A stretch of DNA of 64,000 nt from Marinobacter similis. Its GTDB lineage: Bacteria; Pseudomonadota; Gammaproteobacteria; Pseudomonadales; Oleiphilaceae. The position numbers and the translations under genes were made by a program. The stretch lies in contig NZ_CP007151.1 of assembly GCF_000830985.1 (NCBI RefSeq), positions 62,001-126,000 on the forward strand, given 5' to 3'. The notes beneath the pieces are model-generated. The model worked only from the letters and a program-made list of their open reading frames with translations. It did no database searches and was not told the origin of the DNA. This document shows, piece by piece, positions 1 to 64,000 of the stretch. How positions within the stretch are numbered: position 1 is the first letter of the stretch; each line of letters begins with the position of its first letter.

Positions 1-1598
1 AGCGCGGGCCAAATGCTCGGTGTCTTGCATTCGGGCCAGCGCTTCCTCCAGTTCACCCCGTACAAACAGGGCTTCGCCAATCACCGATGCGGCCGCAACC
101 CGGGATGTTGGAAGGAATCGCGCTTCCTGCTCAATCGCCTCCCGGGCCAGGATCAATGCCCGGTCGCCGTCACCATAGTTCATAGCGACCTGGGCGCGTA
201 TGGCGCTGAACTCACCGTGCACGGCTTTTTGTGTGTCCTCACTCATGGAGGCTTGCAGGCGATTTTCGGCCGCAGACAGCCAGTTCTCCACTTCATCAAA
301 CTTGTACTGACCCTGCGCGACCCAGGCGCGCAGCAGGGTCAGGGTCGGGTCTTGGGCAATCTGGTCCTGGGACAGGGCATCAAGACAGCGCTGCAGCAGG
401 ATGAACTGGCCCTCGGTGAAAAACTTGCGGCCGTGCAGGCTGAGCACGCGGTTAATGCGCTCGGGATCCTCTGCGGCTACTGCGTGCTTGGCAGCCTCTT
501 CAGCGTCGTCCAACTCCAGCCAGGCATCTGCGGCCCGCTGGTGCAGCTCGCGCTGGTTTTCCTGGGTGGTGCAGGTCAGCAAGTGACGCAGGTACACCGA
601 GAATAGCGGGTGGTAGCGGAACCAGAGTGCAGAGGGATCGACCGGCGCAATGAACAGACCCATGGACAGCAGGCTGCTGAGCAGCGACTGGCCATCGGTG
701 TCATCCATAACCCGCATCACCATGCCAGCGTTAAACCGGTCAAGGATGCTGGTCCGCAGAAGGAAGGTACGTTGCTGGTCGCTCAGATCCTGGCCGACGA
801 GTTCGTCGAAATAGTCGAAAACGTGCTGGTTGCCATATTCCAGTTGATCCACGAAGTCATTGAAATCCTGACTGGTGGGGGCAGTGGTCGCTAACAGCTG
901 CAGTGCTGAGATCCAGCTTCAACTCTCCGTACCGCGCGCTCGATGCTTTCGCGAGACAGTTCAAATGGAAGTCGATTTTCCAGGTATGCCTGTGCTTCGT
1001 CGGCACCGAAGGCCAAGTCCCGGCTGGTGATTTCGACGAGCAGTCCTTGCATCCGGAGCTGGGCCACGCCAATGGGCGGCAGGGTTCGGCTCACCAGAAC
1101 CAGGTGCAAGTTGGCTGGAAGATGCCGAAGCAGAAACCGGATGGCGTCGTGGATTTCCTGGTTGGTGATCAGGTGGTAGTCGTCCAGTACGACGAACAAC
1201 GGCTCATCCCCCGGAACCAACTCCGCCAGCACGCCGGTTACCAGCGCTTCGAGACTCTCGAAGCCAGTGTCCTTCAGGGTTTGGAGCGTATGCTGGCACC
1301 CGCCCTCGGTGGCCAGATTCAGGGCATTGGCGAGATAGCTGCCGAAACGGGTCGGATCGTTATCGCTGGCCTCAAGCCTGTACCAGGCGGACTTCAGCTC
1401 CAGAGCCTCAATTCGCTCGGCTACTGTTGTGGTCTTGCCATAACCAGCCGGTGCGTGCACCAGCAGCAATTTGACGGGCCCCAGCCCCTGCAGGAAATCG
1501 TTAAATGTTTCCCTTGGCAAAAGTGCGGTGGGTGCCTGTGGTGTCGCGTTTTTGGCCGCGATAAAGGTAGTCAGCCCCGGATTTAATATTGTTGTCAT
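1..1598 (-). CDS. MalT-like LuxR-family ATP-dependent transcriptional regulator (3' end outside window, one frameshift)
   Basis: Large STAND-type regulator of the MalT/LAL family. The N-terminus holds an NTPase domain with a Walker A motif (APAGYGKTT, about residue 50) and a Walker B-like stretch (FVVLDDYH). A helical region and TPR-like repeats follow as the gene runs off the left edge, so the expected C-terminal LuxR HTH is not visible. The frame breaks near 917, where one G is missing from a GG pair (coding strand GAAGGCTGG read as GAAGCTGG). Restoring it gives an open frame to position 1, at least 533 codons. It is divergent from the envelope operon beginning at 1845, which makes that operon its most likely target. 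This is an inference from position; the inducer is unknown. Confidence 0.8.
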
Positions 1599-1652
1599 CA
1601 GGATCTACATCTGGAAGTGGAAAACCCATCCGCGTTGATACCCGCTTTGGCG

Positions 1653-1664
1653 GTTGACGTCAAC
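1653..1664. promoter_or_regulatory. 12-bp perfect palindrome in the divergent intergenic region
   Basis: GTTGACGTCAAC is a perfect palindrome lying between the MalT-like regulator (start 1598) and the C39 peptidase operon (start 1845). Its position suits an operator controlling either gene. No known binding motif is assigned, and a 12-bp palindrome can occur by chance, so the call is tentative. Confidence 0.3.
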
Positions 1665-1844
1665 TTATGCCGCGGTCGCTAACCAAGCCTTGAACCAGTT
1701 CTCACAACCGATCCAGGGGGCGGCGCCTGCGGCTACAGATTTGAGGCACAGTTATCTTTCAGGGCGGAGGCTTTTCGGTATCTTACCGTAACAACGTGTA
1801 ACCCCCAATTATTATGGCCAATAAAAACAGGGACTTCGTCTGAC

Positions 1845-2645
1845 ATGCTGCTGGTGCTCGCCGGATCCATTCTTACATTCACCATGGTGCAGGAAGCCAC
1901 CGTGGTGGAGCCGTTTGAAAAGGGCAGCGTTGTCATCGAGCAGGACGTGGACTCGGGACCGGTGTTGTTGCGTTTCGATACCCGGGTAGAGCCATTGGTT
2001 GAGCAGAAGTACCGGAACATCGTTCGGCAGGCCTATGACTACAGCTGCGGCAGTGCCGCACTCACCACGGTGCTCAATTTCTACCTCGGGCGAAGCCTGT
2101 CAGAGCGACAGGTGATGGAGGGGCTGCTCCACTACGGAGAAAGCGAGCGCATTGTTGAGCGCCGTGCCTTTTCGATGCTGGATATGAAGCGCCTCGTTAC
2201 TGCGCTGGGCTATCCCTCCGGCGGATTTCGGGCATCGATCGACGACCTTAAGGATCTGGATCACCCCGCCATCGTTCCGATCAATCATGCCGGTTTCAAG
2301 CATTTCGTGGTGCTGCGAACCATCCGGGATGGCCGGGTGTACCTGGCCGATCCGTCGGTGGGCAACATCTCTTTTCTGCTGGCGGAGTTTGAGGACAAGT
2401 GGGACGACAACGTGCTGTTCATCGTCTTCCCGGGCAGTGACAAGCCACTGGATAACCTCGAACTGAAAGAGGAAGACCTGCGTTTCGTTGACGACCAGAC
2501 CATGACCATGCTGGCACTGGAACGAATTCCAGCATTCCACGAAGCAACCGAAAGACGAATCCAGAACTTGCTGGAACGCCAGAAAAACAATCCCGATGGC
2601 AGTGTCGAGAACACAAGAAAGCAGCTGCACTACCGTCGCAACTAA
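1845..2645 (+). CDS. C39-family cysteine peptidase, envelope-associated (FapD/FilB-like)
   Basis: A 266-residue peptidase C39 (papain-like) protein. The hydrophobic N-terminus (MLLVLAGSILTF) suggests a signal or anchor, although it lacks the usual positive residues. The catalytic Cys is in YDYSCGSAAL (about residue 68), the His in GFKHFVVLR and the Asp in YLADPSVG, all in family order. There is no ABC-transporter domain, so it is a stand-alone peptidase of the kind found in amyloid (FapD) and putative pilus (Fil) loci, not a bacteriocin exporter. The C-terminus is charged and helical. It is first of four co-directional genes ending with a MalM-like lipoprotein. The substrate is unknown and no double-glycine precursor was seen nearby. 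The start is uncertain because the ribosome binding site is weak. Confidence 0.78.
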   Translation: MLLVLAGSILTFTMVQEATVVEPFEKGSVVIEQDVDSGPVLLRFDTRVEPLVEQKYRNIVRQAYDYSCGSAALTTVLNFYLGRSLSERQVMEGLLHYGESERIVERRAFSMLDMKRLVTALGYPSGGFRASIDDLKDLDHPAIVPINHAGFKHFVVLRTIRDGRVYLADPSVGNISFLLAEFEDKWDDNVLFIVFPGSDKPLDNLELKEEDLRFVDDQTMTMLALERIPAFHEATERRIQNLLERQKNNPDGSVENTRKQLHYRRN

Positions 2646-2698
2646 TTTCCGGGTTCATTCCCGGGCCAGGAAACTAAAAATAAAATAAGGGAGTCAGG

Positions 2699-3709
2699 AT
2701 GAATCGTTGGTTTGTGCGAGGCGTTATCCTTGTTTCCACGGCAGGACTGCTTCCGGGCATGGCCCTGGCGCAGGAAGGAAATGTGGACCAGGCGCGGGAA
2801 GCCCTGGCCAAGCAGGAGGGCGATGAGGATTCATCCCGCCAGTTGGAGGAGGTTTTCCAGGCTGCCGAGAAGAATTACTCGCTGCAGAAGAAGGGGACTC
2901 ACTCCCTGACATACTCTTTTGATTACTCCTATACCGCTGATCAGCGTATTGATCTGAGCATTTCGGACAACTCGGTGGAGAATCTCGATGTGGTTCCCTC
3001 GGCCACTCACAACTTCACCAATGCCTTTTCCTACGACTACGGTCTTCTGGACAACCTGACCGTTGGTACCCGTGTCCCTTTGGTGGTGAAATACGACTCC
3101 CAGGATGAGCTCACCGTGTACGACTTCGGTGATATCTCCTTTACCGGGCGCTGGCAGCCGTTTGCCTATGTGCCGGGCAAAATGTCCACCACGCTGTTCA
3201 GCACCTTCACTTCGAAGACCGGCGTAAGCCCTTATGAAATTGATATCAAGGAGCAGTTGTCCACCGGTAGTGGTTATTACTCCCTGTCTGGTGGCCTGAG
3301 TCTCTCCAAAGTGCTGGATCCGGTAGTGGTGTTCGGTTCTACAAGCCTGACCTACAACTTTGAAGTTGACGGTTTGGACCAGGTTCGTGGCGCCCGGCGG
3401 CTGGTCAAGGTGGATCCCGGTTTTGGCCTGTCGGGTTCGGCTGGTTTTGCCTACTCCCTGTCTTACGACATTTCCCTCAGCATCTCGGCACAGCTCAGCT
3501 ACAACGATGAAACAATACTGACCTTCAGCAACGGTGACGAGGCGGTGGCCCAGGACCAGATGACCGGCTTCCTGAGTATGTCGCTGGGCACACGGGTCAG
3601 TGACACCACCATTGTGAATACCAGCCTTGGTATCGGTTTGACCGAGGATGCCCCGGACTTCTCCCTGGGTGTATCCCTGCCCATTAATTTCTCCGGCCTC
3701 AAAGAGTGA
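2699..3709 (+). CDS. FapF-like outer-membrane beta-barrel channel with N-terminal coiled coil
   Basis: 336 residues with a clear signal peptide (cleavage near ALAQEG). A charged helical segment follows at about residues 28-60 (QAREALAKQEG, then QLEEVFQAAEKNY), and then alternating beta-strands to the C-terminus. This layout resembles FapF, the Pseudomonas outer-membrane channel that exports functional amyloid and carries an N-terminal coiled-coil plug. A good ribosome binding site (AAGGGAG) precedes the ATG. The gene lies 53 bp after the C39 peptidase, just as FapF works with the C39 peptidase FapD. No FapB/FapC-type amyloid subunit is visible in the window, so the cargo is unknown. The similarity to FapF is judged by eye. 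Confidence 0.68.
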   Translation: MNRWFVRGVILVSTAGLLPGMALAQEGNVDQAREALAKQEGDEDSSRQLEEVFQAAEKNYSLQKKGTHSLTYSFDYSYTADQRIDLSISDNSVENLDVVPSATHNFTNAFSYDYGLLDNLTVGTRVPLVVKYDSQDELTVYDFGDISFTGRWQPFAYVPGKMSTTLFSTFTSKTGVSPYEIDIKEQLSTGSGYYSLSGGLSLSKVLDPVVVFGSTSLTYNFEVDGLDQVRGARRLVKVDPGFGLSGSAGFAYSLSYDISLSISAQLSYNDETILTFSNGDEAVAQDQMTGFLSMSLGTRVSDTTIVNTSLGIGLTEDAPDFSLGVSLPINFSGLKE

Positions 3710-3747
3710 TTGGTGCCGTCGACGTTTTACGGGAAGGGAAGGACTTC

Positions 3748-5371
3748 ATGGGACACAACAGCCACAAAAGGCAGATTCTCGCGGCCCTGATTGCTTCGAC
3801 CATCGCGTGTGGTGCCGAGGCCCAGCTCGCACAGAACCTCACCATCCACCCAAAAGCATTGGCGTTGGGTAACGCGGTGACGGCGGATCCGCCAGGCATC
3901 ATGGCGATTCATTACAACCCGGCGGGACTGACCAAGCTGGACGGTCGTCAGCTGGAAGTCACCCTAATGAACGTGTATCTGGATATTGATGCCGATTTCC
4001 ACGCGCCGGATGGCTATGAAATTTTTGGTATTGATGGTCTGGAAACGGATCCGCTGACGGGCAGACAGAGAGATCCGGTCGCCAACACCCACAGTCACAC
4101 CAATAACGTTGCCCTGTATGTGCCCGGCTACGGCATTCTGCGGGCACCACCCGGGCCTGCGGTTGCGCCGTCGGCCGGTATCAGTATCAACCCGCCCGGC
4201 TCCAAGCTGACCTTTGGTAATGCCTTCTATCTGCCCCTGGCGGCCGGCTTTTACCGCGACAAGGACGATCCGGGCCGATACCAGCCGCAGGCGACTGCGC
4301 TGCAGCGGACTACCTACCTTTCGCCCACAGTTGGCTATGAAATCAACGAACACTGGTCCGTGGGAGCGGGTATCCACCTGTCCCACATGGGCATTGCCGC
4401 CGACCAGTACATGCGGGCACCCAACATGTTGCTGGGGGTGGCCGAGATACTGCAGGACGCCTTCAACTGCGAAAGCGGCGATGAGCCACTGCAGCCGTGG
4501 CTGGCCCTGTGTGGCGGTAACATCGGTCCCTGGGATGACATCGGTGCCCTGAGTATCAATGTCCAGGAAACCCTGTCGCCTACCTATGCCCTCGGCGTGA
4601 TGTGGGAGCCACGGACTGGTTCAGCTGGGGCGCCAGTTACACCTCCGAAGCCGCTATGAACCTCAAGGGCTCGTTTGAAATCGAGTACACCGACGACTGG
4701 TCGGGTTTCTGGCAAGGACTCAATGGCTCAGTGCTGGGTGCCATCACTTCGGCCATTCTCAGCTTGCCATCCGGTGCTCCCCGGGAAGCCGGTAATGTCA
4801 GCATGGACCTGGTGTACCCCCAGCATTTCCAGACCGGCATCAGTGTGGATGTACATCCGAAACTGACACTCAATGCGGACATTGGCTGGACCGACTACGC
4901 TCAGTGGGATGCGTTTGTGTTCCGCTTCGACCGCAATCTGGAATTCCTGAACGCCGCCAAGATTCTCTCTCCGGATAACGCCACATCAAACACCCTGCGC
5001 TTGCCCCTGGGCTTCAAAAGCCAGTGGAACTGGGCCTTTGGTGCCGAGTTTCATGCGTCTTCGCGGCTGGACCTGAGGGCAGGGGTGGAAATACGTGACT
5101 CGGTTATCCCTGACGATCAGCGCTCTATCATGGCTCCGTTTGGTGGTGCCAACCTCTACAGCATCGGGATGGGGTATCGCTGGGACAAAGACACCGAGAT
5201 CGACTTGAACCTGAGCTATCTCCACTCGATTGAAACCATCCCGGCTGACACCAGTTGTAACGTAAACTGTGACAACATCACCAACATCATCTACAACCCC
5301 TATGCCGGGCTCGACGTGAAGACTCGCTTCGGGTGGTCATGGCCGGCCTGAGTTTTCGCACCAAATTCTGA
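3748..5371 (+). CDS. FadL/OmpP1-like outer-membrane protein (two frameshifts)
   Basis: Restored product about 541 residues. The N-terminus is a signal peptide (MGHNSHKRQILAALIASTIA, cleaved near AEA). The segment PPGIMAIHYNPAGLTKLDG is typical of FadL/OmpP1 proteins, whose N-terminal hatch contains NPA. The frame breaks near 4609 (CCC read as CC) and near 5332 (GGGG read as GGG). Restoring both gives a protein ending in ...LSFRTKF, a C-terminal Phe as expected for Bam-inserted barrels. FadL-family barrels take up hydrophobic compounds; here the protein sits in an operon with a peptidase and a FapF-like channel, so its role may differ. The start is chosen for the signal peptide and the purine-rich GGGAAGGGAAGGA upstream. 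Confidence 0.72.
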
Positions 5372-5407
5372 TAGGCTGACAAGTAACATCGGGGTATCCC
5401 ATTCATA

Positions 5408-6491
5408 ATGAGCAGACCCAAACTGGCAACGAACATAATGATTTGGGGCTTGGCGACCGTGCTTGGCGGTTGCCAGTTGGGTGGGTCCACCGTGTCCGAA
5501 CGTGAGGGCTATTACACCTGGGTGGACGAGCAGGGGCGGGTGCGCTATTCGCCGATTGTTGCCACCTCCGACCAAACACCGGCCAAGGAATCAGCATCGG
5601 AAACCGCTGGCGCTGGCCAGCAAAAAATGCCTGAATCCAATGCCGCCGCGGCGCCCGCTGAAGAAGCCGGAGGCGCTGTCTCGTCAGAGGGCGAGGAAAC
5701 CGAGTTCACCCTGGAGAATTATCCAGACGCCAACGAACTGGCAAAAGACGGCTATGTCCGCCCGGGCGAACGCCAACCTTATTTCACTTGGCGGGATGCC
5801 AGGGCAATGTCCGGGTGAGTTACTTTAAACCGGATACCCGAAGTGATGTCGAAAAGGGCGTCGTTGCTCCGCCCATTGAACTCACTCCGGCCAGCGTGTA
5901 CCACAGCGCGCCCGATCTTGAACCAGTCAAGACGGAAAATCAGGGGGGGCTCGACGCCTACGCTGTCCTGGGTATTGAGGGCGGTGGTGATTATTTTGAA
6001 CGATTCCGCGAGTTCTGCTGTCTTGGCCTGGACACCCAAGACGCGATGGAATGGCAGCAGGGCCGAGAGTTCGGGGTTAACGTTACCGAACTGTCGCCAA
6101 CCCATAATTTTCTGACCGGAAGCAGCCCCTATCAGATGATTGACCTAGCCACTGTGCTCGGGGGCCGGATTTCATCATGCGAATCCGGTCTTACGCCCAG
6201 AACGGCGTCTTCGTACCTTCGTTGGCGTTTCTGGACCGGAATTTTGAACCCGTGCGGCTGGTTACCGATCTCGTTACCCCCTATGAGCCAGAAACCTGGA
6301 GTCGGCGGGGTTTTCTGGAAGCCTGGGTGCCGGTCTTTCCCGGCCAGGGCGAGCGTTGGGTAGTGCTTTACACCCGCAGCTCAGACCTTGCCGGCCAAAC
6401 CGTGATTGAGGCCGGCGCTGGCAAAAAGCCGAAGGTCATTCCCCACGTCACCAAAGGTGAGGTGGGGTTGAAGATGGTGGAGCAGGACTGA
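5408..6491 (+). CDS. MalM-like lipoprotein with DUF4124-like N-terminus (two frameshifts; FilE-like)
   Basis: Restored product about 361 residues. The N-terminus carries a lipoprotein signal ending in LGGC (Cys about residue 22), then a GYYTWVDEQGRVRYSPI stretch like DUF4124, and an Ala/Glu-rich linker. The C-terminal 200 residues resemble MalM of the maltose operon: FGVNVTELSPTHNF, then VFVPSLAFLDRNFEPVR, then VVLYTRSSDL. Two CCC runs are read as CC, near 5799 and 6165; adding one C at each joins three open frames into one protein. It is last in the C39/FapF-like/FadL-like operon. A MalT-like regulator at the other end of the locus gives a second echo of maltose genes, but no maltose transporter is present. 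Confidence 0.66.
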
Positions 6492-6507
6492 CCCCTGTGG
6501 GTCAGTC
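6486..6507. terminator. Hairpin between convergent genes
   Basis: GACTGACCC, a CTGT loop and GGGTCAGTC form a perfect 9-bp stem. It overlaps the stop codons of both the MalM-like gene and the convergent deacetylase. The U-tract is short on both strands, so bidirectional termination is plausible but not certain. Confidence 0.5.
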
Positions 6508-7524
6508 TTCCGGCTGTTGGGGATCAAGCCACTGGTGTGACAGCCAATAAAATTGACCGCCACCGGCGGGATAGGTGCAGTTGTAGCGCAGGCGCCGGCT
6601 GTTGAAGGCATCCGGTGCCTGTACCCGAACCTGACCATCCTCCACGCTAATGTCGATGCGGCCCTGGCCGGATGCGAAGCAGGTCAGTCTGGACGCCTCC
6701 ATGGAATCGGGCAGCGCAAAGCTCAGGAGGGGCGGATTGTCGGTCATCACACCACCTGGCAGTTCGTCCGCAGCCACCGGAAAGGCCTTGCTCTGCAGCT
6801 TGTCTGGCAGGCCATTGAGCTGACCGTAGGCGTTGGCCATCGGGAAGCGGGGCAATCGAGTTGCACCGGAGCTCTCACCGATAGGGCCGGATTGCTGCCC
6901 ATAGCCGTACCAATCCCGGTCAGCCAGTTTTTCTTCCAGCGCGGTATCAAACTCACCATAGGGGTAGGCAAACAACGGCGCTTCGGTTCCAAGTTTTTCC
7001 TCAAGCGTGGCCTGGGCGGCGTCGAGGCTCTGGTCGATTCTGCTATTCCACTGCTCAGCGGTCTCGCCGGGCTTTCGGGCCAGGTGGCCATGGTCGGCAC
7101 TGTGGTTGGCAATGGTGACGTCGTCCCGTTGTTCCAGCTCGGCCAGTTGTTCCCAGGTCATATAACCGTGGCGCCCAACGGCTTCGGTGTTAACAAAAAT
7201 GGTGTACGGGTAGTCCATGGACGACAGCATGGGTGCGGCCTTGGAATATACCGAGTCATAGGCGTCGTCAAAGGTAATGGCCAACTGGTTCTGCGCGCCT
7301 TTTCCTGCCCCAGCCAGCGCCCGCTGGGTCCCCGCCTGCAAGGGCACCACTTCCAGCTTCAGGTCCGCGATCATCTCCATCTGTGCCTCAAACAGCGACA
7401 CCGAGGTGCTGGTCGAAGACGGCGTGGAATCGCTAACGTGGTGATACTGCAGCACCACCAGATCGGCGAGGGCCGGAAATGCAACGGAGCTCAATGCAAA
7501 GGTCAGCAGTGTTCGTCTTACCAT
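6502..7524 (-). CDS. Secreted polysaccharide deacetylase family protein
   Basis: 340 residues: a signal peptide (MVRRTLLTFALSSVAFPALA) followed by a NodB-type carbohydrate esterase 4 domain. Visible motifs are the catalytic and metal Asp pair in LAITFDDAYDS (motif 1), NHSADHGH with two metal-binding His (motif 2) and FAYPYGEFD (motif 3). The C-terminal 100 residues look like an all-beta accessory domain ending in QFYWLSHQWLDP. It is probably periplasmic and removes acetyl groups from an N-acetylated polysaccharide, but the substrate cannot be read from sequence. A GGATGG ribosome binding site precedes the ATG. It is transcribed toward the MalM-like gene and does not belong to that operon. Confidence 0.85.
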   Translation of the reverse strand: MVRRTLLTFALSSVAFPALADLVVLQYHHVSDSTPSSTSTSVSLFEAQMEMIADLKLEVVPLQAGTQRALAGAGKGAQNQLAITFDDAYDSVYSKAAPMLSSMDYPYTIFVNTEAVGRHGYMTWEQLAELEQRDDVTIANHSADHGHLARKPGETAEQWNSRIDQSLDAAQATLEEKLGTEAPLFAYPYGEFDTALEEKLADRDWYGYGQQSGPIGESSGATRLPRFPMANAYGQLNGLPDKLQSKAFPVAADELPGGVMTDNPPLLSFALPDSMEASRLTCFASGQGRIDISVEDGQVRVQAPDAFNSRRLRYNCTYPAGGGQFYWLSHQWLDPQQPED

Positions 7525-7609
7525 GAACTATCCATCCTTTCGGTTGTGACTGTTGAATCGTGACTTTTGAATCGTGAGTAAACGAGCAGTGGAATGCTGT
7601 CAGCCGGGG

Positions 7610-8278
7610 CTACTGTCCAGGGCGGCTGAAATGGGCCTTGAGTACTGAGAACGCTTCGTTCAGGACCTGAATGCCTCGGGTATCTCCGCCGCGGTCAGGA
7701 TGCGCCTGCATGACTGCGCGCCGGAAGCGTTGTTTTACCTCCGGAAAATCTCTGGGCACCTCATCAAATCCCAGCTCCTGCGCTGCGGCCAGAACCTCAT
7801 CCGAGTCCGGCCCGGAGATCGGCCGACCTGACCAGAAATCATCCATCATCTGCTGAATCGCATCTTCTGGCATTCGGTACTGGGACAGGTCGAGATAAAA
7901 CGCCCGGAGCTGGTCCGGTTCGTCCGGCAAACCGTGGCCGCCGACAACATCTTCCAGGGTCAGGCGGATGCCCAACGGCGATATCTTCAGGCTTTCACCG
8001 GATTCCACCAACTGATCCCGGAGCCGATACAGGGTATGGAACAGCAGGAAATGAACCGGATACAGTTTCTCCGGATCGTGGTAACTGACTTCACCAATCA
8101 GTTGCCAGGGCGGGCGCTGAAGGGCCTTGATCAATGCCAGTTCACTGATGCCGCCGGGGGCGTGGCGCAACTCGTGCTCTACGGCTACCAACAGATGTTG
8201 GATGTGTTGGCCCAGAAAGCCGTCATCATAGTGGCCGTCACTGTCCGCCTGGGCAGTCATTGAAGTCGAATCTGTCAT
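7610..8278 (-). CDS. DnaJ-related protein with C-terminal J domain
   Basis: 222 residues. The N-terminal 130 residues resemble the DnaJ-related N-terminal domain found in gammaproteobacteria (QHIQHLLVAVEHELRHAPGG). The C-terminal 60 residues form a J domain with the essential HPD motif in VMQAHPDRGGD. J domains stimulate Hsp70 ATPase activity, so it is likely a DnaK co-chaperone with a specialised, unknown client. It lacks the Gly/Phe region and zinc fingers of canonical DnaJ. It is divergent from ttcA. Confidence 0.8.
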   Translation of the reverse strand: MTDSTSMTAQADSDGHYDDGFLGQHIQHLLVAVEHELRHAPGGISELALIKALQRPPWQLIGEVSYHDPEKLYPVHFLLFHTLYRLRDQLVESGESLKISPLGIRLTLEDVVGGHGLPDEPDQLRAFYLDLSQYRMPEDAIQQMMDDFWSGRPISGPDSDEVLAAAQELGFDEVPRDFPEVKQRFRRAVMQAHPDRGGDTRGIQVLNEAFSVLKAHFSRPGQ

Positions 8279-8319
8279 GATTCAATGGTAGGGGAGTCGA
8301 AGCTCTCAGGGAAGCGCCG

Positions 8320-8349
8320 CTGTCACTCGATCCTTCTGATGCGTATAAT
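8320..8349 (+). promoter_or_regulatory. Candidate sigma-70 promoter for ttcA
   Basis: CTGTCA (-35, four of six consensus bases) at 8320-8325 is followed after an 18-bp spacer by a perfect TATAAT (-10) at 8344-8349. The predicted transcript would start near 8356, just ahead of ttcA, giving a very short leader. Confidence 0.5.
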
Positions 8350-8382
8350 TCGGCGTTCACTAATTTGATGAATGTTGTTGGT

Positions 8383-9357
8383 ATGTCCGAAGCTATGATC
8401 GCCCGTTCCGAACAAGGCCAGAGCGCTGAGTCTGAGCGCCACCAGAAACTGGAACTCAACAAGCTGCAAAAACGCCTGCGTCATGACGTCGGACAGGCGA
8501 TATCCGATTTTTCCATGATTGAGGCTGGTGACAAGGTGATGTGCTGCCTGTCCGGTGGCAAGGATTCCTACGCCATGCTGGATATTCTGCTGGCCTTGCA
8601 GAAGAGCGCCCCGGTTTCCTTTGACCTGATCGCCGTCAATCTCGACCAGAAACAGCCAGGATTTCCAGAGGAAGTACTGCCGGAATACCTGAATGCGCTG
8701 GGTATCGAATATCACATCATAGAAAAAGACACCTACAGCATTGTTAAGGAAAAGGTGCCCGAGGGGAAAACCACCTGTGGTCTCTGCTCCCGGCTGCGTC
8801 GCGGCATTCTCTACAATTTTGCCGAAGAGCATGGTGTGACCAAAATTGCGCTGGGTCACCACCGTGATGACCTGCTGGAAACCCTGTTCCTGAATATGTT
8901 CTACGGCGGAAAAATGAAGTCCATGCCGCCGGTCCTGCACAGCGATGACGGGCGCAACACGGTCATCCGTCCGCTGGCGTACAGCCGGGAGAAAGACATT
9001 GCCCGCTACGCTGAACTCAGGGAATTTCCGATCATCCCCTGTAACCTGTGTGGCTCCCAGGAGAACCTTCAACGCCAGGTCATCAAGGACATGTTCCAGA
9101 GCTGGGACAAACAGCACCCGGGTCGCCTGGAAACCATGTTCCGCGCCCTGTGTAATGTAGAGCCGTCGCACCTTGCTGATAACAAGCTCTATGATTTCCG
9201 CGAAGGGGAGCGTCGGGGTTCCAAGGTTGGGAGTACCGAGGTTGAGAGTACCGAGGTTGAGAGTACCGAGGTTAAGAGTGCCAAGGGGCAGGACGCTCAG
9301 TCCGCTGAGTCCGAAGATATGGCCAGTTTCGGTCGTTTGGACGTGCTGAACATCTAG
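8383..9357 (+). CDS. ttcA: tRNA 2-thiocytidine(32) synthetase TtcA with repetitive C-terminal tail
   Basis: An ATP-dependent sulfur carrier enzyme that thiolates C32 of certain tRNAs and uses an iron-sulfur cluster. Visible: the PP-loop [10 protein letters not shown], the first CxxC ([12 protein letters not shown]) and the later CxxC (IPCNLCGSQ), all in family order. The core [19 protein letters not shown] matches E. coli TtcA closely. The ATG at 8383 (MSEAMIARS) is preferred by alignment; ATG 8368 is possible. The last 45 residues hold four copies of a 5-residue unit like VESTE, which other TtcA proteins as I recall them lack. In E. coli ttcA lies near fnr; here it is convergent with the cbb3 cluster. 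Confidence 0.9.
9226..9285 (+). repeat. 15-bp in-frame tandem repeat, four copies, in ttcA 3' end
   Basis: Units at 9226, 9241, 9256 and 9271 follow GTTGAGAGTACCGAG with one to three differences; the two middle copies are identical. Each unit encodes V-(E/G/K)-S-(T/A)-(E/K). Copy-number change by slippage would keep the frame and only lengthen or shorten the TtcA tail. Confidence 0.85.
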
Positions 9358-9418
9358 CGTTAGTGGCTTTGACGGTTAGTGGTCCAGGCCGGGTGCGCGA
9401 CAGGTTGGCGTGATCCGG

Positions 9419-10108
9419 TCAATGGCTCATAAAAGCAGTCAGCGGCAGTGTCCAGAGCCCGAATACGATCAGCATGACCGCCGTCCCCTTCCTGAATAAC
9501 CGGTTCCCCTGTAATCCCTTGATCCAGCCCGCAGCGTAGCCGGTCGCCAGCATCGACGGCAGAGTGCCAAGTCCAAAGAACACCATGGTCAGGGCAGCCG
9601 AACCGACGGTGGGTTGCAGTGCGGCCCAGCCGAGGGTGCTGTAAATCAGGCCGCAGGGCAACCAGCCCCACAACACGCCCAGAGCCAGTGCCTGGCCCGG
9701 ATGCCGCACCGGCAGCAATCGGCGGGTCAGCGGCGACAGTTTTGCCCACACTGGCGCGCCAAGACGTTCCACGTATCGGATCCCCTGCCACCACTGCGCC
9801 ATCGACAATCCCATCAGGATCAACAGTAGTCCGGCGATGGTTCGCAACACTCCGCCAAGTTCGGCCCATTGGTCGGCGGCGGAGGTGCTCAATAAGGCAA
9901 CCCCGGCTGCGATAACCGCATAACTGGCAATACGCCCGAAATTGAACGCCAGCAGCATCAGTGATTGCCGGAACCGGAAGCCCGAGCCGACCGGCAGAGC
10001 CATGGACAGCGATGCGCTAATGCCACCGCACATGCCCAGGCAGTGGGTGCTTCCGAGCAAGCCAATCAGAAAGGCACTGGGATAACTGAGGTAGAGTTCC
10101 GGACTCAT
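9419..10108 (-). CDS. TauE/SafE-like (UreH domain) membrane protein of the cbb3 cluster
   Basis: 229 residues with about six transmembrane helices and the family signature GSTHCLGMCGGI near the N-terminus, which holds His and Cys residues that could bind metal. Repeated GxxxxCG patterns (VLWGWLPCGLIYS) mark the second half. Genes of this type follow ccoS in many cbb3 oxidase clusters, and a copper-related maturation role has been proposed for relatives; neither substrate nor function can be read here. The start overlaps the ccoS stop by 4 bp, indicating coupled translation. Confidence 0.78.
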   Translation of the reverse strand: MSPELYLSYPSAFLIGLLGSTHCLGMCGGISASLSMALPVGSGFRFRQSLMLLAFNFGRIASYAVIAAGVALLSTSAADQWAELGGVLRTIAGLLLILMGLSMAQWWQGIRYVERLGAPVWAKLSPLTRRLLPVRHPGQALALGVLWGWLPCGLIYSTLGWAALQPTVGSAALTMVFFGLGTLPSMLATGYAAGWIKGLQGNRLFRKGTAVMLIVFGLWTLPLTAFMSH

Positions 10109-10389
10109 GGGTGTTTCGGTGAATCCTTGTCAGGGTCTGGTGCGGGCTCTTCTTTTGGCTTTGGATCTAGCTCGGGTTCGGGATTACTCGATTTCTCGTC
10201 GCTGTTGTCGGTCGGCAGATCGGTGCGAGCTTCGTCCGGGATCATGTCCTTGTCGTCGTCATACAGGATCCGGTGGGCCGGGCCTTCAAGGTCATCATAC
10301 TGGCCGTTCTTGACCGCCCAGGAAAACAGGGCAATACCCAGGGCAACGACAATCAGGACCAGTGGGACCAGAATCATAACGATTTGCAC
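10105..10389 (-). CDS. ccoS: cbb3-type cytochrome oxidase assembly protein CcoS
   Basis: 94 residues with one N-terminal transmembrane helix (VMILVPLVLIVVALGIALF) and the CcoS signature FSWAVKNGQYDDLEGPAHRIL. CcoS is needed for cofactor insertion into cbb3 oxidase. The C-terminal 40 residues are a Pro/Asp/Glu/Lys-rich tail longer than usual for the family and probably disordered. The start is a GTG preceded by GCGAGGT. It follows ccoI by 35 bp. Confidence 0.88.
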   Translation of the reverse strand: MQIVMILVPLVLIVVALGIALFSWAVKNGQYDDLEGPAHRILYDDDKDMIPDEARTDLPTDNSDEKSSNPEPELDPKPKEEPAPDPDKDSPKHP

Positions 10390-10424
10390 GGCAAGACCTC
10401 GCGAAAATTGTTTACAGCACGGTA

Positions 10425-12867
10425 TCAGGACGCAACCTGGGCGCCAACCGCTGGATTATGCTGATGCTGGGGTTGAGTGGAGGCTTTGCCAAGGCGCAGG
10501 GCGTTCAGGACCACGATCAGGGAGCTGATCGACATGCCAATCGCGGCGAGCCAGGGTGGCACCATGCCCGCAGCGGCCAGCGGCAGGGCGCAAACGTTGT
10601 ACACCAATGCCCATACCAGGTTCTGGCGGATCACTTTGCGCGTTCTGCGGCTGGTTTTGAGAGCCTCGATCAGCTGCACCAGTTGCCCATTCAGCAGTAC
10701 CGCATCGGCGTGCAGCTGGGTCAGATCCGCAGCCGATCCCATGGCTACGGAAATACCGGCGCCGGCCATGGAGGCAGGTCATTGAGCCCGTCGCCCACCA
10801 TCATGATCTGCCGGCCTTCACCCTTGAGCCGTTCCAGTACCTCGAGCTTCTGCTCGGGGGAAGCCTGCCCGATGGCCTCCGCAATACCCAGGGTTCGAGC
10901 CACCTGCTCGACATGCCCTGAACGGTCACCACTGAGTAGCAGGGTGCGAATGCCGAGGTCCTGCAACTCGCGAATGGCCTGGGCGGCATCTGGTCGAGGC
11001 TGATCATCCAGCGCGAAGCAGGCCAGCCATTCGTTGTCGGAGGCCAGCCAGATTTCCATGCCCGGGGCGCCCGGTGATTCCGGTGCAGGCGTGCTGACAA
11101 AACCCTGGACAAAGTCCTGGTGACCGATGAACAGGTTCTGGTCGCCGAGTTTTCCAGACAGTCCGCCCCCCAGATGGTTTCGAACCTGTTCCACCGCGGA
11201 TGATGAGCGATCGTGGAACACCCGGGCGACCGGATGTTCCGAGTGTTTTTCCAGCCCGGCGGCCAATCTCAGGCAGGTGGTCTCATCCTGGCTGCCCATA
11301 AGGGTGGTATTGACCAGATTCAATTCGCCTCGGGTCAGGGTGCCGGTTTTGTCGAAAACAACGGTATCCACGGTATTCATGGACTCGAGGGTGTGTCCGC
11401 GGGTTGGCAGAAACCCGAGGCGTCGCAGCTTCACGGTGGCAGCAGTAATGGCGGTCGGTGTCGCCAGCGACAGTGCGCAGGGGCAGGTGACCACCAGCAC
11501 TGACAGGGTGATGTCGAAAGCATTATCGGCACCGGCCAACCACCAGCCAAGCCAAACAATGGGTGCCAGAACCAGCACCCGGGCGACAAATTTGCCGGCC
11601 ATCCGGTCCGCCATCAGTGAAATCGGCGGTTTTTCTGACTGCACCCGGTCCAGTACCCGAATGATGTTGGACAAGCGAGTCTGTGAGCCGGCTTTGGTTA
11701 CCCGGATGTCCAGGGGGTGTTCGCCGTTGATACTGCCGGCATGCACCTGATCGCCTGGGTTACGGGGCTCCGGCAGATACTCACCGGTCAACGCCGCTTC
11801 GTTAAGTGTGGATTGGCCACTGACTATTTCACCGTCCACCGGCAGGGTTTCTCCGGGACGGACCCGGATGATGTCGCCGGGCTCTATAATGCGAGTTGGC
11901 ACCACGTCTACGTCTTCGCCGCGTACCCGGGCCGCGACACCGGGCTGGAAACCGGCCAGGGCATTACCGGTCAATCCGGCCCGGAACCGGGCCTGAACCT
12001 CGATATAGCGGCCCAGCAACAGGAAGAAGGTGAACATGCACACCGACTCGAAATAGACTTCCTCGCCACCAAACGCCGTTACCCAGGCGCTGGCCAGATA
12101 GGCGAGGCCAATGGCAATCGCTACCGGCACGTCCATGGTGAGGTGCCGTGTCTTCAAGTCTCGTAGGGCGTTACTGAAGAATGGCCGCGCACTGTAAAAC
12201 ACCACCGGAGTGGCGATCAGAAGGCTGAACCATCGAAAGAAACTGACAAAGTCGGGGGAGAGGTCGTTCACCATTTCAAAGTACAGCGGGAACGCCAGCA
12301 TCATGCTCTGGAACGAGCCTATGCCCGCCAGTACCAACCGAATCAGCATGGAGCGATGTTCGGCTCTCAGTAGTTGCTCGGCTTCATCGGGCTGGTAGGG
12401 GCGGGCGGTATAGCCGAGCTGGTGAATGGCAATCAGCAGATCGCTGAGACGGGTCTGGTCCGATGCCCAAACCAATCGTGCGCGTTGCGTGGTGTGATTA
12501 ACGGTGAAGGCAAGCACACCGGCTGCTGCTTCATGTGGTTTTCAAGCAACCAGATACAGGCGGCGCAGGTGATCCCACCGATTAATAGCTGGGCTTCCTG
12601 GCCTGCTTTCACGGGTGTCACAAAGGTGTTCTGAATTAGCGGGTGGTCCAGTTCCCGGATCCGTTCCAGTTCGGAGCGGGCCAGTTCGCGGGGGGTAACT
12701 GCGGGTTCGGTGCGGATGTCATAGAATCCGGTTAGTCCCTCGCGATGGATGGTTTCACAAACCGCCTTGCAACCCTCGCAGCAGAAGTGCCGGACCTGGC
12801 CCCGGAGATCCAGTGTAATAGCCGGATCTCCGGGTGCTGGCTCGCCGCAGTGGAAGCACTCTCGCAT
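10425..12867 (-). CDS. ccoI: cbb3 oxidase copper-translocating P-type ATPase CcoI (two frameshifts)
   Basis: Restored product about 814 residues; a copper P1B-ATPase supplying the binuclear centre of cbb3 oxidase. Order of motifs: an N-terminal CFHCGEPAP cysteine motif with HFCCEGCKAV, a heavy-metal-associated GITCAACIW, eight predicted membrane helices including the CPC motif (VVTCPCALSLATPTA), the phosphorylated DKTGT and the hinge GDGLND. The frame is broken near 12521 (CCC read as CC, coding strand) and near 10771 (CCC read as CC). Both repairs restore conserved sequence. After the hinge the protein reads NDLPPMAGAG, where Ala is more usual than Leu. It lies between ccoH and ccoS. Confidence 0.9.
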
Positions 12868-12877
12868 CACTCTCGGG

Positions 12878-13393
12878 TCACTCTTGGACAGTACCTTCTG
12901 AGCTCACGGTCAGGCCGTTCTCAGCCGGCAACCAGGCCTCACCTTTCAGGCGCCAGTCATTGTCTGGCCCGCGCAGATCGTAGTACCAGCGTCCATCGAT
13001 GTCTTCGAGCATGTTGCCACGGTATTTCCCGGTACCGACTTTTTGGAATTGCACGGTTCGGTCTCGGTCGGCCAAGGTAGGGTGGAACAGGTTCAGGATC
13101 AGATAGGGGAACTCTGCCGGGCCCTGAGCGGTGCTGAGATCAAGGGCGATGGTGCGCTGTTCGAAAGCCATTTCCGCCATAATGCCGAGATCAGCCGCTT
13201 TTTGATCCCGCGCGATCTGGAGGTTGATGCCACGGCCCGCTTTGGAATAGTCGTCGGTGACCATGGTGTCGTCGAGGTTGGTTGCCACGATGATCATGGA
13301 GATACACCAGATAATGGCAGCAATTGGAAAAATGGTCAGAAACCAGAACCAGGGCTGACGATACCAGGGGGCTATCGGGGCTTGTTCAGTCAT
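12878..13393 (-). CDS. ccoH: FixH/CcoH family protein, cbb3 oxidase assembly
   Basis: About 171 residues: one N-terminal transmembrane helix (WFWFLTIFPIAAIIWCISMII) and a periplasmic beta-rich domain (LILNLFHPTLADRDRTVQF, then GRWYYDL), the FixH/CcoH layout. The family stabilises the assembling cbb3 complex with CcoI. The chosen start reads MTEQAPIAPWYRQPW; an ATG five codons earlier is possible. It is flanked by ccoG and ccoI in the usual order. Confidence 0.83.
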   Translation of the reverse strand: MTEQAPIAPWYRQPWFWFLTIFPIAAIIWCISMIIVATNLDDTMVTDDYSKAGRGINLQIARDQKAADLGIMAEMAFEQRTIALDLSTAQGPAEFPYLILNLFHPTLADRDRTVQFQKVGTGKYRGNMLEDIDGRWYYDLRGPDNDWRLKGEAWLPAENGLTVSSEGTVQE

Positions 13394-13442
13394 ATCATTC
13401 GTTCTCATAAAAACAGGGGGTGGTCGCTGCGCATTCCATTGA

Positions 13443-14871
13443 TCAGCGCGTTGGACCGACAAATCGGCTCTCAGTTTCTAGCATCAGCGTTTCATCCGCT
13501 TCGGATTGCGCGCGGAAGAAAATCTCGTTGTTGGACTGACTGATCGATTCCGGTGGCACGTCGACAACGGTCGGCAGTGATCTGTTCTCGCCGCTAAGCA
13601 CCGTGATCGAGGTCTGCGTCAGAATCTGAATGTCTTCCAGGCCCTGGACAGACAGTACGAAGGTCTGGGGCACTTCGGTCATGTTGGCGATCTTCAGGGT
13701 GTAGGAGTTCTCGATGCGACCTTGGCCATTGAAGCTGTAGAGCGCCCCCCGATCCCGAAGTGCGTCCATCTGGCCCGGAATCCGGGTGGCGATGGTGAAC
13801 ACAATCGCGCCCATCATGAGCAGCAAGGCCGCGCCGTAGCCGAACGTCCTCGGGCGCAGAAGTTTTGACGGTTTGCCCTCAAGCTCGTTTTCCGTGGTGT
13901 AGCGGATCAGGCCTCTCGGGTAGTCCATCTTATCCATGATCTCGTCGCAGGCGTCGATGCACAGCGCGCAGCCAATGCACTCATATTGAAGGCCATCGCG
14001 AATGTCGATGCCGGTGGGGCAGACCTGGACACACTGACCGCAGTCAATGCAGTCACCCAAGCCAGCCTCGGCCGGATCCACACCTTTCTTACGCCCGCCA
14101 CGAGGCTCGCCCCGGTTGGGTCGTAGGATACGACCCGGGTGTCGGGATCAAACATGACCGACTGGAAGCGGGCGTAAGGGCACATGTACAGGCAGACCTG
14201 TTCGCGCATCCAGCCGGCGTTGAGATAGGTGGCGACGGTAAAGAACGCAACCCAGAAATAGGCCCAGCCATTGGCCTGCAGCGTGAAGATGTCGGCAATC
14301 AGCTCGCGAATGGGGTAGAAATAGCCAACAAAGGTCAGCCCGGTGGCCAGGGCGATTAACATCCAGACCGTGTGCTTGGCGGATTTCTTGAATAGTTTGC
14401 TACCGGACCCGGGCGCCTGGTCCAGCTTCATGCGCTTGTTCCGGCTGCCTCGATGCGTTCTTCCACCCACATGAAAATGAACGTCCACACGGTTTGTGGG
14501 CAGGTATAACCGCACCAGACCCGGCCGAAGAGGGTAGTGATAAAGAACAGGCCAAAGGCCGAGATGATCAGCATCCCCGACAGCAGGATGAAATCCTTCG
14601 GGTAGAAGGTGATACCGAAGAGGTGAAACTCCCGGGCGGGGAGATCAAACAGGATCAGCGGTTGGCCATCCTGAGTGATCCATACAAACAGGAAGTACAT
14701 GCCCATGAGCAGCAGCAGGCTAACGTTCCTGATGCGCTGAAAGAAGCCTTTGACTTCTTTGACGTAAATCTTCTTTCGACTCGCGTAAAGTTCAACGCTT
14801 CCGGGTTTATTGTTGTTATCGGAGGGGTCAGAAGATGGGTCGATTTGTTTGACCGGAATCTCACTGCTCAT
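13443..14871 (-). CDS. ccoG: Cytochrome c oxidase accessory protein CcoG, polyferredoxin (two frameshifts)
   Basis: Restored product about 476 residues. The N-terminal half has membrane helices and the motif RVWCGYTCPQTVW. The middle carries two 4Fe-4S clusters (CIDCGQCVQVCPTG and CIGCALCIDAC). The C-terminal half is a periplasmic immunoglobulin-like domain. CcoG reduces copper for cbb3 biogenesis. The frame is broken near 14449 (GGG read as GG, coding strand) and near 14115 (CCC read as CC); repairs give VEERIEGSRNKRMK and YDPTRGEPRGGRKKG, both family-like. The ATG at 14871 follows a strong GGGAGG site. Confidence 0.9.
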
Positions 14872-14966
14872 CGAAACCTCCCGATGAAAGGGCAAAGCCC
14901 GAAATGGCCCCGGAGGGCGATCTGATCTGTTCTAGGCTGGGCCCGGACAAACAGGACTCAGGCTGG

Positions 14967-14997
14967 AAAAGACCAGGCCGGAGCTAGCGCTCCGGCC
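14967..14997 (-). terminator. Intrinsic terminator downstream of ccoP
   Basis: On the minus strand, just after the ccoP stop, GGCCGGAGC, a GCTA loop and GCTCCGGCC make a 9-bp GC-rich stem, then TGGTCTTTT. It probably ends or attenuates the ccoNOQP transcript ahead of ccoG. Confidence 0.6.
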
Positions 14998-15004
14998 GGT
15001 TAAC

Positions 15005-15893
15005 TCAGTTGGACAAGCTGTATACGTACGCAGCGAGTATCTGAATCTGGTCTTCAGTCAGACGGCCGCTTTGGGCGGGCATCTGGTTCTGGCGACCATA
15101 GAGTACGGTTTCCTTGATCCACTCGTAGTTGGATCCGTACAGCCAGATGTTGTCCGTCAGGTTGGGTGCGCCGACCGCCTGATTACCCTTGCCATCGGCG
15201 CCATGGCAGGCAGCACAGCCCTGCGCAAAGACAGCTTCGCCTGCTTTGGCGGCTTCGGCGTCCTTTTCGCGGCCGCTGTAGCTGAGCACATAGTTAACGA
15301 CCTGATCAACTTGCTCGCTGGTCATGTTGGGCATAACGCCTTTTGCCGGCATGGCGCCCATACGCCCGTTGTGCAGAGTTTCCAGAATTGCTTCCGGGGT
15401 GCCGCCATAGAGCCAGTCGTCATCGGTCAGGTTAGGGAAGCCAACCTGGCCACGGGCCGCTGAGCCGTGGCAGACCTGGCAGTTGTTGGCAAACAGACGC
15501 TGACCGATCTTAAGGCATCGTCGTTGTTGGCCAGCTCTACAACCGGGGTGTTACCAAACTGGGCATAGATCTCGCCATACTTTTCCTCAGCTTCGGCCAC
15601 TTCAGCTCCCACTGATTGACCGAGGTCCAGCCCAGAATACCCTTGAAGTTACCGAGGCCGGGATACAGGACCAGGTAGCCGAGGGCGAATACACAGGTTG
15701 CCAGGAACAGGTAGAACCACCACTTCGGCAGCGGGTTGTCGTATTCCTCGATACCATCGAAGGAATGGCCGGTGGTTCGGTCAGTCTCGGTATCGGTGGT
15801 CTGGCTTTTGCGGGTCGCCCACAGCAGCCATACACAGCCGAAAATCGTACCGAGCACGATCACGCTGATCCAGAGGCTCCAAAAGGTACTCAT
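15005..15893 (-). CDS. ccoP: cbb3 oxidase subunit III, diheme cytochrome c CcoP (two frameshifts)
   Basis: Restored product about 296 residues. The N-terminus has a membrane helix ([19 protein letters not shown]), then a second helix ([21 protein letters not shown]). Two cytochrome c domains follow with heme motifs CQVCHG and CAACHG and axial Met residues ([11 protein letters not shown] and NQMPAQSG). Single bases are missing near 15606 (GG read as G, coding strand) and near 15510 (AAA read as AA, one of only two A/T-run breaks in the window). The protein passes electrons to CcoO and CcoN. It overlaps ccoQ by 4 bp. Confidence 0.92.
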
Positions 15894-16075
15894 TGTTTCT
15901 TCTCCGTTTTTTCCTGTTCGAGAGTACGCTTTTCCACATCGTCGTCATCGAACGGCAGATGCGCTGCCTCATCATTGGCTTTCTTGCGGTGGGCGCTGTA
16001 GGCCCACCAGACAATGCCCAAGAATGCGATCATGACCAGAATCGTTTGGATACCGCGTAACTCGTTCATATCCAT
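15890..16075 (-). CDS. ccoQ: cbb3 oxidase subunit IV CcoQ
   Basis: About 61 residues, one transmembrane helix ([21 protein letters not shown]) and a charged cytoplasmic tail, as for CcoQ/FixQ, which stabilises the oxidase. It sits between ccoO and ccoP with overlapping junctions, typical of the operon. Start MDMNELRG is chosen; a GTG at 16084 overlapping the ccoO stop is an alternative. Confidence 0.85.
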
Positions 16076-16080
16076 CGGGA

Positions 16081-16689
16081 TCACCGCTTGTCTGAAATCA
16101 CAGTACCTAATTGTTGCAGGTACGCGACCAGAGCCTCGATTTCAAATTTACCTTCCACTTGCGACTCGGCGTTCGCAATCTGCTCGTCGGTGTAAGGCAC
16201 ACCCAGGGTCTGCAGAGTTTCCATTTTGTCTGCGGTCTTGGTGTGATCTACCCGATCTTCGAACAGCCACGGGAAGGCCGGCATGTTGGACTCAGGCACA
16301 ACACTGCGCGGGTTATACAGGTGCTGGCGCTGCCAGGCATCTGAATAACGGCCGCCAACACGGGCCAGGTCAGGGCCGGTGCGCTTGGAGCCCCACAGGA
16401 ACGGACGGTCATACACGAACTCACCAGCCACGGAGTAGTGGCCATAGCGCTCGGTTTCGGCCCGGAACGGACGAATCTGCTGGGTATGGCAGACGTGACA
16501 ACCTTCGCGGATGTAGATGTCTCGGCCTTCCAGTTCCAGAGCAGAGTAGGGCTCAAGGCCCTCTATTGGCTCATTGGTCTCTTTGAGGAAGAACAGGGGG
16601 ACCACCTCAACCAGAAAGCCGCCGCTGATGGTCAGGATGATCAGTACGATCATCAGACCGAGGTTCTTTTCAACTATTTCGTGTTTCAT
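16081..16689 (-). CDS. ccoO: cbb3 oxidase subunit II, monoheme cytochrome c CcoO
   Basis: 202 residues: N-terminal membrane anchor ([22 protein letters not shown]) and a cytochrome c domain with heme motif [12 protein letters not shown]. Further signatures are [20 protein letters not shown] and [15 protein letters not shown], which are strongly conserved in CcoO. It relays electrons from CcoP to the CcoN heme-copper centre. The frame is intact. It lies 18 bp after ccoN. Confidence 0.95.
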
Positions 16690-16706
16690 CTGGTCTCTCT
16701 CTTCCC

Positions 16707-18135
<1,429 letters not shown>

Positions 18136-18204
18136 AGCCTTACCAATGGGTTTCAAGTGAAAAATATGCGGGCGCAAGTATGGAGAAAGCATGAGCGCTT
18201 TGCA

Positions 18205-18218
18205 ATGACTCAGGTCAA
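18205..18218 (-). promoter_or_regulatory. Candidate Anr/FNR-type box upstream of ccoN
   Basis: On the minus strand the site reads TTGACCTGAGTCAT, matching seven of ten defined bases of TTGAT-N4-ATCAA. It lies 70 bp ahead of the ccoN ATG, a reasonable place for an activator site. cbb3 operons are commonly Anr/FNR-controlled; the match itself is imperfect. Confidence 0.35.
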
Positions 18219-18321
18219 CTCCAAAACCCTCTCAAAGGCGCCGAAATCAGCAACATGGCACCCTCGATAGTCCGCCGTGGAAGTCAGTTTGATTGGCGTA
18301 GATACCTCTGCCTGAGTTGCA

Positions 18322-19023
18322 ATGATAGTTGCTAAAAACCGGAAGGTGAATTCAGTGGATTTGTTGAAAACGAAAAGTTTTGGGGCCAAATCCCGTGCGG
18401 TTTTGGTTCTGGCTCACGGTGCCGGTGCGCCGACGGACTCACCGTTTATGGAAGAGCTTGCGCAGGCTCTTGAAGTTAATGGTATTTCGACGGTGCGGTT
18501 TGAATTTCCGTACATGCAAAAGCGGCGCGAGGATGGCCGTAAGCGACCGCCTGACCGTCAGCCCAGATTGCTGGAATATTTTTCTGAGGTGGTCGACCAG
18601 GTTCGGCTGGAACTGAACCATGACTGCCCTGTGCTGGTCGGTGGCAAGTCCATGGGCGGCCGGATGGCGAGTGTGTTGGCCAGTGAACGATCAGACCTTG
18701 CCGGGGTTGTGGGGTTTGGTTACCCCTTTCATCCGCCGGGTCGCCTGGATAAGTGGCGCACGGATCACTTTGCTTCACTGCGCTGCCCCATGCTGGTTGT
18801 GCAGGGCACTCGGGACCCGTTTGGAAAGGTCGAGGAGCTGGACGGGTATCCCGAAACCTGGGACCGGGTTCAGGTTGAATGGCTGGAGGGTGGTAATCAC
18901 GATTTTCAGCCGTTGGCCCGCCAAAAGAGTAGCCAATCGACGTTAATTGCTGATGCTGCGCGGCAGGCAAGGGCCTTTGTGGATGGACTGGGTCGGGCTC
19001 AGGTCTCGTCTACCGGGGTGTGA
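18322..19023 (+). CDS. Alpha/beta hydrolase of the KANL3/Tex30-like family
   Basis: 233 residues, single alpha/beta-hydrolase domain. The family N-terminal motif VLVLAHGAGAPTDSPFME is followed by the nucleophile elbow VGGKSMGGRMAS (Ser), an Asp in VVQGTRDPFG and a His in EGGNHDFQPL. This fits the KANL3/Tex30 (dienelactone-hydrolase-like) group of bacterial proteins, whose substrates are unknown. It is cytoplasmic with no signal peptide. It is divergent from ccoN, and its 3' end overlaps the convergent cyclase gene by 25 bp. Confidence 0.82.
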   Translation: MIVAKNRKVNSVDLLKTKSFGAKSRAVLVLAHGAGAPTDSPFMEELAQALEVNGISTVRFEFPYMQKRREDGRKRPPDRQPRLLEYFSEVVDQVRLELNHDCPVLVGGKSMGGRMASVLASERSDLAGVVGFGYPFHPPGRLDKWRTDHFASLRCPMLVVQGTRDPFGKVEELDGYPETWDRVQVEWLEGGNHDFQPLARQKSSQSTLIADAARQARAFVDGLGRAQVSSTGV

Positions 19024-20842
19024 TCCGACACGATAATTCGATTCCGACCTTCTGCTTGGCACGATAAAGGGCGTCGTCCGCGCGCTTGAACAGGCTGTCC
19101 TGATCTTCCCCCGGGCTCAATGCGGCGACACCGGCACTGACAGTAATTCGGGCTGAGGCTCCATCCGGGCTGGCCAATGTGTGGATTCAATGGCCCGGAG
19201 AATTGATTCGCAGACCTGGCGGGCGCCTTCAATGCCTGTTCCTGGCAAGAGCAGTGCAAATTCCTCCCCGCCAAACCGGATGGCCACGTCTCTTGGGCGC
19301 TTGGTATGACGGGTCAGGACGTCGGCAATCAGCTGTAGGAAGGTGTCGCCAAAGCTGTGGCCCCAGGTGTCGTTGATGGTTTTGAAATGGTCGGCGTCCA
19401 GCAGGGCGATAGTAAGAGGGTGCCCAGTCCGGCGCGCTTCGGCGCAGAGCTCGGGCAGGATGTTGTCCATGTGGCGCCGGTTCTGCAGTCCCGTTAAGGC
19501 ATCATTCAGGCTGAGTGCAGCCAGCTGACGATTGGCTTCTTCCAGTTCCCGCATGGTGTTTCGAAGCTGTGAGGTGCGCTCGTGAACCTTGAATTCGAGG
19601 TTGGTGCGAGCCGAATGCTCCACCGCCAGAAGCTTCTCATTCAACAGGCGCCACCGTTGCACCATGGCGTAGTTCAGGAGCACCACCTGACCACCCACCA
19701 CGACCTGCATAAGCGCTTCGCGGGCCAGGAAGTCGGCAAGATAGCCAAATGCTGCCAGGGCATAGATGAGCCCTCCGACGAGCATGACAAGCCAGGCGAC
19801 CACGTACCACTTGGCGGCTGATAACCTTCGAGCCATCGGCCAATTGCGATGATGAACAGACTGCCTAACACCGTTAGGGCAAGGACGGTATTGAGCATAA
19901 TACCCGTCCTGTAGGGCAGGAGCAGGGTTAAGCCCAGGAAGCCAAAGCAGGCCCAAGCCAGAGCTTTGGTGGTCAGGTCCGCCAGGGATTTCTCGCCAAT
20001 TTCGAGGAACGAACGGCCGAACAGTGTCATCGATAACGCGCATAGCACCAGGCTCATTGGGATGGAAGTGTTGGCCAAGCTGGCGCTGTTGGGCCAGAAA
20101 TACTGGTTGGCGAACCCGCCCATAGCAAACATGAATAACCCCATGGCAGCCATGTAGAATGCGTTATAGAAGTAGTAAATCGTTCCGGAGCTGAAGAACA
20201 GAAGTAGGTTAAACGCGGAGAAAACCAGCAACGCGCCGTAAAATAGCCCGTGCGTTAAAGTCAGGTGATTGCTCTCAACAATGAGCTCGCTGGGAGATTC
20301 GAAAGTAAGCGGCACATTAAGTGCCCCGCTGCTCTTTACGCGCACTGTGATGGTGAGAGTCTCGGTGCTGTCGAGCGTGACGGGAAGCAGGAAGTACCGG
20401 TAGTCTATGCCGCGGGAATCGAAAGGCGCTGGTCACCGGTTTCAATAATTCGGTTCGGGCCATTGCCTGACTGCCAGAAGGTTACCTCATCAATCAGCGG
20501 GTAGTTTAGCGTCAGGTACCAAAGATTCCGGTAATCGCCCGGATTGGTGACCTTAAGCTGTATCCAGTAAACCGATGGTGTGTGACTGAATACAAGATCC
20601 TGGCCTTTGGCAGGGCGCCAGTTTAGTTGCGCTGGCAGTTCATCGGGTGTGGCGGCGTCATGGGCAGGGTCGTCGGGTGCGGCACTGTAATAACAGACAA
20701 AATGCATCAGCGATTGCCTGGCCTGAGCACTGGTCGCGTCGAGTATCGGGCATTCCGTTCTCGAATCCGATGCATAGGAAAAAGCTGCCGCAGGCAGCAG
20801 GCAAAGGCTCAAGAGGACGATTTGGCGTAAGGCGCGCAACAT
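18999..20842 (-). CDS. Membrane diguanylate cyclase with 7TMR-DISM sensor (four frameshifts)
   Basis: Restored product about 615 residues. Signal peptide, then an extracellular 7TMR-DISMED2-like beta domain (VYWIQLKVTNPGDYRNLWYL), seven helices (from LTHGLFYGALLVFSAFNLLLF), a short coiled coil and a GGDEF domain. The active site reads RFGGEEF and an inhibitory RxxD site (RPRD) sits five residues before it, so it should make c-di-GMP with product inhibition. Four bases are missing: near 20425, 19833, 19183 and 19048, each a G/C triplet read as a pair. Correcting them leaves one frame from signal peptide to VSDHTPVDET. The ligand sensed is unknown. Confidence 0.85.
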
Positions 20843-20955
20843 CGGGTTTTCCACGGAGATTAGTCCGGGAAGTGTAGCCGAAGCGTTAACCCGCGGATGT
20901 TAAACAGTTTGAAATTTGCAGGGCCGTGTCAGTGGCCCACAAACACAGGTATTGC

Positions 20956-22032
20956 ATGGAACAGGTTGTTGTATTTTGTCGCCCGGGGTTTGAAACCGAG
21001 GCCGGTCGGGAGCTGACAGACAGGGCCGCAGAGTCTGGCATCTTTGGTTTCTTTGAGCCGCAGAAAGACTCCGGACTGGTCTGGTTCTCCCTCGGTGGGC
21101 CGGAGACCGCGGACGACCTGCTGTCGCGGCTAGAGCTGTCGACGATGGTCTTCGTTCGAGACTGGTTCGTGGTGCTGGCGCGGATTCCGCTGCCAGAACA
21201 TGATCGAGTAGGGGCGGTGATCAATGGCCTGAGAAGCCTTGAGCGGGGTTATCCGGGATGCGCGCGACTGGAAGTGAGGTTGCCGGAAACCAATGCCGAC
21301 GGTGATCTTGGTAAATTCGCCCGCAAATGGGTGTCACCCCTGTCCCGGGGGATGCGTGGAGCGGGACTTCTGAAGGCGGATCAGAAGGCGCCGGCGCCAG
21401 CCCGTTTTGAAGTGCTGTTGTCAGAGTTCGCGGAGGCGGTCGTCGGGTTCAGCCTCGAAGAAAACCGTGCCCGTTTCGTCAGTGGAATTCCCCGACTGCG
21501 CCTGCCTGCTTCTGCACCGAGCCGATCCGCGCTGAAGCTTGAGGAAGCCTGGAAGGTATTCTTGCCGGCTGACCAGGAACTGGATTACCTGGGCGGCGGC
21601 AAGAAGGCCGCAGACCTTGGCGCGGCCCCGGGTGGCTGGACCTGGCAGCTGGTGCGCCAGGGCATGTTCGTCACCGCAGTCGATAACGGGCCAATGAATG
21701 ACGAGCTGATGGCATCCGGTCAGGTTGAGCATGTTGAAGCGGATGGTTACAGCTGGCGTCCCAAGCGGGGCATTGACTGGATGGTATGCGATATCGTCGA
21801 TCAGCCGAGGAAAACCGCGAACCTGGCGGTCGATTGGCTGGCCGGAGGGCATTGCCGTTACACGGTGTTCAATTTGAAATTACCGATGAAAAAGCGCTAT
21901 GACGAGTGGCTGATTTGCCGTGATATTATTCATCAGGGGCTTAAAGAGGCGGGCCTCGGCTTCCGATTACGTGCGCGCCACCTCTACCACGACCGCGAAG
22001 AAATCACCTGCTTTATCGAGCGGACCGGCTAG
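20956..22032 (+). CDS. rlmM: 23S rRNA 2'-O-ribose methyltransferase RlmM (C2498)
   Basis: About 358 residues. The N-terminal THUMP-like part begins MEQVVVFCRPGFETEAGREL; the C-terminal Rossmann methyltransferase has the SAM loop ADLGAAPGGWTWQL. Catalytic Lys-Asp-Lys-Glu residues are compatible with DWMVCDIVDQP, YTVFNLKLPMKKR and REEITCFIERTG. It methylates the ribose of C2498 of 23S rRNA. The ATG at 20956 matches the family start. Confidence 0.93.
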   Translation: MEQVVVFCRPGFETEAGRELTDRAAESGIFGFFEPQKDSGLVWFSLGGPETADDLLSRLELSTMVFVRDWFVVLARIPLPEHDRVGAVINGLRSLERGYPGCARLEVRLPETNADGDLGKFARKWVSPLSRGMRGAGLLKADQKAPAPARFEVLLSEFAEAVVGFSLEENRARFVSGIPRLRLPASAPSRSALKLEEAWKVFLPADQELDYLGGGKKAADLGAAPGGWTWQLVRQGMFVTAVDNGPMNDELMASGQVEHVEADGYSWRPKRGIDWMVCDIVDQPRKTANLAVDWLAGGHCRYTVFNLKLPMKKRYDEWLICRDIIHQGLKEAGLGFRLRARHLYHDREEITCFIERTG

Positions 22033-22046
22033 GCGGTGTTGCGGTA

Positions 22047-22337
22047 CTAGACCGCACTCTGTTCCAGCACCGTGATGATTTCCTCGCGATCCATCATGGG
22101 TACCAGTTCTGACATTAGCTGCCGACGTTCCTCGGAGTGGAACCAGCGATCCCAATCGGCTTCGGAGCGCCAGTTCGCCATGGTGATGCGATGATTGGGG
22201 TCGTGACGGTCAGACAGGGTCTCGCCGGAGATAAATCCCGGCTCACTAACCGCCTGCTGGAGAACCTTGCGGGCCCGCTGTTCGTAAGCATCCTCCAGGG
22301 TCTCGGCGATATGGCGTTCAATCAATACTCGGATCAT
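22047..22337 (-). CDS. Antibiotic biosynthesis monooxygenase (ABM) domain protein
   Basis: 96 residues, a single ferredoxin-like ABM domain: MIRVLIERHIAETLEDAYEQ, then QQAVSEPGFISGETL and ITMANWRSEADWDRWFHSEE. Such small dimeric proteins act on quinones, heme or unknown substrates, so the name gives no true function. A good GAGGTGA site precedes the start. It is convergent with rlmM. Confidence 0.8.
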   Translation of the reverse strand: MIRVLIERHIAETLEDAYEQRARKVLQQAVSEPGFISGETLSDRHDPNHRITMANWRSEADWDRWFHSEERRQLMSELVPMMDREEIITVLEQSAV

Positions 22338-22422
22338 GACTCACCTCTATTGTTTTAGTTTCTATAAACAATAATTTAGCAGGTTTCCCTGAAAAATCAG
22401 GTAAGGCATAGGAGACGTTTTT

Positions 22423-22665
22423 TTGACAGTACCAGAGTTCGATGCAGAGCTGGATGCGCGTGGGCTGTTCTGCCCGGAGCCGGTTATGATGCTGCACAAC
22501 CGCATCAACGATGTGGAGCCCGGGCACTTGCTTCGCGTGGTCGCGACGGACCCGTCAACCACCCGGGATATTCCTCGATTCTGTCAGTTTCTCGGCCACG
22601 AGTTGGTCAAAGAGGAAGAGCAGGGCGGAGAGTTTGTGTTTCTGATCCGGCGCGGTGAGGCCTGA
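22423..22665 (+). CDS. tusA: Sulfur carrier protein TusA
   Basis: 80 residues with the TusA motif [19 protein letters not shown]; the Cys carries persulfide sulfur. TusA passes sulfur from IscS through TusBCD/TusE to MnmA (present in this window at 40376) for tRNA 2-thiouridine. Translation starts at a TTG eight bases after AGGAG. Convergent with dsbD. Confidence 0.9.
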
Positions 22666-22670
22666 GCAAA

Positions 22671-24597
22671 TTACACCCCAGTGGCCAGGCCGCCCAGGTG
22701 GCGCATGAATTCCTCTCGATCCATTTCTCCCAGGATGCGCTGATTCGGCAATTCCTGTCCGTTGCGACTGTAGAACAGGATGGCCGGCGGCCCGAACAGC
22801 CCAAGCTCATTGAGCAGGGCCTGTTGCGCGGGTGTGTTGTCGGTCAGGTCAATCTGCAGCAGGGTGTAGGGTGATAACGCCTGCACGACCTGAGGGTCGC
22901 CGAAGACATTTCGCTCCATGACCTTGCAGGAGATGCACCAGTCGGCGTAGAAATCGAGCACCACCGGGCGGCTTTGGCTGTGTGCCTCGGAAAGCATGGC
23001 GCGGATTTCAGCAGGTGACTCCACGCGCTGGAACGGCGCGTGGCTGGCACCACTGCTCAGCCGCTGGAAGGTGCTGACATGCTCGAGTTAGCCGTAAAGG
23101 GCGTCAGGGGATTCAGTGGATCCTGGGCACCGCCCACGGCGCCAGCCAATAACGCCAGACCGTAGGCGAAGAGGACCAGGCCAAAGCCTTTCCGGGTTCG
23201 TTCCCAGCCGGCTTTGGCAGCATCGAAAGCGCCAAGCTGAACACCGGTGATGGCCACCAGCAGTCCCCACAACGTCAGTGCCAGCCAGGCCGGCACCAGA
23301 CGCTCGACCAGCCAGATGGCGACAGCCAGCAACATCACTCCGTAAAAGTGCTTCACCGTTGTCATCCAGTGTCCGGTGCTGGGAAGCAGCTTGCGGCCGC
23401 CAACGGCAACCAGGATGAGCGGAACACCCATGCCGAGGCCGAGTGCGAACAGGGCGGCACCGCCAACCACGGCGTCTTGGGTGGTTGAGATATACAGCAG
23501 GCTTCCGGCCAGTGGTGCGGATACGCAGGGTGAGACGATCAGTGCCGAGAGCGCGCCAATACCGAAGATACTGATCATCCGGCCACCGGTCAGGCGATGG
23601 CTGGCGTTGTCCAGCGGCTCGCGAATAGCCCGCGGTAACTGTATTTCAAACAGATCAAACATCGACAGTGCGAATAGGACAAACAGGGCAGCGAACCCGC
23701 CTAGCACCCAGGGCGATTGCAATTGCGCCTGCAGATTGAAGCTGGCCCCAAGCAGGCCAGTCAGGACGCCTGCGGCGGCATAGGTCAGTGCCATGCCCAG
23801 TACGTAGCTACTGGACAGCATTAGCGCCTGGCCTGAGCTGCGGGTGTTTCGGCCCGACACCAGGGTGGAAATGATTGGCACCATGGGCAGCACACAGGGG
23901 GTGAAAGTCAGCCCGAGCCCGAGCAGAAAGAAAACGCCGGCGATGACCAACGTCGACTGCTGCGACAGAAAACCTGCCAGGCCTGTGGCCGTGGTGGTGT
24001 TTATATCGGCCGTCGCAGGAGTGTTGGCGCCAGTATTGATACCGCTGGACGCATTATCAGAGGGTGTGGCAACGGCAGTGCTCGCGCTGGTATCACTGCC
24101 CGGAAAGTACAGGACATCGCGAGTTTGCGGCGGATAACACAGGCCGGCCTCGGCGCAGCCTTGGTAGGTTACTTTCAGTTCGGCTTCCCGGACGCCCTCG
24201 GGCAGGGTGACCGGAATGCGCACCTCGACTGGGTCATAGAAAACGGTCACTTCGCCAAAAAACTCGTCGTGGGTAGTTTTCCCGGCGAGTGAAAACTGCG
24301 GTTCACCGGTTTTGACGCCCTCGGTGACCGGGGTGACACTCAGTCGACCTTTATACAGATAGTGACCCGGGGTGACGTCCCAGGCCAGAATCACCGCGCC
24401 GTTATCGGTGCTGTGACGGAATGGCAGCGCTTCATCGACTGGCAGGAAACCACTGTTACTGCCACCGAACAGGGAGTTGCCGCCTGAGCCGAGAGCGAAG
24501 GCCGGGCTGGTAACCGTGAGAAGGCACAGAGAGCCAGTATCAGGGTAAGGGCGAGGCCCTGTCGGCCGGTGGAGGGCACTGCGGCAGGTGCTGTCAT
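22671..24597 (-). CDS. dsbD: Thiol:disulfide interchange protein DsbD (two frameshifts)
   Basis: Restored product about 642 residues with the standard three-part layout. A periplasmic N-terminal domain follows the signal peptide and includes TYQGCAEAGLCYPP. Eight membrane helices contain the LTFTPCVLPMVPI and SPCVSAPLAG cysteines. The C-terminal thioredoxin domain has YADWCISCKVME. One base is lost near 24520 (CC read as C, coding strand), in the signal peptide, and one near 23084 (GG read as G), before the thioredoxin domain. The protein moves electrons from thioredoxin to periplasmic partners such as DsbC and cytochrome c maturation, useful beside cbb3 oxidase. Confidence 0.93.
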
Positions 24598-24703
24598 AGT
24601 AAATGTTGGTTCCTGGTTTCGCTCTAAATGTTAGTTGTTTGCGTTGAAGTCGAGTCGGTTCGACATTCTGTTCCACGTTCGATGCCAGTGGACAGAAACG
24701 GGT

Positions 24704-24737
24704 TCTCAAAGTTCCTCGCTTTCCGTCTCAAAGTTCC
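24704..24737. repeat. Pair of 12-bp direct repeats between dsbD and epmC
   Basis: TCTCAAAGTTCC occurs at 24704-24715 and again at 24726-24737, 22 bp apart (about two helical turns). The pair lies in the 181-bp divergent intergenic region, where a dimeric regulator could bind the same DNA face. No regulator is assigned. Confidence 0.4.
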
Positions 24738-24778
24738 CTCTGGTATTGAACGCTGTAAAGTCGCACAATAGCGAGCCA

Positions 24779-25369
24779 ATGAATCACAGTCCAAATGAGC
24801 TTATCATGCTGTTCAATGACCTGTTCCGGGAAAGTCACCGGACGATTCTGGTCAGGGGCGGCGATGAACCCGAGTACAGACCCGCCGACGGCGACAATGG
24901 CCTGGCGCAGATTGTTTTCGCACATGGCTATTATGCCAGTGCTCTGCACGAAATCAGTCATTGGTGTATCGCAGGTGAGTATCGGCGCACACTTCACGAC
25001 TATGGTTATTGGTACTGTCCGGACGGCCGCACACCCGAACAACAACGCGCGTTCGAACAGGTTGAGATTAAGCCTCAGGCGCTGGAATGGTTATTTTCGA
25101 TAGCGGCGGGTACGCGGTTTCACATCAGTGTGGATAACTTGTCTGGTGATGGCGCAGCCAATGAGCAGGCGTTCAGGCTGGGTGTAAGAGTCCAGGCAAG
25201 CCATTACCTGACACACGGTCTGCCCCACCGCGCTGGCTTATTGTTGGACGCACTGAAAACCTTTTACGGAACTACCGACACGCATGCCACTAACTGGCAT
25301 CGGGATGCCGAGCGCATTGCACCGTCAACGTCCGCTAAGAACTCCTCAAGGAAAACTGAGACTGTATGA
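24779..25369 (+). CDS. epmC: Elongation factor P hydroxylase EpmC
   Basis: About 196 residues, YfcM/EpmC family. The metal-binding signature ALHEISHWCIAGEYRR is visible, with FAHGYYASAL before it and LHDYGYWYCPDGRTPEQQ after. EpmC hydroxylates the modified lysine of EF-P, the last step after EpmA and EpmB, which are not in this window. ATG 24779 (MNHSPNELIMLFNDLF) is chosen over upstream starts because it matches the family N-terminus. The stop overlaps the rhlB start (ATGA), so the two are co-translated. Confidence 0.9.
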   Translation: MNHSPNELIMLFNDLFRESHRTILVRGGDEPEYRPADGDNGLAQIVFAHGYYASALHEISHWCIAGEYRRTLHDYGYWYCPDGRTPEQQRAFEQVEIKPQALEWLFSIAAGTRFHISVDNLSGDGAANEQAFRLGVRVQASHYLTHGLPHRAGLLLDALKTFYGTTDTHATNWHRDAERIAPSTSAKNSSRKTETV

Positions 25370-26646
25370 CATCTGAACCCAAGCACACTGGCGACCTCCG
25401 GTTCCAGGACCTCAATCTGGACCAGAAGCTTCAGGACGCCATCTCGGCGATTGGCTTTGAATACTGCACACCGATCCAGGCTGAAACCCTGCCATGGACC
25501 CTGGCCTGCGAAGATCTGATCGGCCAGGCCCAGACTGGCACCGGCAAGACCGCAGCCTTTCTGATTACCGCTATCCAGGCGCTGTTGGAAACCCCGATTC
25601 CGAAAACCGACCGTTTCGCTTCCGAGCCCCGGGTACTGGCGCTGGCGCCCACCCGCGAACTGGCCATGCAGATTGCCAAGGATGCCGAACAGTTGTGCGA
25701 GCACACCGGCCACAATGTGGTCACGGTTGTCGGTGGTATGAACTACGACAAGCAGCGGGATCAGTTGCAGAACGAAGTAGTGGATATCCTGGTGGCGACA
25801 CCGGGCCGTCTGATCGATTTCCTCGGCTCCCAGGACGTGTTCCTGGACCAGCTCGATATTTTGATCCTGGACGAAGCTGACCGCATGCTGGACATGGGTT
25901 TCATCCCGGACGTCAAGCGGATCATCCGCAAGTGCACGGCCAAGGAAAACCGGCAGACCCTGCTGTTCAGCGCAACCTTTAACCAGGACGTGTTGAATCT
26001 TGCCTCCATGTGGACCCAGAACGCTGAGTTTGTGGAAATTGAGCCCGAGCAGAAAACTGCCGAGCGTGTTGAGCAATCGGTTTACCTGGTGGGTGAGGAT
26101 GAGAAGCTGCCGGTGCTGGTGAATTACCTCAAGCGCCCGGAAGTGGAAAAGGCCATTGTCTTTGCCAACCGACGGGATCAGTGTCGGGACTTGGAAGAAG
26201 ACCTGCGTAACCAGGGCGTTAAAGTATCGTTGATGTCAGGTGAAATCGCCCAAAACAAGCGATTGAAGACCCTGGACCAGTTCAAAAAGGGCAGTATTCA
26301 GGTCCTGGTGGCCACCGATGTGGCCGGTCGTGGTATCCACGTCAACGGTGTGACTCACGTTTTCAACTACAATCTTCCCGATAATGCTGAAGATTATGTG
26401 CATCGCATTGGCCGTACCGGGCGTGCGGGTAAGCACGGGGTGTCGGTCAGTTTTGCAGGGGAGGACGATTCCTTTGCCCTGCCGGCGATCGAAACCTATA
26501 TCAGCCAGAAACTGAATACCACAGTGCCGGATGAGGTATTGATGACGCCCATGGAGAACCCGCCCATTACCCGGAAGCGGGGTCGGCGTCCCCAGAGCGG
26601 TCGGGGTGGTCCCGGTGGAAGAAATCAGCGCCAGCGAAGGAACTGA
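25366..26646 (+). CDS. rhlB: DEAD-box ATP-dependent RNA helicase RhlB
   Basis: 426 residues with both RecA-like lobes. Motifs in order: Q motif (FEYCTPIQAETLP), Walker A AQTGTGKT, PTRELA, TPGRL, DEAD in LILDEADRML, SAT, and in lobe 2 VFANRR, ATDVAGRGIH and HRIGRTGRAG. The arginine-rich tail (ITRKRGRRPQSGRGGPGG) suits RNA binding. The short C-terminus and overall match favour RhlB, the degradosome-associated helicase, over larger DEAD proteins. Confidence 0.87.
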   Translation: MTSEPKHTGDLRFQDLNLDQKLQDAISAIGFEYCTPIQAETLPWTLACEDLIGQAQTGTGKTAAFLITAIQALLETPIPKTDRFASEPRVLALAPTRELAMQIAKDAEQLCEHTGHNVVTVVGGMNYDKQRDQLQNEVVDILVATPGRLIDFLGSQDVFLDQLDILILDEADRMLDMGFIPDVKRIIRKCTAKENRQTLLFSATFNQDVLNLASMWTQNAEFVEIEPEQKTAERVEQSVYLVGEDEKLPVLVNYLKRPEVEKAIVFANRRDQCRDLEEDLRNQGVKVSLMSGEIAQNKRLKTLDQFKKGSIQVLVATDVAGRGIHVNGVTHVFNYNLPDNAEDYVHRIGRTGRAGKHGVSVSFAGEDDSFALPAIETYISQKLNTTVPDEVLMTPMENPPITRKRGRRPQSGRGGPGGRNQRQRRN

Positions 26647-26663
26647 CAGGACTGGACGACAAC

Positions 26664-27818
26664 ATGTTGATCGTAGCTGACGAAAACATCCCATTATTGG
26701 ATTCCTTCTTCGGAGAAATCGGCGAAATTCGCCGGGTGTCTGGCCGCACCATGACGGCCAGCGATGTCCGTGATGCGGAGGTGCTGCTGGTCCGTTCGGT
26801 AACTCGCGTTGGGCCGGAGCTGCTGGAAGGCAGTAAGGTCCGCTTTGTAGGTACGGCGACCATTGGCACTGATCATGTCGACGAGGAGTGGCTGGCGCGC
26901 AACGGCATTCGTTTTTCTGCCGCGCCCGGTTGCAATGCCAACAGCGTAGCGGAGTACGTTCTGTCCGTGCTGTCGGTGCACGCCGAGCGGCGCGGACTGG
27001 CGGACTGGACCCGGCTAAGTGTTGGCATTGTCGGCGTCGGAAATGTTGGCAGCGAGCTTTCCCGCAAACTCGATCGACTTGGCTTCGATGTGCGCCTGTG
27101 CGATCCGCCTCGGGCCGAGCTTGAGGATGAAGCCGATACCTCGTTCGTATCCCTCGAAGAAGCTATGACCTGCGATGTTGTGACGTTGCATACCCCTCTG
27201 ACCCGGAATCAGCCTCATGCCACTTATCACATGGTGGGTGCCGCTGAGCTGGAAGGTCTGTCGGCCGATCAGTTGCTGATCAATGCTGGACGGGGCGAGG
27301 TAATCGATACCCAGGCCTTGAAGGCCCGCTTGTCTCAGACCAGCGCACCAGTGGTGGCGCTTGATGTCTGGGAAAGCGAGCCCGCGATAGATCCGGAGTT
27401 GGTCCAGCAGGTCTGGCTGGCGACTCCGCACATTGCTGGATATAGTCTGGAAGGTAAGGTGCAGGGCACCGAAATGATCTATCGGGCCCTGAGCCGTTAC
27501 CTGGGGTTTCCGGTGCGCAAGCAGGCGGGGCAGTTTTTGCCCGAGCCGGCATTGAGCAAGGTGTCTTTTACCAGTGCGGCTGACGAAGACGACGCGATTA
27601 AAATTGCGTTGCGGGCGTGTTACGACCCGCGCCGGGATGATGCTCGGTTGCGGATAGCGATGCGGGGATCAGACCAGGAGCGGGCTGCTGCGTTCGATCA
27701 GTTGCGCAGGGATTATCCGGTGCGCCGGGAGTGTTCCAGCTTGAAAGTCCAGTTGAAGGGTACCAGCAAATCGCTGCAAGATAGCTTTCGGGCCATCGGT
27801 TTCAAACTGAAAATCTGA
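26664..27818 (+). CDS. pdxB: Erythronate-4-phosphate dehydrogenase PdxB
   Basis: 384 residues, D-2-hydroxyacid dehydrogenase fold with NAD loop VGVGNVGSEL. The catalytic Arg is in INAGRGEVID, the Glu in DVWESEPAI and the His in TPHIAGYS. The C-terminal dimerisation domain (SLKVQLKGTSKSLQDSFRAIGFKL) is specific to PdxB. It catalyses the second step of the DXP-dependent vitamin B6 pathway. It follows rhlB by 17 bp. Confidence 0.95.
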   Translation: MLIVADENIPLLDSFFGEIGEIRRVSGRTMTASDVRDAEVLLVRSVTRVGPELLEGSKVRFVGTATIGTDHVDEEWLARNGIRFSAAPGCNANSVAEYVLSVLSVHAERRGLADWTRLSVGIVGVGNVGSELSRKLDRLGFDVRLCDPPRAELEDEADTSFVSLEEAMTCDVVTLHTPLTRNQPHATYHMVGAAELEGLSADQLLINAGRGEVIDTQALKARLSQTSAPVVALDVWESEPAIDPELVQQVWLATPHIAGYSLEGKVQGTEMIYRALSRYLGFPVRKQAGQFLPEPALSKVSFTSAADEDDAIKIALRACYDPRRDDARLRIAMRGSDQERAAAFDQLRRDYPVRRECSSLKVQLKGTSKSLQDSFRAIGFKLKI

Positions 27819-27831
27819 TTGATCGACCAAT

Positions 27832-27864
27832 AAAAAAAGCCGGGGCAAATGCCCCGGCTTTTTT
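27832..27864. terminator. Bidirectional intrinsic terminator between pdxB and htpX
   Basis: GCCGGGGC, an AAAT loop and GCCCCGGC form an 8-bp stem at 27839-27858, flanked by a run of seven A before and six T after. It serves both convergent genes. Confidence 0.92.
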
Positions 27865-27866
27865 GT

Positions 27867-28748
27867 TTAGAGCCCCGCCTGCTTGAGGGCCTGAATCCGG
27901 TCCTCCAGCGGTGGATGGGTCATGAACAGGGCGCTCAGTCCGCCCCTGGCGCCCCGGTTAATACCGAAGGCCTGCAGCGTATCCGGCATTTGATCCGGCA
28001 TTTCGCTTTCCTGTTTCAGTCTGGCCAACGCGCTGATCATGGCCGATCGCCCGGCCAGCTGTGCGCCAGCAATGTCTGCCCGGAACTCTCGCCGCCGGGA
28101 GAACCAGAACACAATGGTGCTGGCCAGAATGCCCAGGACGATTTCGGCGGCAATGCTGACCACGAAGAAGCCGATGCCGTGACCACTCTCGTTCTTGAAG
28201 ATGACCCGGTCGACGAACGAGCCGATTACCCGGGAGGCGAAGATCACGAAGGTATTCACCACCCCCTGGATCAGTGCGAGGGTAACCATGTCGCCGTTGG
28301 CCACGTGGCCAATTTCATGCCCCAGAACTGCGCGGATTTCGTCTTTGTTAAATCGGTGCAGAAGCCCTTCACTGACTGCAACCAGCGCATCGTTCTTGTT
28401 CCAGCCGGTGGCGAAGGCGTTCGACTGTGAGGCCGGGAAAATGGCGACATCCGGCATGCCGATGCCGGCATTCTTGGCCAGGTCAGCCACTGTCTCCATC
28501 AGCCAGCGCTCCGCCGGCGTGCGAGGAGATTCGATGATCTTGGCCTTGGTGCTCCATTTCGCCATGGGCTTTGAGATCAGCAGCGAAATGATGGCGCCGG
28601 CAAAGCCGAAGACTGCAGCAAACGCCAGCAGCGGTCCGTATTGAATGCCGTGCTGCGAAAGGTAGCTGTCGACGCCAAGCAGTCTTAGCGTAAAACTCGC
28701 GACCAGGATGACCGCAAGGTTGGTGGCCAGAAACAACAGAATCCGCAT
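27867..28748 (-). CDS. htpX: Membrane zinc metalloprotease HtpX
   Basis: 293 residues, M48B family. Four membrane segments, two at the N-terminus ([19 protein letters not shown]) and two after the catalytic site ([24 protein letters not shown]). The zinc motif HEIGH lies in [14 protein letters not shown], with the third ligand Glu in [15 protein letters not shown]. It degrades damaged inner-membrane proteins together with FtsH. Confidence 0.95.
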
Positions 28749-28843
28749 TTTAATTCCCTGAATTATCTATCGAACACTTAGAAGCCGTGCTTAAGACCGG
28801 AATATAGGGTCGCAGTTCACGGCTTCAATGCCTGCCGCTGAAT

Positions 28844-29311
28844 TTACCTGTTGCGATCAGCAAAAAAAGTGGCTTGAACGATCTGACTGATGCGCCCGGA
28901 ATGGCCGGATTTAAGTGCTCTGCGAATCAGATGGATGTAGGTCGACAGGTCCTGCTGGACCGACGGTGGCAGCTGTCCCTCGCTCGGTTGAGATGACGGC
29001 GTGACCAACTGGTTCAGCGGCGCCGGGGCGGGAGCACTGAGCCGAACAAACGCGGCATGAGTGAGCACCGCCTGGTCCAAAGCCTCTTGCCGGATGGTAT
29101 CGACGTAGCGCAACAAACCTTCTTCCTGGAGCCAGAGCAGCGCACCAAAGCAGGCCATGTGGCGTTTGCTGTGCAGTCCAAACTCGTCCGGCTCATCCGG
29201 GCCGGCAATGTCCTCGACGAACAGATTGACCCGGCGAGGAAAGACGCCATAAAGCTGGACCAGCGCAATGGCGACGTCCTTGTAGAATTCCTCAACGTGA
29301 ATGTCAGCCAT
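28844..29311 (-). CDS. Hypothetical protein, cytoplasmic, 155 residues
   Basis: No family recognised. The protein is mostly helical in the first half (VEEFYKDVAIALVQLYGVFP, then VNLFVEDIAGPDEPDEFGLH), followed by a Pro/Ala/Ser-rich linker (SAPAPAPLNQLVTPSSQP) and a helical C-terminus (YIHLIRRALKSGHSGRISQI). No signal or membrane segment. It lies between alaA and htpX on the same strand, 9 bp after alaA, suggesting cotranscription with alaA. Codon use and an unbroken frame support a real gene. Confidence 0.7.
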   Translation of the reverse strand: MADIHVEEFYKDVAIALVQLYGVFPRRVNLFVEDIAGPDEPDEFGLHSKRHMACFGALLWLQEEGLLRYVDTIRQEALDQAVLTHAAFVRLSAPAPAPLNQLVTPSSQPSEGQLPPSVQQDLSTYIHLIRRALKSGHSGRISQIVQATFFADRNR

Positions 29312-29319
29312 GAAAAACC

Positions 29320-30534
29320 TTATTGCTGATAGTTACCGAGGAAGCGACCCAGGCGCAACATGGCGTCATCCAGGGCGTCTTCGCGGGGCAGGAATACAAC
29401 CCGCAGGTGCTGCTTGTCGTCAATGTTGAACGCCGAACCTTGAACCAGCAGGATCTTTTCCTGCAACAGCAGGTCCAGCACCAGCTTCTCGTCGTTTACG
29501 ATCGGGAAATGCTTGGGGTCCAGTTTCGGGAACAGGTAAAGAGCGCCCTGTGGTTTCACACAGCTCACGCCGGGGATGTCATTGAGCATTCGCCATGCTG
29601 TCTCCCGTTGCTCGTAGAGCCGTCCTCCCGGAGCCACCAGATCGTTGATCGACTGATAGCCACCCAAGGCTGTCTGGATGGCCAGTTGCGCCGGCACGTT
29701 GGCGCATAGCCGCATGTTGGAGAGCATCTCGATGCCTTCGATCAGGTCGGTGGCCCGGTGCTTGGCGCCACTGATGATCATCCAGCCCGAACGATAGCCC
29801 GCGGCCCGGTAGTTTTTCGACAAGCCGTTGTAGGTGAAAAACAGCACGTCATCGGCCAGTGCGGCGGTGGACACGTGCACCGTGCCGTCGTAGAGGATTT
29901 TGTCGTAGATCTCGTCCGACAGCACGATCAGGTTGTGCTGGCGAGCCAGCTCGATCACCTGCTCCAGCAGTTCCCGGGTGTAAACGGCCCCGGTGGGATT
30001 GTTCGGGTTGATCAGGACAATGGCGCGGGTCCGGCGAGTAATCTTTTTCCGGATGTCGTCGATGTCTGGAAACCAGTTCTGCTGCTCATCGCAACGGTAG
30101 TGCACGGGTTTGCCGCTCGACAGGGTGACAGCGGCCGTCCAGAGTGGGTAGTCTGGAGCAGGAATGAGCACCTCATCGCCGGTGTTCAGCATCGCCTGCA
30201 TCGACATCACGATAAGCTCGCTGACGCCGTTGCCCAGGAAGATATCATCGATGTCGACCTTGTCGATGCCGCGCTGCTGGCAGTAGTGCATGACTGCTTT
30301 GCGCGCCGAGAACAGGCCCTTGGATTCCACGTAACCCTGGGCCTGATGCATGTTGTAGATCACGTCCTGCTGGATTTCCTCGGGAACGTCCAGCTCAAAT
30401 GCGGCCGGGTTTCCGATGTTCAATTTGAGAACCCGGTGGCCTTCCTCTTCCAGTCGACGTGCTTCCCGCAGAACTACGCCACGAATTTCATAGCACACGT
30501 TATCCAGCTTGGCGGATTTGTAGTAGTTCTGCAT
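29320..30534 (-). CDS. alaA: Alanine transaminase AlaA (class I/II PLP aminotransferase)
   Basis: 404 residues, fold-type I aminotransferase. The PLP-lysine motif reads NGLSKNYRAAGYRSGW, with the NPNNPTGAVY and LSDEIYDKILYDG motifs expected for AlaA/YfbQ, which makes alanine from pyruvate and glutamate. N-terminus MQNYYKSAKLDNVCYEIRG matches the family. Divergent from the peroxidase gene across 257 bp. Confidence 0.9.
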   Translation of the reverse strand: MQNYYKSAKLDNVCYEIRGVVLREARRLEEEGHRVLKLNIGNPAAFELDVPEEIQQDVIYNMHQAQGYVESKGLFSARKAVMHYCQQRGIDKVDIDDIFLGNGVSELIVMSMQAMLNTGDEVLIPAPDYPLWTAAVTLSSGKPVHYRCDEQQNWFPDIDDIRKKITRRTRAIVLINPNNPTGAVYTRELLEQVIELARQHNLIVLSDEIYDKILYDGTVHVSTAALADDVLFFTYNGLSKNYRAAGYRSGWMIISGAKHRATDLIEGIEMLSNMRLCANVPAQLAIQTALGGYQSINDLVAPGGRLYEQRETAWRMLNDIPGVSCVKPQGALYLFPKLDPKHFPIVNDEKLVLDLLLQEKILLVQGSAFNIDDKQHLRVVFLPREDALDDAMLRLGRFLGNYQQ

Positions 30535-30736
30535 AAGGCCCAGGTTTCCTTGGTCTGAATTCGTAAAAATAAAACAGTCAGTTAATGGCTCTTCATTCTA
30601 GCGGAGCGAGGGGCGGCGGCAACAGGGAAATTATGATGAATTGTGGCGGGTTAAGGCAGATTTAGCGGTTAAGCCTGAAGTTCTGTTTCAGGTTTGAGGC
30701 CGGACTCGAATCCATTCCTTGGCTTTTCAAGAAACA

Positions 30737-30764
30737 TTGTGCACAATTTAATTTCGAAAAATTA
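30737..30764. promoter_or_regulatory. Paired inverted repeats upstream of the peroxidase, candidate OhrR operator
   Basis: A perfect palindrome TTGTGCACAA (30737-30746) is followed by an inverted repeat TAATTT-CGAA-AAATTA (30749-30764). AT-rich inverted repeats of this kind are typical of MarR/OhrR targets, and the ohrR gene is the second gene of the adjacent operon. Autoregulation is therefore likely, though no experiment-based motif match is claimed. Confidence 0.4.
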
Positions 30765-30791
30765 GAATCAGTAATGGCGAAGGAGACTGTT

Positions 30792-31277
30792 GTGTCAGCA
30801 ACCAGCGTTTACGACTTTACCGCTCGCGACATCAAGGGTAACGAAAAAAGCCTGGCGGATTACCGTGGCAAGGTGCTTCTGATCGTGAATACGGCCAGCA
30901 AGTGCGGGTTTACGCCTCAGCTTGAGGGCCTGCAGGGCCTGCACTCAGACTTGGGCGAGCGCGGCCTGGAGGTGCTTGGGTTCCCGTGCAATCAGTTTCT
31001 GAATCAGGATCCGGGCAATGACGATGCCATCAGCGAATTCTGCAGCCTGAATTATGGCGTCGATTTCCCGATGTTCTCGAAGATTGAAGTGAATGGCGAT
31101 GGCACCCATCCGCTCTTCCAGTTCTTGAAGAGCGAAGCCAAGGGCCTGATGGGATCGGAAAAGGTAAAGTGGAACTTTACCAAGTTCCTGGTGGGCCGGG
31201 ACGGTCAGGTGATCAGGCGCTATCCGCCCACGGCCAAGCCGCAGGACATCCGCAAAGACATTGAGAAGCTGCTGTAG
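30792..31277 (+). CDS. Glutathione peroxidase family protein (cysteine type)
   Basis: About 161 residues from the GTG at 30792, chosen because AAGGAGA sits ahead of it and the length then equals the family norm; the ATG at 30774 would add six residues. Catalytic residues are visible: Cys in NTASKCGFTPQ, Gln in LEGLQ, Trp and Asn in KWNFTKFLVG, and the GFPCNQF motif. It uses Cys, not selenocysteine, and reduces hydroperoxides, in practice often with thioredoxin. It is followed after 2 bp by an OhrR-like regulator. Confidence 0.9.
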   Translation: MSATSVYDFTARDIKGNEKSLADYRGKVLLIVNTASKCGFTPQLEGLQGLHSDLGERGLEVLGFPCNQFLNQDPGNDDAISEFCSLNYGVDFPMFSKIEVNGDGTHPLFQFLKSEAKGLMGSEKVKWNFTKFLVGRDGQVIRRYPPTAKPQDIRKDIEKLL

Positions 31278-31279
31278 CT

Positions 31280-31747
31280 ATGACCAAGCCGGACGACGCA
31301 CTGTCGCTCGACAATCAGGTCTGTTTTGCCCTCTACGCTGCTAATCGGGCGGTAACAGCCCGATACCGGCCGTTGCTGGCAGATTTGGATCTGACCTATC
31401 CGCAGTATCTGGTGATGCTGGTGCTCTGGGAGGAGGGGCAGTCCGGCGCGCTTACCCGGGTGTCCGATCTCGGTCGGCGATTGCGGCTGGATTCGGGCAC
31501 GCTGACCCCGCTGCTGAAGCGGCTTGAAGGGCGTGGGCTGCTGAATCGTCAGCGCATCAGCCAAGATGAGCGGGTGGTAACGCTGGCTCTGACCGACGCC
31601 GGCTGGGCATTGCAGGAGCGGGCCAGGTCCGTGCCACAAAAGTTGCTTTGCGGCGTGGCGCTCCAGCCGGAAAGGCTGCAGGCGCTGCGCAAGGAATTGC
31701 GGGCGGTGCTTACGGCTCTTGAGGGCGAGGCGGGGTCCAGCGATTGA
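31280..31747 (+). CDS. ohrR: MarR-family organic hydroperoxide sensor OhrR
   Basis: 155 residues, winged-helix MarR fold. The N-terminal LDNQVCFALYAANRAV carries the peroxide-sensing Cys typical of OhrR, and TYPQYLVMLVLWE plus LRLDSGTLTPLLKRLEGRG form the recognition region. Oxidised OhrR releases DNA. Here it is paired with a glutathione peroxidase, not an Ohr protein. Its 3' end overlaps the convergent kinase by 38 bp. Confidence 0.85.
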   Translation: MTKPDDALSLDNQVCFALYAANRAVTARYRPLLADLDLTYPQYLVMLVLWEEGQSGALTRVSDLGRRLRLDSGTLTPLLKRLEGRGLLNRQRISQDERVVTLALTDAGWALQERARSVPQKLLCGVALQPERLQALRKELRAVLTALEGEAGSSD

Positions 31748-34045
31748 TGGCTGCGCGCAATTCTTCACGTTTGAAAGGCTTGGTGACGTAGTCGTTCATG
31801 CCGGCCGTGATGCAGTCGTCCCGATCACCCTGCATCACGTTAGCGGTCACGGCAATGATCGGAACCGCTTGCCAGTCCGAGTTCTGCCGTATTCTCCGGG
31901 TGGCTTCGTAGCCGTCCATAATCGGCATTTGGCAATCCATCAGGATCAGGTCGAATTCCCCGGCCGCCATGGCATCCAGCGCGCGCTGCCCATTCTCGGC
32001 ACTTTCAACCGTGTGCCCCAACTTCTTCAGAATACTGCTGGCCACCAGTTGGTTAACCTGGTTGTCCTCCACCAGAAGAATCCGAAGCGATTGAGCGGTC
32101 TGCTCCGGTTCAAGCGCGTCTGGACTGCGCAGGGCGGGATCGCTGTCGACGATGCCGGCAGCCCGGCACAGGCAGCGGTAGAGTTCGTCCCGGCGAAGGG
32201 GCAGGGAAAGGATTGGATTATCGGATTTTCCTTGCGCTGAAATTCCCAGTGAATCAGCCAGAATCAGCCCCGGCCCATGCCAGTTTGCGGCCTGCACCGC
32301 ACTCTCGATACCGTCCTTTCCTATCAGTGTGAGCAGGATGCCCCGTTGTTCCGTGCCAGTCTCCCAGACTGGGATTTGCCAGGCCCGAAGTTGGCGTTCG
32401 ATAGCAGGCCGATGCGGATTGTCGGCCGGGATCGCCAGGGTAACGCCAGTATCCACGAGTTCCTTGGCAGCCTGGGGCAGTTGATCCGGACTACTGTCTT
32501 CGTGCATGGGTAGCGGCACGGTGACGGTGAAGTGGGTGCCGTGACCCTCGGTGGAATCCACCATAATTCGGCCGTGCATGCGTTCAACCAACTGTCGGCA
32601 CAGGGTCAGCCCAAGTCCGGTTCCTCCATACAGCCTCGTCGTGTCGGCGTCAGCTGGGAAAACGGTGAGAATATCTTGTGCAGACCATCGGTGGACATGC
32701 CGATGCCGGTATCAATGACGTCCAGCCTGAGCATACCAGCGGAGTAAGCGGCCTTAATGAACACGGACCCCTTGTCGGTGAACTTGATCGCATTGCTGAG
32801 CAGGTTGTTGAGAACCTGGCGGGTCCGGGTAGGATCGCCAAGGAAGCTTTGCGGCAGCGATGGATCGATTTCGTTGACCAGTTCTATGCGCTTTCTCCGG
32901 GCCTGCTGGGCGTGCAGGGTTGAAGCCTCCTCAATCAGGTTCCGCAGGTTAAACGGAATATTCTCCAGGCTCAGTTTGCCAGCCTCCACCTTGGAGATAT
33001 CGAGAATGTCATTCAGAAGGCCAAGCAGACTTTCGCCGGCACTGAAGGCGACCTCAAGTCGATAGCGCTGGCTAGAGTCAAGATCGCCTTCGAGGGCCAG
33101 TCCCAGCATGCCCAATACGCCATTCAGTGGTGTGCGAATTTCGTGGCTCATGCTGGCCAGAAAGTTGGCCCGGGCCCTTGCCCTGCGCACCGCATCCTCC
33201 TTGGCCTTGATCAGAGCCCGGTTGCTGCGCTGGAGGGCGTCGTTCTTCTCGGATATCTCGCGAGTGCGATCGTCAACTTCTCGCTCGAGCTGGGAGGAAT
33301 AATCCTTCATCGCGCTCTCGGCGGAGCGCAGCTGGTCCAGACTGGAATCCATGGTTTCCAGGTGTCGGTTGATAATGCCCACCATGGTGCCAATTTCGTC
33401 CTGCTGATGATTCGCCGGAACGGGCAAGCGGGCCTTTTCCGGTGAGTTGGCCTGCACCTCGCCAAGTGCATTAATGACGTTCAGCATCGGCCGGGTCAGT
33501 ATCAGATAGAAAATGCCCAGCAGGGCGGCGGTGAGGGCCAGGCTTTTGAGCAGACCGCTGATCAGCGTGTAAGTGGCCCGCTCCAGAAACTGAAGCCCGT
33601 AGTGATAGGTGTCGATGGTAACAATGAGTCGGCCGAGCGGTAGGTCCTCCAGTTGAGGCACACTCAATTCCTGGCTAAACACCCGGTTTGATTCGAACAG
33701 CAGGTCGCTGGCCCAGCGGTAGGGGGAGTCCGGGCTGCTCTGGCTGGCAGCTGCCATGGTCTGGTCGTCGTTGTCGATGATTCTGGCGTCAGTGGTCGCC
33801 GGGTGGCGCAGCAGGCCATCAAGAAGTTCTTCGGCGAGGCGGACATCGATGTTGTAGGCAATCTGGGAAGCCGGACTGACGCTGATGTCGATCAGTGCGT
33901 GAACGTCCTCTTCCATGGCGGCCCGGGCGTTGACGTAGTCGATGGTGATCTGGATAAGGTTAAGCACCAGTCCCAACGCCATGGCGATCAACACCGTATC
34001 CCGGGTCAGCCGGAAGGAAAGCCGCTTTCTGAAACCATTGATCAC
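31710..34045 (-). CDS. BarA/GacS-like hybrid sensor histidine kinase (one frameshift)
   Basis: Restored product about 778 residues. N-terminal membrane helix, a periplasmic sensor of about 130 residues, a second helix, HAMP, a coiled coil, a HisKA domain (NFLASMSHEIRTPLNGVLG) and an HATPase with NLLSNAIKFTDKG and LYGGTGLGLTLC. A C-terminal receiver has the phospho-accepting Asp in LILMDCQMPIMDG and Lys in VTKPFKREE. One base is missing near 32654 (GG read as G, coding strand) inside the ATPase. No HPt domain is seen at the C-terminus, unlike full BarA/GacS, so a separate phosphotransfer protein may be needed. The ligand is unknown. Confidence 0.85.
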
Positions 34046-34100
34046 GAGTAGTTACTGTCCCTGTGTCAGGGCAGCGTCTGCTGCCCGAGTGCCAAAGCCG

Positions 34101-34874
34101 TCACTCGTCGTAATCGGCCTTTTTCTTCCATTCCTCGTCGTGCAGGAAGGTGTCCCATTCCCGATCCAACTTCGCCTGAGACCCGGAATGTGCGGTGTCC
34201 TTTCCTTCCACAATCAGGGCTTCCAGTTCTTTTATCCGGATCCGGAAACTTTTGACGGCTTTCATTGCTAGCGGGTTGTCTCGGGACTTACCCATTTCAG
34301 TACTGGCGAGATGGTAAGCGTGAATGGCCTTTCGGATCTCGTTCTGACGGACGTAATCCCTGGCCTGGAACATGTGCAGGTCAGCGTGGGTTTTATGGAC
34401 GAGAAACAGCACGAATTTGAGGTTTTTCTTGGCTGTTGCGGCGTCCAGCTTACTGCTCTTGTGCATGTCTTCGATCATTTTGAACAGATTCTGCAGCAGC
34501 TCCTTTACGTAGGTAGCCTTTTCCGGCGTATCGATTTTTACCGGAGACCGGGTGTCCTGCTTGGCCTGAATCTGGTCTTTCAGCTGCTGGGCCGCTTCTT
34601 GCCATTTTTTGACAGGGAGATCGGACTTGAGGCCTGCCAGCTGCACGCATGCTTCTTCCATGCGTTTGATCAACAGCAGTTTCAGATCCGATGTCAGGTA
34701 TTGCCCGGGGATTTCCGACAGCAGTCGATTGGCTCGGTTGTACGCATCCTGCTGATTTGTGATCTTTCGGGCACGCTCAATGCGGGCCTTCTCGCGCATC
34801 TGGCTTAACACGATCAGGAAGATCGACACCGCCACGACGGCTGCCAGTATTATTACAATGGTGGTGGTATCCAT
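34101..34874 (-). CDS. Hypothetical single-pass membrane protein with coiled-coil and helical domain
   Basis: About 257 residues from the ATG at 34874. One N-terminal helix (TTIVIILAAVVAVSIFLIVL) is followed by a basic stretch (RIERARKIT) and a long helical region; the C-terminus is Lys/Glu-rich (EWKKKADYDE). No family recognised. It lies 55 bp from the 5' end of the hybrid kinase on the same strand, so it may be cotranscribed upstream of it. Confidence 0.68.
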   Translation of the reverse strand: MDTTTIVIILAAVVAVSIFLIVLSQMREKARIERARKITNQQDAYNRANRLLSEIPGQYLTSDLKLLLIKRMEEACVQLAGLKSDLPVKKWQEAAQQLKDQIQAKQDTRSPVKIDTPEKATYVKELLQNLFKMIEDMHKSSKLDAATAKKNLKFVLFLVHKTHADLHMFQARDYVRQNEIRKAIHAYHLASTEMGKSRDNPLAMKAVKSFRIRIKELEALIVEGKDTAHSGSQAKLDREWDTFLHDEEWKKKADYDE

Positions 34875-35123
34875 TAGATCTTTAGTGGCTCCGGCTTCAG
34901 TTTGAGAGTTAGCTGGCGCATTGCCCCGCCTCAAGTTACCGATATTATTCAGCAAGCGTCACAAAGACTAGCAGAAATACCGTAGTCAATCCGTTGCGAA
35001 ATGTGACTGATGCAATCATCCATTGATTACGTGAATTTTGAACTCCTGTATATTGCTTCGGTGAATAAAGGGTAAGGCCTTTTGTTCGATGTTTTTTGAT
35101 GTACGACGTACCCGGAGTTGCCC

Positions 35124-36134
35124 ATGGATATTTCCCGTGTTGACCTGAACCTGCTTGTGTACCTGGACGTTCTGTTGCGGGAGCGAAACGTCACCAAGGC
35201 TGCCAACCACCTTGGCATTACCCAGCCGGCGATGAGCAACGGGCTGCGACGCTTGCGGGATCTGTTCGGTGATCCCTTGTTGATCAGAACCAGTGAGGGC
35301 ATGACGGCTACCGAACGAGGCCGCGAGCTGCAACCCCTGGTGCGAGGCATCCTGTCGGATATTGAGCAGGCAGTGCAAGAGAAAACCCCGTTTTCAGCGC
35401 TGGAAAGCCAGCGGGTCTTCCGTATTATGGCCAGTGATTACGCCGAGTCCTGCCTGATGCCCCGGGTGTTACGCCGGATTCGCCAGGAAGCTCCGCATGT
35501 CACCCTGGATGTGCTGACCCCCAGTGACGTCAGCTTTCTGGACGTGGAGCAGGGCCGGCTCGATATGGCGATCAACCGGTTCGACAAAATCCCCCAATCG
35601 TTTCATCAGAAAACCCTGTGGACCGAGTATTTCGCCTGTCTGATGAACGCCCGCAATCCGATTCTGAAGGCGCCGTTCACGCTTGATACCTATCTGGATG
35701 CGAGCCACATCTGGGTCAGCAAAACCGGGTTTGGAGTCGGTGTCGGGGTTAATCCCAAGGATGTGCAGCGCTTGGGTTGGGTGGATGAGGCGCTTTCCCG
35801 CATGGGTCGTAAACGCCAGATATCGGTGTTTACCCGGCACTACCAGGTGGCGATGCTGCTGGCTGAGCAGCACGACCTGATCGCCACGCTGCCGTCGCGA
35901 GCGGCATGGCTGCAGAAGGATAATTCGAATCTTGTGGTAAAGGTGCCACCGTTCGAGATCCCGCCATTTGAGCTGAAAATGGCGTGGAGCCCTCTGCTCC
36001 AGCACAACTCGGATCACCAGTGGTTACGTAAGCTGATTGCGGAAGTGGCCAGTGAAGTAGATCAGGAGTTCGCGCCGTTTGGCGCCCAGTTTGAGTCTGC
36101 CGAAAGTCCTCAGGCCCATCACTCAGAGCGGTAA
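35124..36134 (+). CDS. LysR-family transcriptional regulator
   Basis: About 336 residues. N-terminal winged HTH (LLVYLDVLLRERNVTKAANH, then GITQPAMSNGLRRLRDLFGD) in the NodD/SyrM/LeuO-like form, followed by a substrate-binding domain. ATG 35124 follows CCCGGAG. No adjacent divergent pathway gene identifies a target; the neighbour is the hypothetical membrane gene, and the 3' side overlaps a convergent GNAT gene by 12 bp. Confidence 0.88.
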   Translation: MDISRVDLNLLVYLDVLLRERNVTKAANHLGITQPAMSNGLRRLRDLFGDPLLIRTSEGMTATERGRELQPLVRGILSDIEQAVQEKTPFSALESQRVFRIMASDYAESCLMPRVLRRIRQEAPHVTLDVLTPSDVSFLDVEQGRLDMAINRFDKIPQSFHQKTLWTEYFACLMNARNPILKAPFTLDTYLDASHIWVSKTGFGVGVGVNPKDVQRLGWVDEALSRMGRKRQISVFTRHYQVAMLLAEQHDLIATLPSRAAWLQKDNSNLVVKVPPFEIPPFELKMAWSPLLQHNSDHQWLRKLIAEVASEVDQEFAPFGAQFESAESPQAHHSER

Positions 36135-37088
36135 CTCTCTCAGCTCCAGGGAGCTTCGACCTGCGTCCCACATACGCTGGAAATTCTCGGCCAGCAGTTT
36201 GACCCGGCCAGGGTCGGAAAACTTGGCATAACCTTCCGGTTTGGAAAAGTCATGACGATAGACCAGCCCGTCACGGTCGGCCAGCATGAATGGCTGGTCT
36301 TCCACCGGATAGTCCTGGCTTACCAGCCTTAGTTCAATCCTGCTTGGTAGTCGTCGCATCAATTCCACCAGCTTATGTCTGCGCTTTACCAGCGGGCCGT
36401 CATCGTGGATGAGCAAGCGCACTTCGCTGAGCCGGTGCCGGCGGGCAAGGGCGGAGATCAGTTCCCGAAAACGATGTCGGTCATAGAGGTTGTGCTCAAG
36501 TACGCGATCGTAAAGCCAGAGCCGCTGTCCGGCCTGGCCGGCTACGGAATCGATCAGGTCGAGCATGCGATTCTCGTCGGAGAACAGCCAGGTGTCGGAG
36601 TCTTCGCCGAGAATCATGGGCGCCGACTTTTGTTCCAGTGCTTCGGCGAGTAAAGCGGGCGCCAGGCAGCGCATGTCGATATGGCTGATGCCGGCGTCAT
36701 CGTAGCGATCGGAGAAGGCATGAAAACCGGAACGCTGGTAGAAGGGGATGGCGTATTCCTGCGCCGAGAGCCGGATCTCGTGGTAGTCACCGGCGGCTTC
36801 GGTAATCAGGTGGCGCAGCAGCGCCTCACCAACGCCGCGGCCACGGAACCCCGGCATAATCGCCATGCGGCCGATGTGCGCAGTTTCGCCAAGGGTGGAA
36901 AATAGCCGCGCCGTGCCTACGGGCGTGTTATCCGGCAGCACCGCGAGATAGTGGTCGGCAATCTCGTCAGTATCGTCCCACTCCAGCTCAGGTGGCACCT
37001 TTTGTTCGTCAATAAACACACGTTGACGGATGTCATGGATATGACCCGGAGCCAGTTGCCAGCTGTACTTTCTGAATTTCACTCTCAT
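36123..37088 (-). CDS. GNAT N-acetyltransferase with C-terminal phospholipase-D-like extension
   Basis: About 321 residues. Residues 1-150 are a GNAT domain with acetyl-CoA loop IMPGFRGRGVGEALLRH and the usual QEYAIPFYQRSGF end. The remaining 170 residues (DTWLFSDENRMLDLIDSVAG onward to RSSLELRELPL) form a second domain that I associate with a DUF found fused to GNATs, with no known activity. It is last of the rluE-to-GNAT run; the start lies 10 bp after the roxA stop. Confidence 0.8.
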   Translation of the reverse strand: MRVKFRKYSWQLAPGHIHDIRQRVFIDEQKVPPELEWDDTDEIADHYLAVLPDNTPVGTARLFSTLGETAHIGRMAIMPGFRGRGVGEALLRHLITEAAGDYHEIRLSAQEYAIPFYQRSGFHAFSDRYDDAGISHIDMRCLAPALLAEALEQKSAPMILGEDSDTWLFSDENRMLDLIDSVAGQAGQRLWLYDRVLEHNLYDRHRFRELISALARRHRLSEVRLLIHDDGPLVKRRHKLVELMRRLPSRIELRLVSQDYPVEDQPFMLADRDGLVYRHDFSKPEGYAKFSDPGRVKLLAENFQRMWDAGRSSLELRELPL

Positions 37089-37097
37089 GGCGACCAA

Positions 37098-38248
37098 CTA
37101 TTCGAAGTAGACCGATCCCTGATTATACAACGTGCACAGCAGTCCGAGCAGGGCTTCGTCATCGGTGAACTGCGCCAGGCGATCGGCATCAATGTAGGCG
37201 CCGGCGCAGAGCAGCGGTGCCATCGGTCGGGCATCACCTTTCAGCAGATACTGTTCGCCATCCACGAACAGCGCGGTATCGTCGTCAAAATCGTAGTAGG
37301 CAAAGCGGGAGCCTCGTTCCAGCGCAGCTGTTCTCCGGCTTGAATGGCCGCGGCCAGCTCCTCGGGTGACGCCGGCTCCTCGGCGGGAACGACAATGTCC
37401 ATGCTCTTCGGCGCGGTGGCGTATTGGCCGAACCAGAGTGAGAGCTTTCGACGATCCCCCAGTTTTTCGCGCAGCAGGTCGTCGAGAGTGTCGATCACGG
37501 CGGGCTGGATGGTGCCGGGGTTGTCCTGAACCTGAAGGTCTGGATCGCCCAGGTGCTCGCTGGAATCGGCCTGGCTGCACAGGAAGTCGGTGAAGCCGGT
37601 CAGCACGTCATCAACAGTGGGGGCCCTGAAACCAATGGACAGGGTAATGCAGTCGTCGACGGCAACCCCATGGTGGCCAACGCCCGGGGGCAGGTAAAGC
37701 ATGTCGCCCGGTGCCAGGGTAACGGTTTCCTCACCATCCCAGCCGCTGAGAATGCGCAGGGGGGTGCCTTCTACCCGTGGCGATGCCTGGTCGCAGTGTC
37801 CACCGAAGGTCCAGCGGCGTTCACCCTGGGCTTGCAGCAGGAACACATCGTACTGATCGTAGTGTGGGCCTACGCTTCCGCCTTTGGGGGCGTAACTGGC
37901 CATGATGTCATCAAGGCGCCAGTTGGGTACGAAGCGGAAGTGTTCCAGCACATCTGCCACCTCGGGAACCCAGTGGTCGAGGCCCTGCACGAGCAGGGTC
38001 CAATCCTGCTCTGGAAGCTGGCTGAAGCGTTCGGGCGTGAACGGGCCATTGTGCAGCTGCCAGGGTTTACCATTGTCGTTTTCCAGGACAATGCGGGATT
38101 CCACGCCCTCTTCGCACGCCAGTCCGGCCAGTTCGTCGGGACTGACGGGTGAGGTCAGCCCCGGAAACGCCTGGCGGATGACCAGCGGCTTTTTCTGCCA
38201 GTAATCCCGCAGAAATTCAGAGGCGGTCAGCCCACCGAGCATATCCAT
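37098..38248 (-). CDS. roxA: Ribosomal protein L16 arginine hydroxylase RoxA (one frameshift)
   Basis: Restored product about 383 residues, JmjC/cupin 2-oxoglutarate oxygenase of the YcfD type. Iron ligands are His and Asp in VGPHYDQYDVF and the distal His in PPGVGHHGVAV; LSIGFRAP follows. The C-terminal part is a helical dimerisation and winged-helix region. One G is lost near 37312 (GGG read as GG, coding strand), cleanly joining WNEGSRFAYYDFDDD. It hydroxylates an Arg of L16. Start ATG 38248 (MDMLGGLTASEFL) follows TTGGAG. Confidence 0.9.
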
Positions 38249-38264
38249 GCCTACACTCCAAGTT

Positions 38265-39650
<1,386 letters not shown>

Positions 39651-39740
39651 TTAACGGATCGGGCCAAAAGAAAATTAGGGGCGCATATGATACACCAGCG
39701 CCGCGCCGGACGCAGTTGTGTGGGAACTGTTGTTCCAGAG

Positions 39741-40379
39741 CTACAGTGGACTGTTGGCCTTGTCGGCCAGCTGCCGGGCGTGCTCGATGACTTTCTTGCG
39801 ATTGAAAATCAGCTGCCAGCGTCGGCCGCCTGTTTGGCGCCACAGAACCGCGGAACGGATGCCTGCAAGCAGCAGGGCGCGGACTTTGGCGGCGTTTTCC
39901 TCGCGCTGCAGGACACTGGGATTGCCGCTCACCTGAATGCGTAACCGAAAGGTGCTTATGGTATCGGCGTACACTGAGGCGAGATTGCTAATCAGGTTGC
40001 TGTGGGTATAGCCAAAGTGGCTGGCTGTGTGACGAGCCTGATCAATGCGGGAGCCAATGGCGTCCAGCATTTCCGGGCTGCGATTAAGTTTAGCTTCCAG
40101 CTGGATCAGGTTGAGCACGTACCTTAGTACCTCAATGTCCTGCTGCTTGCTCTGCTGGCTCAGCACCGATGAGAGTGTAACCAGTCCCTCGTGAATGTCC
40201 GCGAGATCGCCGCCATAGACATCCAGGGTTGAGGCCGGATCGGTGGCGAACAGCGAGCGGATGCAGGTTTCGAGGCTGGTCTCCGAGCACTGGCCGTTGT
40301 GAGCAATTTGCTGGACCAGGTTGGCAGCTTGACACACGCCAGCCAGGGCGAGGGTCTGATCGTTCAGGGATCGACTCAT
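39741..40379 (-). CDS. hflD: Lysogenization regulator HflD homolog
   Basis: About 212 residues, all-helical HflD family ([20 protein letters not shown], then [21 protein letters not shown]). In E. coli HflD affects lambda CII stability; its normal role is unclear. It always sits between mnmA and purB, as here, and its start overlaps the mnmA stop (ATGA). Confidence 0.9.
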
Positions 40380-41553
40380 GCGCCCAATTCCTGCTGGCAT
40401 TGTTCGGAGAGGCGGGCCGGCAGTGCTTCACCATCACGCCAGGTTTCCTCGATCACGCCACCGCCCAGGCAGACCTCGCCATCGTAGAAAACCACGGACT
40501 GACCCGGAGTGACTGCTCGCTGAGCATCATAGAAGACCACCTTGACGCCCTCATCCAGCACCAAAACCTCGCAGTCCTGATCAGGCTGACGGTAACGGGT
40601 TTTGGCCTTGCAACGGAATTGGGAGGCCGGTGGTTCGCCGGCCACCCAGTCGATTGGGCCGGACACCAGTCCGCGCGCGAACAGGAGCGGGTGGTGCTTT
40701 CCCTGAACCGCAATAAGAACGTTGCGGGTAAGGTCTTTCTCGGCAACGTACCAGGGTTCATCGCCAAATTCGCTGAGGCCTCCAATACCGAGGCCCTGGC
40801 GTTGGCCAATGGTGTGGTACATCAGGCCCTGGTGACGACCGATGACCTTGCCATCCGGTGTCTCGATGTCACCCGGTTGCGCGGGCAGGTACTGCTTCAG
40901 GAAATCGGTGAACTTGCGTTCGCCGATGAAGCAGATGCCGGTGGAATCTTTTTTGTCATGAGTGACAAAACCCTGGGCTTCGGCAATCCGACGAACTTCA
41001 GGTTTTTCCAGCTCACCGACCGGAAACAGGGTGCGGGCGATACGCTCACCTGAGACTGCGTGAAGGAAGTAGCTCTGGTCTTTGTTGGCATCCAGGCCTT
41101 TCAGCAGCTGAGCCCGGCCGGAATCGTCGGACAGTGGACGCTGGCGGGTGTAATGACCGGTGGCAATATAATCGGCACCCAGGGTAACGGCGTAATCGAG
41201 AAATGCCCGGAACTTAACCTCTTTGTTGCACAGAATGTCCGGGTTAGGGGTGCGACCGGCGGTGTATTCCGACAGGAAGTGCTCAAACACACGGTCCCAG
41301 TACTCGGCGGCAAAACTGGCAGTGTGAAGCTTGATGCCGATGCTGTCCGCAACCGCCTGGGCGTCTGCCAAATCGGTCATTGCGGTGCAGTACTCGGTGC
41401 CATCGTCTTCGTCCCAGTTTTTCATGAACAGGCCTTCGACCTGATAGCCTGGTCTTTCAGCAACCAGGCGGCGACAGAAGAATCGACGCCGCCGGACATG
41501 CCGACGATTACTCGGGTATTTGCTGCGGGAGGTGTTTCGGATGCGTGTGTCAT
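40376..41553 (-). CDS. mnmA: tRNA-specific 2-thiouridylase MnmA (one frameshift)
   Basis: Restored product about 392 residues. The N-terminal PP-loop is [16 protein letters not shown]; the two catalytic Cys are in [13 protein letters not shown] and [13 protein letters not shown]. One G is lost near 41448 (GGG read as GG, coding strand), so the first 36 residues lie in another frame; repair gives [19 protein letters not shown]. MnmA uses sulfur relayed from TusA to thiolate U34 of tRNA for Lys, Glu and Gln. Confidence 0.95.
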
Positions 41554-41603
41554 GAAAACGTCAGTCTGGGTGAAAAGCTGCCAAGTCTACCATTTGTCCG
41601 GCA

Positions 41604-42053
41604 TTACGTCTGCGCGTCGACGATGACATCGAGCGGGTAGCGCCGGCCATTTCGGTAATCTTCTATGCATTCGAGCACCAACGGGCTGCGGAGCTGGTCT
41701 TTCAGCCCACGGATGTCCTCCAGCAACAGCCAGTGCGCGGCAATGATGCCGGTATCGAGTTCCTCGCTGACCTGTTCAAGGGCTTTGGCCGAGTAGCAGA
41801 AGCGGTAGTAGGTGACGCCGTTGGCAGGCGCCTTGTAGGTGTAAACGCCAAGGAAATGCTCGGGCTCCACCACCCAACCGGTTTCTTCCAGGGTTTCACG
41901 CTTGACCGCGTCCAGAATGGCCTCGTCCTCCTCGACATGGCCCGCAGGCTGATTGAAGACGACGCGGCCGCCGCTGGTTTCTTCGACCACCAGAAACCGG
42001 CCTTCCTGGTCTTCAACAATAACGGCGACAGTGGCGTGGGGTGTCCAGGTCAT
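41604..42053 (-). CDS. nudJ: NUDIX hydrolase NudJ-like phosphatase
   Basis: 149 residues. The Nudix box is GHVEEDEAILDAVKRETLEE, matching GX5EX7REUXEEXGU. NudJ hydrolyses thiamine and nucleoside pyrophosphates. N-terminus MTWTPHATVAVIVEDQEGRF suits the family. The start overlaps the rluE stop by 4 bp, as in E. coli. Confidence 0.9.
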   Translation of the reverse strand: MTWTPHATVAVIVEDQEGRFLVVEETSGGRVVFNQPAGHVEEDEAILDAVKRETLEETGWVVEPEHFLGVYTYKAPANGVTYYRFCYSAKALEQVSEELDTGIIAAHWLLLEDIRGLKDQLRSPLVLECIEDYRNGRRYPLDVIVDAQT

Positions 42054-42694
42054 GGCTGTTTTCTGCTCCTGCTGCTGTGGGGTTTGCCCGGTTTTCGCCG
42101 CCCCGGATGGTTGCGACGTGGGGGCGCCGTAGGGACGTGGACGGTGATACCGCGGTGCTGGCCCGGCAATAAGCTGCCCAGGGTCCAGTCTCCTATACGG
42201 TAGCGGATCAGCCGGAGGGTTGGGAAGCCGACCGCAGCGGTCATGCGTCGTACCTGTCGGTTTCGGCCCTCGGTAATGGTCAGCTCCAGCCAGCTGGTGG
42301 GCACCGATTCCCGGTACCTGACCGGCGGTGTTCTGGGCCAGATCTCGGGCTGGTTGAGTCGGCGGGCCTTCGCCGGTGCCGTATTGCCATCCTTGAGCCG
42401 GACGCCGCGCTCGAGTCGGGAGAGAGCGTCATTGGTTATGTCACCCTCCACATGTACCCAGTAGGTTTTAGGCATTTTGGCGGTAGGTGAAGCAATGCGA
42501 TGCTGTAGGGCGCCTTCGCTGGTCAGCAGCAGCAGGCCCTCGGAGTCGTAATCGAGCCGGCCGGCCGGATACACGCCGGGTATCTGAATCCAGTCCGCAA
42601 GGGTCGCCCTGACCGGTTTCCCGCTGTCCTGGCGATCGTCAGTGAACTGGCTGAGTACACGAAAGGGTTTATTGAAGAGAATCAGGTTGGCCAT
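42050..42694 (-). CDS. rluE: 23S rRNA pseudouridine synthase RluE
   Basis: 214 residues, RsuA-type. Catalytic Asp in YPAGRLDYDSEGLLLLT; NKPFRVLSQF at the N-terminus and TEGRNRQVRRMTAAVGFPTLRLIR near the end are characteristic. The S4 domain is absent, as in RluE. It makes pseudouridine at position 2457 of 23S rRNA. The C-terminus is Arg/Pro-rich (APPRRNHPGRRKPGK). First gene of the run down to the GNAT. Confidence 0.9.
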   Translation of the reverse strand: MANLILFNKPFRVLSQFTDDRQDSGKPVRATLADWIQIPGVYPAGRLDYDSEGLLLLTSEGALQHRIASPTAKMPKTYWVHVEGDITNDALSRLERGVRLKDGNTAPAKARRLNQPEIWPRTPPVRYRESVPTSWLELTITEGRNRQVRRMTAAVGFPTLRLIRYRIGDWTLGSLLPGQHRGITVHVPTAPPRRNHPGRRKPGKPHSSRSRKQP

Positions 42695-42920
42695 TACTTC
42701 CAGCGCGTCCGCAGTGATAGGTTGGAGCTCAGCAAAAATATCGATTGCAGGGTTACTTTACCAATGGTGGCCGGCAAAGTCGTTGTGGGGCTATGAGGTC
42801 GGCTACAAAGAGTGCAGGTTTCAGGAGGCAACAGGCAGAGCTGCCTGAATTGGGTTCAGGGTGTCGCAGGGAGAAAGTGCGCAAGCCCGCTTACAGTTTC
42901 ATTATCGCGCACTACATCGT

Positions 42921-42940
42921 CGCCTGCCTCAGGGCAGGCG
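42921..42940 (-). terminator. Hairpin downstream of cspD
   Basis: CGCCTGCC, a TCAG loop and GGCAGGCG form an 8-bp stem in the 272-bp gap between cspD and rluE. There is no U-tract on the minus strand, so rho-independent termination is weak. A second short inverted repeat (CAGGCAG-AG-CTGCCTG) lies at 42832-42847. Confidence 0.35.
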
Positions 42941-42966
42941 TGCCAGGGCCACTTGTCAACGATTGG

Positions 42967-43278
42967 TCAGGCGTTTGCTGCACGCGGCGGGAAATCGCTC
43001 CGACCTGGGTCCGGGTCATCAGTTTTGACCTCCTCTGATGCGCCAGCATTCTCTTGCGTCGCTTTCTGGGGCTGTGCATCGGGGACAATATTGATGGCGT
43101 GGACGCCTTTATCGCTGGGTTTTTTGTCAAAGGTAACGGGTTGGCCAGCCTTCAGTGTCTTGTAGCCGTCCATTTGGACCGATGAAAAGTGGGCAAACAG
43201 ATCGTCACTGCAGCCGTCCTCAATGATGAAACCGTACCCTTTGGCATTGTTGAACCATTTAACCTTGCCTCTTGGCAT
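42967..43278 (-). CDS. cspD: Cold-shock-like protein CspD with extended tail
   Basis: 103 residues. The first 68 form a cold-shock domain with RNA-binding motifs KWFNNAKGYGFI and DLFAHFSSVQMDGYKTL; QMDGYKTLKAGQ is specific to CspD, which inhibits replication in stationary phase in E. coli. The C-terminal 35 residues are an acidic, low-complexity extension (ATQENAGASEEVKTDD) longer than in E. coli CspD. It is divergent from clpS, the same arrangement as in E. coli. Confidence 0.88.
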   Translation of the reverse strand: MPRGKVKWFNNAKGYGFIIEDGCSDDLFAHFSSVQMDGYKTLKAGQPVTFDKKPSDKGVHAINIVPDAQPQKATQENAGASEEVKTDDPDPGRSDFPPRAANA

Positions 43279-43619
43279 GATGAACTCCCCTGTTCATGTG
43301 CTGTCACATTTTATTATTGGTGTTGTGAACATTCCGCTCTATGTCACTGGAAGCGGATTTCGGTTACATAACCCTCATTGATCGGTGCCGGTTACATAAC
43401 ATGCGTTGGAATTTACATTATTTAACAATGCAAGTTAACTTTCGGCCAATCGGCGCGTCGAGTCAATAGTTTCTATTGCCGGAATGTGTGGTTGAAGGCG
43501 GTCTGGAACCGGTATCATGCGCGTATAGTTGAATTCCTCGCGCCCGGTTCTCGACTTAGCTTGAAAACACGGGGTCAGACAACCACATTATGCAAAGGGC
43601 ACCGATAAACCGGTAAAGA
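43279..43619. other. 341-bp cspD-clpS intergenic region
   Basis: No gene found. It must hold the cspD and clpS promoters. A 12-bp sequence CGGTTACATAAC occurs at 43361-43372 and again at 43389-43400; each contains GTTA-CA-TAAC, a palindromic half-site pair. A loose GAACCGG...CCGGTTC inverted repeat is also seen closer to clpS. No clear sigma-70 boxes were recognised. Confidence 0.5.
43361..43400. repeat. Twin 12-bp repeats with palindromic GTTA-N2-TAAC core
   Basis: Two exact copies of CGGTTACATAAC lie 28 bp apart. Both contain a dyad-symmetric core GTTACATAAC. Such a pair usually marks a dimeric regulator binding twice. The regulator is unknown; the flanking genes (cspD, clpS) are stress- and growth-phase-linked. 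Confidence 0.5.
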
Positions 43620-43981
43620 ATGATGCGGACTATCGAAGATTCTCTACTAGTATTTAATCAGGGGGAGGACGAACAACCGGGACGCCAAGACGATCTCAGT
43701 GTTGCGCCCGAAAAACCTGCCCTGAAGCGCCCGGCGCGATTTCGCGTAGTGCTTCTGAATGACGATTACACGCCCATGGATTTTGTTGTGGAAGTGTTGA
43801 TGAAGTTCTTCGGCATGAACGAAGAGAAGGCGACGCAGGTGATGCTGCTCGTCCATACGCAAGGAAAGGCCGTATGTGGGTATATACCCGAGACATCGCA
43901 GAAACGAAGGCAGCACAGGTGAACCAGTATTCCTCGGAATGCGAACATCCGCTGCTTTGCGAGATTGAACGTGCGGACTGA
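43620..43981 (+). CDS. clpS: ATP-dependent Clp protease adaptor ClpS (one frameshift)
   Basis: Restored product about 120 residues. Core [21 protein letters not shown], with [23 protein letters not shown] after repair of one G lost near 43879 (GGGG read as GGG). The substrate-pocket residues Asn-Asp-Asp, Met and His are present. The N-terminal 40 residues form the flexible arm. ClpS delivers N-degron substrates to ClpA, whose gene starts 18 bp downstream. Confidence 0.94.
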
Positions 43982-43999
43982 CAGACGTTGGGGTGGCCC

Positions 44000-46270
44000 A
44001 TGCTGAGTAAAGATCTAGAAATTACGCTGAATACGGCTTTCAAGAGTGCTCGCGACAAGCGTCATGAATTCATGACCGTGGAGCACTTATTGCTGGCCTT
44101 GTTAGATAACGAATCGGCGGTGGGCGTTCTGAAAGCGTGTGGAGCAGATCTCCAGCGACTTCAAGAAGAGCTTATGGAATTCGTAGACTCAACAACACCG
44201 CTCATTCCGAGCAGTGACAGTGAGCGCGAAACCCAGCCTACCCTTGGATTTCAGCGCGTGCTGCAACGGGCTGTATTTCATGTCCAGTCTTCCGGCAAGA
44301 AGGAAGTGACTGGCGCTAACGTTTTGGTTGCTATCTTCAGTGAGCAGGAGAGCCAAGCGGTCTACGTTCTGAAGAAGCAGAACATTGCTCGTATTGATGT
44401 GGTTAACTTCGTGTCCCACGGCATCTCCAGGGTGCAGGGTGCGGAAGACCAGGAGGGCCATGATCAGGCCGCTCCGGATGAAACCGGTGAAGAAGGCGGG
44501 CATTCCAAGCCGCTGGAAAGCTACGCCACCAATCTCAATGAGCAAGCTCGCCAGGGGCGGATTGATCCGCTGATTGGGCGAGAGCACGAGGTTGAACGGG
44601 TAGTACAGATCCTGGTTCGGCGCCGGAAAAATAACCCGCTTCTGGTCGGTGAGGCCGGTGTCGGCAAGACTGCGATCGCCGAAGGTTTGGCTAAGCGCAT
44701 CGTCGATGGCCAGGTGCCGGATATCATTTCCGACGCGGTGGTCTACTCATTGGACCTCGGCGCACTGCTGGCCGGCACCAAGTACCGGGGCGATTTTGAA
44801 AAGCGCCTTAAAGGCCTGTTGGCTGAGCTGAAAAAAGAGCAGCACGCGATCCTGTTCATCGATGAGATCCACACCATCATCGGGGCTGGTTCCGCGTCTG
44901 GTGGCGTGATGGATGCCTCCAACCTGCTCAAGCCCATGCTGAGCTCGGGCGAGATCCGCTGCATCGGTTCAACAACTTTCCAGGAATTCCGTGGAATTTT
45001 TGAGAAAGACAGCGCCCTGGCGCGTCGTTTCCAGAAGATCGACGTGAACGAGCCAAGTGTTGAAGACACGTATCAGATCCTGAAGGGGTTGAAGCCCAAC
45101 TTCGAAAAGCACCACGATCTGAAATACACCGACAAGGCCCTTCGAGTTGCGGCGGAACTGGCCGACCGCTACATCACTGACCGTCATCTGCCCGATAAGG
45201 CCATCGACGTCATTGACGAAGCGGGCGCACGGCAACGTCTGCAGCCGGAGAATAAGCGCAAGAAGGCTATCGATGTGACCGACATCGAAGATGTGGTGGC
45301 CAACATCGCGCGGATTCCGCCGAAGAACGTATCCACCAGCGACAAGGATCTGCTCCGCAACCTGGAGCGCGACCTGAAAATGGTTGTCTTTGGCCAGGAT
45401 CCGGCCATCGAGTCCCTGTCCACGGCTATCAAGTTGGCGCGTGCCGGGCTGAAAGCGCCGGAGAAACCGGAAGGGGCGTTCCTGTTTGCCGGTCCGACTG
45501 GTGTCGGTAAAACCGAAGTCACCAAGCAGTTGGCGAAAGTGCTGGGCATCGAGCTGGTTCGATTCGATATGTCCGAGTACATGGAGCGGCATACCGTGTC
45601 ACGCCTGATTGGTGCGCCTCCGGGGTACGTAGGTTACGACCAGGGTGGTCTGCTGACCGAATCGGTCAACAAGCATCCGCACTGCGTGCTGCTGCTGGAT
45701 GAGATCGAAAAAGCCCATCCGGAAGTGTTCAACCTGCTGTTGCAGGTGATGGACCACGGCACCCTGACTGACAACAACGGCCGCAAGGCGGACTTCCGCC
45801 ATGTGATCCTGGTGATGACAACGAACGCGGGGGCAGAAAGTATGGCTCGCCGTTCCATCGGCTTCAGCGAGCAGGATCACAGCACTGACGGCATGGAGAT
45901 TATCAGCAAGACCTTCACGCCGGAGTTCCGCAACCGTCTGGATGGCATCATCCAGTTTGCCGATCTGCAGAAGGAGACCATCACTCACGTGGTCGACAAG
46001 TTCCTCACCGAGCTGCAGGCGCAGTTGGATGAGAAGCATGTTGTCCTGCATGTGGATGAGGACGCCAAGGTGTGGCTGGCAGAGAAGGGTTATGATGTCA
46101 CTATGGGGGCACGGCCGATGTCCCGCTTGATTCAGGACAAGATCAAGCGACCGCTGGCCGAGCAGATCCTGTTTGGGCGCCTTTCTGAGAAGGGCGGGGA
46201 TGTGTTCATCCATCTGCGCGATGATGAGCTGGTCTTCGATTATGAGGACGAGCCAGCAGAGGCGGTGTAA
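44000..46270 (+). CDS. clpA: ATP-dependent Clp protease ATP-binding subunit ClpA
   Basis: About 756 residues, two AAA+ modules. N-domain ([20 protein letters not shown]), then D1 with Walker [13 protein letters not shown] and Walker [11 protein letters not shown], and D2 with [14 protein letters not shown] and [18 protein letters not shown]-type ClpP-binding loop ([10 protein letters not shown]) is present, so it can dock ClpP, not encoded in the window. It unfolds N-degron and other substrates. Frame intact. Confidence 0.97.
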
Positions 46271-46293
46271 GAAACCGGCACTCTGTAAGCAAT

Positions 46294-46326
46294 AAAAAAC
46301 CGCTGCCTATGGCAGCGGTTTTTTTA
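46294..46326 (+). terminator. Intrinsic terminator downstream of clpA
   Basis: CCGCTGCC, TAT, GGCAGCGG stem at 46300-46318 flanked by AAAAA on the left and a run of seven T on the right. Strong terminator for clpA; could act in both directions. Confidence 0.92.
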
Positions 46327-46353
46327 TATCGGCGACTAACTGTTTTTACCAAC

Positions 46354-46377
46354 AAAAAAGCCCCGGGCGGGGCTTTT
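46354..46377 (-). terminator. Intrinsic terminator downstream of infA
   Basis: GCCCC, GGGC, GGGGC stem at 46360-46373 with six A on the left, read as a U-tract on the minus strand. It lies 20 bp after the infA stop, pointing toward clpA. Confidence 0.85.
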
Positions 46378-46393
46378 CAGATGTCAGTCGGCC

Positions 46394-46612
46394 TTAACGG
46401 GCGCGGTACACAATGCGGCCCTTGCTCAGGTCATAGGGAGTCAGCTCAACCTTGACCTTGTCGCCGGTCAGGATGCGGATGTAGTTTTTGCGCATCTTTC
46501 CGGAGATATGAGCAGTCACCACGTGACCGTTGCTGAGTTCAACACGGAACATGGTATTTGGAAGGGTATCGATAATGACGCCTTCCATTTCAATGACATC
46601 TGATTTCGCCAT
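46394..46612 (-). CDS. infA: Translation initiation factor IF-1
   Basis: 72 residues, OB fold, near identical to other IF-1 proteins: [20 protein letters not shown], then [19 protein letters not shown] and [14 protein letters not shown]. It binds the ribosomal A site in initiation. Located between clpA and bpt, the usual gammaproteobacterial setting. Confidence 0.98.
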
Positions 46613-46694
46613 TCAGTAGAAACCTCTCGTGGAATGTACTTCTCGTGATTTTAAATTGCGCAATTCTGCCTGATTTATCAGCCTTTGGCAAAAA

Positions 46695-47408
46695 TCAGTT
46701 TAACTCCATGGGCAGCCATTGCCCTTCCCGCAAGGCTTCAATGGGCTGGAATCGGGTTTTGTAGTTCATTTTCCGGCATTCCCGAATCCAGTAGCCCAGG
46801 TAAAGATGGGGCAGACCCCGTCGCTTGGCTTCCTCGATTTGCCACAAAATGGCGAAAGTGCCGAGGCTTCGGTGCTCAAGCGAAGGTTTGAAAATGGTAT
46901 AGATAGCGGAAAGACCGTCGTCGAGCAGATCAACCGCTGCCAGGCCAATCAACTCATGGTTCAGGCGAATCTCCAGGAACCAGGAATCGGTGGCGCCTTC
47001 CACCAGGAACGAAGAAAACTGTTCCGGGGAGGGCGGGTACATGTCACCGTCCTTATGGCGCTCTTCGATGTAGCGGGCATACAGCCGGTAATAGTGTTCG
47101 TTAAACCGGGCCGGAACCAGGCTGTATTCCAGGTCCTCGTTCTTGCGTAGTACTCGCTTCTGGTTCCGGTCGGGCTCAAAGTCATCCACTTTCAGGCGAA
47201 CGGGAATGCAGGCGTTACAGTTTTCGCAGTGGGGGCGGTAGTAGTGTGAGCCACTACGACGAAAACCGAGGGCGGTAAGCTGGCTGTACAGTTTCTTGTC
47301 GATGTGAGCCCGCGGATCCACAAACATGGTGGTCGCTTCTCGATCCGGAAGGTAGCTGCAATCGTGAGGTGGGGTTGCGAAGAACACCAATGTTCTAAGA
47401 TTGCTCAT
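46695..47408 (-). CDS. bpt: Aspartate/glutamate leucyltransferase Bpt
   Basis: 237 residues, Bpt/Ate family. N-terminal Cys motif in FFATPPHDCSYLPDREAT and HCENCNACIPVRL; the acyltransferase core has GTFAILWQIEEAKRRGLPHL. It adds Leu to proteins starting with Asp or Glu, making them ClpS substrates. Its start (MSNLRTLVFFATPP) directly abuts the aat stop, so both transferases are coexpressed. Confidence 0.93.
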   Translation of the reverse strand: MSNLRTLVFFATPPHDCSYLPDREATTMFVDPRAHIDKKLYSQLTALGFRRSGSHYYRPHCENCNACIPVRLKVDDFEPDRNQKRVLRKNEDLEYSLVPARFNEHYYRLYARYIEERHKDGDMYPPSPEQFSSFLVEGATDSWFLEIRLNHELIGLAAVDLLDDGLSAIYTIFKPSLEHRSLGTFAILWQIEEAKRRGLPHLYLGYWIRECRKMNYKTRFQPIEALREGQWLPMELN

Positions 47409-48121
47409 TCACGCCTCCGGCCCAGACCATTGCCAGCGGATTTTCCAGTCACGTTGGTTCGGTTTTCGATCAACGCATGCCCTGAGTATAGATAAAAACT
47501 CGCTGCGTGAAATGGTTCGCGCCCCCATAGTCAGCAGGTGTCGGCTCTCGACCTGACAGTCCATGATCCTGTAATCCCACTCCTGAAGCTGGTGGGCCAA
47601 GTGCACCATCAACACCTTGGAGGCGTTGGTTTCCAGTGAAAACATGGACTCCCCGAAAAAACATTGCCCAATTGCGAGCCCATACATGCCACCGGCGAGT
47701 TCGCCGGACTGATTCCAGACTTCAATGGAGTGGGCCACACCCTGCCGGTGCAGTTCGGAGAAGCTGGCGATCATGTCTTCGGTAATCCAGGTGCCCTCTG
47801 CCCGTGTGGTCGCACACAGGCGAATAACCCGGCCGAAGCCTGATCGGCGGTAACCTGAAAGCGACCCTGATTCAGGGTTCGGCGCAAGCTACGGGATACG
47901 TGGATGTCTCCGGGCAACAATACGCAGCGTGGATCGGGGGACCACCAGAGGATGGGCTGGTCATCGCTGTACCAGGGGAATATGCCATTTCGGTAGGCAA
48001 GGAGGAGTCGTTCGGTGGACAGATCTCCGCCGAGAGCCAACAGCCCATCGGGGTCGTCCAGTGCTTCATCTACAGGAGGGAACCAGAGTTGGTCCGGGTC
48101 AAGCCAAGGTAGTGAGGTCAT
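47409..48121 (-). CDS. aat: Leucyl/phenylalanyl-tRNA--protein transferase Aat (one frameshift)
   Basis: Restored product about 237 residues. Motifs: [40 protein letters not shown], and [20 protein letters not shown], then FFGESMFS. One T is lost near 47837 (TTT read as TT on the coding strand), in [11 protein letters not shown]. It attaches Leu or Phe to N-terminal Lys, Arg or Met, creating primary N-degrons read by ClpS. Confidence 0.93.
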
Positions 48122-48176
48122 CCTGCTCCACTGAGGAAGTCAAACTGAGTGGTATCTACTTCCGTGTTTGGACCCG

Positions 48177-48269
48177 TGGCAATCTATCGCTGAAACACGC
48201 TGTGAATACGTCCGTGTACGCTTGGCTACGCCATCCATGGCTCCGCACAGTTTCAACGATAGATTCCCA
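48177..48269. repeat. Palindromic intergenic element, about 93 bp, with 21-bp imperfect inverted ends
   Basis: Between trxB and aat. The left arm starts at 48177 and the right arm ends at 48269; the arms match at 19 of 21 positions when one is reverse-complemented (core AATCTATCG, then TGAAAC). Inside, GCCAT-CC-ATGGC at 48230-48241 makes a second stem. This resembles interspersed REP/MITE-like palindromes of gammaproteobacteria; I recall similar repeats in Marinobacter relatives but found no second copy in this window. Confidence 0.6.
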
Positions 48270-48310
48270 CAGGTCCTTTCAAGTTATTGATGGTGCGTCC
48301 CCAGTTTAGT

Positions 48311-49396
<1,086 letters not shown>

Positions 49397-49400
49397 CTAT

Positions 49401-50312
49401 TTACTCAAGGACAGAGACGGTCGCCAGAAGTTGCCGAACCCGCTCGGCGCTCTTGCCGGACTCACCCTGTTCCAGGCGGTGCTCAGCAATTGAGGGGAAC
49501 ACGGTCTGGATGTCGTCGGGCAGCACGTGCTGGCGGCCTTCCATCAGGGCCCAGGCCTTGGCAGCGCGCACCAGGCCAAGGCCTGCGCGGGGAGACAGGC
49601 CGTACAGCAGGCCTGGCATGCGCCGGCTTTGTTCCAGCAAGCGCTGAACATAGTCGAGTAGGGCGGGGCTGGCTTTAACCTGGCTGACCGCATCCTGCAG
49701 TGTTGCCAGTTCGGCCTGGGGCAGCATCGCCTTGAGCCGGTCGGTCATTACTTTGCGGTCTTCGCCTTCAAGCAGTTCCCGCTCCGCTCGCGGGTCCGGG
49801 TAACCCAGGCGCAGGCGCATCAGAAAACGGTCAAGCTGTGATTCGGGCAGCGGGAAGGTGCCGCCCTGTTCAATGGGATTCTGGGTGGCAATGACGAAAA
49901 ACGGCTGGGGCAGCGGGCGAGTCTCGCCCTCAATCGAAACCTGGCGCTCTTCCATGGCTTCGAGCAGCGCGCTCTGGGTGCGCGGTGACGCCCGGTTGAT
50001 TTCGTCCGCAAGCACCACCTGGGCAAAGATCGGGCCCGGGTGGAACACCAGGCTGCCCGCTTCCTTGTCGTACATGGAATAGCCCAGTACGTCGGCAGGC
50101 AACAAATCATTGGTGAACTGGATACGCTGATAGCTCAGGCCCATGATTTTGGCGAGCGCATGTGACAGGGTGGTCTTACCCATGCCGGGAATGTCTTCGA
50201 TCAGCAGGTGGCCGCGAGCGAGCAGGCCGCACATGGCCAGGCGCACCTGCTGATCCTTTCCAAGCAGTATCTGGTTCAGCTCGTGAACAACGGTATCAAT
50301 CAGTTTCTTCAT
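49401..50312 (-). CDS. MoxR-family AAA+ ATPase
   Basis: 303 residues. Walker A DIPGMGKTTLSHALA, Walker B QVVLADEINRASPRTQ, sensor 1 FFVIATQNPIEQGG and sensor 2 GLSPRAGLGLVRAAK. MoxR ATPases are chaperones for metal insertion or complex assembly, usually beside DUF58 and von Willebrand genes. Here none is visible; instead trxB lies downstream and aguB upstream with an 8-bp gap. Start MKKLIDTVVHELNQILLGK is family-like. Confidence 0.87.
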   Translation of the reverse strand: MKKLIDTVVHELNQILLGKDQQVRLAMCGLLARGHLLIEDIPGMGKTTLSHALAKIMGLSYQRIQFTNDLLPADVLGYSMYDKEAGSLVFHPGPIFAQVVLADEINRASPRTQSALLEAMEERQVSIEGETRPLPQPFFVIATQNPIEQGGTFPLPESQLDRFLMRLRLGYPDPRAERELLEGEDRKVMTDRLKAMLPQAELATLQDAVSQVKASPALLDYVQRLLEQSRRMPGLLYGLSPRAGLGLVRAAKAWALMEGRQHVLPDDIQTVFPSIAEHRLEQGESGKSAERVRQLLATVSVLE

Positions 50313-50319
50313 TCCGGGG

Positions 50320-51243
50320 TCAGTCCCTTACGCGTTTGAGGATGTCGCTGTACGCATCGATGCGACGGTCTCTCAAATACGGCCAGATGCGGCGGACCGA
50401 TTCACTTCGGGTTCGGTCGATGGTGACGCTCAGAATGCATTCGCTGGATTCGTCGGCGCGGGCGAGGAATTCGCCCTGAGGACCACAGACAAAACTGTTA
50501 CCCCAAAAACGGATGCCATCCGATTGTCTGGAGGGATCCGGCTCGGTGCCGACCCGGTTCGGGGCAACCACGGGCAGATTATTGGCGACCGCATGGCCTC
50601 GCTGCACCGTCACCCAGGCTTCAAGCTGACGCGCCTGCTCGTCCGGGTCGTCGGTCACGTCCCAGCCAATGGCCGTGGGGTAAATAAGGATTTCGGCGCC
50701 GGCTAGTGCCATCAGGCGCGCAGCCTCGGGATACCACTGATCCCAGCACACCAGTACGCCCAGTTTGCCAACAGAGGTCTCAATCGGGGTGAAGCCGCTG
50801 CGACCATCGTTGAATTCGGCATCGCCGGGGGTGAAGTAAAACTTCTCGTAAAAACCCGGGTCGTCCGGTATGTGCATTTTCCGGTACATGCCCGCCAGTG
50901 AGCCGTCGGATTCAAACACCACTGCGGTGTTGTGGTAGACACCATTCATCCGGCGTTCGAAGATGGAGCCAACCAGAACGACGCCGAGTTCATTCGCCAG
51001 GCTGGAAAGGCGCTCGCTGGTAGGGCCTGGAATCGGCTCGGCCAGCTCGAATACATCGGTGTCTTCGGTTTGGCAGAAATAGAGCGTGGCGTGAAGCTCT
51101 TGTAGCACAACCAGGTTGGCGCCATTGGCGACGGCTTCGCGCACCAGTTTTTCGGTAGTAGCGAGACTCGCTGCCTTATCGGAACTGCATGCCTGCTGGA
51201 TAGCGGCCAGGTTCAACAGTTGACTGTCGTGGCGGCTGCTCAT
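50320..51243 (-). CDS. aguB: N-carbamoylputrescine amidohydrolase AguB
   Basis: About 307 residues, nitrilase superfamily. Catalytic Glu in VVLQELHATLYF, Lys in YRKMHIPDDPGFYEK and Cys in VLVCWDQWYPEAARLM. It converts N-carbamoylputrescine to putrescine. Start MSSRHDSQLLNLAAIQQAC at 51243 overlaps the aguA stop, coupling the two steps of the pathway. Confidence 0.93.
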   Translation of the reverse strand: MSSRHDSQLLNLAAIQQACSSDKAASLATTEKLVREAVANGANLVVLQELHATLYFCQTEDTDVFELAEPIPGPTSERLSSLANELGVVLVGSIFERRMNGVYHNTAVVFESDGSLAGMYRKMHIPDDPGFYEKFYFTPGDAEFNDGRSGFTPIETSVGKLGVLVCWDQWYPEAARLMALAGAEILIYPTAIGWDVTDDPDEQARQLEAWVTVQRGHAVANNLPVVAPNRVGTEPDPSRQSDGIRFWGNSFVCGPQGEFLARADESSECILSVTIDRTRSESVRRIWPYLRDRRIDAYSDILKRVRD

Positions 51244-52292
51244 GAGGCGACAACTCCTTCGGGAATTTGCATGGTGACGCAATGCAGGCTGCCATGCTGC
51301 AAAACCAGCGCCCGACAATTAATGGGCACTATTTCCCGGTCCGGGAACAGGTCCGCCATGATGCTGATGGCGTCTTCATCCTGTGGTGCGCCATAGATGG
51401 GCAGCAGAAGGGCGCCATTGATGATCAGAAAGTTTGCGTAGGTGGCCGGAAGCCGGGTGCCTTCGTCGTCGTGAATAGGATCGGGCAAGGGCAGGGCAGT
51501 CAGCTGATAGGGCGAACCGTCGCGCTGGCGGAATTCCCGCAGTTCTTCAGCCATGGCCGACAGGGCACCATAGTGCTCGTCTTCCGGGTTGTCACAGGCC
51601 ACGTAACAGATACGGTCCGGGCTGCAGAACCGCGCCAGGGTATCGACGTGGCTGTCGGTATCGTCGCCAGCCAGGAAGCCGTGGTTGAGCCAGAGCACGC
51701 GATCGGCACCCAGTTGGTCGAACAACAGCTGTTCGATAGCGGCGCGATCATGGGCCGGATTCCGGGTCGGTGTCAGCAAGCATTCGCTGGTGGTGAGCAA
51801 CGTGCCTTCACCATCGGATTCAACGGAGCCGCCCTCCAATATGAAATCCACCGCTTCCAGAGGTGTGGTCCCAAAAGCGCCGGCATTGGCCAGGTGGCGA
51901 TTGAGGGCGTCGTCTTTTTCCCAGGGAAACTTCCCGCCCCAGGCGTTGAAACGAAAGTCCAGCAGGGTCAAACCATCGTCCGTCTGCACCGCCAGCGGGC
52001 CATGATCCCGGGCCCAGGTATCGTTGGCGGGCGCAGGAACGCACACGGCTCGTCCCGGCAGCCCCTGTTCGCGGGCGAAGCGATTCAGAGTCTGTTCCAG
52101 TTCCTGGACTCGAACCACATGTTCGCAGCTGATCAGCAGATGCTCGAAACGCAGCACCGCTTCAGCAATGGCTATGAAGACGGGTTCAACCTGGTCGAGA
52201 ACAGCAGCCCAGTCCGTTCCCGGATGCGGCCAGGTCAGCATTACTGCGCTTTGCGGAGCCCATTCTGCGGGCATCACACGTCTGGATGTCAC
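51240..52292 (-). CDS. aguA: Agmatine deiminase AguA
   Basis: 350 residues, PAD-like pentein fold. Motifs WPHPGTDWAA, NDTWARDHGPL, NAWGGKFPWEKDD, ILEGGSVESDGEGTLLTT and the C-terminal catalytic Cys in LQHGSLHCVTMQIPEG. It deiminates agmatine to N-carbamoylputrescine, then AguB acts. Arginine decarboxylase is not in the window. Confidence 0.95.
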   Translation of the reverse strand: MTSRRVMPAEWAPQSAVMLTWPHPGTDWAAVLDQVEPVFIAIAEAVLRFEHLLISCEHVVRVQELEQTLNRFAREQGLPGRAVCVPAPANDTWARDHGPLAVQTDDGLTLLDFRFNAWGGKFPWEKDDALNRHLANAGAFGTTPLEAVDFILEGGSVESDGEGTLLTTSECLLTPTRNPAHDRAAIEQLLFDQLGADRVLWLNHGFLAGDDTDSHVDTLARFCSPDRICYVACDNPEDEHYGALSAMAEELREFRQRDGSPYQLTALPLPDPIHDDEGTRLPATYANFLIINGALLLPIYGAPQDEDAISIMADLFPDREIVPINCRALVLQHGSLHCVTMQIPEGVVAS

Positions 52293-52406
52293 TTTACTGC
52301 CACCTTAAATCGTAAAAGCCGCCATTCTAACCAAAACAGGCGTCAAAACATCAGGGGCGATGCCAGCAATGGCATGCCCGTCCAGGTTGTTGGACTGTAA
52401 CAGAGT

Positions 52407-52705
52407 TCAGCGCTTGGGCTTGAGTACTGTATGCAGTACGTGGTTATTTTCGAAGTAGACGATGAAGTCCTGGTAGTACCATTGGCTGATGGGCGGCTCA
52501 CCAACGGTCCCCGGATTTCCATGGGTGCGCCCCACTTGGCGCGTACAGAGGCTTGGCTCATGCCGATTTGGGGAATGCTGATGCTTGCGCGATCCGTCTG
52601 TGAGCCCACCGGGATGGTGATCTGCTCGGCAACGACGGTGCCGGACGGTGCCAGGATAAAGGCCGTCAGAGCCAGTGCACTCAGCATCATGTTTTTTTTC
52701 TTCAT
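52407..52705 (-). CDS. Small secreted protein, BamE/SmpA-like fold suspected (one frameshift)
   Basis: Restored product about 99 residues. Signal peptide MKKKNMMLSALALTAFILAP, cleaved near VVAEQ. The mature part reads GMSQASVRAKWGAPMEIRGP, then VGEPPISQWYYQDFIVYFEN and HVLHTVLKPKR. One C is missing near 52507 (CCC read as CC, coding strand). The G-S-x-x-x-V-x-x-x-x-G-x-P pattern recalls SmpA/BamE-like proteins but the function is unknown. Confidence 0.68.
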
Positions 52706-52813
52706 TGACTGTTCTCCATTAGAGCCTGATTTGCCTGAAAATTGTTATCGGATCGATGTGGATAAAGCGTAATGTCTTTCTGCACCGGGGAAAAGTCATA
52801 AACGTGCGGCAAT

Positions 52814-53401
52814 TTATTCTTTTTTGCGTTGTCGAATTTGCCAGCGCATCACATGCCGCGCAATTTGCTGTCGGTCGCTGTCGTGGATGTGCACGAATTG
52901 GCTGTGGATGCGCATACCGCCAGCGTTATCAGGGTGGGTATGAATAACCTCGGCAATCGCCCGGGGCTGAAAAAGCTCCGGGGGCAGAGTCATCCGGACG
53001 GTAAGCAGGTTGCCAGTCCTGAAGGTTTCCGGGGCGGCGGTGAAGGCGAGTCCGCCCTCGCTAAGCGTAACTTCCTGCCAGTCTTCCGGTTGCAACGGAT
53101 TTTGCTCAAAGGCCATAATGCGCGCGAGCGTATCGAGCTTGCCATTCAGGGACTTAATTAACCCGGTAAGCAGGCGGTCCCGCTCGGCGAGGCTGGCAAG
53201 CTGGGATTTAATATCCTGGTCCAGTCTCCGGTACTCGGCCTTCAGGCTTTCCAGATGATCGTCGCCAAACGCATTTTCGTCAGGGTTAGCCATCGGTGAG
53301 AGCTTTCGGATTTCGAGACCGATCCGGTCCTCAATACGGAAGTAATCTCGACGTTCCAGGCTTTGCTCGGCCGGTTCGCTGGGATTGTTGGGTGATGTCA
53401 T
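52814..53401 (-). CDS. PilZ-domain protein with degenerate second motif
   Basis: About 195 residues. The c-di-GMP RxxxR motif is present as ERRDYFRIEDRI, then a coiled coil (HLESLKAEYRRLDQDIKSQL). The second motif, normally D/NxSxxG, reads TLSEGG with Thr in place of Asp/Asn. Binding of c-di-GMP may therefore be weak. The domain ends MRIHSQFVHIHDSDRQQIA. Start MTSPNNPSEP at 53401; divergent from lolC. Confidence 0.8.
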   Translation of the reverse strand: MTSPNNPSEPAEQSLERRDYFRIEDRIGLEIRKLSPMANPDENAFGDDHLESLKAEYRRLDQDIKSQLASLAERDRLLTGLIKSLNGKLDTLARIMAFEQNPLQPEDWQEVTLSEGGLAFTAAPETFRTGNLLTVRMTLPPELFQPRAIAEVIHTHPDNAGGMRIHSQFVHIHDSDRQQIARHVMRWQIRQRKKE

Positions 53402-53523
53402 CCTGACTCCGAAGCGTTCAATTATCATTATTTCAGAATAGTTTAGCAGTTTCCCGATGCGCAGGTAGGCGGTCGGGGAAACCAGACCACGACAGATCCG
53501 CAGGTAGCGACAGGCGCCTCCCC

Positions 53524-54764
53524 ATGTTTAGACCTTTATCGTTTTATATCGGCTTGCGTTACACAGCGGCCAAACGTCGAAATCACTTTATTTCCTTTAT
53601 ATCACTGACCTCCATGATCGGGCTGATGCTGGGTGTGGCGGTGTTGATTATCGTGCTGTCAGTGATGAACGGCTTTGACCGGGAGCTCAAGCAACGCATC
53701 CTCGGCATGGTTCCTCATGCCGTCATCGAAGGCTCCGGCCCGCTACAGGACTGGGAATCGATCGATGAACAGGTTCAGCAGCATCCACGGGTTTTGGCAG
53801 CGGCGCCGTTTATCCAGGGTCAGGGCATGGTGACCGGTGGCGGCAACGTGCGCGGGGTGCTGTTGAATGGCGTCCTGCCGGAGCAGGAAAAAACCGTATC
53901 GATTATCGAACAGCACATGGTCGATGGCACCTTCACGACCTCAAATCCGGTGAGTTCGGCATTATTATCGGCCGGTTGATGGCTGCCAGCTTGCGCCTGA
54001 AACTGGGCGACAAGGTTACGGTGGTGCTGCCCGAGGCCTCGGTAACGCCAGCTGGTGTTTTGCCGAGGTTGAAGCGGTTCACGGTGAAGGGGGTGTTTAG
54101 CGTTGGTGCCGAACTTGACGGGAATTACACTCTAATCCACATGGACGATGCCTCCAAGCTTATGCGCACTGGCGGCAAGGCGCTTGGGGTTCGACTGCTG
54201 GTGGATGACCTGTTCGCAGCGCCCAAGGTGGCGGAGCAGGCCGCCCGTTCGCTCCCGGGCCGGTACTACATCTCCGACTGGACTCGTACTCATGGCAACC
54301 TTTTTCAGGCTATTCGCATGGAGAAGACCATGATTGGTCTGCTGCTTATGTTCATCGTCGCGGTTGCCGCCTTCAACATCGTCTCGACCCTGGTCATGGT
54401 GGTGACCGATAAAACCGCAGATATAGCAATTCTGAGAACCATGGGCGCAACGCCCGGGCGAATCATGCGTATTTTCATGGTGCAGGGCGCTGTGATCGGT
54501 ATATTCGGTACGCTCATCGGTACTGCCCTTGGCATCGTGGGTGCGCTCAACATCAGTGCCTTTATCTCCTGGCTGGAGGATGCGCTTGGGCACCAGTTCC
54601 TGAGTGCCGATGTTTACTTCATTAGTTATCTGCCGTCCCAGCTGCAATGGCAGGACGTGTTTATCATTAGCGGTGCCGGCCTTGCCATGAGTCTGCTGGC
54701 GACGATCTATCCCGCGTGGCGGGCTTCCCGAGTCGATCCGGCGGAGGCGCTGCGTTATGAGTAA
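53524..54764 (+). CDS. lolC: Lipoprotein-releasing ABC transporter permease, LolC/LolE family (one frameshift)
   Basis: Restored product about 413 residues. Four membrane helices: one at the N-terminus (FISFISLTSMIGLMLGVAVLIIVL) and three near the C-terminus (MIGLLLMFIVAVAAFNIVST, VQGAVIGIFGTLIGTALGIV, VFIISGAGLAMSLLATIYPA), with a large periplasmic domain between. One C is lost near 53934 (CC read as C), restoring DGTFHDLKSGEFGIIIGR. It extracts outer-membrane lipoproteins with LolD. Only one permease gene is present, so it may be a LolF-type homodimer. Confidence 0.9.
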
Positions 54765-55466
54765 GGAAAACGGGAACATGCACGAAACAGCGCCGGTTAT
54801 CGATTGTCGTCAGGTTACCCGCACCTACAGCGAGGGGCCGGAAAAACTGACAATCTTCTCGGACATTTCGCTGCAGGTGGCGGCCGGAGAGACGGTGGCC
54901 ATAGTGGGTAGCAGTGGTGCCGGTAAAACCACCCTGCTGAACCTGCTGGGTGGCCTGGATCGGCCGTCCTCGGGCCAGATCTCAATCTGTGGGAACGATA
55001 TTCACCGGCTGTCGGAGGCCGGGCGGGCCCGGTTCCGCAACAAGCACCTCGGCTTTGTCTATCAGTTTCACCACCTGCTGCCAGAGTTCCCTGCCTTGGA
55101 GAATGTGATGATGCCGTGCGCGCTTGGCGGTATGGCGATTAGCGCTGCCAAGAAAAAGGCGGAAGGTTTTCTGACCCAGGTGGGACTGGCGGAGCGGCTT
55201 GCCCACAAGCCTGGTGAGCTATCTGGCGGCGAGCGTCAGCGTGTGGCCATCGCCCGCGCCTGGTGAACGAGCCCCAGTGCGTGCTGATGGATGAGCCGAC
55301 CGGCAACCTCGACGAACAAACCGGGGAAGGTGTGCGCAAGCTGATCGAATCGCTTCGGGATGAATTGGGTATTTCGTTCGTGATGGTTACTCACGACATG
55401 AAGATGGCACGAAGCCTGGGGCGGGTTTTGCGTCTTGAGCAGGGGCGGCTAGTTCAGGAAGTTTGA
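54757..55466 (+). CDS. lolD: Lipoprotein-releasing ABC transporter ATPase LolD (one frameshift)
   Basis: Restored product about 236 residues. Walker A VGSSGAGKTTLLNLLGG, the Lol-specific LGFVYQFHHLLPEFPALENV, signature LSGGERQRVAIARAL and Walker B VLMDEPTGNLDE. One C is lost near 55260 (CCC read as CC) just after the signature. Overlaps lolC by 8 bp. Confidence 0.95.
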
Positions 55467-55998
55467 TCAGCGGCCCGTTGGCGCTTGAGGCGGTCGCCAC
55501 GGCGTAACCGCCAATCGGAACGTATCTTCCGGCGCCACAGGAACTGGATGATCAGATAGGCTATGCAGGCAGAAACCGTGGCTACCATCAGCGAGCGAGG
55601 TAAAGGGGAATCCCGATATCGAGCAGGCGCTCGCTGATCCAGGCCCAGGACAGCTCGAATTCGAAGTTGAGGACTGGCCGGTCCAGGACCCAGGCGCCGA
55701 CCTTGTAATTGAAATAGAAGATTGGCGGCATGGTAACCGGGTTGCTGATCCATACCAGCACTACAGATAGCGGCAGGTTCGAGTTAAACCATATCGCGAA
55801 CAGGGCGGCACCAATCATCTGGAAGGGCATAGGGATAAAGCAGAACCAGATGCCGACCAGAAATGCGCGGGCAACGCTGTGGCGGTTGATGTGCCAGAGA
55901 TTGGGTTCATGAAGGATATCGCCAAGAAAGCGGAGCGATTTCATCGCTTGCACCTTCTCTGGTGTTGGCAGATAGCGTTTCATGAACTTCTTTGGCAT
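55454..55998 (-). CDS. DUF2062 membrane protein (one frameshift)
   Basis: Restored product about 181 residues. DUF2062 pattern: HINRHSVARAFLVGIWFCFI, then PMPFQMIGAALFAIWFNSNL and WISNPVTMPPIFYFNYKVGA, three membrane segments. One G is lost near 55596 (GG read as G, coding strand), which puts the last helix (VATVSACIAYLIIQFLW) in another frame. Function unknown; it often sits near lolD and comEC. Its 3' end overlaps lolD by 13 bp. Confidence 0.83.
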
Positions 55999-56078
55999 TG
56001 GAAGCTCTGCCTGTTGTTTGCGTGTGAATTCCGGAAGCATGGATGCTGCCGGTGGATCATCAAACCGGAGGACAAGGA

Positions 56079-58525
56079 TTGTCCGGACAATCAATTACCC
56101 GACCCGGGTCCGCATCTGGGCGCGGTTTAGCGGTCGCGGCTGCATTCGCCTTCTCGTGCGGCGTTATCTTACTGTATTGGCTGTCGATGTTGCCACCTCC
56201 GCAATGGATCGTGGCGAGCTTTATTACAGCTTTTTGCATTGCGTTTCGAGCCCGCCAGTATCCACTCCGCCGTATGGCTGTCGTGAGCATGGCCCTGATC
56301 ATAGGATTGGCTTGGGCCAGTTGGCACGCTGACCGGCGCCTGGCTGAGAGATTGCCTGCCGGCATGGAAGGGCAGCGCCTGTCGGTTTCCGGCTACGTCT
56401 GTGACATCCCATCGCCCGGAAGCTTTAACAGTCTCCGTTTCAGCTTCTGTGTCACTCAATGGCACGAGCGCCCGCATTCCCCGAATCAAGCCATCAAGCT
56501 ACCACAACTTCTGCGCCTTGCTTGGTACGGACATGCCGAACGCCGTTTGCCTTCACACCGCTTGAGACTTGAGCTTGTCCTGAAGCGACCTCACGGTGCC
56601 CTGAACGATGCTGGATTCCGCTATGAAGACTGGCTTTTCCGTAAAGGCTACCGGGCAACGGGGACGGTCCGGGAAGTAGTTCCGGATCAGGCCGTGATGT
56701 GCAGCTTAAAATGCCGATATCACGAGGCACACCACTGGATTGCAAATTGGGTTGAGCATCGGTTTGCCAGTGCCGAACATCGGCCCTTGATCAGTTCCCT
56801 GTTGGTGGGTGATCGGGGGCACCTGACGCCCACCCATTGGAAGGTGTTGCAGGCCACCGGCACCATCCACCTGGTGGCCATCTCCGGTCTGCACCTGGGG
56901 TTGATTGCCCTCGGCGCCGGCTTTCTGGTGCGCAGGCTTCTATTGGCTTTGCCGTTGACCTGGGTGGGTGAGGTTGTTCAGCGGCGCTGCCTTTTTGCGG
57001 CGGTAATGATCTGTTGTCTGGTCTATGCCCTGATGGCCGGGTTCACCGTTCCAACCCAAAGAGCGCTGCTAATGGTGTTGGTGGGCGGTTGGTCGTTGCT
57101 GTTTGCGCGTCAGCTTCCGGCCTGGCAGGCATGGGTCTGGGCCTTGGCAGCGGTTCTATTGCTGGATCCGTTTGCGCCGCTGGATCAGGGTTTCTGGCTG
57201 TCGTTTGGCGCGGTTGCCGTTCTGATCTGGGTCTTTGCAGCTGGGCTTCGGCCTCTGGGGTGGCTCGGGACACTTCTGCTGGCCCAGGGCGCCTTGTTTG
57301 CCGGGCTCTGGCCGCTGCTACAGGTGTTCGGGCAGGATCAGCCTTTGATCGGTGGGCTGGCCAATTTGTTGGCTATTCCCTGGGTGTCGCTGGTGGTTAT
57401 GCCCGGTCTGATTGGCGGTGCTGTAGTGGTGGCGATCGTGCCGGCCGCAATTGAGGTGGTGGTTCCGTTCTGTGACGGACTCATGGGAATACTCTGGGTG
57501 GTGTTGACCTACCTGGCGGAATTGCCGTCTCCGGCCATTAATGTGGGGCCGTGGGAGGTGATTGGGCTGGCGGGACTGGTGCTGTTGCTGGTGAAAGTGC
57601 CGACGCCCGGAGGTGGCACTTGCGCTGGTTTGTTGTTCGTGGCTTGGCTGGCAGTGGTGCAACCACCGACATTGCAACGGCCCAACGCCCATCTGGTTGA
57701 GCCAGAGTTACGAGTCTGGGATGTCGGGCAGGGCCTGGCGGTCCTGGTGCGGCATCAGGACACGGTGTTGTTGTACGACACCGGGCCAGCAGTACCGGGT
57801 GTGTTCTCGGCTGTGGAGTCGACTTTGCTTCCGAATCTGAAAGCGCTGGGAATAAACCGTATCGATACCCTGGTAATCAGTCATGCCGACAGCGATCATT
57901 CCGGTGGTCTGGCAACGTTGGCCAGGTCTATCCAGATCGGAAAGTTGGTCACCGGTGAGGTGTCGGCCGTTCAGGAGAAGCTGGGCGAAACGTCCGGCCT
58001 TGTTGTGCAGCCCTGCGCGGTGGCGGGTGAGGAGTTAGCAGGGCTGCACATTCACTATTGGCACGCCGGTGATTCGCGTACCGGCAACGATGCCTCCTGC
58101 GTGGTGCGGATTGAGCATGCGCCATCTCGCACTGAGTGGCTGCTGCCCGGCGATATCAGTGCGGCAACTGAGGCGCTCTATTTGTCACACCTGCGCGGGC
58201 AGGGATCTTTGGCGGCGGATGTGACGCGGCTGGTGCTTGCGCCTCATCATGCAGCAAGACATCCTCCTCGCCGCAGTGGGTGTCAGCTTTGACTCCAGAG
58301 GTGGTGATCTATTCCGCCGGTTACCGGCATCGATACGGGCACCCTCACAGCAGCGTAACGGCCCGCTATCGTAATCGTGGGGTGAGCGCATTCAGTACTG
58401 CCTGTTCCGGAATGTTGGTGGCAGCCATTGAAGATAACCGCCTGACCATCAAAGAGAAGCGTCTGGATACACCGTTCTGGATTGGCGAGAAAGGCCAGGC
58501 CCGTGATGAATGTTCGATACCGTGA
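56079..58525 (+). CDS. comEC: DNA internalization competence protein ComEC/Rec2 (one frameshift)
   Basis: Restored product about 815 residues. A DUF4131 N-terminal part, the membrane Competence domain (LLVGDRGHLTPTHWKVLQAT, GTIHLVAISGLHLGLIALGA) and a C-terminal metallo-beta-lactamase-like domain with VISHADSDHSGG and VLAPHHGSK. One G is lost near 58251 (GG read as G), just at that last motif. Forms the inner-membrane channel for single-stranded DNA. The start is uncertain: TTG 56079 follows GGAGGACAAGGA, ATG 56043 is an alternative. Confidence 0.9.
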
Positions 58526-58597
58526 CATAACGGGTGTGGCCTGCCACGGCAGCTATGCTAAAGTAGCGCGGCTTGTAAACTATCAGGGAGACCGAGC

Positions 58598-59222
58598 GTG
58601 TTCGAGCTGTTGAAAGCCGGTGGCATTTTGATGGTGCCTATTGTTGCGTGTTCCATTCTGGCCCTTGCCATTATTCTGGAGCGTTTCTGGACCTTGCGTG
58701 CGTCCAGGGTGGCACCATCCCAGACCCTTAATGAGCTTTGGCGCTGGATCAAGAAAAAAGAACTCAATGGCCGTAAGCTGAAGCGCTTCAGGGATCTTCT
58801 CCCATGGGCCGCGTTCTGGCGGGTGGTCTGCTCAATGCCAAGCACGGTCGCGAGATCATGAAAGAGAGTATTGAGCATGAAGCCAGCCAGGTGATTCATG
58901 ACCTCGAACGGTTCCTGAACCCGCTGGGCACGGTGGCTACCATCACACCACTGCTTGGTCTCCTGGGTACCGTGATTGGCATGATCAAGGTGTTCGCGGA
59001 GATTCAGCTGGCTGGTGTTGGCAATGCCGGTAATCTTGCAGGCGGCATTTCGGAGGCCCTGATTACCACGCAGCCGGTCTGAGCGTTGCGATTCCGGCCC
59101 TGATTGCCCACCGCTATTTCATTCGTCGTGTCGACGAACTGGTGGTCAGCATGGAACAAGAGGCCATCAAGCTGGTTGAGGTTGTGCACGGAGACCGCGA
59201 AATCGACGTGGAAGGAGCCTGA
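58598..59222 (+). CDS. exbB: MotA/TolQ/ExbB proton channel family protein (two frameshifts)
   Basis: Restored product about 208 residues. N-terminal helix (ILMVPIVACSILALAIILERF) and two C-terminal helices (FLNPLGTVATITPLLGLLGT, ITTAAGLSVAIPALIAHRYF). The pattern TPLLGLLGTVIGM is the family hallmark. One G is missing near 58783 and another near 59070, both GG read as G. It pairs with the ExbD-like gene and energises an unknown envelope process; no TonB gene is adjacent. Confidence 0.87.
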
Positions 59223-59227
59223 ACGCC

Positions 59228-59653
59228 GTGAAGTTCAAGCGCCAGAGAAGTCAGGAAGTCGCGGTCGACCTGACACCACTGATCGACGTGGTGTTCCTGC
59301 TGCTGATTTTCTTTATGGTCTCCACCACCTTCACCCGCGAGAGCCATCTCCAGGTGGAACTGCCTGAGGCTAGCGGGGAGCCGGTATCGCCTTCAGAGGT
59401 TCGCCAGATTGATGTGGTGATCAACGCCGAGGGCCAATACCTGCTCAATGACCAGGCCCTGGTCAACAACCGCCGCGAGACCCTGGAAAGGGGTGTGAAA
59501 GAGCTGGCGGAGGGTGACAAATCCCTGCCGTTCATTATTACCGCCGATGCCCGCACCCCCCATGAGTTTGTGGTTCGTGCCATGGACGTCGCCGGTCGTC
59601 TCGGCTTTGCCAAGCTGAGCATCACCACTGAGCGGGAGACGGAAACAGAATGA
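59228..59653 (+). CDS. exbD: ExbD/TolR family biopolymer transport protein
   Basis: 141 residues: one helix (VDLTPLIDVVFLLLIFFMV) with the proton-path Asp in LTPLIDVVFLLL, then a periplasmic domain (FIITADARTPHEFVVRAMDV). GTG start. The stop overlaps the msbA start (ATGA). Its place before msbA and lpxK, common in this group, suggests a link to LPS or lipid handling, not iron uptake; that is inference. Confidence 0.87.
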   Translation: MKFKRQRSQEVAVDLTPLIDVVFLLLIFFMVSTTFTRESHLQVELPEASGEPVSPSEVRQIDVVINAEGQYLLNDQALVNNRRETLERGVKELAEGDKSLPFIITADARTPHEFVVRAMDVAGRLGFAKLSITTERETETE

Positions 59654-61431
59654 GCAGTCCAGACCCGCTCCCGGCCCAGGGGCCCGCCGTCCAACCTTCC
59701 GGCAGCTGGGATACCTACAAGCGCCTGCTGGCCTATGTGAAACCGTTCTGGTTGGCATTTTCCCTTGCCGTGTTAGGCAACATCATTTATGCAGCGGCAT
59801 CCACCGGTATGGCGGCCGCCATGGAGTATGTGATTGCCGCCATCGAAAACCCGACTGACGGCAATCGGATTCTTCTCACCCTCCTGATCGTTGGCGTATT
59901 TGCTTTCCGAGGGGTGGGTACATTTTTGAGTCAGTATTTTATCGGGTACGTTGGCCGACACGTTATAAATGCCCTGCGCAATGATGTATTCGATCGTCTA
60001 CTTTCTCTTCCATCCCGTTATTTTGATGACAACGCGGCCGGCCGACTGGTGTCCAAGCTGACCTTCAATGTGGAGCAGGTGGCGGCAGCGACGACCGATG
60101 CCGTGACCATCACCCTCCGTGAAGGGCTGACCATTATTGGCCTGCTGTGTTTCATGCTCTATACCAACTGGGTTCTCACCCTGATCTTCCTCGCGGTTGG
60201 GCCGGTCATTGGCGCCGTGGTGAGCTATGCCAGCAAGCGTTTCCGTCGAATCAGCAAACGCATCCAGGGCTCCATGGGCGACATTACCCATGTGGCCTCT
60301 GAGTCCATTGCCGGTTACCGCGTGGTGCGGACGTTCGGTGGCGAAGACTATGAGCAGCAGCGATTTCGCGAGGTCAACGACCGTAACCTCGCGCAGAGTC
60401 TGAAGATGGCCTCGACCCAGGCCATCAGTGTGCCGGTCATTCAGGTGCTGGTAGCCATCGCCATCGCGGCGCTGGTGTGGACCATGTTGGCGCCGGAAAT
60501 TCGGGGTGGCATGACCACTGGCCAGTTGGTCGCCTTCATTACCGCCGCGACCACCATGGCGAAACCGATCCGCCAGGTAACCTCGGTGCACGCCAAGATC
60601 CAGAAAGGCCTGGCCGCCGCGTACGATGTGTTCGAAACCATGGACGAACAGCCCGAGCAGGATCCAGGCACCTACGCGCCGTCACGAGTGGAAGGCAACA
60701 TCCGGTTTGAGGACGTATCTTTCCGATACCGGGATCAGCTCGACAATGTGCTCGAAGGCATCACGCTCGACATTCCAGCCGGTCAAAGTGTCGCCCTGGT
60801 TGGCCGCTCAGGCAGCGGCAAGTCCACACTGGTCAGCCTTTTGCCGCGCTTCTACGAGTACACCGGTGGCGATATTCTGATCGACGACCACTCGTTGCGA
60901 GATTACTCCCTGAAAGCCCTGCGCTCGCAGATAGCCCTGGTAACCCAGAACGTTGTGCTGTTCAACGACACCATTGCCGCCAACATCGCTTACGGCGCCT
61001 TGCGGGATTGCAGTCGCGAGGAAATCCGTGAGGCAGCGGCCAAGGCCCATGCCCTTGAGTTTATCGACCGGATGCCCGAGGGGCTCGATACCATGATTGG
61101 TGACAACGGCGTGATGCTTTCGGGCGGTCAGCGCCAGCGCTTGGCCATTGCCCGGGCACTGCTCAAGAACGCGCCGGTTTTGATCCTTGATGAGGCCACC
61201 TCGGCGCTCGATACCGAGTCTGAGCGTCACATTCAGGAAGCTTTGGAAATGGTCATGAAAGGCCGGACCACACTGGTCATCGCGCACCGTCTGTCCACCA
61301 TTGAGAAAGCCGACCGAATCCTGGTGATGGAAAACGGCCGAATTGTCGAATCCGGGCGGCACGACGAGCTGCTGAAAACCGGTGGCGCCTACGCCCAGCT
61401 GCATCAGATGCAATTCAGCGATTCGGTATGA
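59650..61431 (+). CDS. msbA: Lipid A ABC exporter MsbA
   Basis: 593 residues. Six-helix transmembrane domain with a long first half (FWLAFSLAVLGNIIYAAAST) and the ATPase: Walker A VGRSGSGKSTLVSLL, Q-loop ALVTQNVVLFNDT, signature MLSGGQRQRLAIARAL, Walker B LILDEATSALDT and the His-loop VIAHRLSTIEKAD. It flips lipid A-core across the inner membrane. Stop overlaps lpxK start. Confidence 0.95.
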   Translation: MSSPDPLPAQGPAVQPSGSWDTYKRLLAYVKPFWLAFSLAVLGNIIYAAASTGMAAAMEYVIAAIENPTDGNRILLTLLIVGVFAFRGVGTFLSQYFIGYVGRHVINALRNDVFDRLLSLPSRYFDDNAAGRLVSKLTFNVEQVAAATTDAVTITLREGLTIIGLLCFMLYTNWVLTLIFLAVGPVIGAVVSYASKRFRRISKRIQGSMGDITHVASESIAGYRVVRTFGGEDYEQQRFREVNDRNLAQSLKMASTQAISVPVIQVLVAIAIAALVWTMLAPEIRGGMTTGQLVAFITAATTMAKPIRQVTSVHAKIQKGLAAAYDVFETMDEQPEQDPGTYAPSRVEGNIRFEDVSFRYRDQLDNVLEGITLDIPAGQSVALVGRSGSGKSTLVSLLPRFYEYTGGDILIDDHSLRDYSLKALRSQIALVTQNVVLFNDTIAANIAYGALRDCSREEIREAAAKAHALEFIDRMPEGLDTMIGDNGVMLSGGQRQRLAIARALLKNAPVLILDEATSALDTESERHIQEALEMVMKGRTTLVIAHRLSTIEKADRILVMENGRIVESGRHDELLKTGGAYAQLHQMQFSDSV

Positions 61432-62456
61432 GCTCGCTGATTGACCGGCTCTGGTATGGCAAGTCGCGCCCGTTGTGGCCCCTGGCTCCGCTGAGCTGGC
61501 TATTCCAGATGGTCGCTGCCTCCCGGCGCCGCAAGGCGTGGGAGGCGAGAAATGACGCGCTGCCCGTGCCGGTGGTGGTGGTGGGCAATATCACCGCGGG
61601 CGGTACCGGAAAGTCCCCTCTCACTGCTTGGCTGGTCGCCGAACTTCGGTCAGTGGGTTGGCGCCCGGTGATCATCAGTCGCGGTTATGGCGGCAAGTCT
61701 CCGCACTACCCGGCACTGGTCAGTGCCGACAGCAACCCCTCCGAAATGGGCGATGAGCCGGTGATGCTGGCGCAAGCAACCGGTGTTCCAGTAGTAGTCG
61801 ATCCCATTCGCCGCCGTGGTGCCCTCTGGGCACTGGATCAGAAGCTTGGCGATATTCTCGTCTGCGACGATGGTCTGCAGCACTACGCCTTACCCAGAGA
61901 TGTCGAGCTGGCGGTTTTCGACGGTGCCCGTGGTACTGGCAATGGTGCCGTAATTCCTGTCGGGCCGCTACGTGAGCCCGTATCGCGCCTGTCTTCTGTG
62001 GACTTTGTGGTGGTGAATGGTGGCGAGTTTGAGGCCGGCCAGCATCTCGACGCCTTCGGCGATATTGAGCATCCGGAAATCCACACCATGGCGCTTGAGC
62101 CATCGACGCTGGTTAACCTGAAAACCGGACAGGCGCGGCCAATCACCGATTTGCAGGGGCAGGCCGTGCGAGCGGTTGCCGGAATCGGCAATCCTGGACG
62201 GTTTTTCGATACACTAAGAAACTTGGGGGCCACGGTCACCGAGGCACCTTTTGCGGATCATCACAGCTTCAAGGCCAGCGATCTTACTGCGGAAGCGGGC
62301 CAGTGGGTGGTGATGACCGCCAAAGATGCGGTGAAGTGCCGTCCGTTCGCGCCAGACAACGCCTGGGTTTTTTCCGTACAGGCCAGTTTGTCGGATGAAT
62401 TTTCACGTTCGGTGATCTCCCGCATCGGGCAGAGTTCCGAACAGCTAATCTCTTAA
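61428..62456 (+). CDS. lpxK: Tetraacyldisaccharide 4'-kinase LpxK
   Basis: 342 residues. The P-loop [20 protein letters not shown] is the signature; [10 protein letters not shown]-type motif appears as [20 protein letters not shown], with [19 protein letters not shown] near the C-terminus. It phosphorylates the lipid A disaccharide 4'-position. Directly coupled to msbA. Confidence 0.97.
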
Positions 62457-62472
62457 ACCTGGATGGGACATC

Positions 62473-62661
62473 ATGGACAAAAAACTGCTGGCAATGCTGG
62501 CGTGCCCGGTCTGCAAGGGCGATCTGAAACTTAACGAGGCTCGAACCGAGCTGGTCTGCTATCAGGACGCCATGGCGTTCCCCGTGCGCGAGGGGATACC
62601 GGTCATGCTATCCAGTGAAGCTCGTACGCTCACTACCGACGAGCGCCTCGATAAACGCTAA
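62473..62661 (+). CDS. Trm112 family protein (YcaR-like)
   Basis: 62 residues, zinc-ribbon-like: [20 protein letters not shown] and [20 protein letters not shown]. Only part of the cysteine set is kept. Found between lpxK and kdsB, as in E. coli ycaR. Small accessory protein, role unclear. Confidence 0.9.
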
Positions 62662-62687
62662 GTCACTGTTTCAGGATACTTCTGCTC

Positions 62688-63472
62688 ATGTCTTTCTCTG
62701 TGGTTATCCCAGCTCGTTATGCCTCCAGTCGTTTGCCTGGCAAGCCGCTGGCGGACATCGTGGGCAAGCCGATGATTCAACATGTATACGAACGGGCGTT
62801 GGCGAGTCGTGCTGATCGGGTGGTGGTGGCCACCGATGATGACCGTATTCGCGAAGCCTGCGAGCGCTTTGGCGCCGATGTTGTGATGACATCGCCGGAC
62901 CATGCCAGTGGTACTGATCGGCTGGCAGAAGTGGCGCGAAATCTCGACTTGGAAGGCGATCACCGGGTGGTCAACGTGCAGGGTGATGAGCCCCTGATTC
63001 CATCGGTGCTGATCAATCAGGTAGCGGACAATCTGGAATTCTATCCCGATGCCGCCATTGCCACCCTGTGCGAGCGCATCCACGATGTTGATCAGTTGAT
63101 TAACCCTAATGCCGTGAAAGTTGTGTTTGACCACCAGGCATGGCCCATTATTTCAGCCGGGCGCCGATTCCGTGGCCCCGGGATACCTGGATGAACGGCG
63201 GCCCACTGAGTGGCGACGACGTAGCGATGCCGGCCGGTGTCGATTATTTCCGTCATATCGGCATTTATGGCTACCGTGCCCATGTCCTGGAGCAGTTCGT
63301 GAACTGGGCGCCGGCACCCACCGAAAAGGCGGAATCTCTGGAGCAGTTGCGGGCTTTGTACAACGGTGCCCGTATCCACGTGGATGTAGCCGCTGAAAAA
63401 CCACCTGCCGGCGTTGATACCGAAGCCGATCTGGAGCGCATCCGGGAATGGCTGGCGACGAGGAACGTGTAA
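62688..63472 (+). CDS. kdsB: 3-deoxy-manno-octulosonate cytidylyltransferase KdsB (one frameshift)
   Basis: Restored product about 261 residues. N-terminus [20 protein letters not shown] and the core [20 protein letters not shown]. One G is lost near 63138 (GGG read as GG); repair gives [20 protein letters not shown]. It activates KDO as CMP-KDO for LPS inner core synthesis. Overlaps the next gene (TAATG). Confidence 0.95.
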
Positions 63473-63951
63473 TGTCGAAACAAGTGAGTGTGCTGTTTGT
63501 CTGCCTGGGTAACATCTGTCGCTCGCCCAGCGCCGAAGGCGTGTTTCGGTCACTGGTAGAGAAATCGGGTCTTGAAGACTCCATCAAGATCGATTCCTGC
63601 GGTACAGGCGACTGGCACATAGGCAAGGCGCCTGATTCCAGGGCGACACAGGCAGCCCGCAAACGCGGCATCGACATCAGCAACCTGAGGGCTCGGCAAT
63701 TCGTTGCCGATGATCTCGATGGCTTTGATTATGTGCTGGTGATGGATCAGCAGAATCTGGCTGATGTCACTGACATCTGGCGCCAGAGTGGTGGTACCCG
63801 GCCGGAACTGTTCCTTGGCTATGGGCGGTCCCACCATCAGGAGGTTCCCGACCCATATTACGGTGGCACGGACGGTTTTGAGTTTGTGCTGGACCTGATC
63901 CACGAGGCAGGCGAGGGCCTGCTGGTCGATATCCGGGAGCGCCTGGCTTGA
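63472..63951 (+). CDS. Low molecular weight protein-tyrosine phosphatase
   Basis: About 159 residues. The P-loop VLFVCLGNICRSPSAEGVF (C-X5-R-S) and the general-acid Asp in QEVPDPYYGGTDGFEF are visible. Members often regulate capsule or polysaccharide kinases; here it lies between kdsB and murB, so its target is not given by context. Confidence 0.92.
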   Translation: MSKQVSVLFVCLGNICRSPSAEGVFRSLVEKSGLEDSIKIDSCGTGDWHIGKAPDSRATQAARKRGIDISNLRARQFVADDLDGFDYVLVMDQQNLADVTDIWRQSGGTRPELFLGYGRSHHQEVPDPYYGGTDGFEFVLDLIHEAGEGLLVDIRERLA

Positions 63952-64000
63952 GCTTGAACACGCAACCCCAGGAATATGTCGAGCTGGCTGAGCTCAACAC
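63948..64000 (+). CDS. murB: UDP-N-acetylenolpyruvoylglucosamine reductase MurB, first 17 codons
   Basis: TTG at 63948 overlaps the phosphatase stop. The 17 residues seen (LNTQPQEYVELAELNT) end in a NT pair like the MurB start region (LxxxNT), and murB follows this phosphatase in relatives. The gene runs off the right edge, so the call rests on context and a short match. Confidence 0.55.
   Translation, partial: MSLNTQPQEYVELAELN

Follow-up and report, generated by a model that had tools for sequence, protein, structure and literature searches.

The window, a stretch of 64,000 nucleotides from the Marinobacter similis chromosome, opens with a Fil locus in which filB, filC, filD and filE are read in one direction and a gene for a MalT-like regulator lies divergently, opposite them (Table 1); the gene beyond filE points the opposite way. 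This agrees, at the coordinates of Table 1, with the preliminary description of four co-directional genes facing a MalT-like regulator, with malT, filD and filE each split by indels in this assembly. The stand-alone C39 peptidase, the FapF-like channel beside it, the FadL-like barrel and the MalM-like lipoprotein named in that description are likewise borne out by profile matches and, for FilC, also by the predicted fold.

Table 1. Features of the fil locus in the window and DUF6160 genes elsewhere in the genome.
Feature	Position	Strand	Basis
MalT-like STAND/LAL transcriptional regulator	1..1598, with the C-terminal part running out of the window to G000:C1:60847	-	NF003420 MalT
filB, C39 cysteine peptidase without an ABC-transporter domain	1845..2645	+	Peptidase_C39 66.4 bits, FilB 269.6, FapD 122.1
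filC, FapF-type beta-barrel of the outer membrane with a helical N-terminal stretch	2699..3709	+	FilC 338.6 bits, FapF 73.5
filD, FadL/TodX-type outer-membrane barrel	3706..5371	+	Toluene_X 79.6 + 127.1 bits on two pieces
filE, predicted lipoprotein with DUF4124 and MalM domains	5408..6491	+	DUF4124 23.4 bits, MalM 46.8
DUF6160 matches	G000:C1:279225, about 280279-280294, about 2674248-2674284		profile search of the genome

Read by eye, FilB has a hydrophobic N-terminal stretch and FilE an LGGC lipobox. Residues Q62, C68, H153 and D169 of FilB, which we take to be the catalytic residues of the C39 peptidase family, are invariant among the 95 FilB rows (94-95 scored per position). The frame of malT is broken between 852 and 918, its two pieces scoring 229.5 and 307.7 bits against the NF003420 MalT equivalog; filD is broken near 4611 and 5327, and filE near 5800 and 6160. 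Frameshifts in three of the genes could mean that the locus is a pseudogene cluster decaying in this organism, a reading that we regard as very improbable. All five genes are intact in the relative G028 (malT, filB, filC, filD and filE encoding 918, 266, 336, 555 and 361 aa, with FilB and FilC 99% identical), and, counted against that genome, the five frame changes in the locus (2422 aa, five genes) are accompanied by 23 in the remaining window (17668 aa), where 18 of 55 other genes are split. With frame changes spread across the window and no break in the G028 genes, the pattern looks like a property of the assembly, not decay of the locus. The intact copies score 1088.2 bits for MalT, above the curated cut-off of 537, 551.6 for FilD, and 41.9 (MalM) and 32.9 (DUF4124) for FilE.

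The arrangement is not due to chance: of 80 named loci, 79 keep the order filB-filC-filD, the sole miss falling at a contig edge, and 74 have filE as well. These synteny counts were made with tblastn, since the simple ORF picker used for the MalT and cargo-position counts below, and for further gene calls such as those beside filBC in the three genomes named next, misses or mis-starts some genes, filB of L232 and of L241 among them. Conserved together in this way, the genes behave as one system rather than as members of unrelated pathways. No filD or filE homologs were found beside filBC in three genomes (G556, G052 and G093), so FilB and FilC appear to form the core of the system.

A resemblance to the Acinetobacter Fil system (FilA-FilF), raised in the preliminary description, was recovered by HMM searches for FilB and FilC in the window and for FilD in G028. 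All three scores lie below the curated NCBIfam cut-offs (475, 630 and 970, respectively), and by the NCBI standard the proteins are therefore relatives of Acinetobacter Fil and not named members; the FilC cut-off is passed by only one (G359) of 390 order-level genomes. The two systems share the order FilB, FilC, FilD, a fourth gene at the FilE position, and FilA-like DUF6160 substrates; they differ in that the Marinobacter cargo is encoded outside the operon and a MalT-like regulator lies opposite it. Fil fimbriae have been assigned in Acinetobacter Tol 5 grown on triacylglycerol (PMC3498257, in excerpt), and the excerpted text of that paper and of PMC11784438 names no processing step for the fibre or for FilA. 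PMC3498257 also states that earlier work had used Edman degradation to identify the FilA band of Tol 5. In polymyxin killing, an assay with no bearing on fibres, A. baumannii AB5075 with a transposon in filB resembled wild type (PMC8887720, in excerpt).

The preliminary description held that no amyloid subunits are present and supposed that the cargo is encoded elsewhere. The former is correct for positions 1-6491, where none of the pieces of the five genes matches models of the FapB/FapC repeat subunits. Three genes for proteins of the Pfam family DUF6160 (FilA-like), which we identify as the cargo, lie away from the fil locus, as the latter supposition anticipated. The NCBIfam FilA model is a weak cargo finder (cut-off 220, best score 50.1 bits; of the two DUF6160 proteins of this genome that were scanned, one matches, at 33.2 bits), and Pfam DUF6160 was therefore used instead. 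At the order level (390 genomes, strong FilC defined as E<1e-40), DUF6160 and FilC occur together in 51 genomes, DUF6160 alone in 1 (a weak match), FilC alone in 2 and neither in 336 (P = 2e-60, a figure that overstates independence because the genomes are related). DUF6160 is absent from all 18 order-level genomes in which the FilC match is weaker, at the level of FapF. Among 274 class-level genomes, DUF6160 and strong FilC occur in the same six, with DUF6160 above the Pfam cut-off in five of these, and DUF6160 is absent from all 23 with weaker FilC matches. Within the genus, 31 of 37 genomes have filB; DUF6160 accompanies it in 30 of them, and the six genomes lacking filB also lack DUF6160.

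The linked secreted cargo sought in a synteny survey was also found: in 19 of the 80 named loci, as well as in several unnamed families, the ORF picker calls a cargo gene upstream of filB/filC. In Marinobacter the cargo sits within a cysB-cysH-HAD-chorismate-enzyme block, and the same block flanks the fil operon elsewhere; in other families cargo and filBCDE stand together at one locus.

A member of the cargo family has been solved as a filament. PDB 9xfv ('Pilus-like-alpha'), from a karst cave, was matched by sequence search (E 4.1e-10), and FilA of Pseudomonas flexibilis also matches it (E 6.2e-9). The alignment spans 38..210 in the numbering of the 9xfv entry and covers all 173 residues, and the first residue of the chain is aligned with the one following the GQ dipeptide discussed below, a start that may reflect disorder of the leader instead of cutting. 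An environmental filament, 9xfv is related in sequence to the cargo at both ends; our literature search found no paper on it. Single Marinobacter cargo proteins (L032, L038) did not retrieve 9xfv in phmmer searches of the PDB. A cargo model built from 18 sequences gave no Foldseek match at E<=0.001 and ranked 9xfv 19th by VIA (Z 4.6); VIA matches under Z 8 are no evidence of fold, and the link accordingly rests on the sequence searches.

We consider it likely that the locus provides the machinery that processes and exports a Fil-type surface fibre, with the DUF6160 proteins, whose genes lie elsewhere on the chromosome, as its substrates. DUF6160 has no assigned function and appears in one paper, as an entry in a list; the family would thereby gain a role, and the orphan filament 9xfv would be tied to a probable export machine. 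FilC is the predicted export channel. Its AlphaFold2 model (pLDDT 75.3) has FapF as its closest fold (Foldseek E 3.5e-17; Z 23.1, rmsd 3.2 over 261-265 residues, 24% identity), ahead of the COG4313 channel 4rl8 (Z 19.6, 13% identity).

The second of these resemblances, together with the Toluene_X match of FilD, could instead suggest that the operon serves mainly in the uptake of hydrophobic compounds, with a FadL-like FilD, a COG4313-like FilC, a regulator of the MalT/AlkS type and DUF6160 proteins acting as surface binders of lipids or alkanes and not as a fibre. The hosts of fil include Thalassolituus, Oleispira and Marinobacter, which are genera of hydrocarbon degraders, and FilD may be related to the AupA/AupB alkane uptake proteins of Marinobacter. 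The assignment of Fil fimbriae to triacylglycerol-grown Tol 5 (PMC3498257) is compatible with such a role, as is the ninefold increase on n-C28 of the Thalassolituus FadL homolog TOL_1625, at most a candidate FilD, in a proteomic study whose excerpted text names no Fil proteins (PMC6304351). We nevertheless judge this function improbable: FilC is nearer to FapF than to COG4313, filBC occur without an adjoining filD or filE homolog in the three genomes named above, a DUF6160 relative is a solved filament, and PMC6173800 (in excerpt) states that no operon combining a C39 peptidase with a COG4313-like pore had been described.

At the N-terminus of the cargo, a Sec signal peptide is followed by about 16 residues spaced like a C39 double-glycine leader, with hydrophobic residues at -15, -12, -7 and -4, mostly Gly at -2, and an end in GQ (in some AQ, rarely GG, GA or GS). 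A strict form of this pattern matches 100 of 115 cargo proteins, compared with 15 of 2163 others, of which two prove to be additional cargo, and with 40 of 2300 shuffles; the 115 are distinct sequences, with near-identical orthologs and some partial copies of a single gene (L059/L075) among them. Fifteen cargo proteins miss the strict pattern, and one protein (L147:6408-6941) has no leader at all. The double-glycine leader has been described as LSX2ELX2IXGG, cut after the dipeptide (PMC3897388, in excerpt). The position table of 108 leaders has the hydrophobic residues at -12, -7 and -4 and the Gly at -2 of C39 leaders (92% Gly and about 8% Ala at -2, in sites picked partly by these features). 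At -1, instead of Gly, Ala or Ser, 108 of the 115 have Gln, a non-canonical P1 residue for C39; the other seven include GG (two entries of one gene), GA (two) and GS (one). The mature cargo after GQ mostly begins [A/D/S]G[V/I][T/S]I. The TIGR01847 bacteriocin leader model gave 13.9 bits on the GG variant (cut-off 15.7), and isolated leaders searched against Pfam and NCBIfam matched mainly DUF6160 and FilA themselves. In 17 small proteins from G556, G668 and G428, part of the DUF6160 profile matches listed for these genomes, the leader is shared (mean identity 0.46; one ends in GE) and the mature parts are related in just 6 of 136 pairs.

From these features we infer that FilB cuts after GQ. 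The unusual Gln at P1 could alternatively mark the segment as an uncut docking or chaperone signal for FilC or FilB, with the C39 protein serving as a tether without catalysis, as happens in certain type I systems; non-cleaving C39-like domains do exist (PMC5557850, in excerpt). We think this unlikely, given that the Q, C, H and D of the catalytic set are invariant in the FilB rows scored, that the solved filament chain starts right after GQ, and that order in the predicted fold of the cargo begins only at residue 41, right behind the GQ at 37-38. Moreover, in two in-operon proteins (L027:1165-5781 and L143:4523-7384) the signal peptide is followed directly by sequence of the post-GQ type. Cleavage by FilB would differ from that by C39 ABC transporters of bacteriocin and type I secretion systems, with which it shares the catalytic domain and the leader shape: FilB lacks the ABC domain, P1 is mostly Gln, and the leader lies behind a Sec signal peptide, so that cutting would be periplasmic. 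We found no description in the literature of a Sec signal followed directly by a C39 leader.

The Fap system of Pseudomonas (FapA-F) likewise combines a C39 peptidase with a FapF-type barrel, and differs in that the substrates of the fil locus are DUF6160 proteins, without a FapB/FapC-type subunit at the locus. The Fap models are matched below their cut-offs (FapD 122.1 of 330 bits, FapF 73.5 of 700). The leader of FapE has the shape of that in Fil cargo, but ends in GR. One protein with such a leader is encoded in each of seven FapF-type loci (six drawn from the 18 order-level genomes whose FilC match is weaker, and one from this genome), and it is FapE in four of six scanned. The pattern gives 7 matches in these seven loci and 0 in 118 control loci (2.21 Mb, many near-duplicates), a control that is post hoc, since the pattern was written after the examples had been viewed. 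The GR-leader protein is a candidate FapD substrate. The excerpted text of PMC6173800, PMC12822426 and PMC5557850, the last a study with a Fap reconstitution in E. coli, describes periplasmic C39 peptidases as uncharacterized and the target of FapD as unclear, or as believed at most to include FapE.

With somewhat better than even confidence, we suggest that Fil and Fap are two branches of a secretion pathway general in the Gammaproteobacteria, in which a substrate would carry two signals, a Sec signal peptide and an immediately following C39-type leader; a stand-alone periplasmic C39 peptidase would remove the leader (FilB after GQ and, in the case of FapE, FapD after GR), and the product would be exported by a FapF-type barrel. 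DUF6160 would form a major class of substrates, many unrelated small proteins would use the pathway in at least one lineage, and 9xfv would be the first solved fibre outside Fap. The leader rule offers a testable answer to the question of which substrates such stand-alone C39 peptidases cut, and predicts a precise cut in both systems.

Applied to the Marinobacter locus, the scheme would begin with passage of the DUF6160 precursor through Sec and trimming by signal peptidase I, the usual fate of a signal peptide. Periplasmic FilB would then read the leader and cut after Gly-Gln, and the mature cargo would cross the outer membrane via FilC, as its relationship to FapF suggests, helped by FilD and the lipoprotein FilE. 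The mature protein would then polymerize into a filament, as 9xfv shows for a relative. Expression is probably set by the facing MalT-like regulator; this control is the weakest link of the scheme. As counted with the ORF picker, a minority of the Marinobacter-named loci, 13 of 41, have a MalT-like gene in the stretch that was fetched. We set aside a reading as a maltose operon: the names MalM and MalT derive from domain models, and the genes adjoining malT here are those of fil.

Facing the MalT-like regulator gene in the fil locus are filB, encoding a C39 peptidase, filC and filD, encoding FapF-like and FadL-like barrels, and filE, encoding a predicted DUF4124/MalM lipoprotein. Indels break malT, filD and filE in the present assembly. 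All five genes are intact in the near-identical relative G028, whose FilB and FilC are 99% identical to the window copies. Compared with G028, frame changes number 5 in the locus and 23 in the remainder of the window, where they split 18 of the 55 genes outside the locus; since the genes are intact in the relative and such changes occur window-wide, we take the breaks in the locus to be sequencing errors. About a third of the window genes compared (21 of 60) are frame-changed, and calls on single genes there need the relative as a check.

Genes of the fil locus in the window and their profile matches
Gene	Position	Strand	Model matches
MalT-like regulator	1-1598 (runs on beyond the window edge)	-	MalT 1088.2 bits (HMM; intact relative's copy)
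filB	1845-2645	+	FilB 269.6 bits; FapD 122.1 bits
filC	2699-3709	+	FilC 338.6 bits; FapF 73.5 bits
filD	3706 to about 5371	+	FilD 551.6 bits (intact relative's copy)
filE	5408-6491	+	MalM and DUF4124

Scanning genome contigs with a FilC alignment gave 464 matching stretches, among them 418 relatives. The best 80 of these 418, surveyed for synteny, come from Marinobacter, Thalassolituus, Oleispira, Bacterioplanes, Bermanella, Hahella, Halospina, Oleiphilus, Pseudomonas, Atopomonas and others. The order filB-filC-filD is kept in 79 of the 80, the single exception being truncated by a contig end, and the set is complete with filE in 74. The remaining six comprise two without filE and one without filB at a contig edge, and three in which tblastn found no filE. 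Three genomes (G556, G052, G093) have no filD or filE homologue adjoining filB and filC (blastp, E<1e-5); in this check the G428 contig stops just past filC, and G668 was left out. The FilC model (pLDDT 75.3, from 32 sequences) has FapF as its closest fold (Foldseek E 3.5e-17; Z 23.1, rmsd 3.2 over 261-265 residues, 24% identity), with the COG4313 channel 4rl8 ranking behind it (Z 19.6). FilC is thus the predicted exporter, with FilD and FilE as putative helpers.

For the presumed fibre subunits, the cargo, the NCBI FilA model gave weak, scattered matches in filB-bearing genomes of the genus; these are Pfam DUF6160 proteins, of which the window's genome encodes three, including a tandem pair scoring 114.8 and 70.5 bits. 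A 46-position profile of their signal and leader has 3, 3, 9 and 7 hits in the four fil-positive Marinobacter genomes scanned; five fil-negative genomes gave no hit. Among 390 order-level genomes, DUF6160 and a strong FilC match (E<1e-40) occur together in 51 and are both absent from 336, DUF6160 alone occurring in 1 (a weak match) and FilC alone in 2, an association between related genomes whose P value cannot be read as an exact number. One FilC-only genome, G093, encodes a leader-bearing protein close to filB (E 2.6e-4 by our own profile); the other, G178, is 65% complete. DUF6160 was found in none of the 18 order-level genomes having just a weaker FilC match. In 274 class-level genomes the two families occur in the same six, DUF6160 exceeding the Pfam cut-off in five, and DUF6160 is absent from all 23 genomes with weaker FilC matches; the class and order sets overlap, sharing at least the window's own genome and G070 of these six. 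Within the genus, fil and DUF6160 are both absent from 6 of 37 genomes, the exception to paired absence being G027, which has a broken filB and lacks DUF6160 only.

Outside Marinobacter, the cargo gene adjoins filB (19 of the 80 named loci, the best 80 of 418). In Marinobacter it lies apart from fil, among genes whose Pfam matches are a LysR regulator (labelled cysB here), a PAPS reductase (cysH), a chorismate-binding enzyme and a HAD hydrolase. In other families, homologues of these four genes border the fil operon, in most cases together with its cargo: 23 such loci were compared, and the chorismate-binding enzyme has a homologue in 19 of them, the HAD hydrolase and the PAPS reductase in 11 each, and the LysR regulator in 8. 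The most economical interpretation is a single ancestral operon of machinery and cargo that was split apart in the Marinobacter line. One locus in G389 (L141:5759-11608) has five DUF6160 paralogues in tandem. A second row of leader-bearing proteins, of about 290-400, 340-400, 180-220 and 800 aa, occurs in Marinobacter and one other-family genome (L154, L155, L156, L157 and L159), near contig ends in many drafts; the three DUF6160 matches of the window's genome include no 800-aa member. In that genome, a TgpA-type transglutaminase gene lies two same-strand genes downstream of the cargo pair (L152:12081-14156, near 283 kb).

By ORF-picker counts, 13 of 41 Marinobacter-named loci have a MalT-like gene within the stretch fetched, at a distance of about 8 kb from filB in three, and all six Pseudomonas and Atopomonas loci have two in tandem ahead of the fil genes. 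Each of the six fil-positive Marinobacter genomes tested also has a second MalT-like gene about 5 kb from a cargo gene; its product is 25% identical to the first in G036 and 27-30% identical in the other five. Fil-negative G030 also carries a MalT-like gene of this kind (E 1.1e-53), which is thus not fil-specific. The MalT-like protein facing filB may regulate the operon. One report ascribes the Fil fimbriae of strain Tol 5 to triacylglycerol-grown cells (PMC3498257), making lipid a reasonable guess for its cue.

Behind the Sec signal peptide, the cargo proteins carry a second putative signal. The loci analysed for this encode 2278 distinct called proteins, of which 115 fit the cargo profile for the N-terminus (E<0.01), and 108 of these have a site with hydrophobic residues at -15, -12, -7 and -4, Gly (92%) or Ala (8%) at -2 and Gln at -1, although the site was picked by a score built on the same features, which makes these frequencies partly circular. 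In 88 of the 108 it falls 16 residues past an AxA-like site. A strict pattern, applied blindly, matched 100 of the 115 cargo proteins; its other matches were 15 of the 2163 remaining proteins, 2 of these being further cargo from the same clusters, and 40 of 2300 N-termini after shuffling. The seven without the Gln site comprise GG 2 (two entries, one gene), GA 2, GS 1, one signal peptide abutting post-GQ-type sequence and one leaderless protein. Hydrophobic residues at -15, -12, -7 and -4 matter for recognition by C39 peptidases, and GS is one of the C39 leader endings. The described GG-leader consensus is LSX2ELX2IXGG, cut behind the dipeptide (PMC3897388), and GA is given as an alternative ending (PMC5557850). 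FilB is the probable peptidase here. In G001 a GQ cargo gene is followed downstream by a paralogue whose leader has a true double glycine (L059:496-1404); the two form a natural pair of substrates on which GG and GQ cutting could be compared.

Three observations favour cleavage behind GQ. Two long in-operon proteins (L027:1165-5781 and L143:4523-7384) have a signal peptide, judged by eye, directly before AGISIDL or AGVIMEL, the type of sequence that follows GQ. The AlphaFold2 model of a Thalassolituus-type FilA (pLDDT 80.5, 18 sequences) is of low confidence to about residue 40 and has ordered strands from 41, with GQ at 37-38. Finally, the cargo is related to PDB 9xfv, a filament structure from a karst cave ('Pilus-like-alpha', 'bacteria pilus (like)'; 25 chains of 173 residues), by profile (E 4.1e-10, both ends matching) and by single FilA queries from Pseudomonas flexibilis (E 6.2e-9) and P. 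resinovorans (E 1.9e-7). In every alignment the first residue of the chain is the one behind GQ; the aligned range is 38 to 210 in entry numbering, all 173 residues, and in P. flexibilis FilA the residue behind GQ is likewise number 38. This support is strong but not final, as a leader disordered in the filament would give the same chain start.

The leader also precedes unrelated proteins. Seventeen small proteins from G556, G668 and G428, outside the order, share a leader of the general form ELxPMxDxELxxVxGQ, with a mean pairwise identity of 0.46, whereas of the 136 pairs of mature parts 6 are related; the proteins were fetched with the DUF6160 profile, so the common leader is partly a selection effect, but the unrelated bodies are not. 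Such a pairing of a constant front with unrelated bodies is to be expected of a processing signal. Read in six frames, seven weaker-FilC loci each encode one protein that combines a signal-like stretch with a similarly shaped leader whose last two residues are GR; the GR pattern, drawn up after these examples were seen, has no match in 118 other loci (2.21 Mb, many near-duplicates). Six of the seven, all except that of L291, were scanned: FapE was matched by three above its cut-off and by one below it, and two had no match at all. PMC5557850 describes FapD as acting in the periplasm, its active-site Cys required for FapC secretion, calls its target unclear, and names FapE as the sole Fap protein with complete N-terminal processing. 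The window's genome has a second pair of C39 (FapD-like) and FapF-like genes near 3.875 Mb (L160:6147-9783), with a 116-aa GR protein (L160:7113-7463) encoded beside the FapD-like gene.
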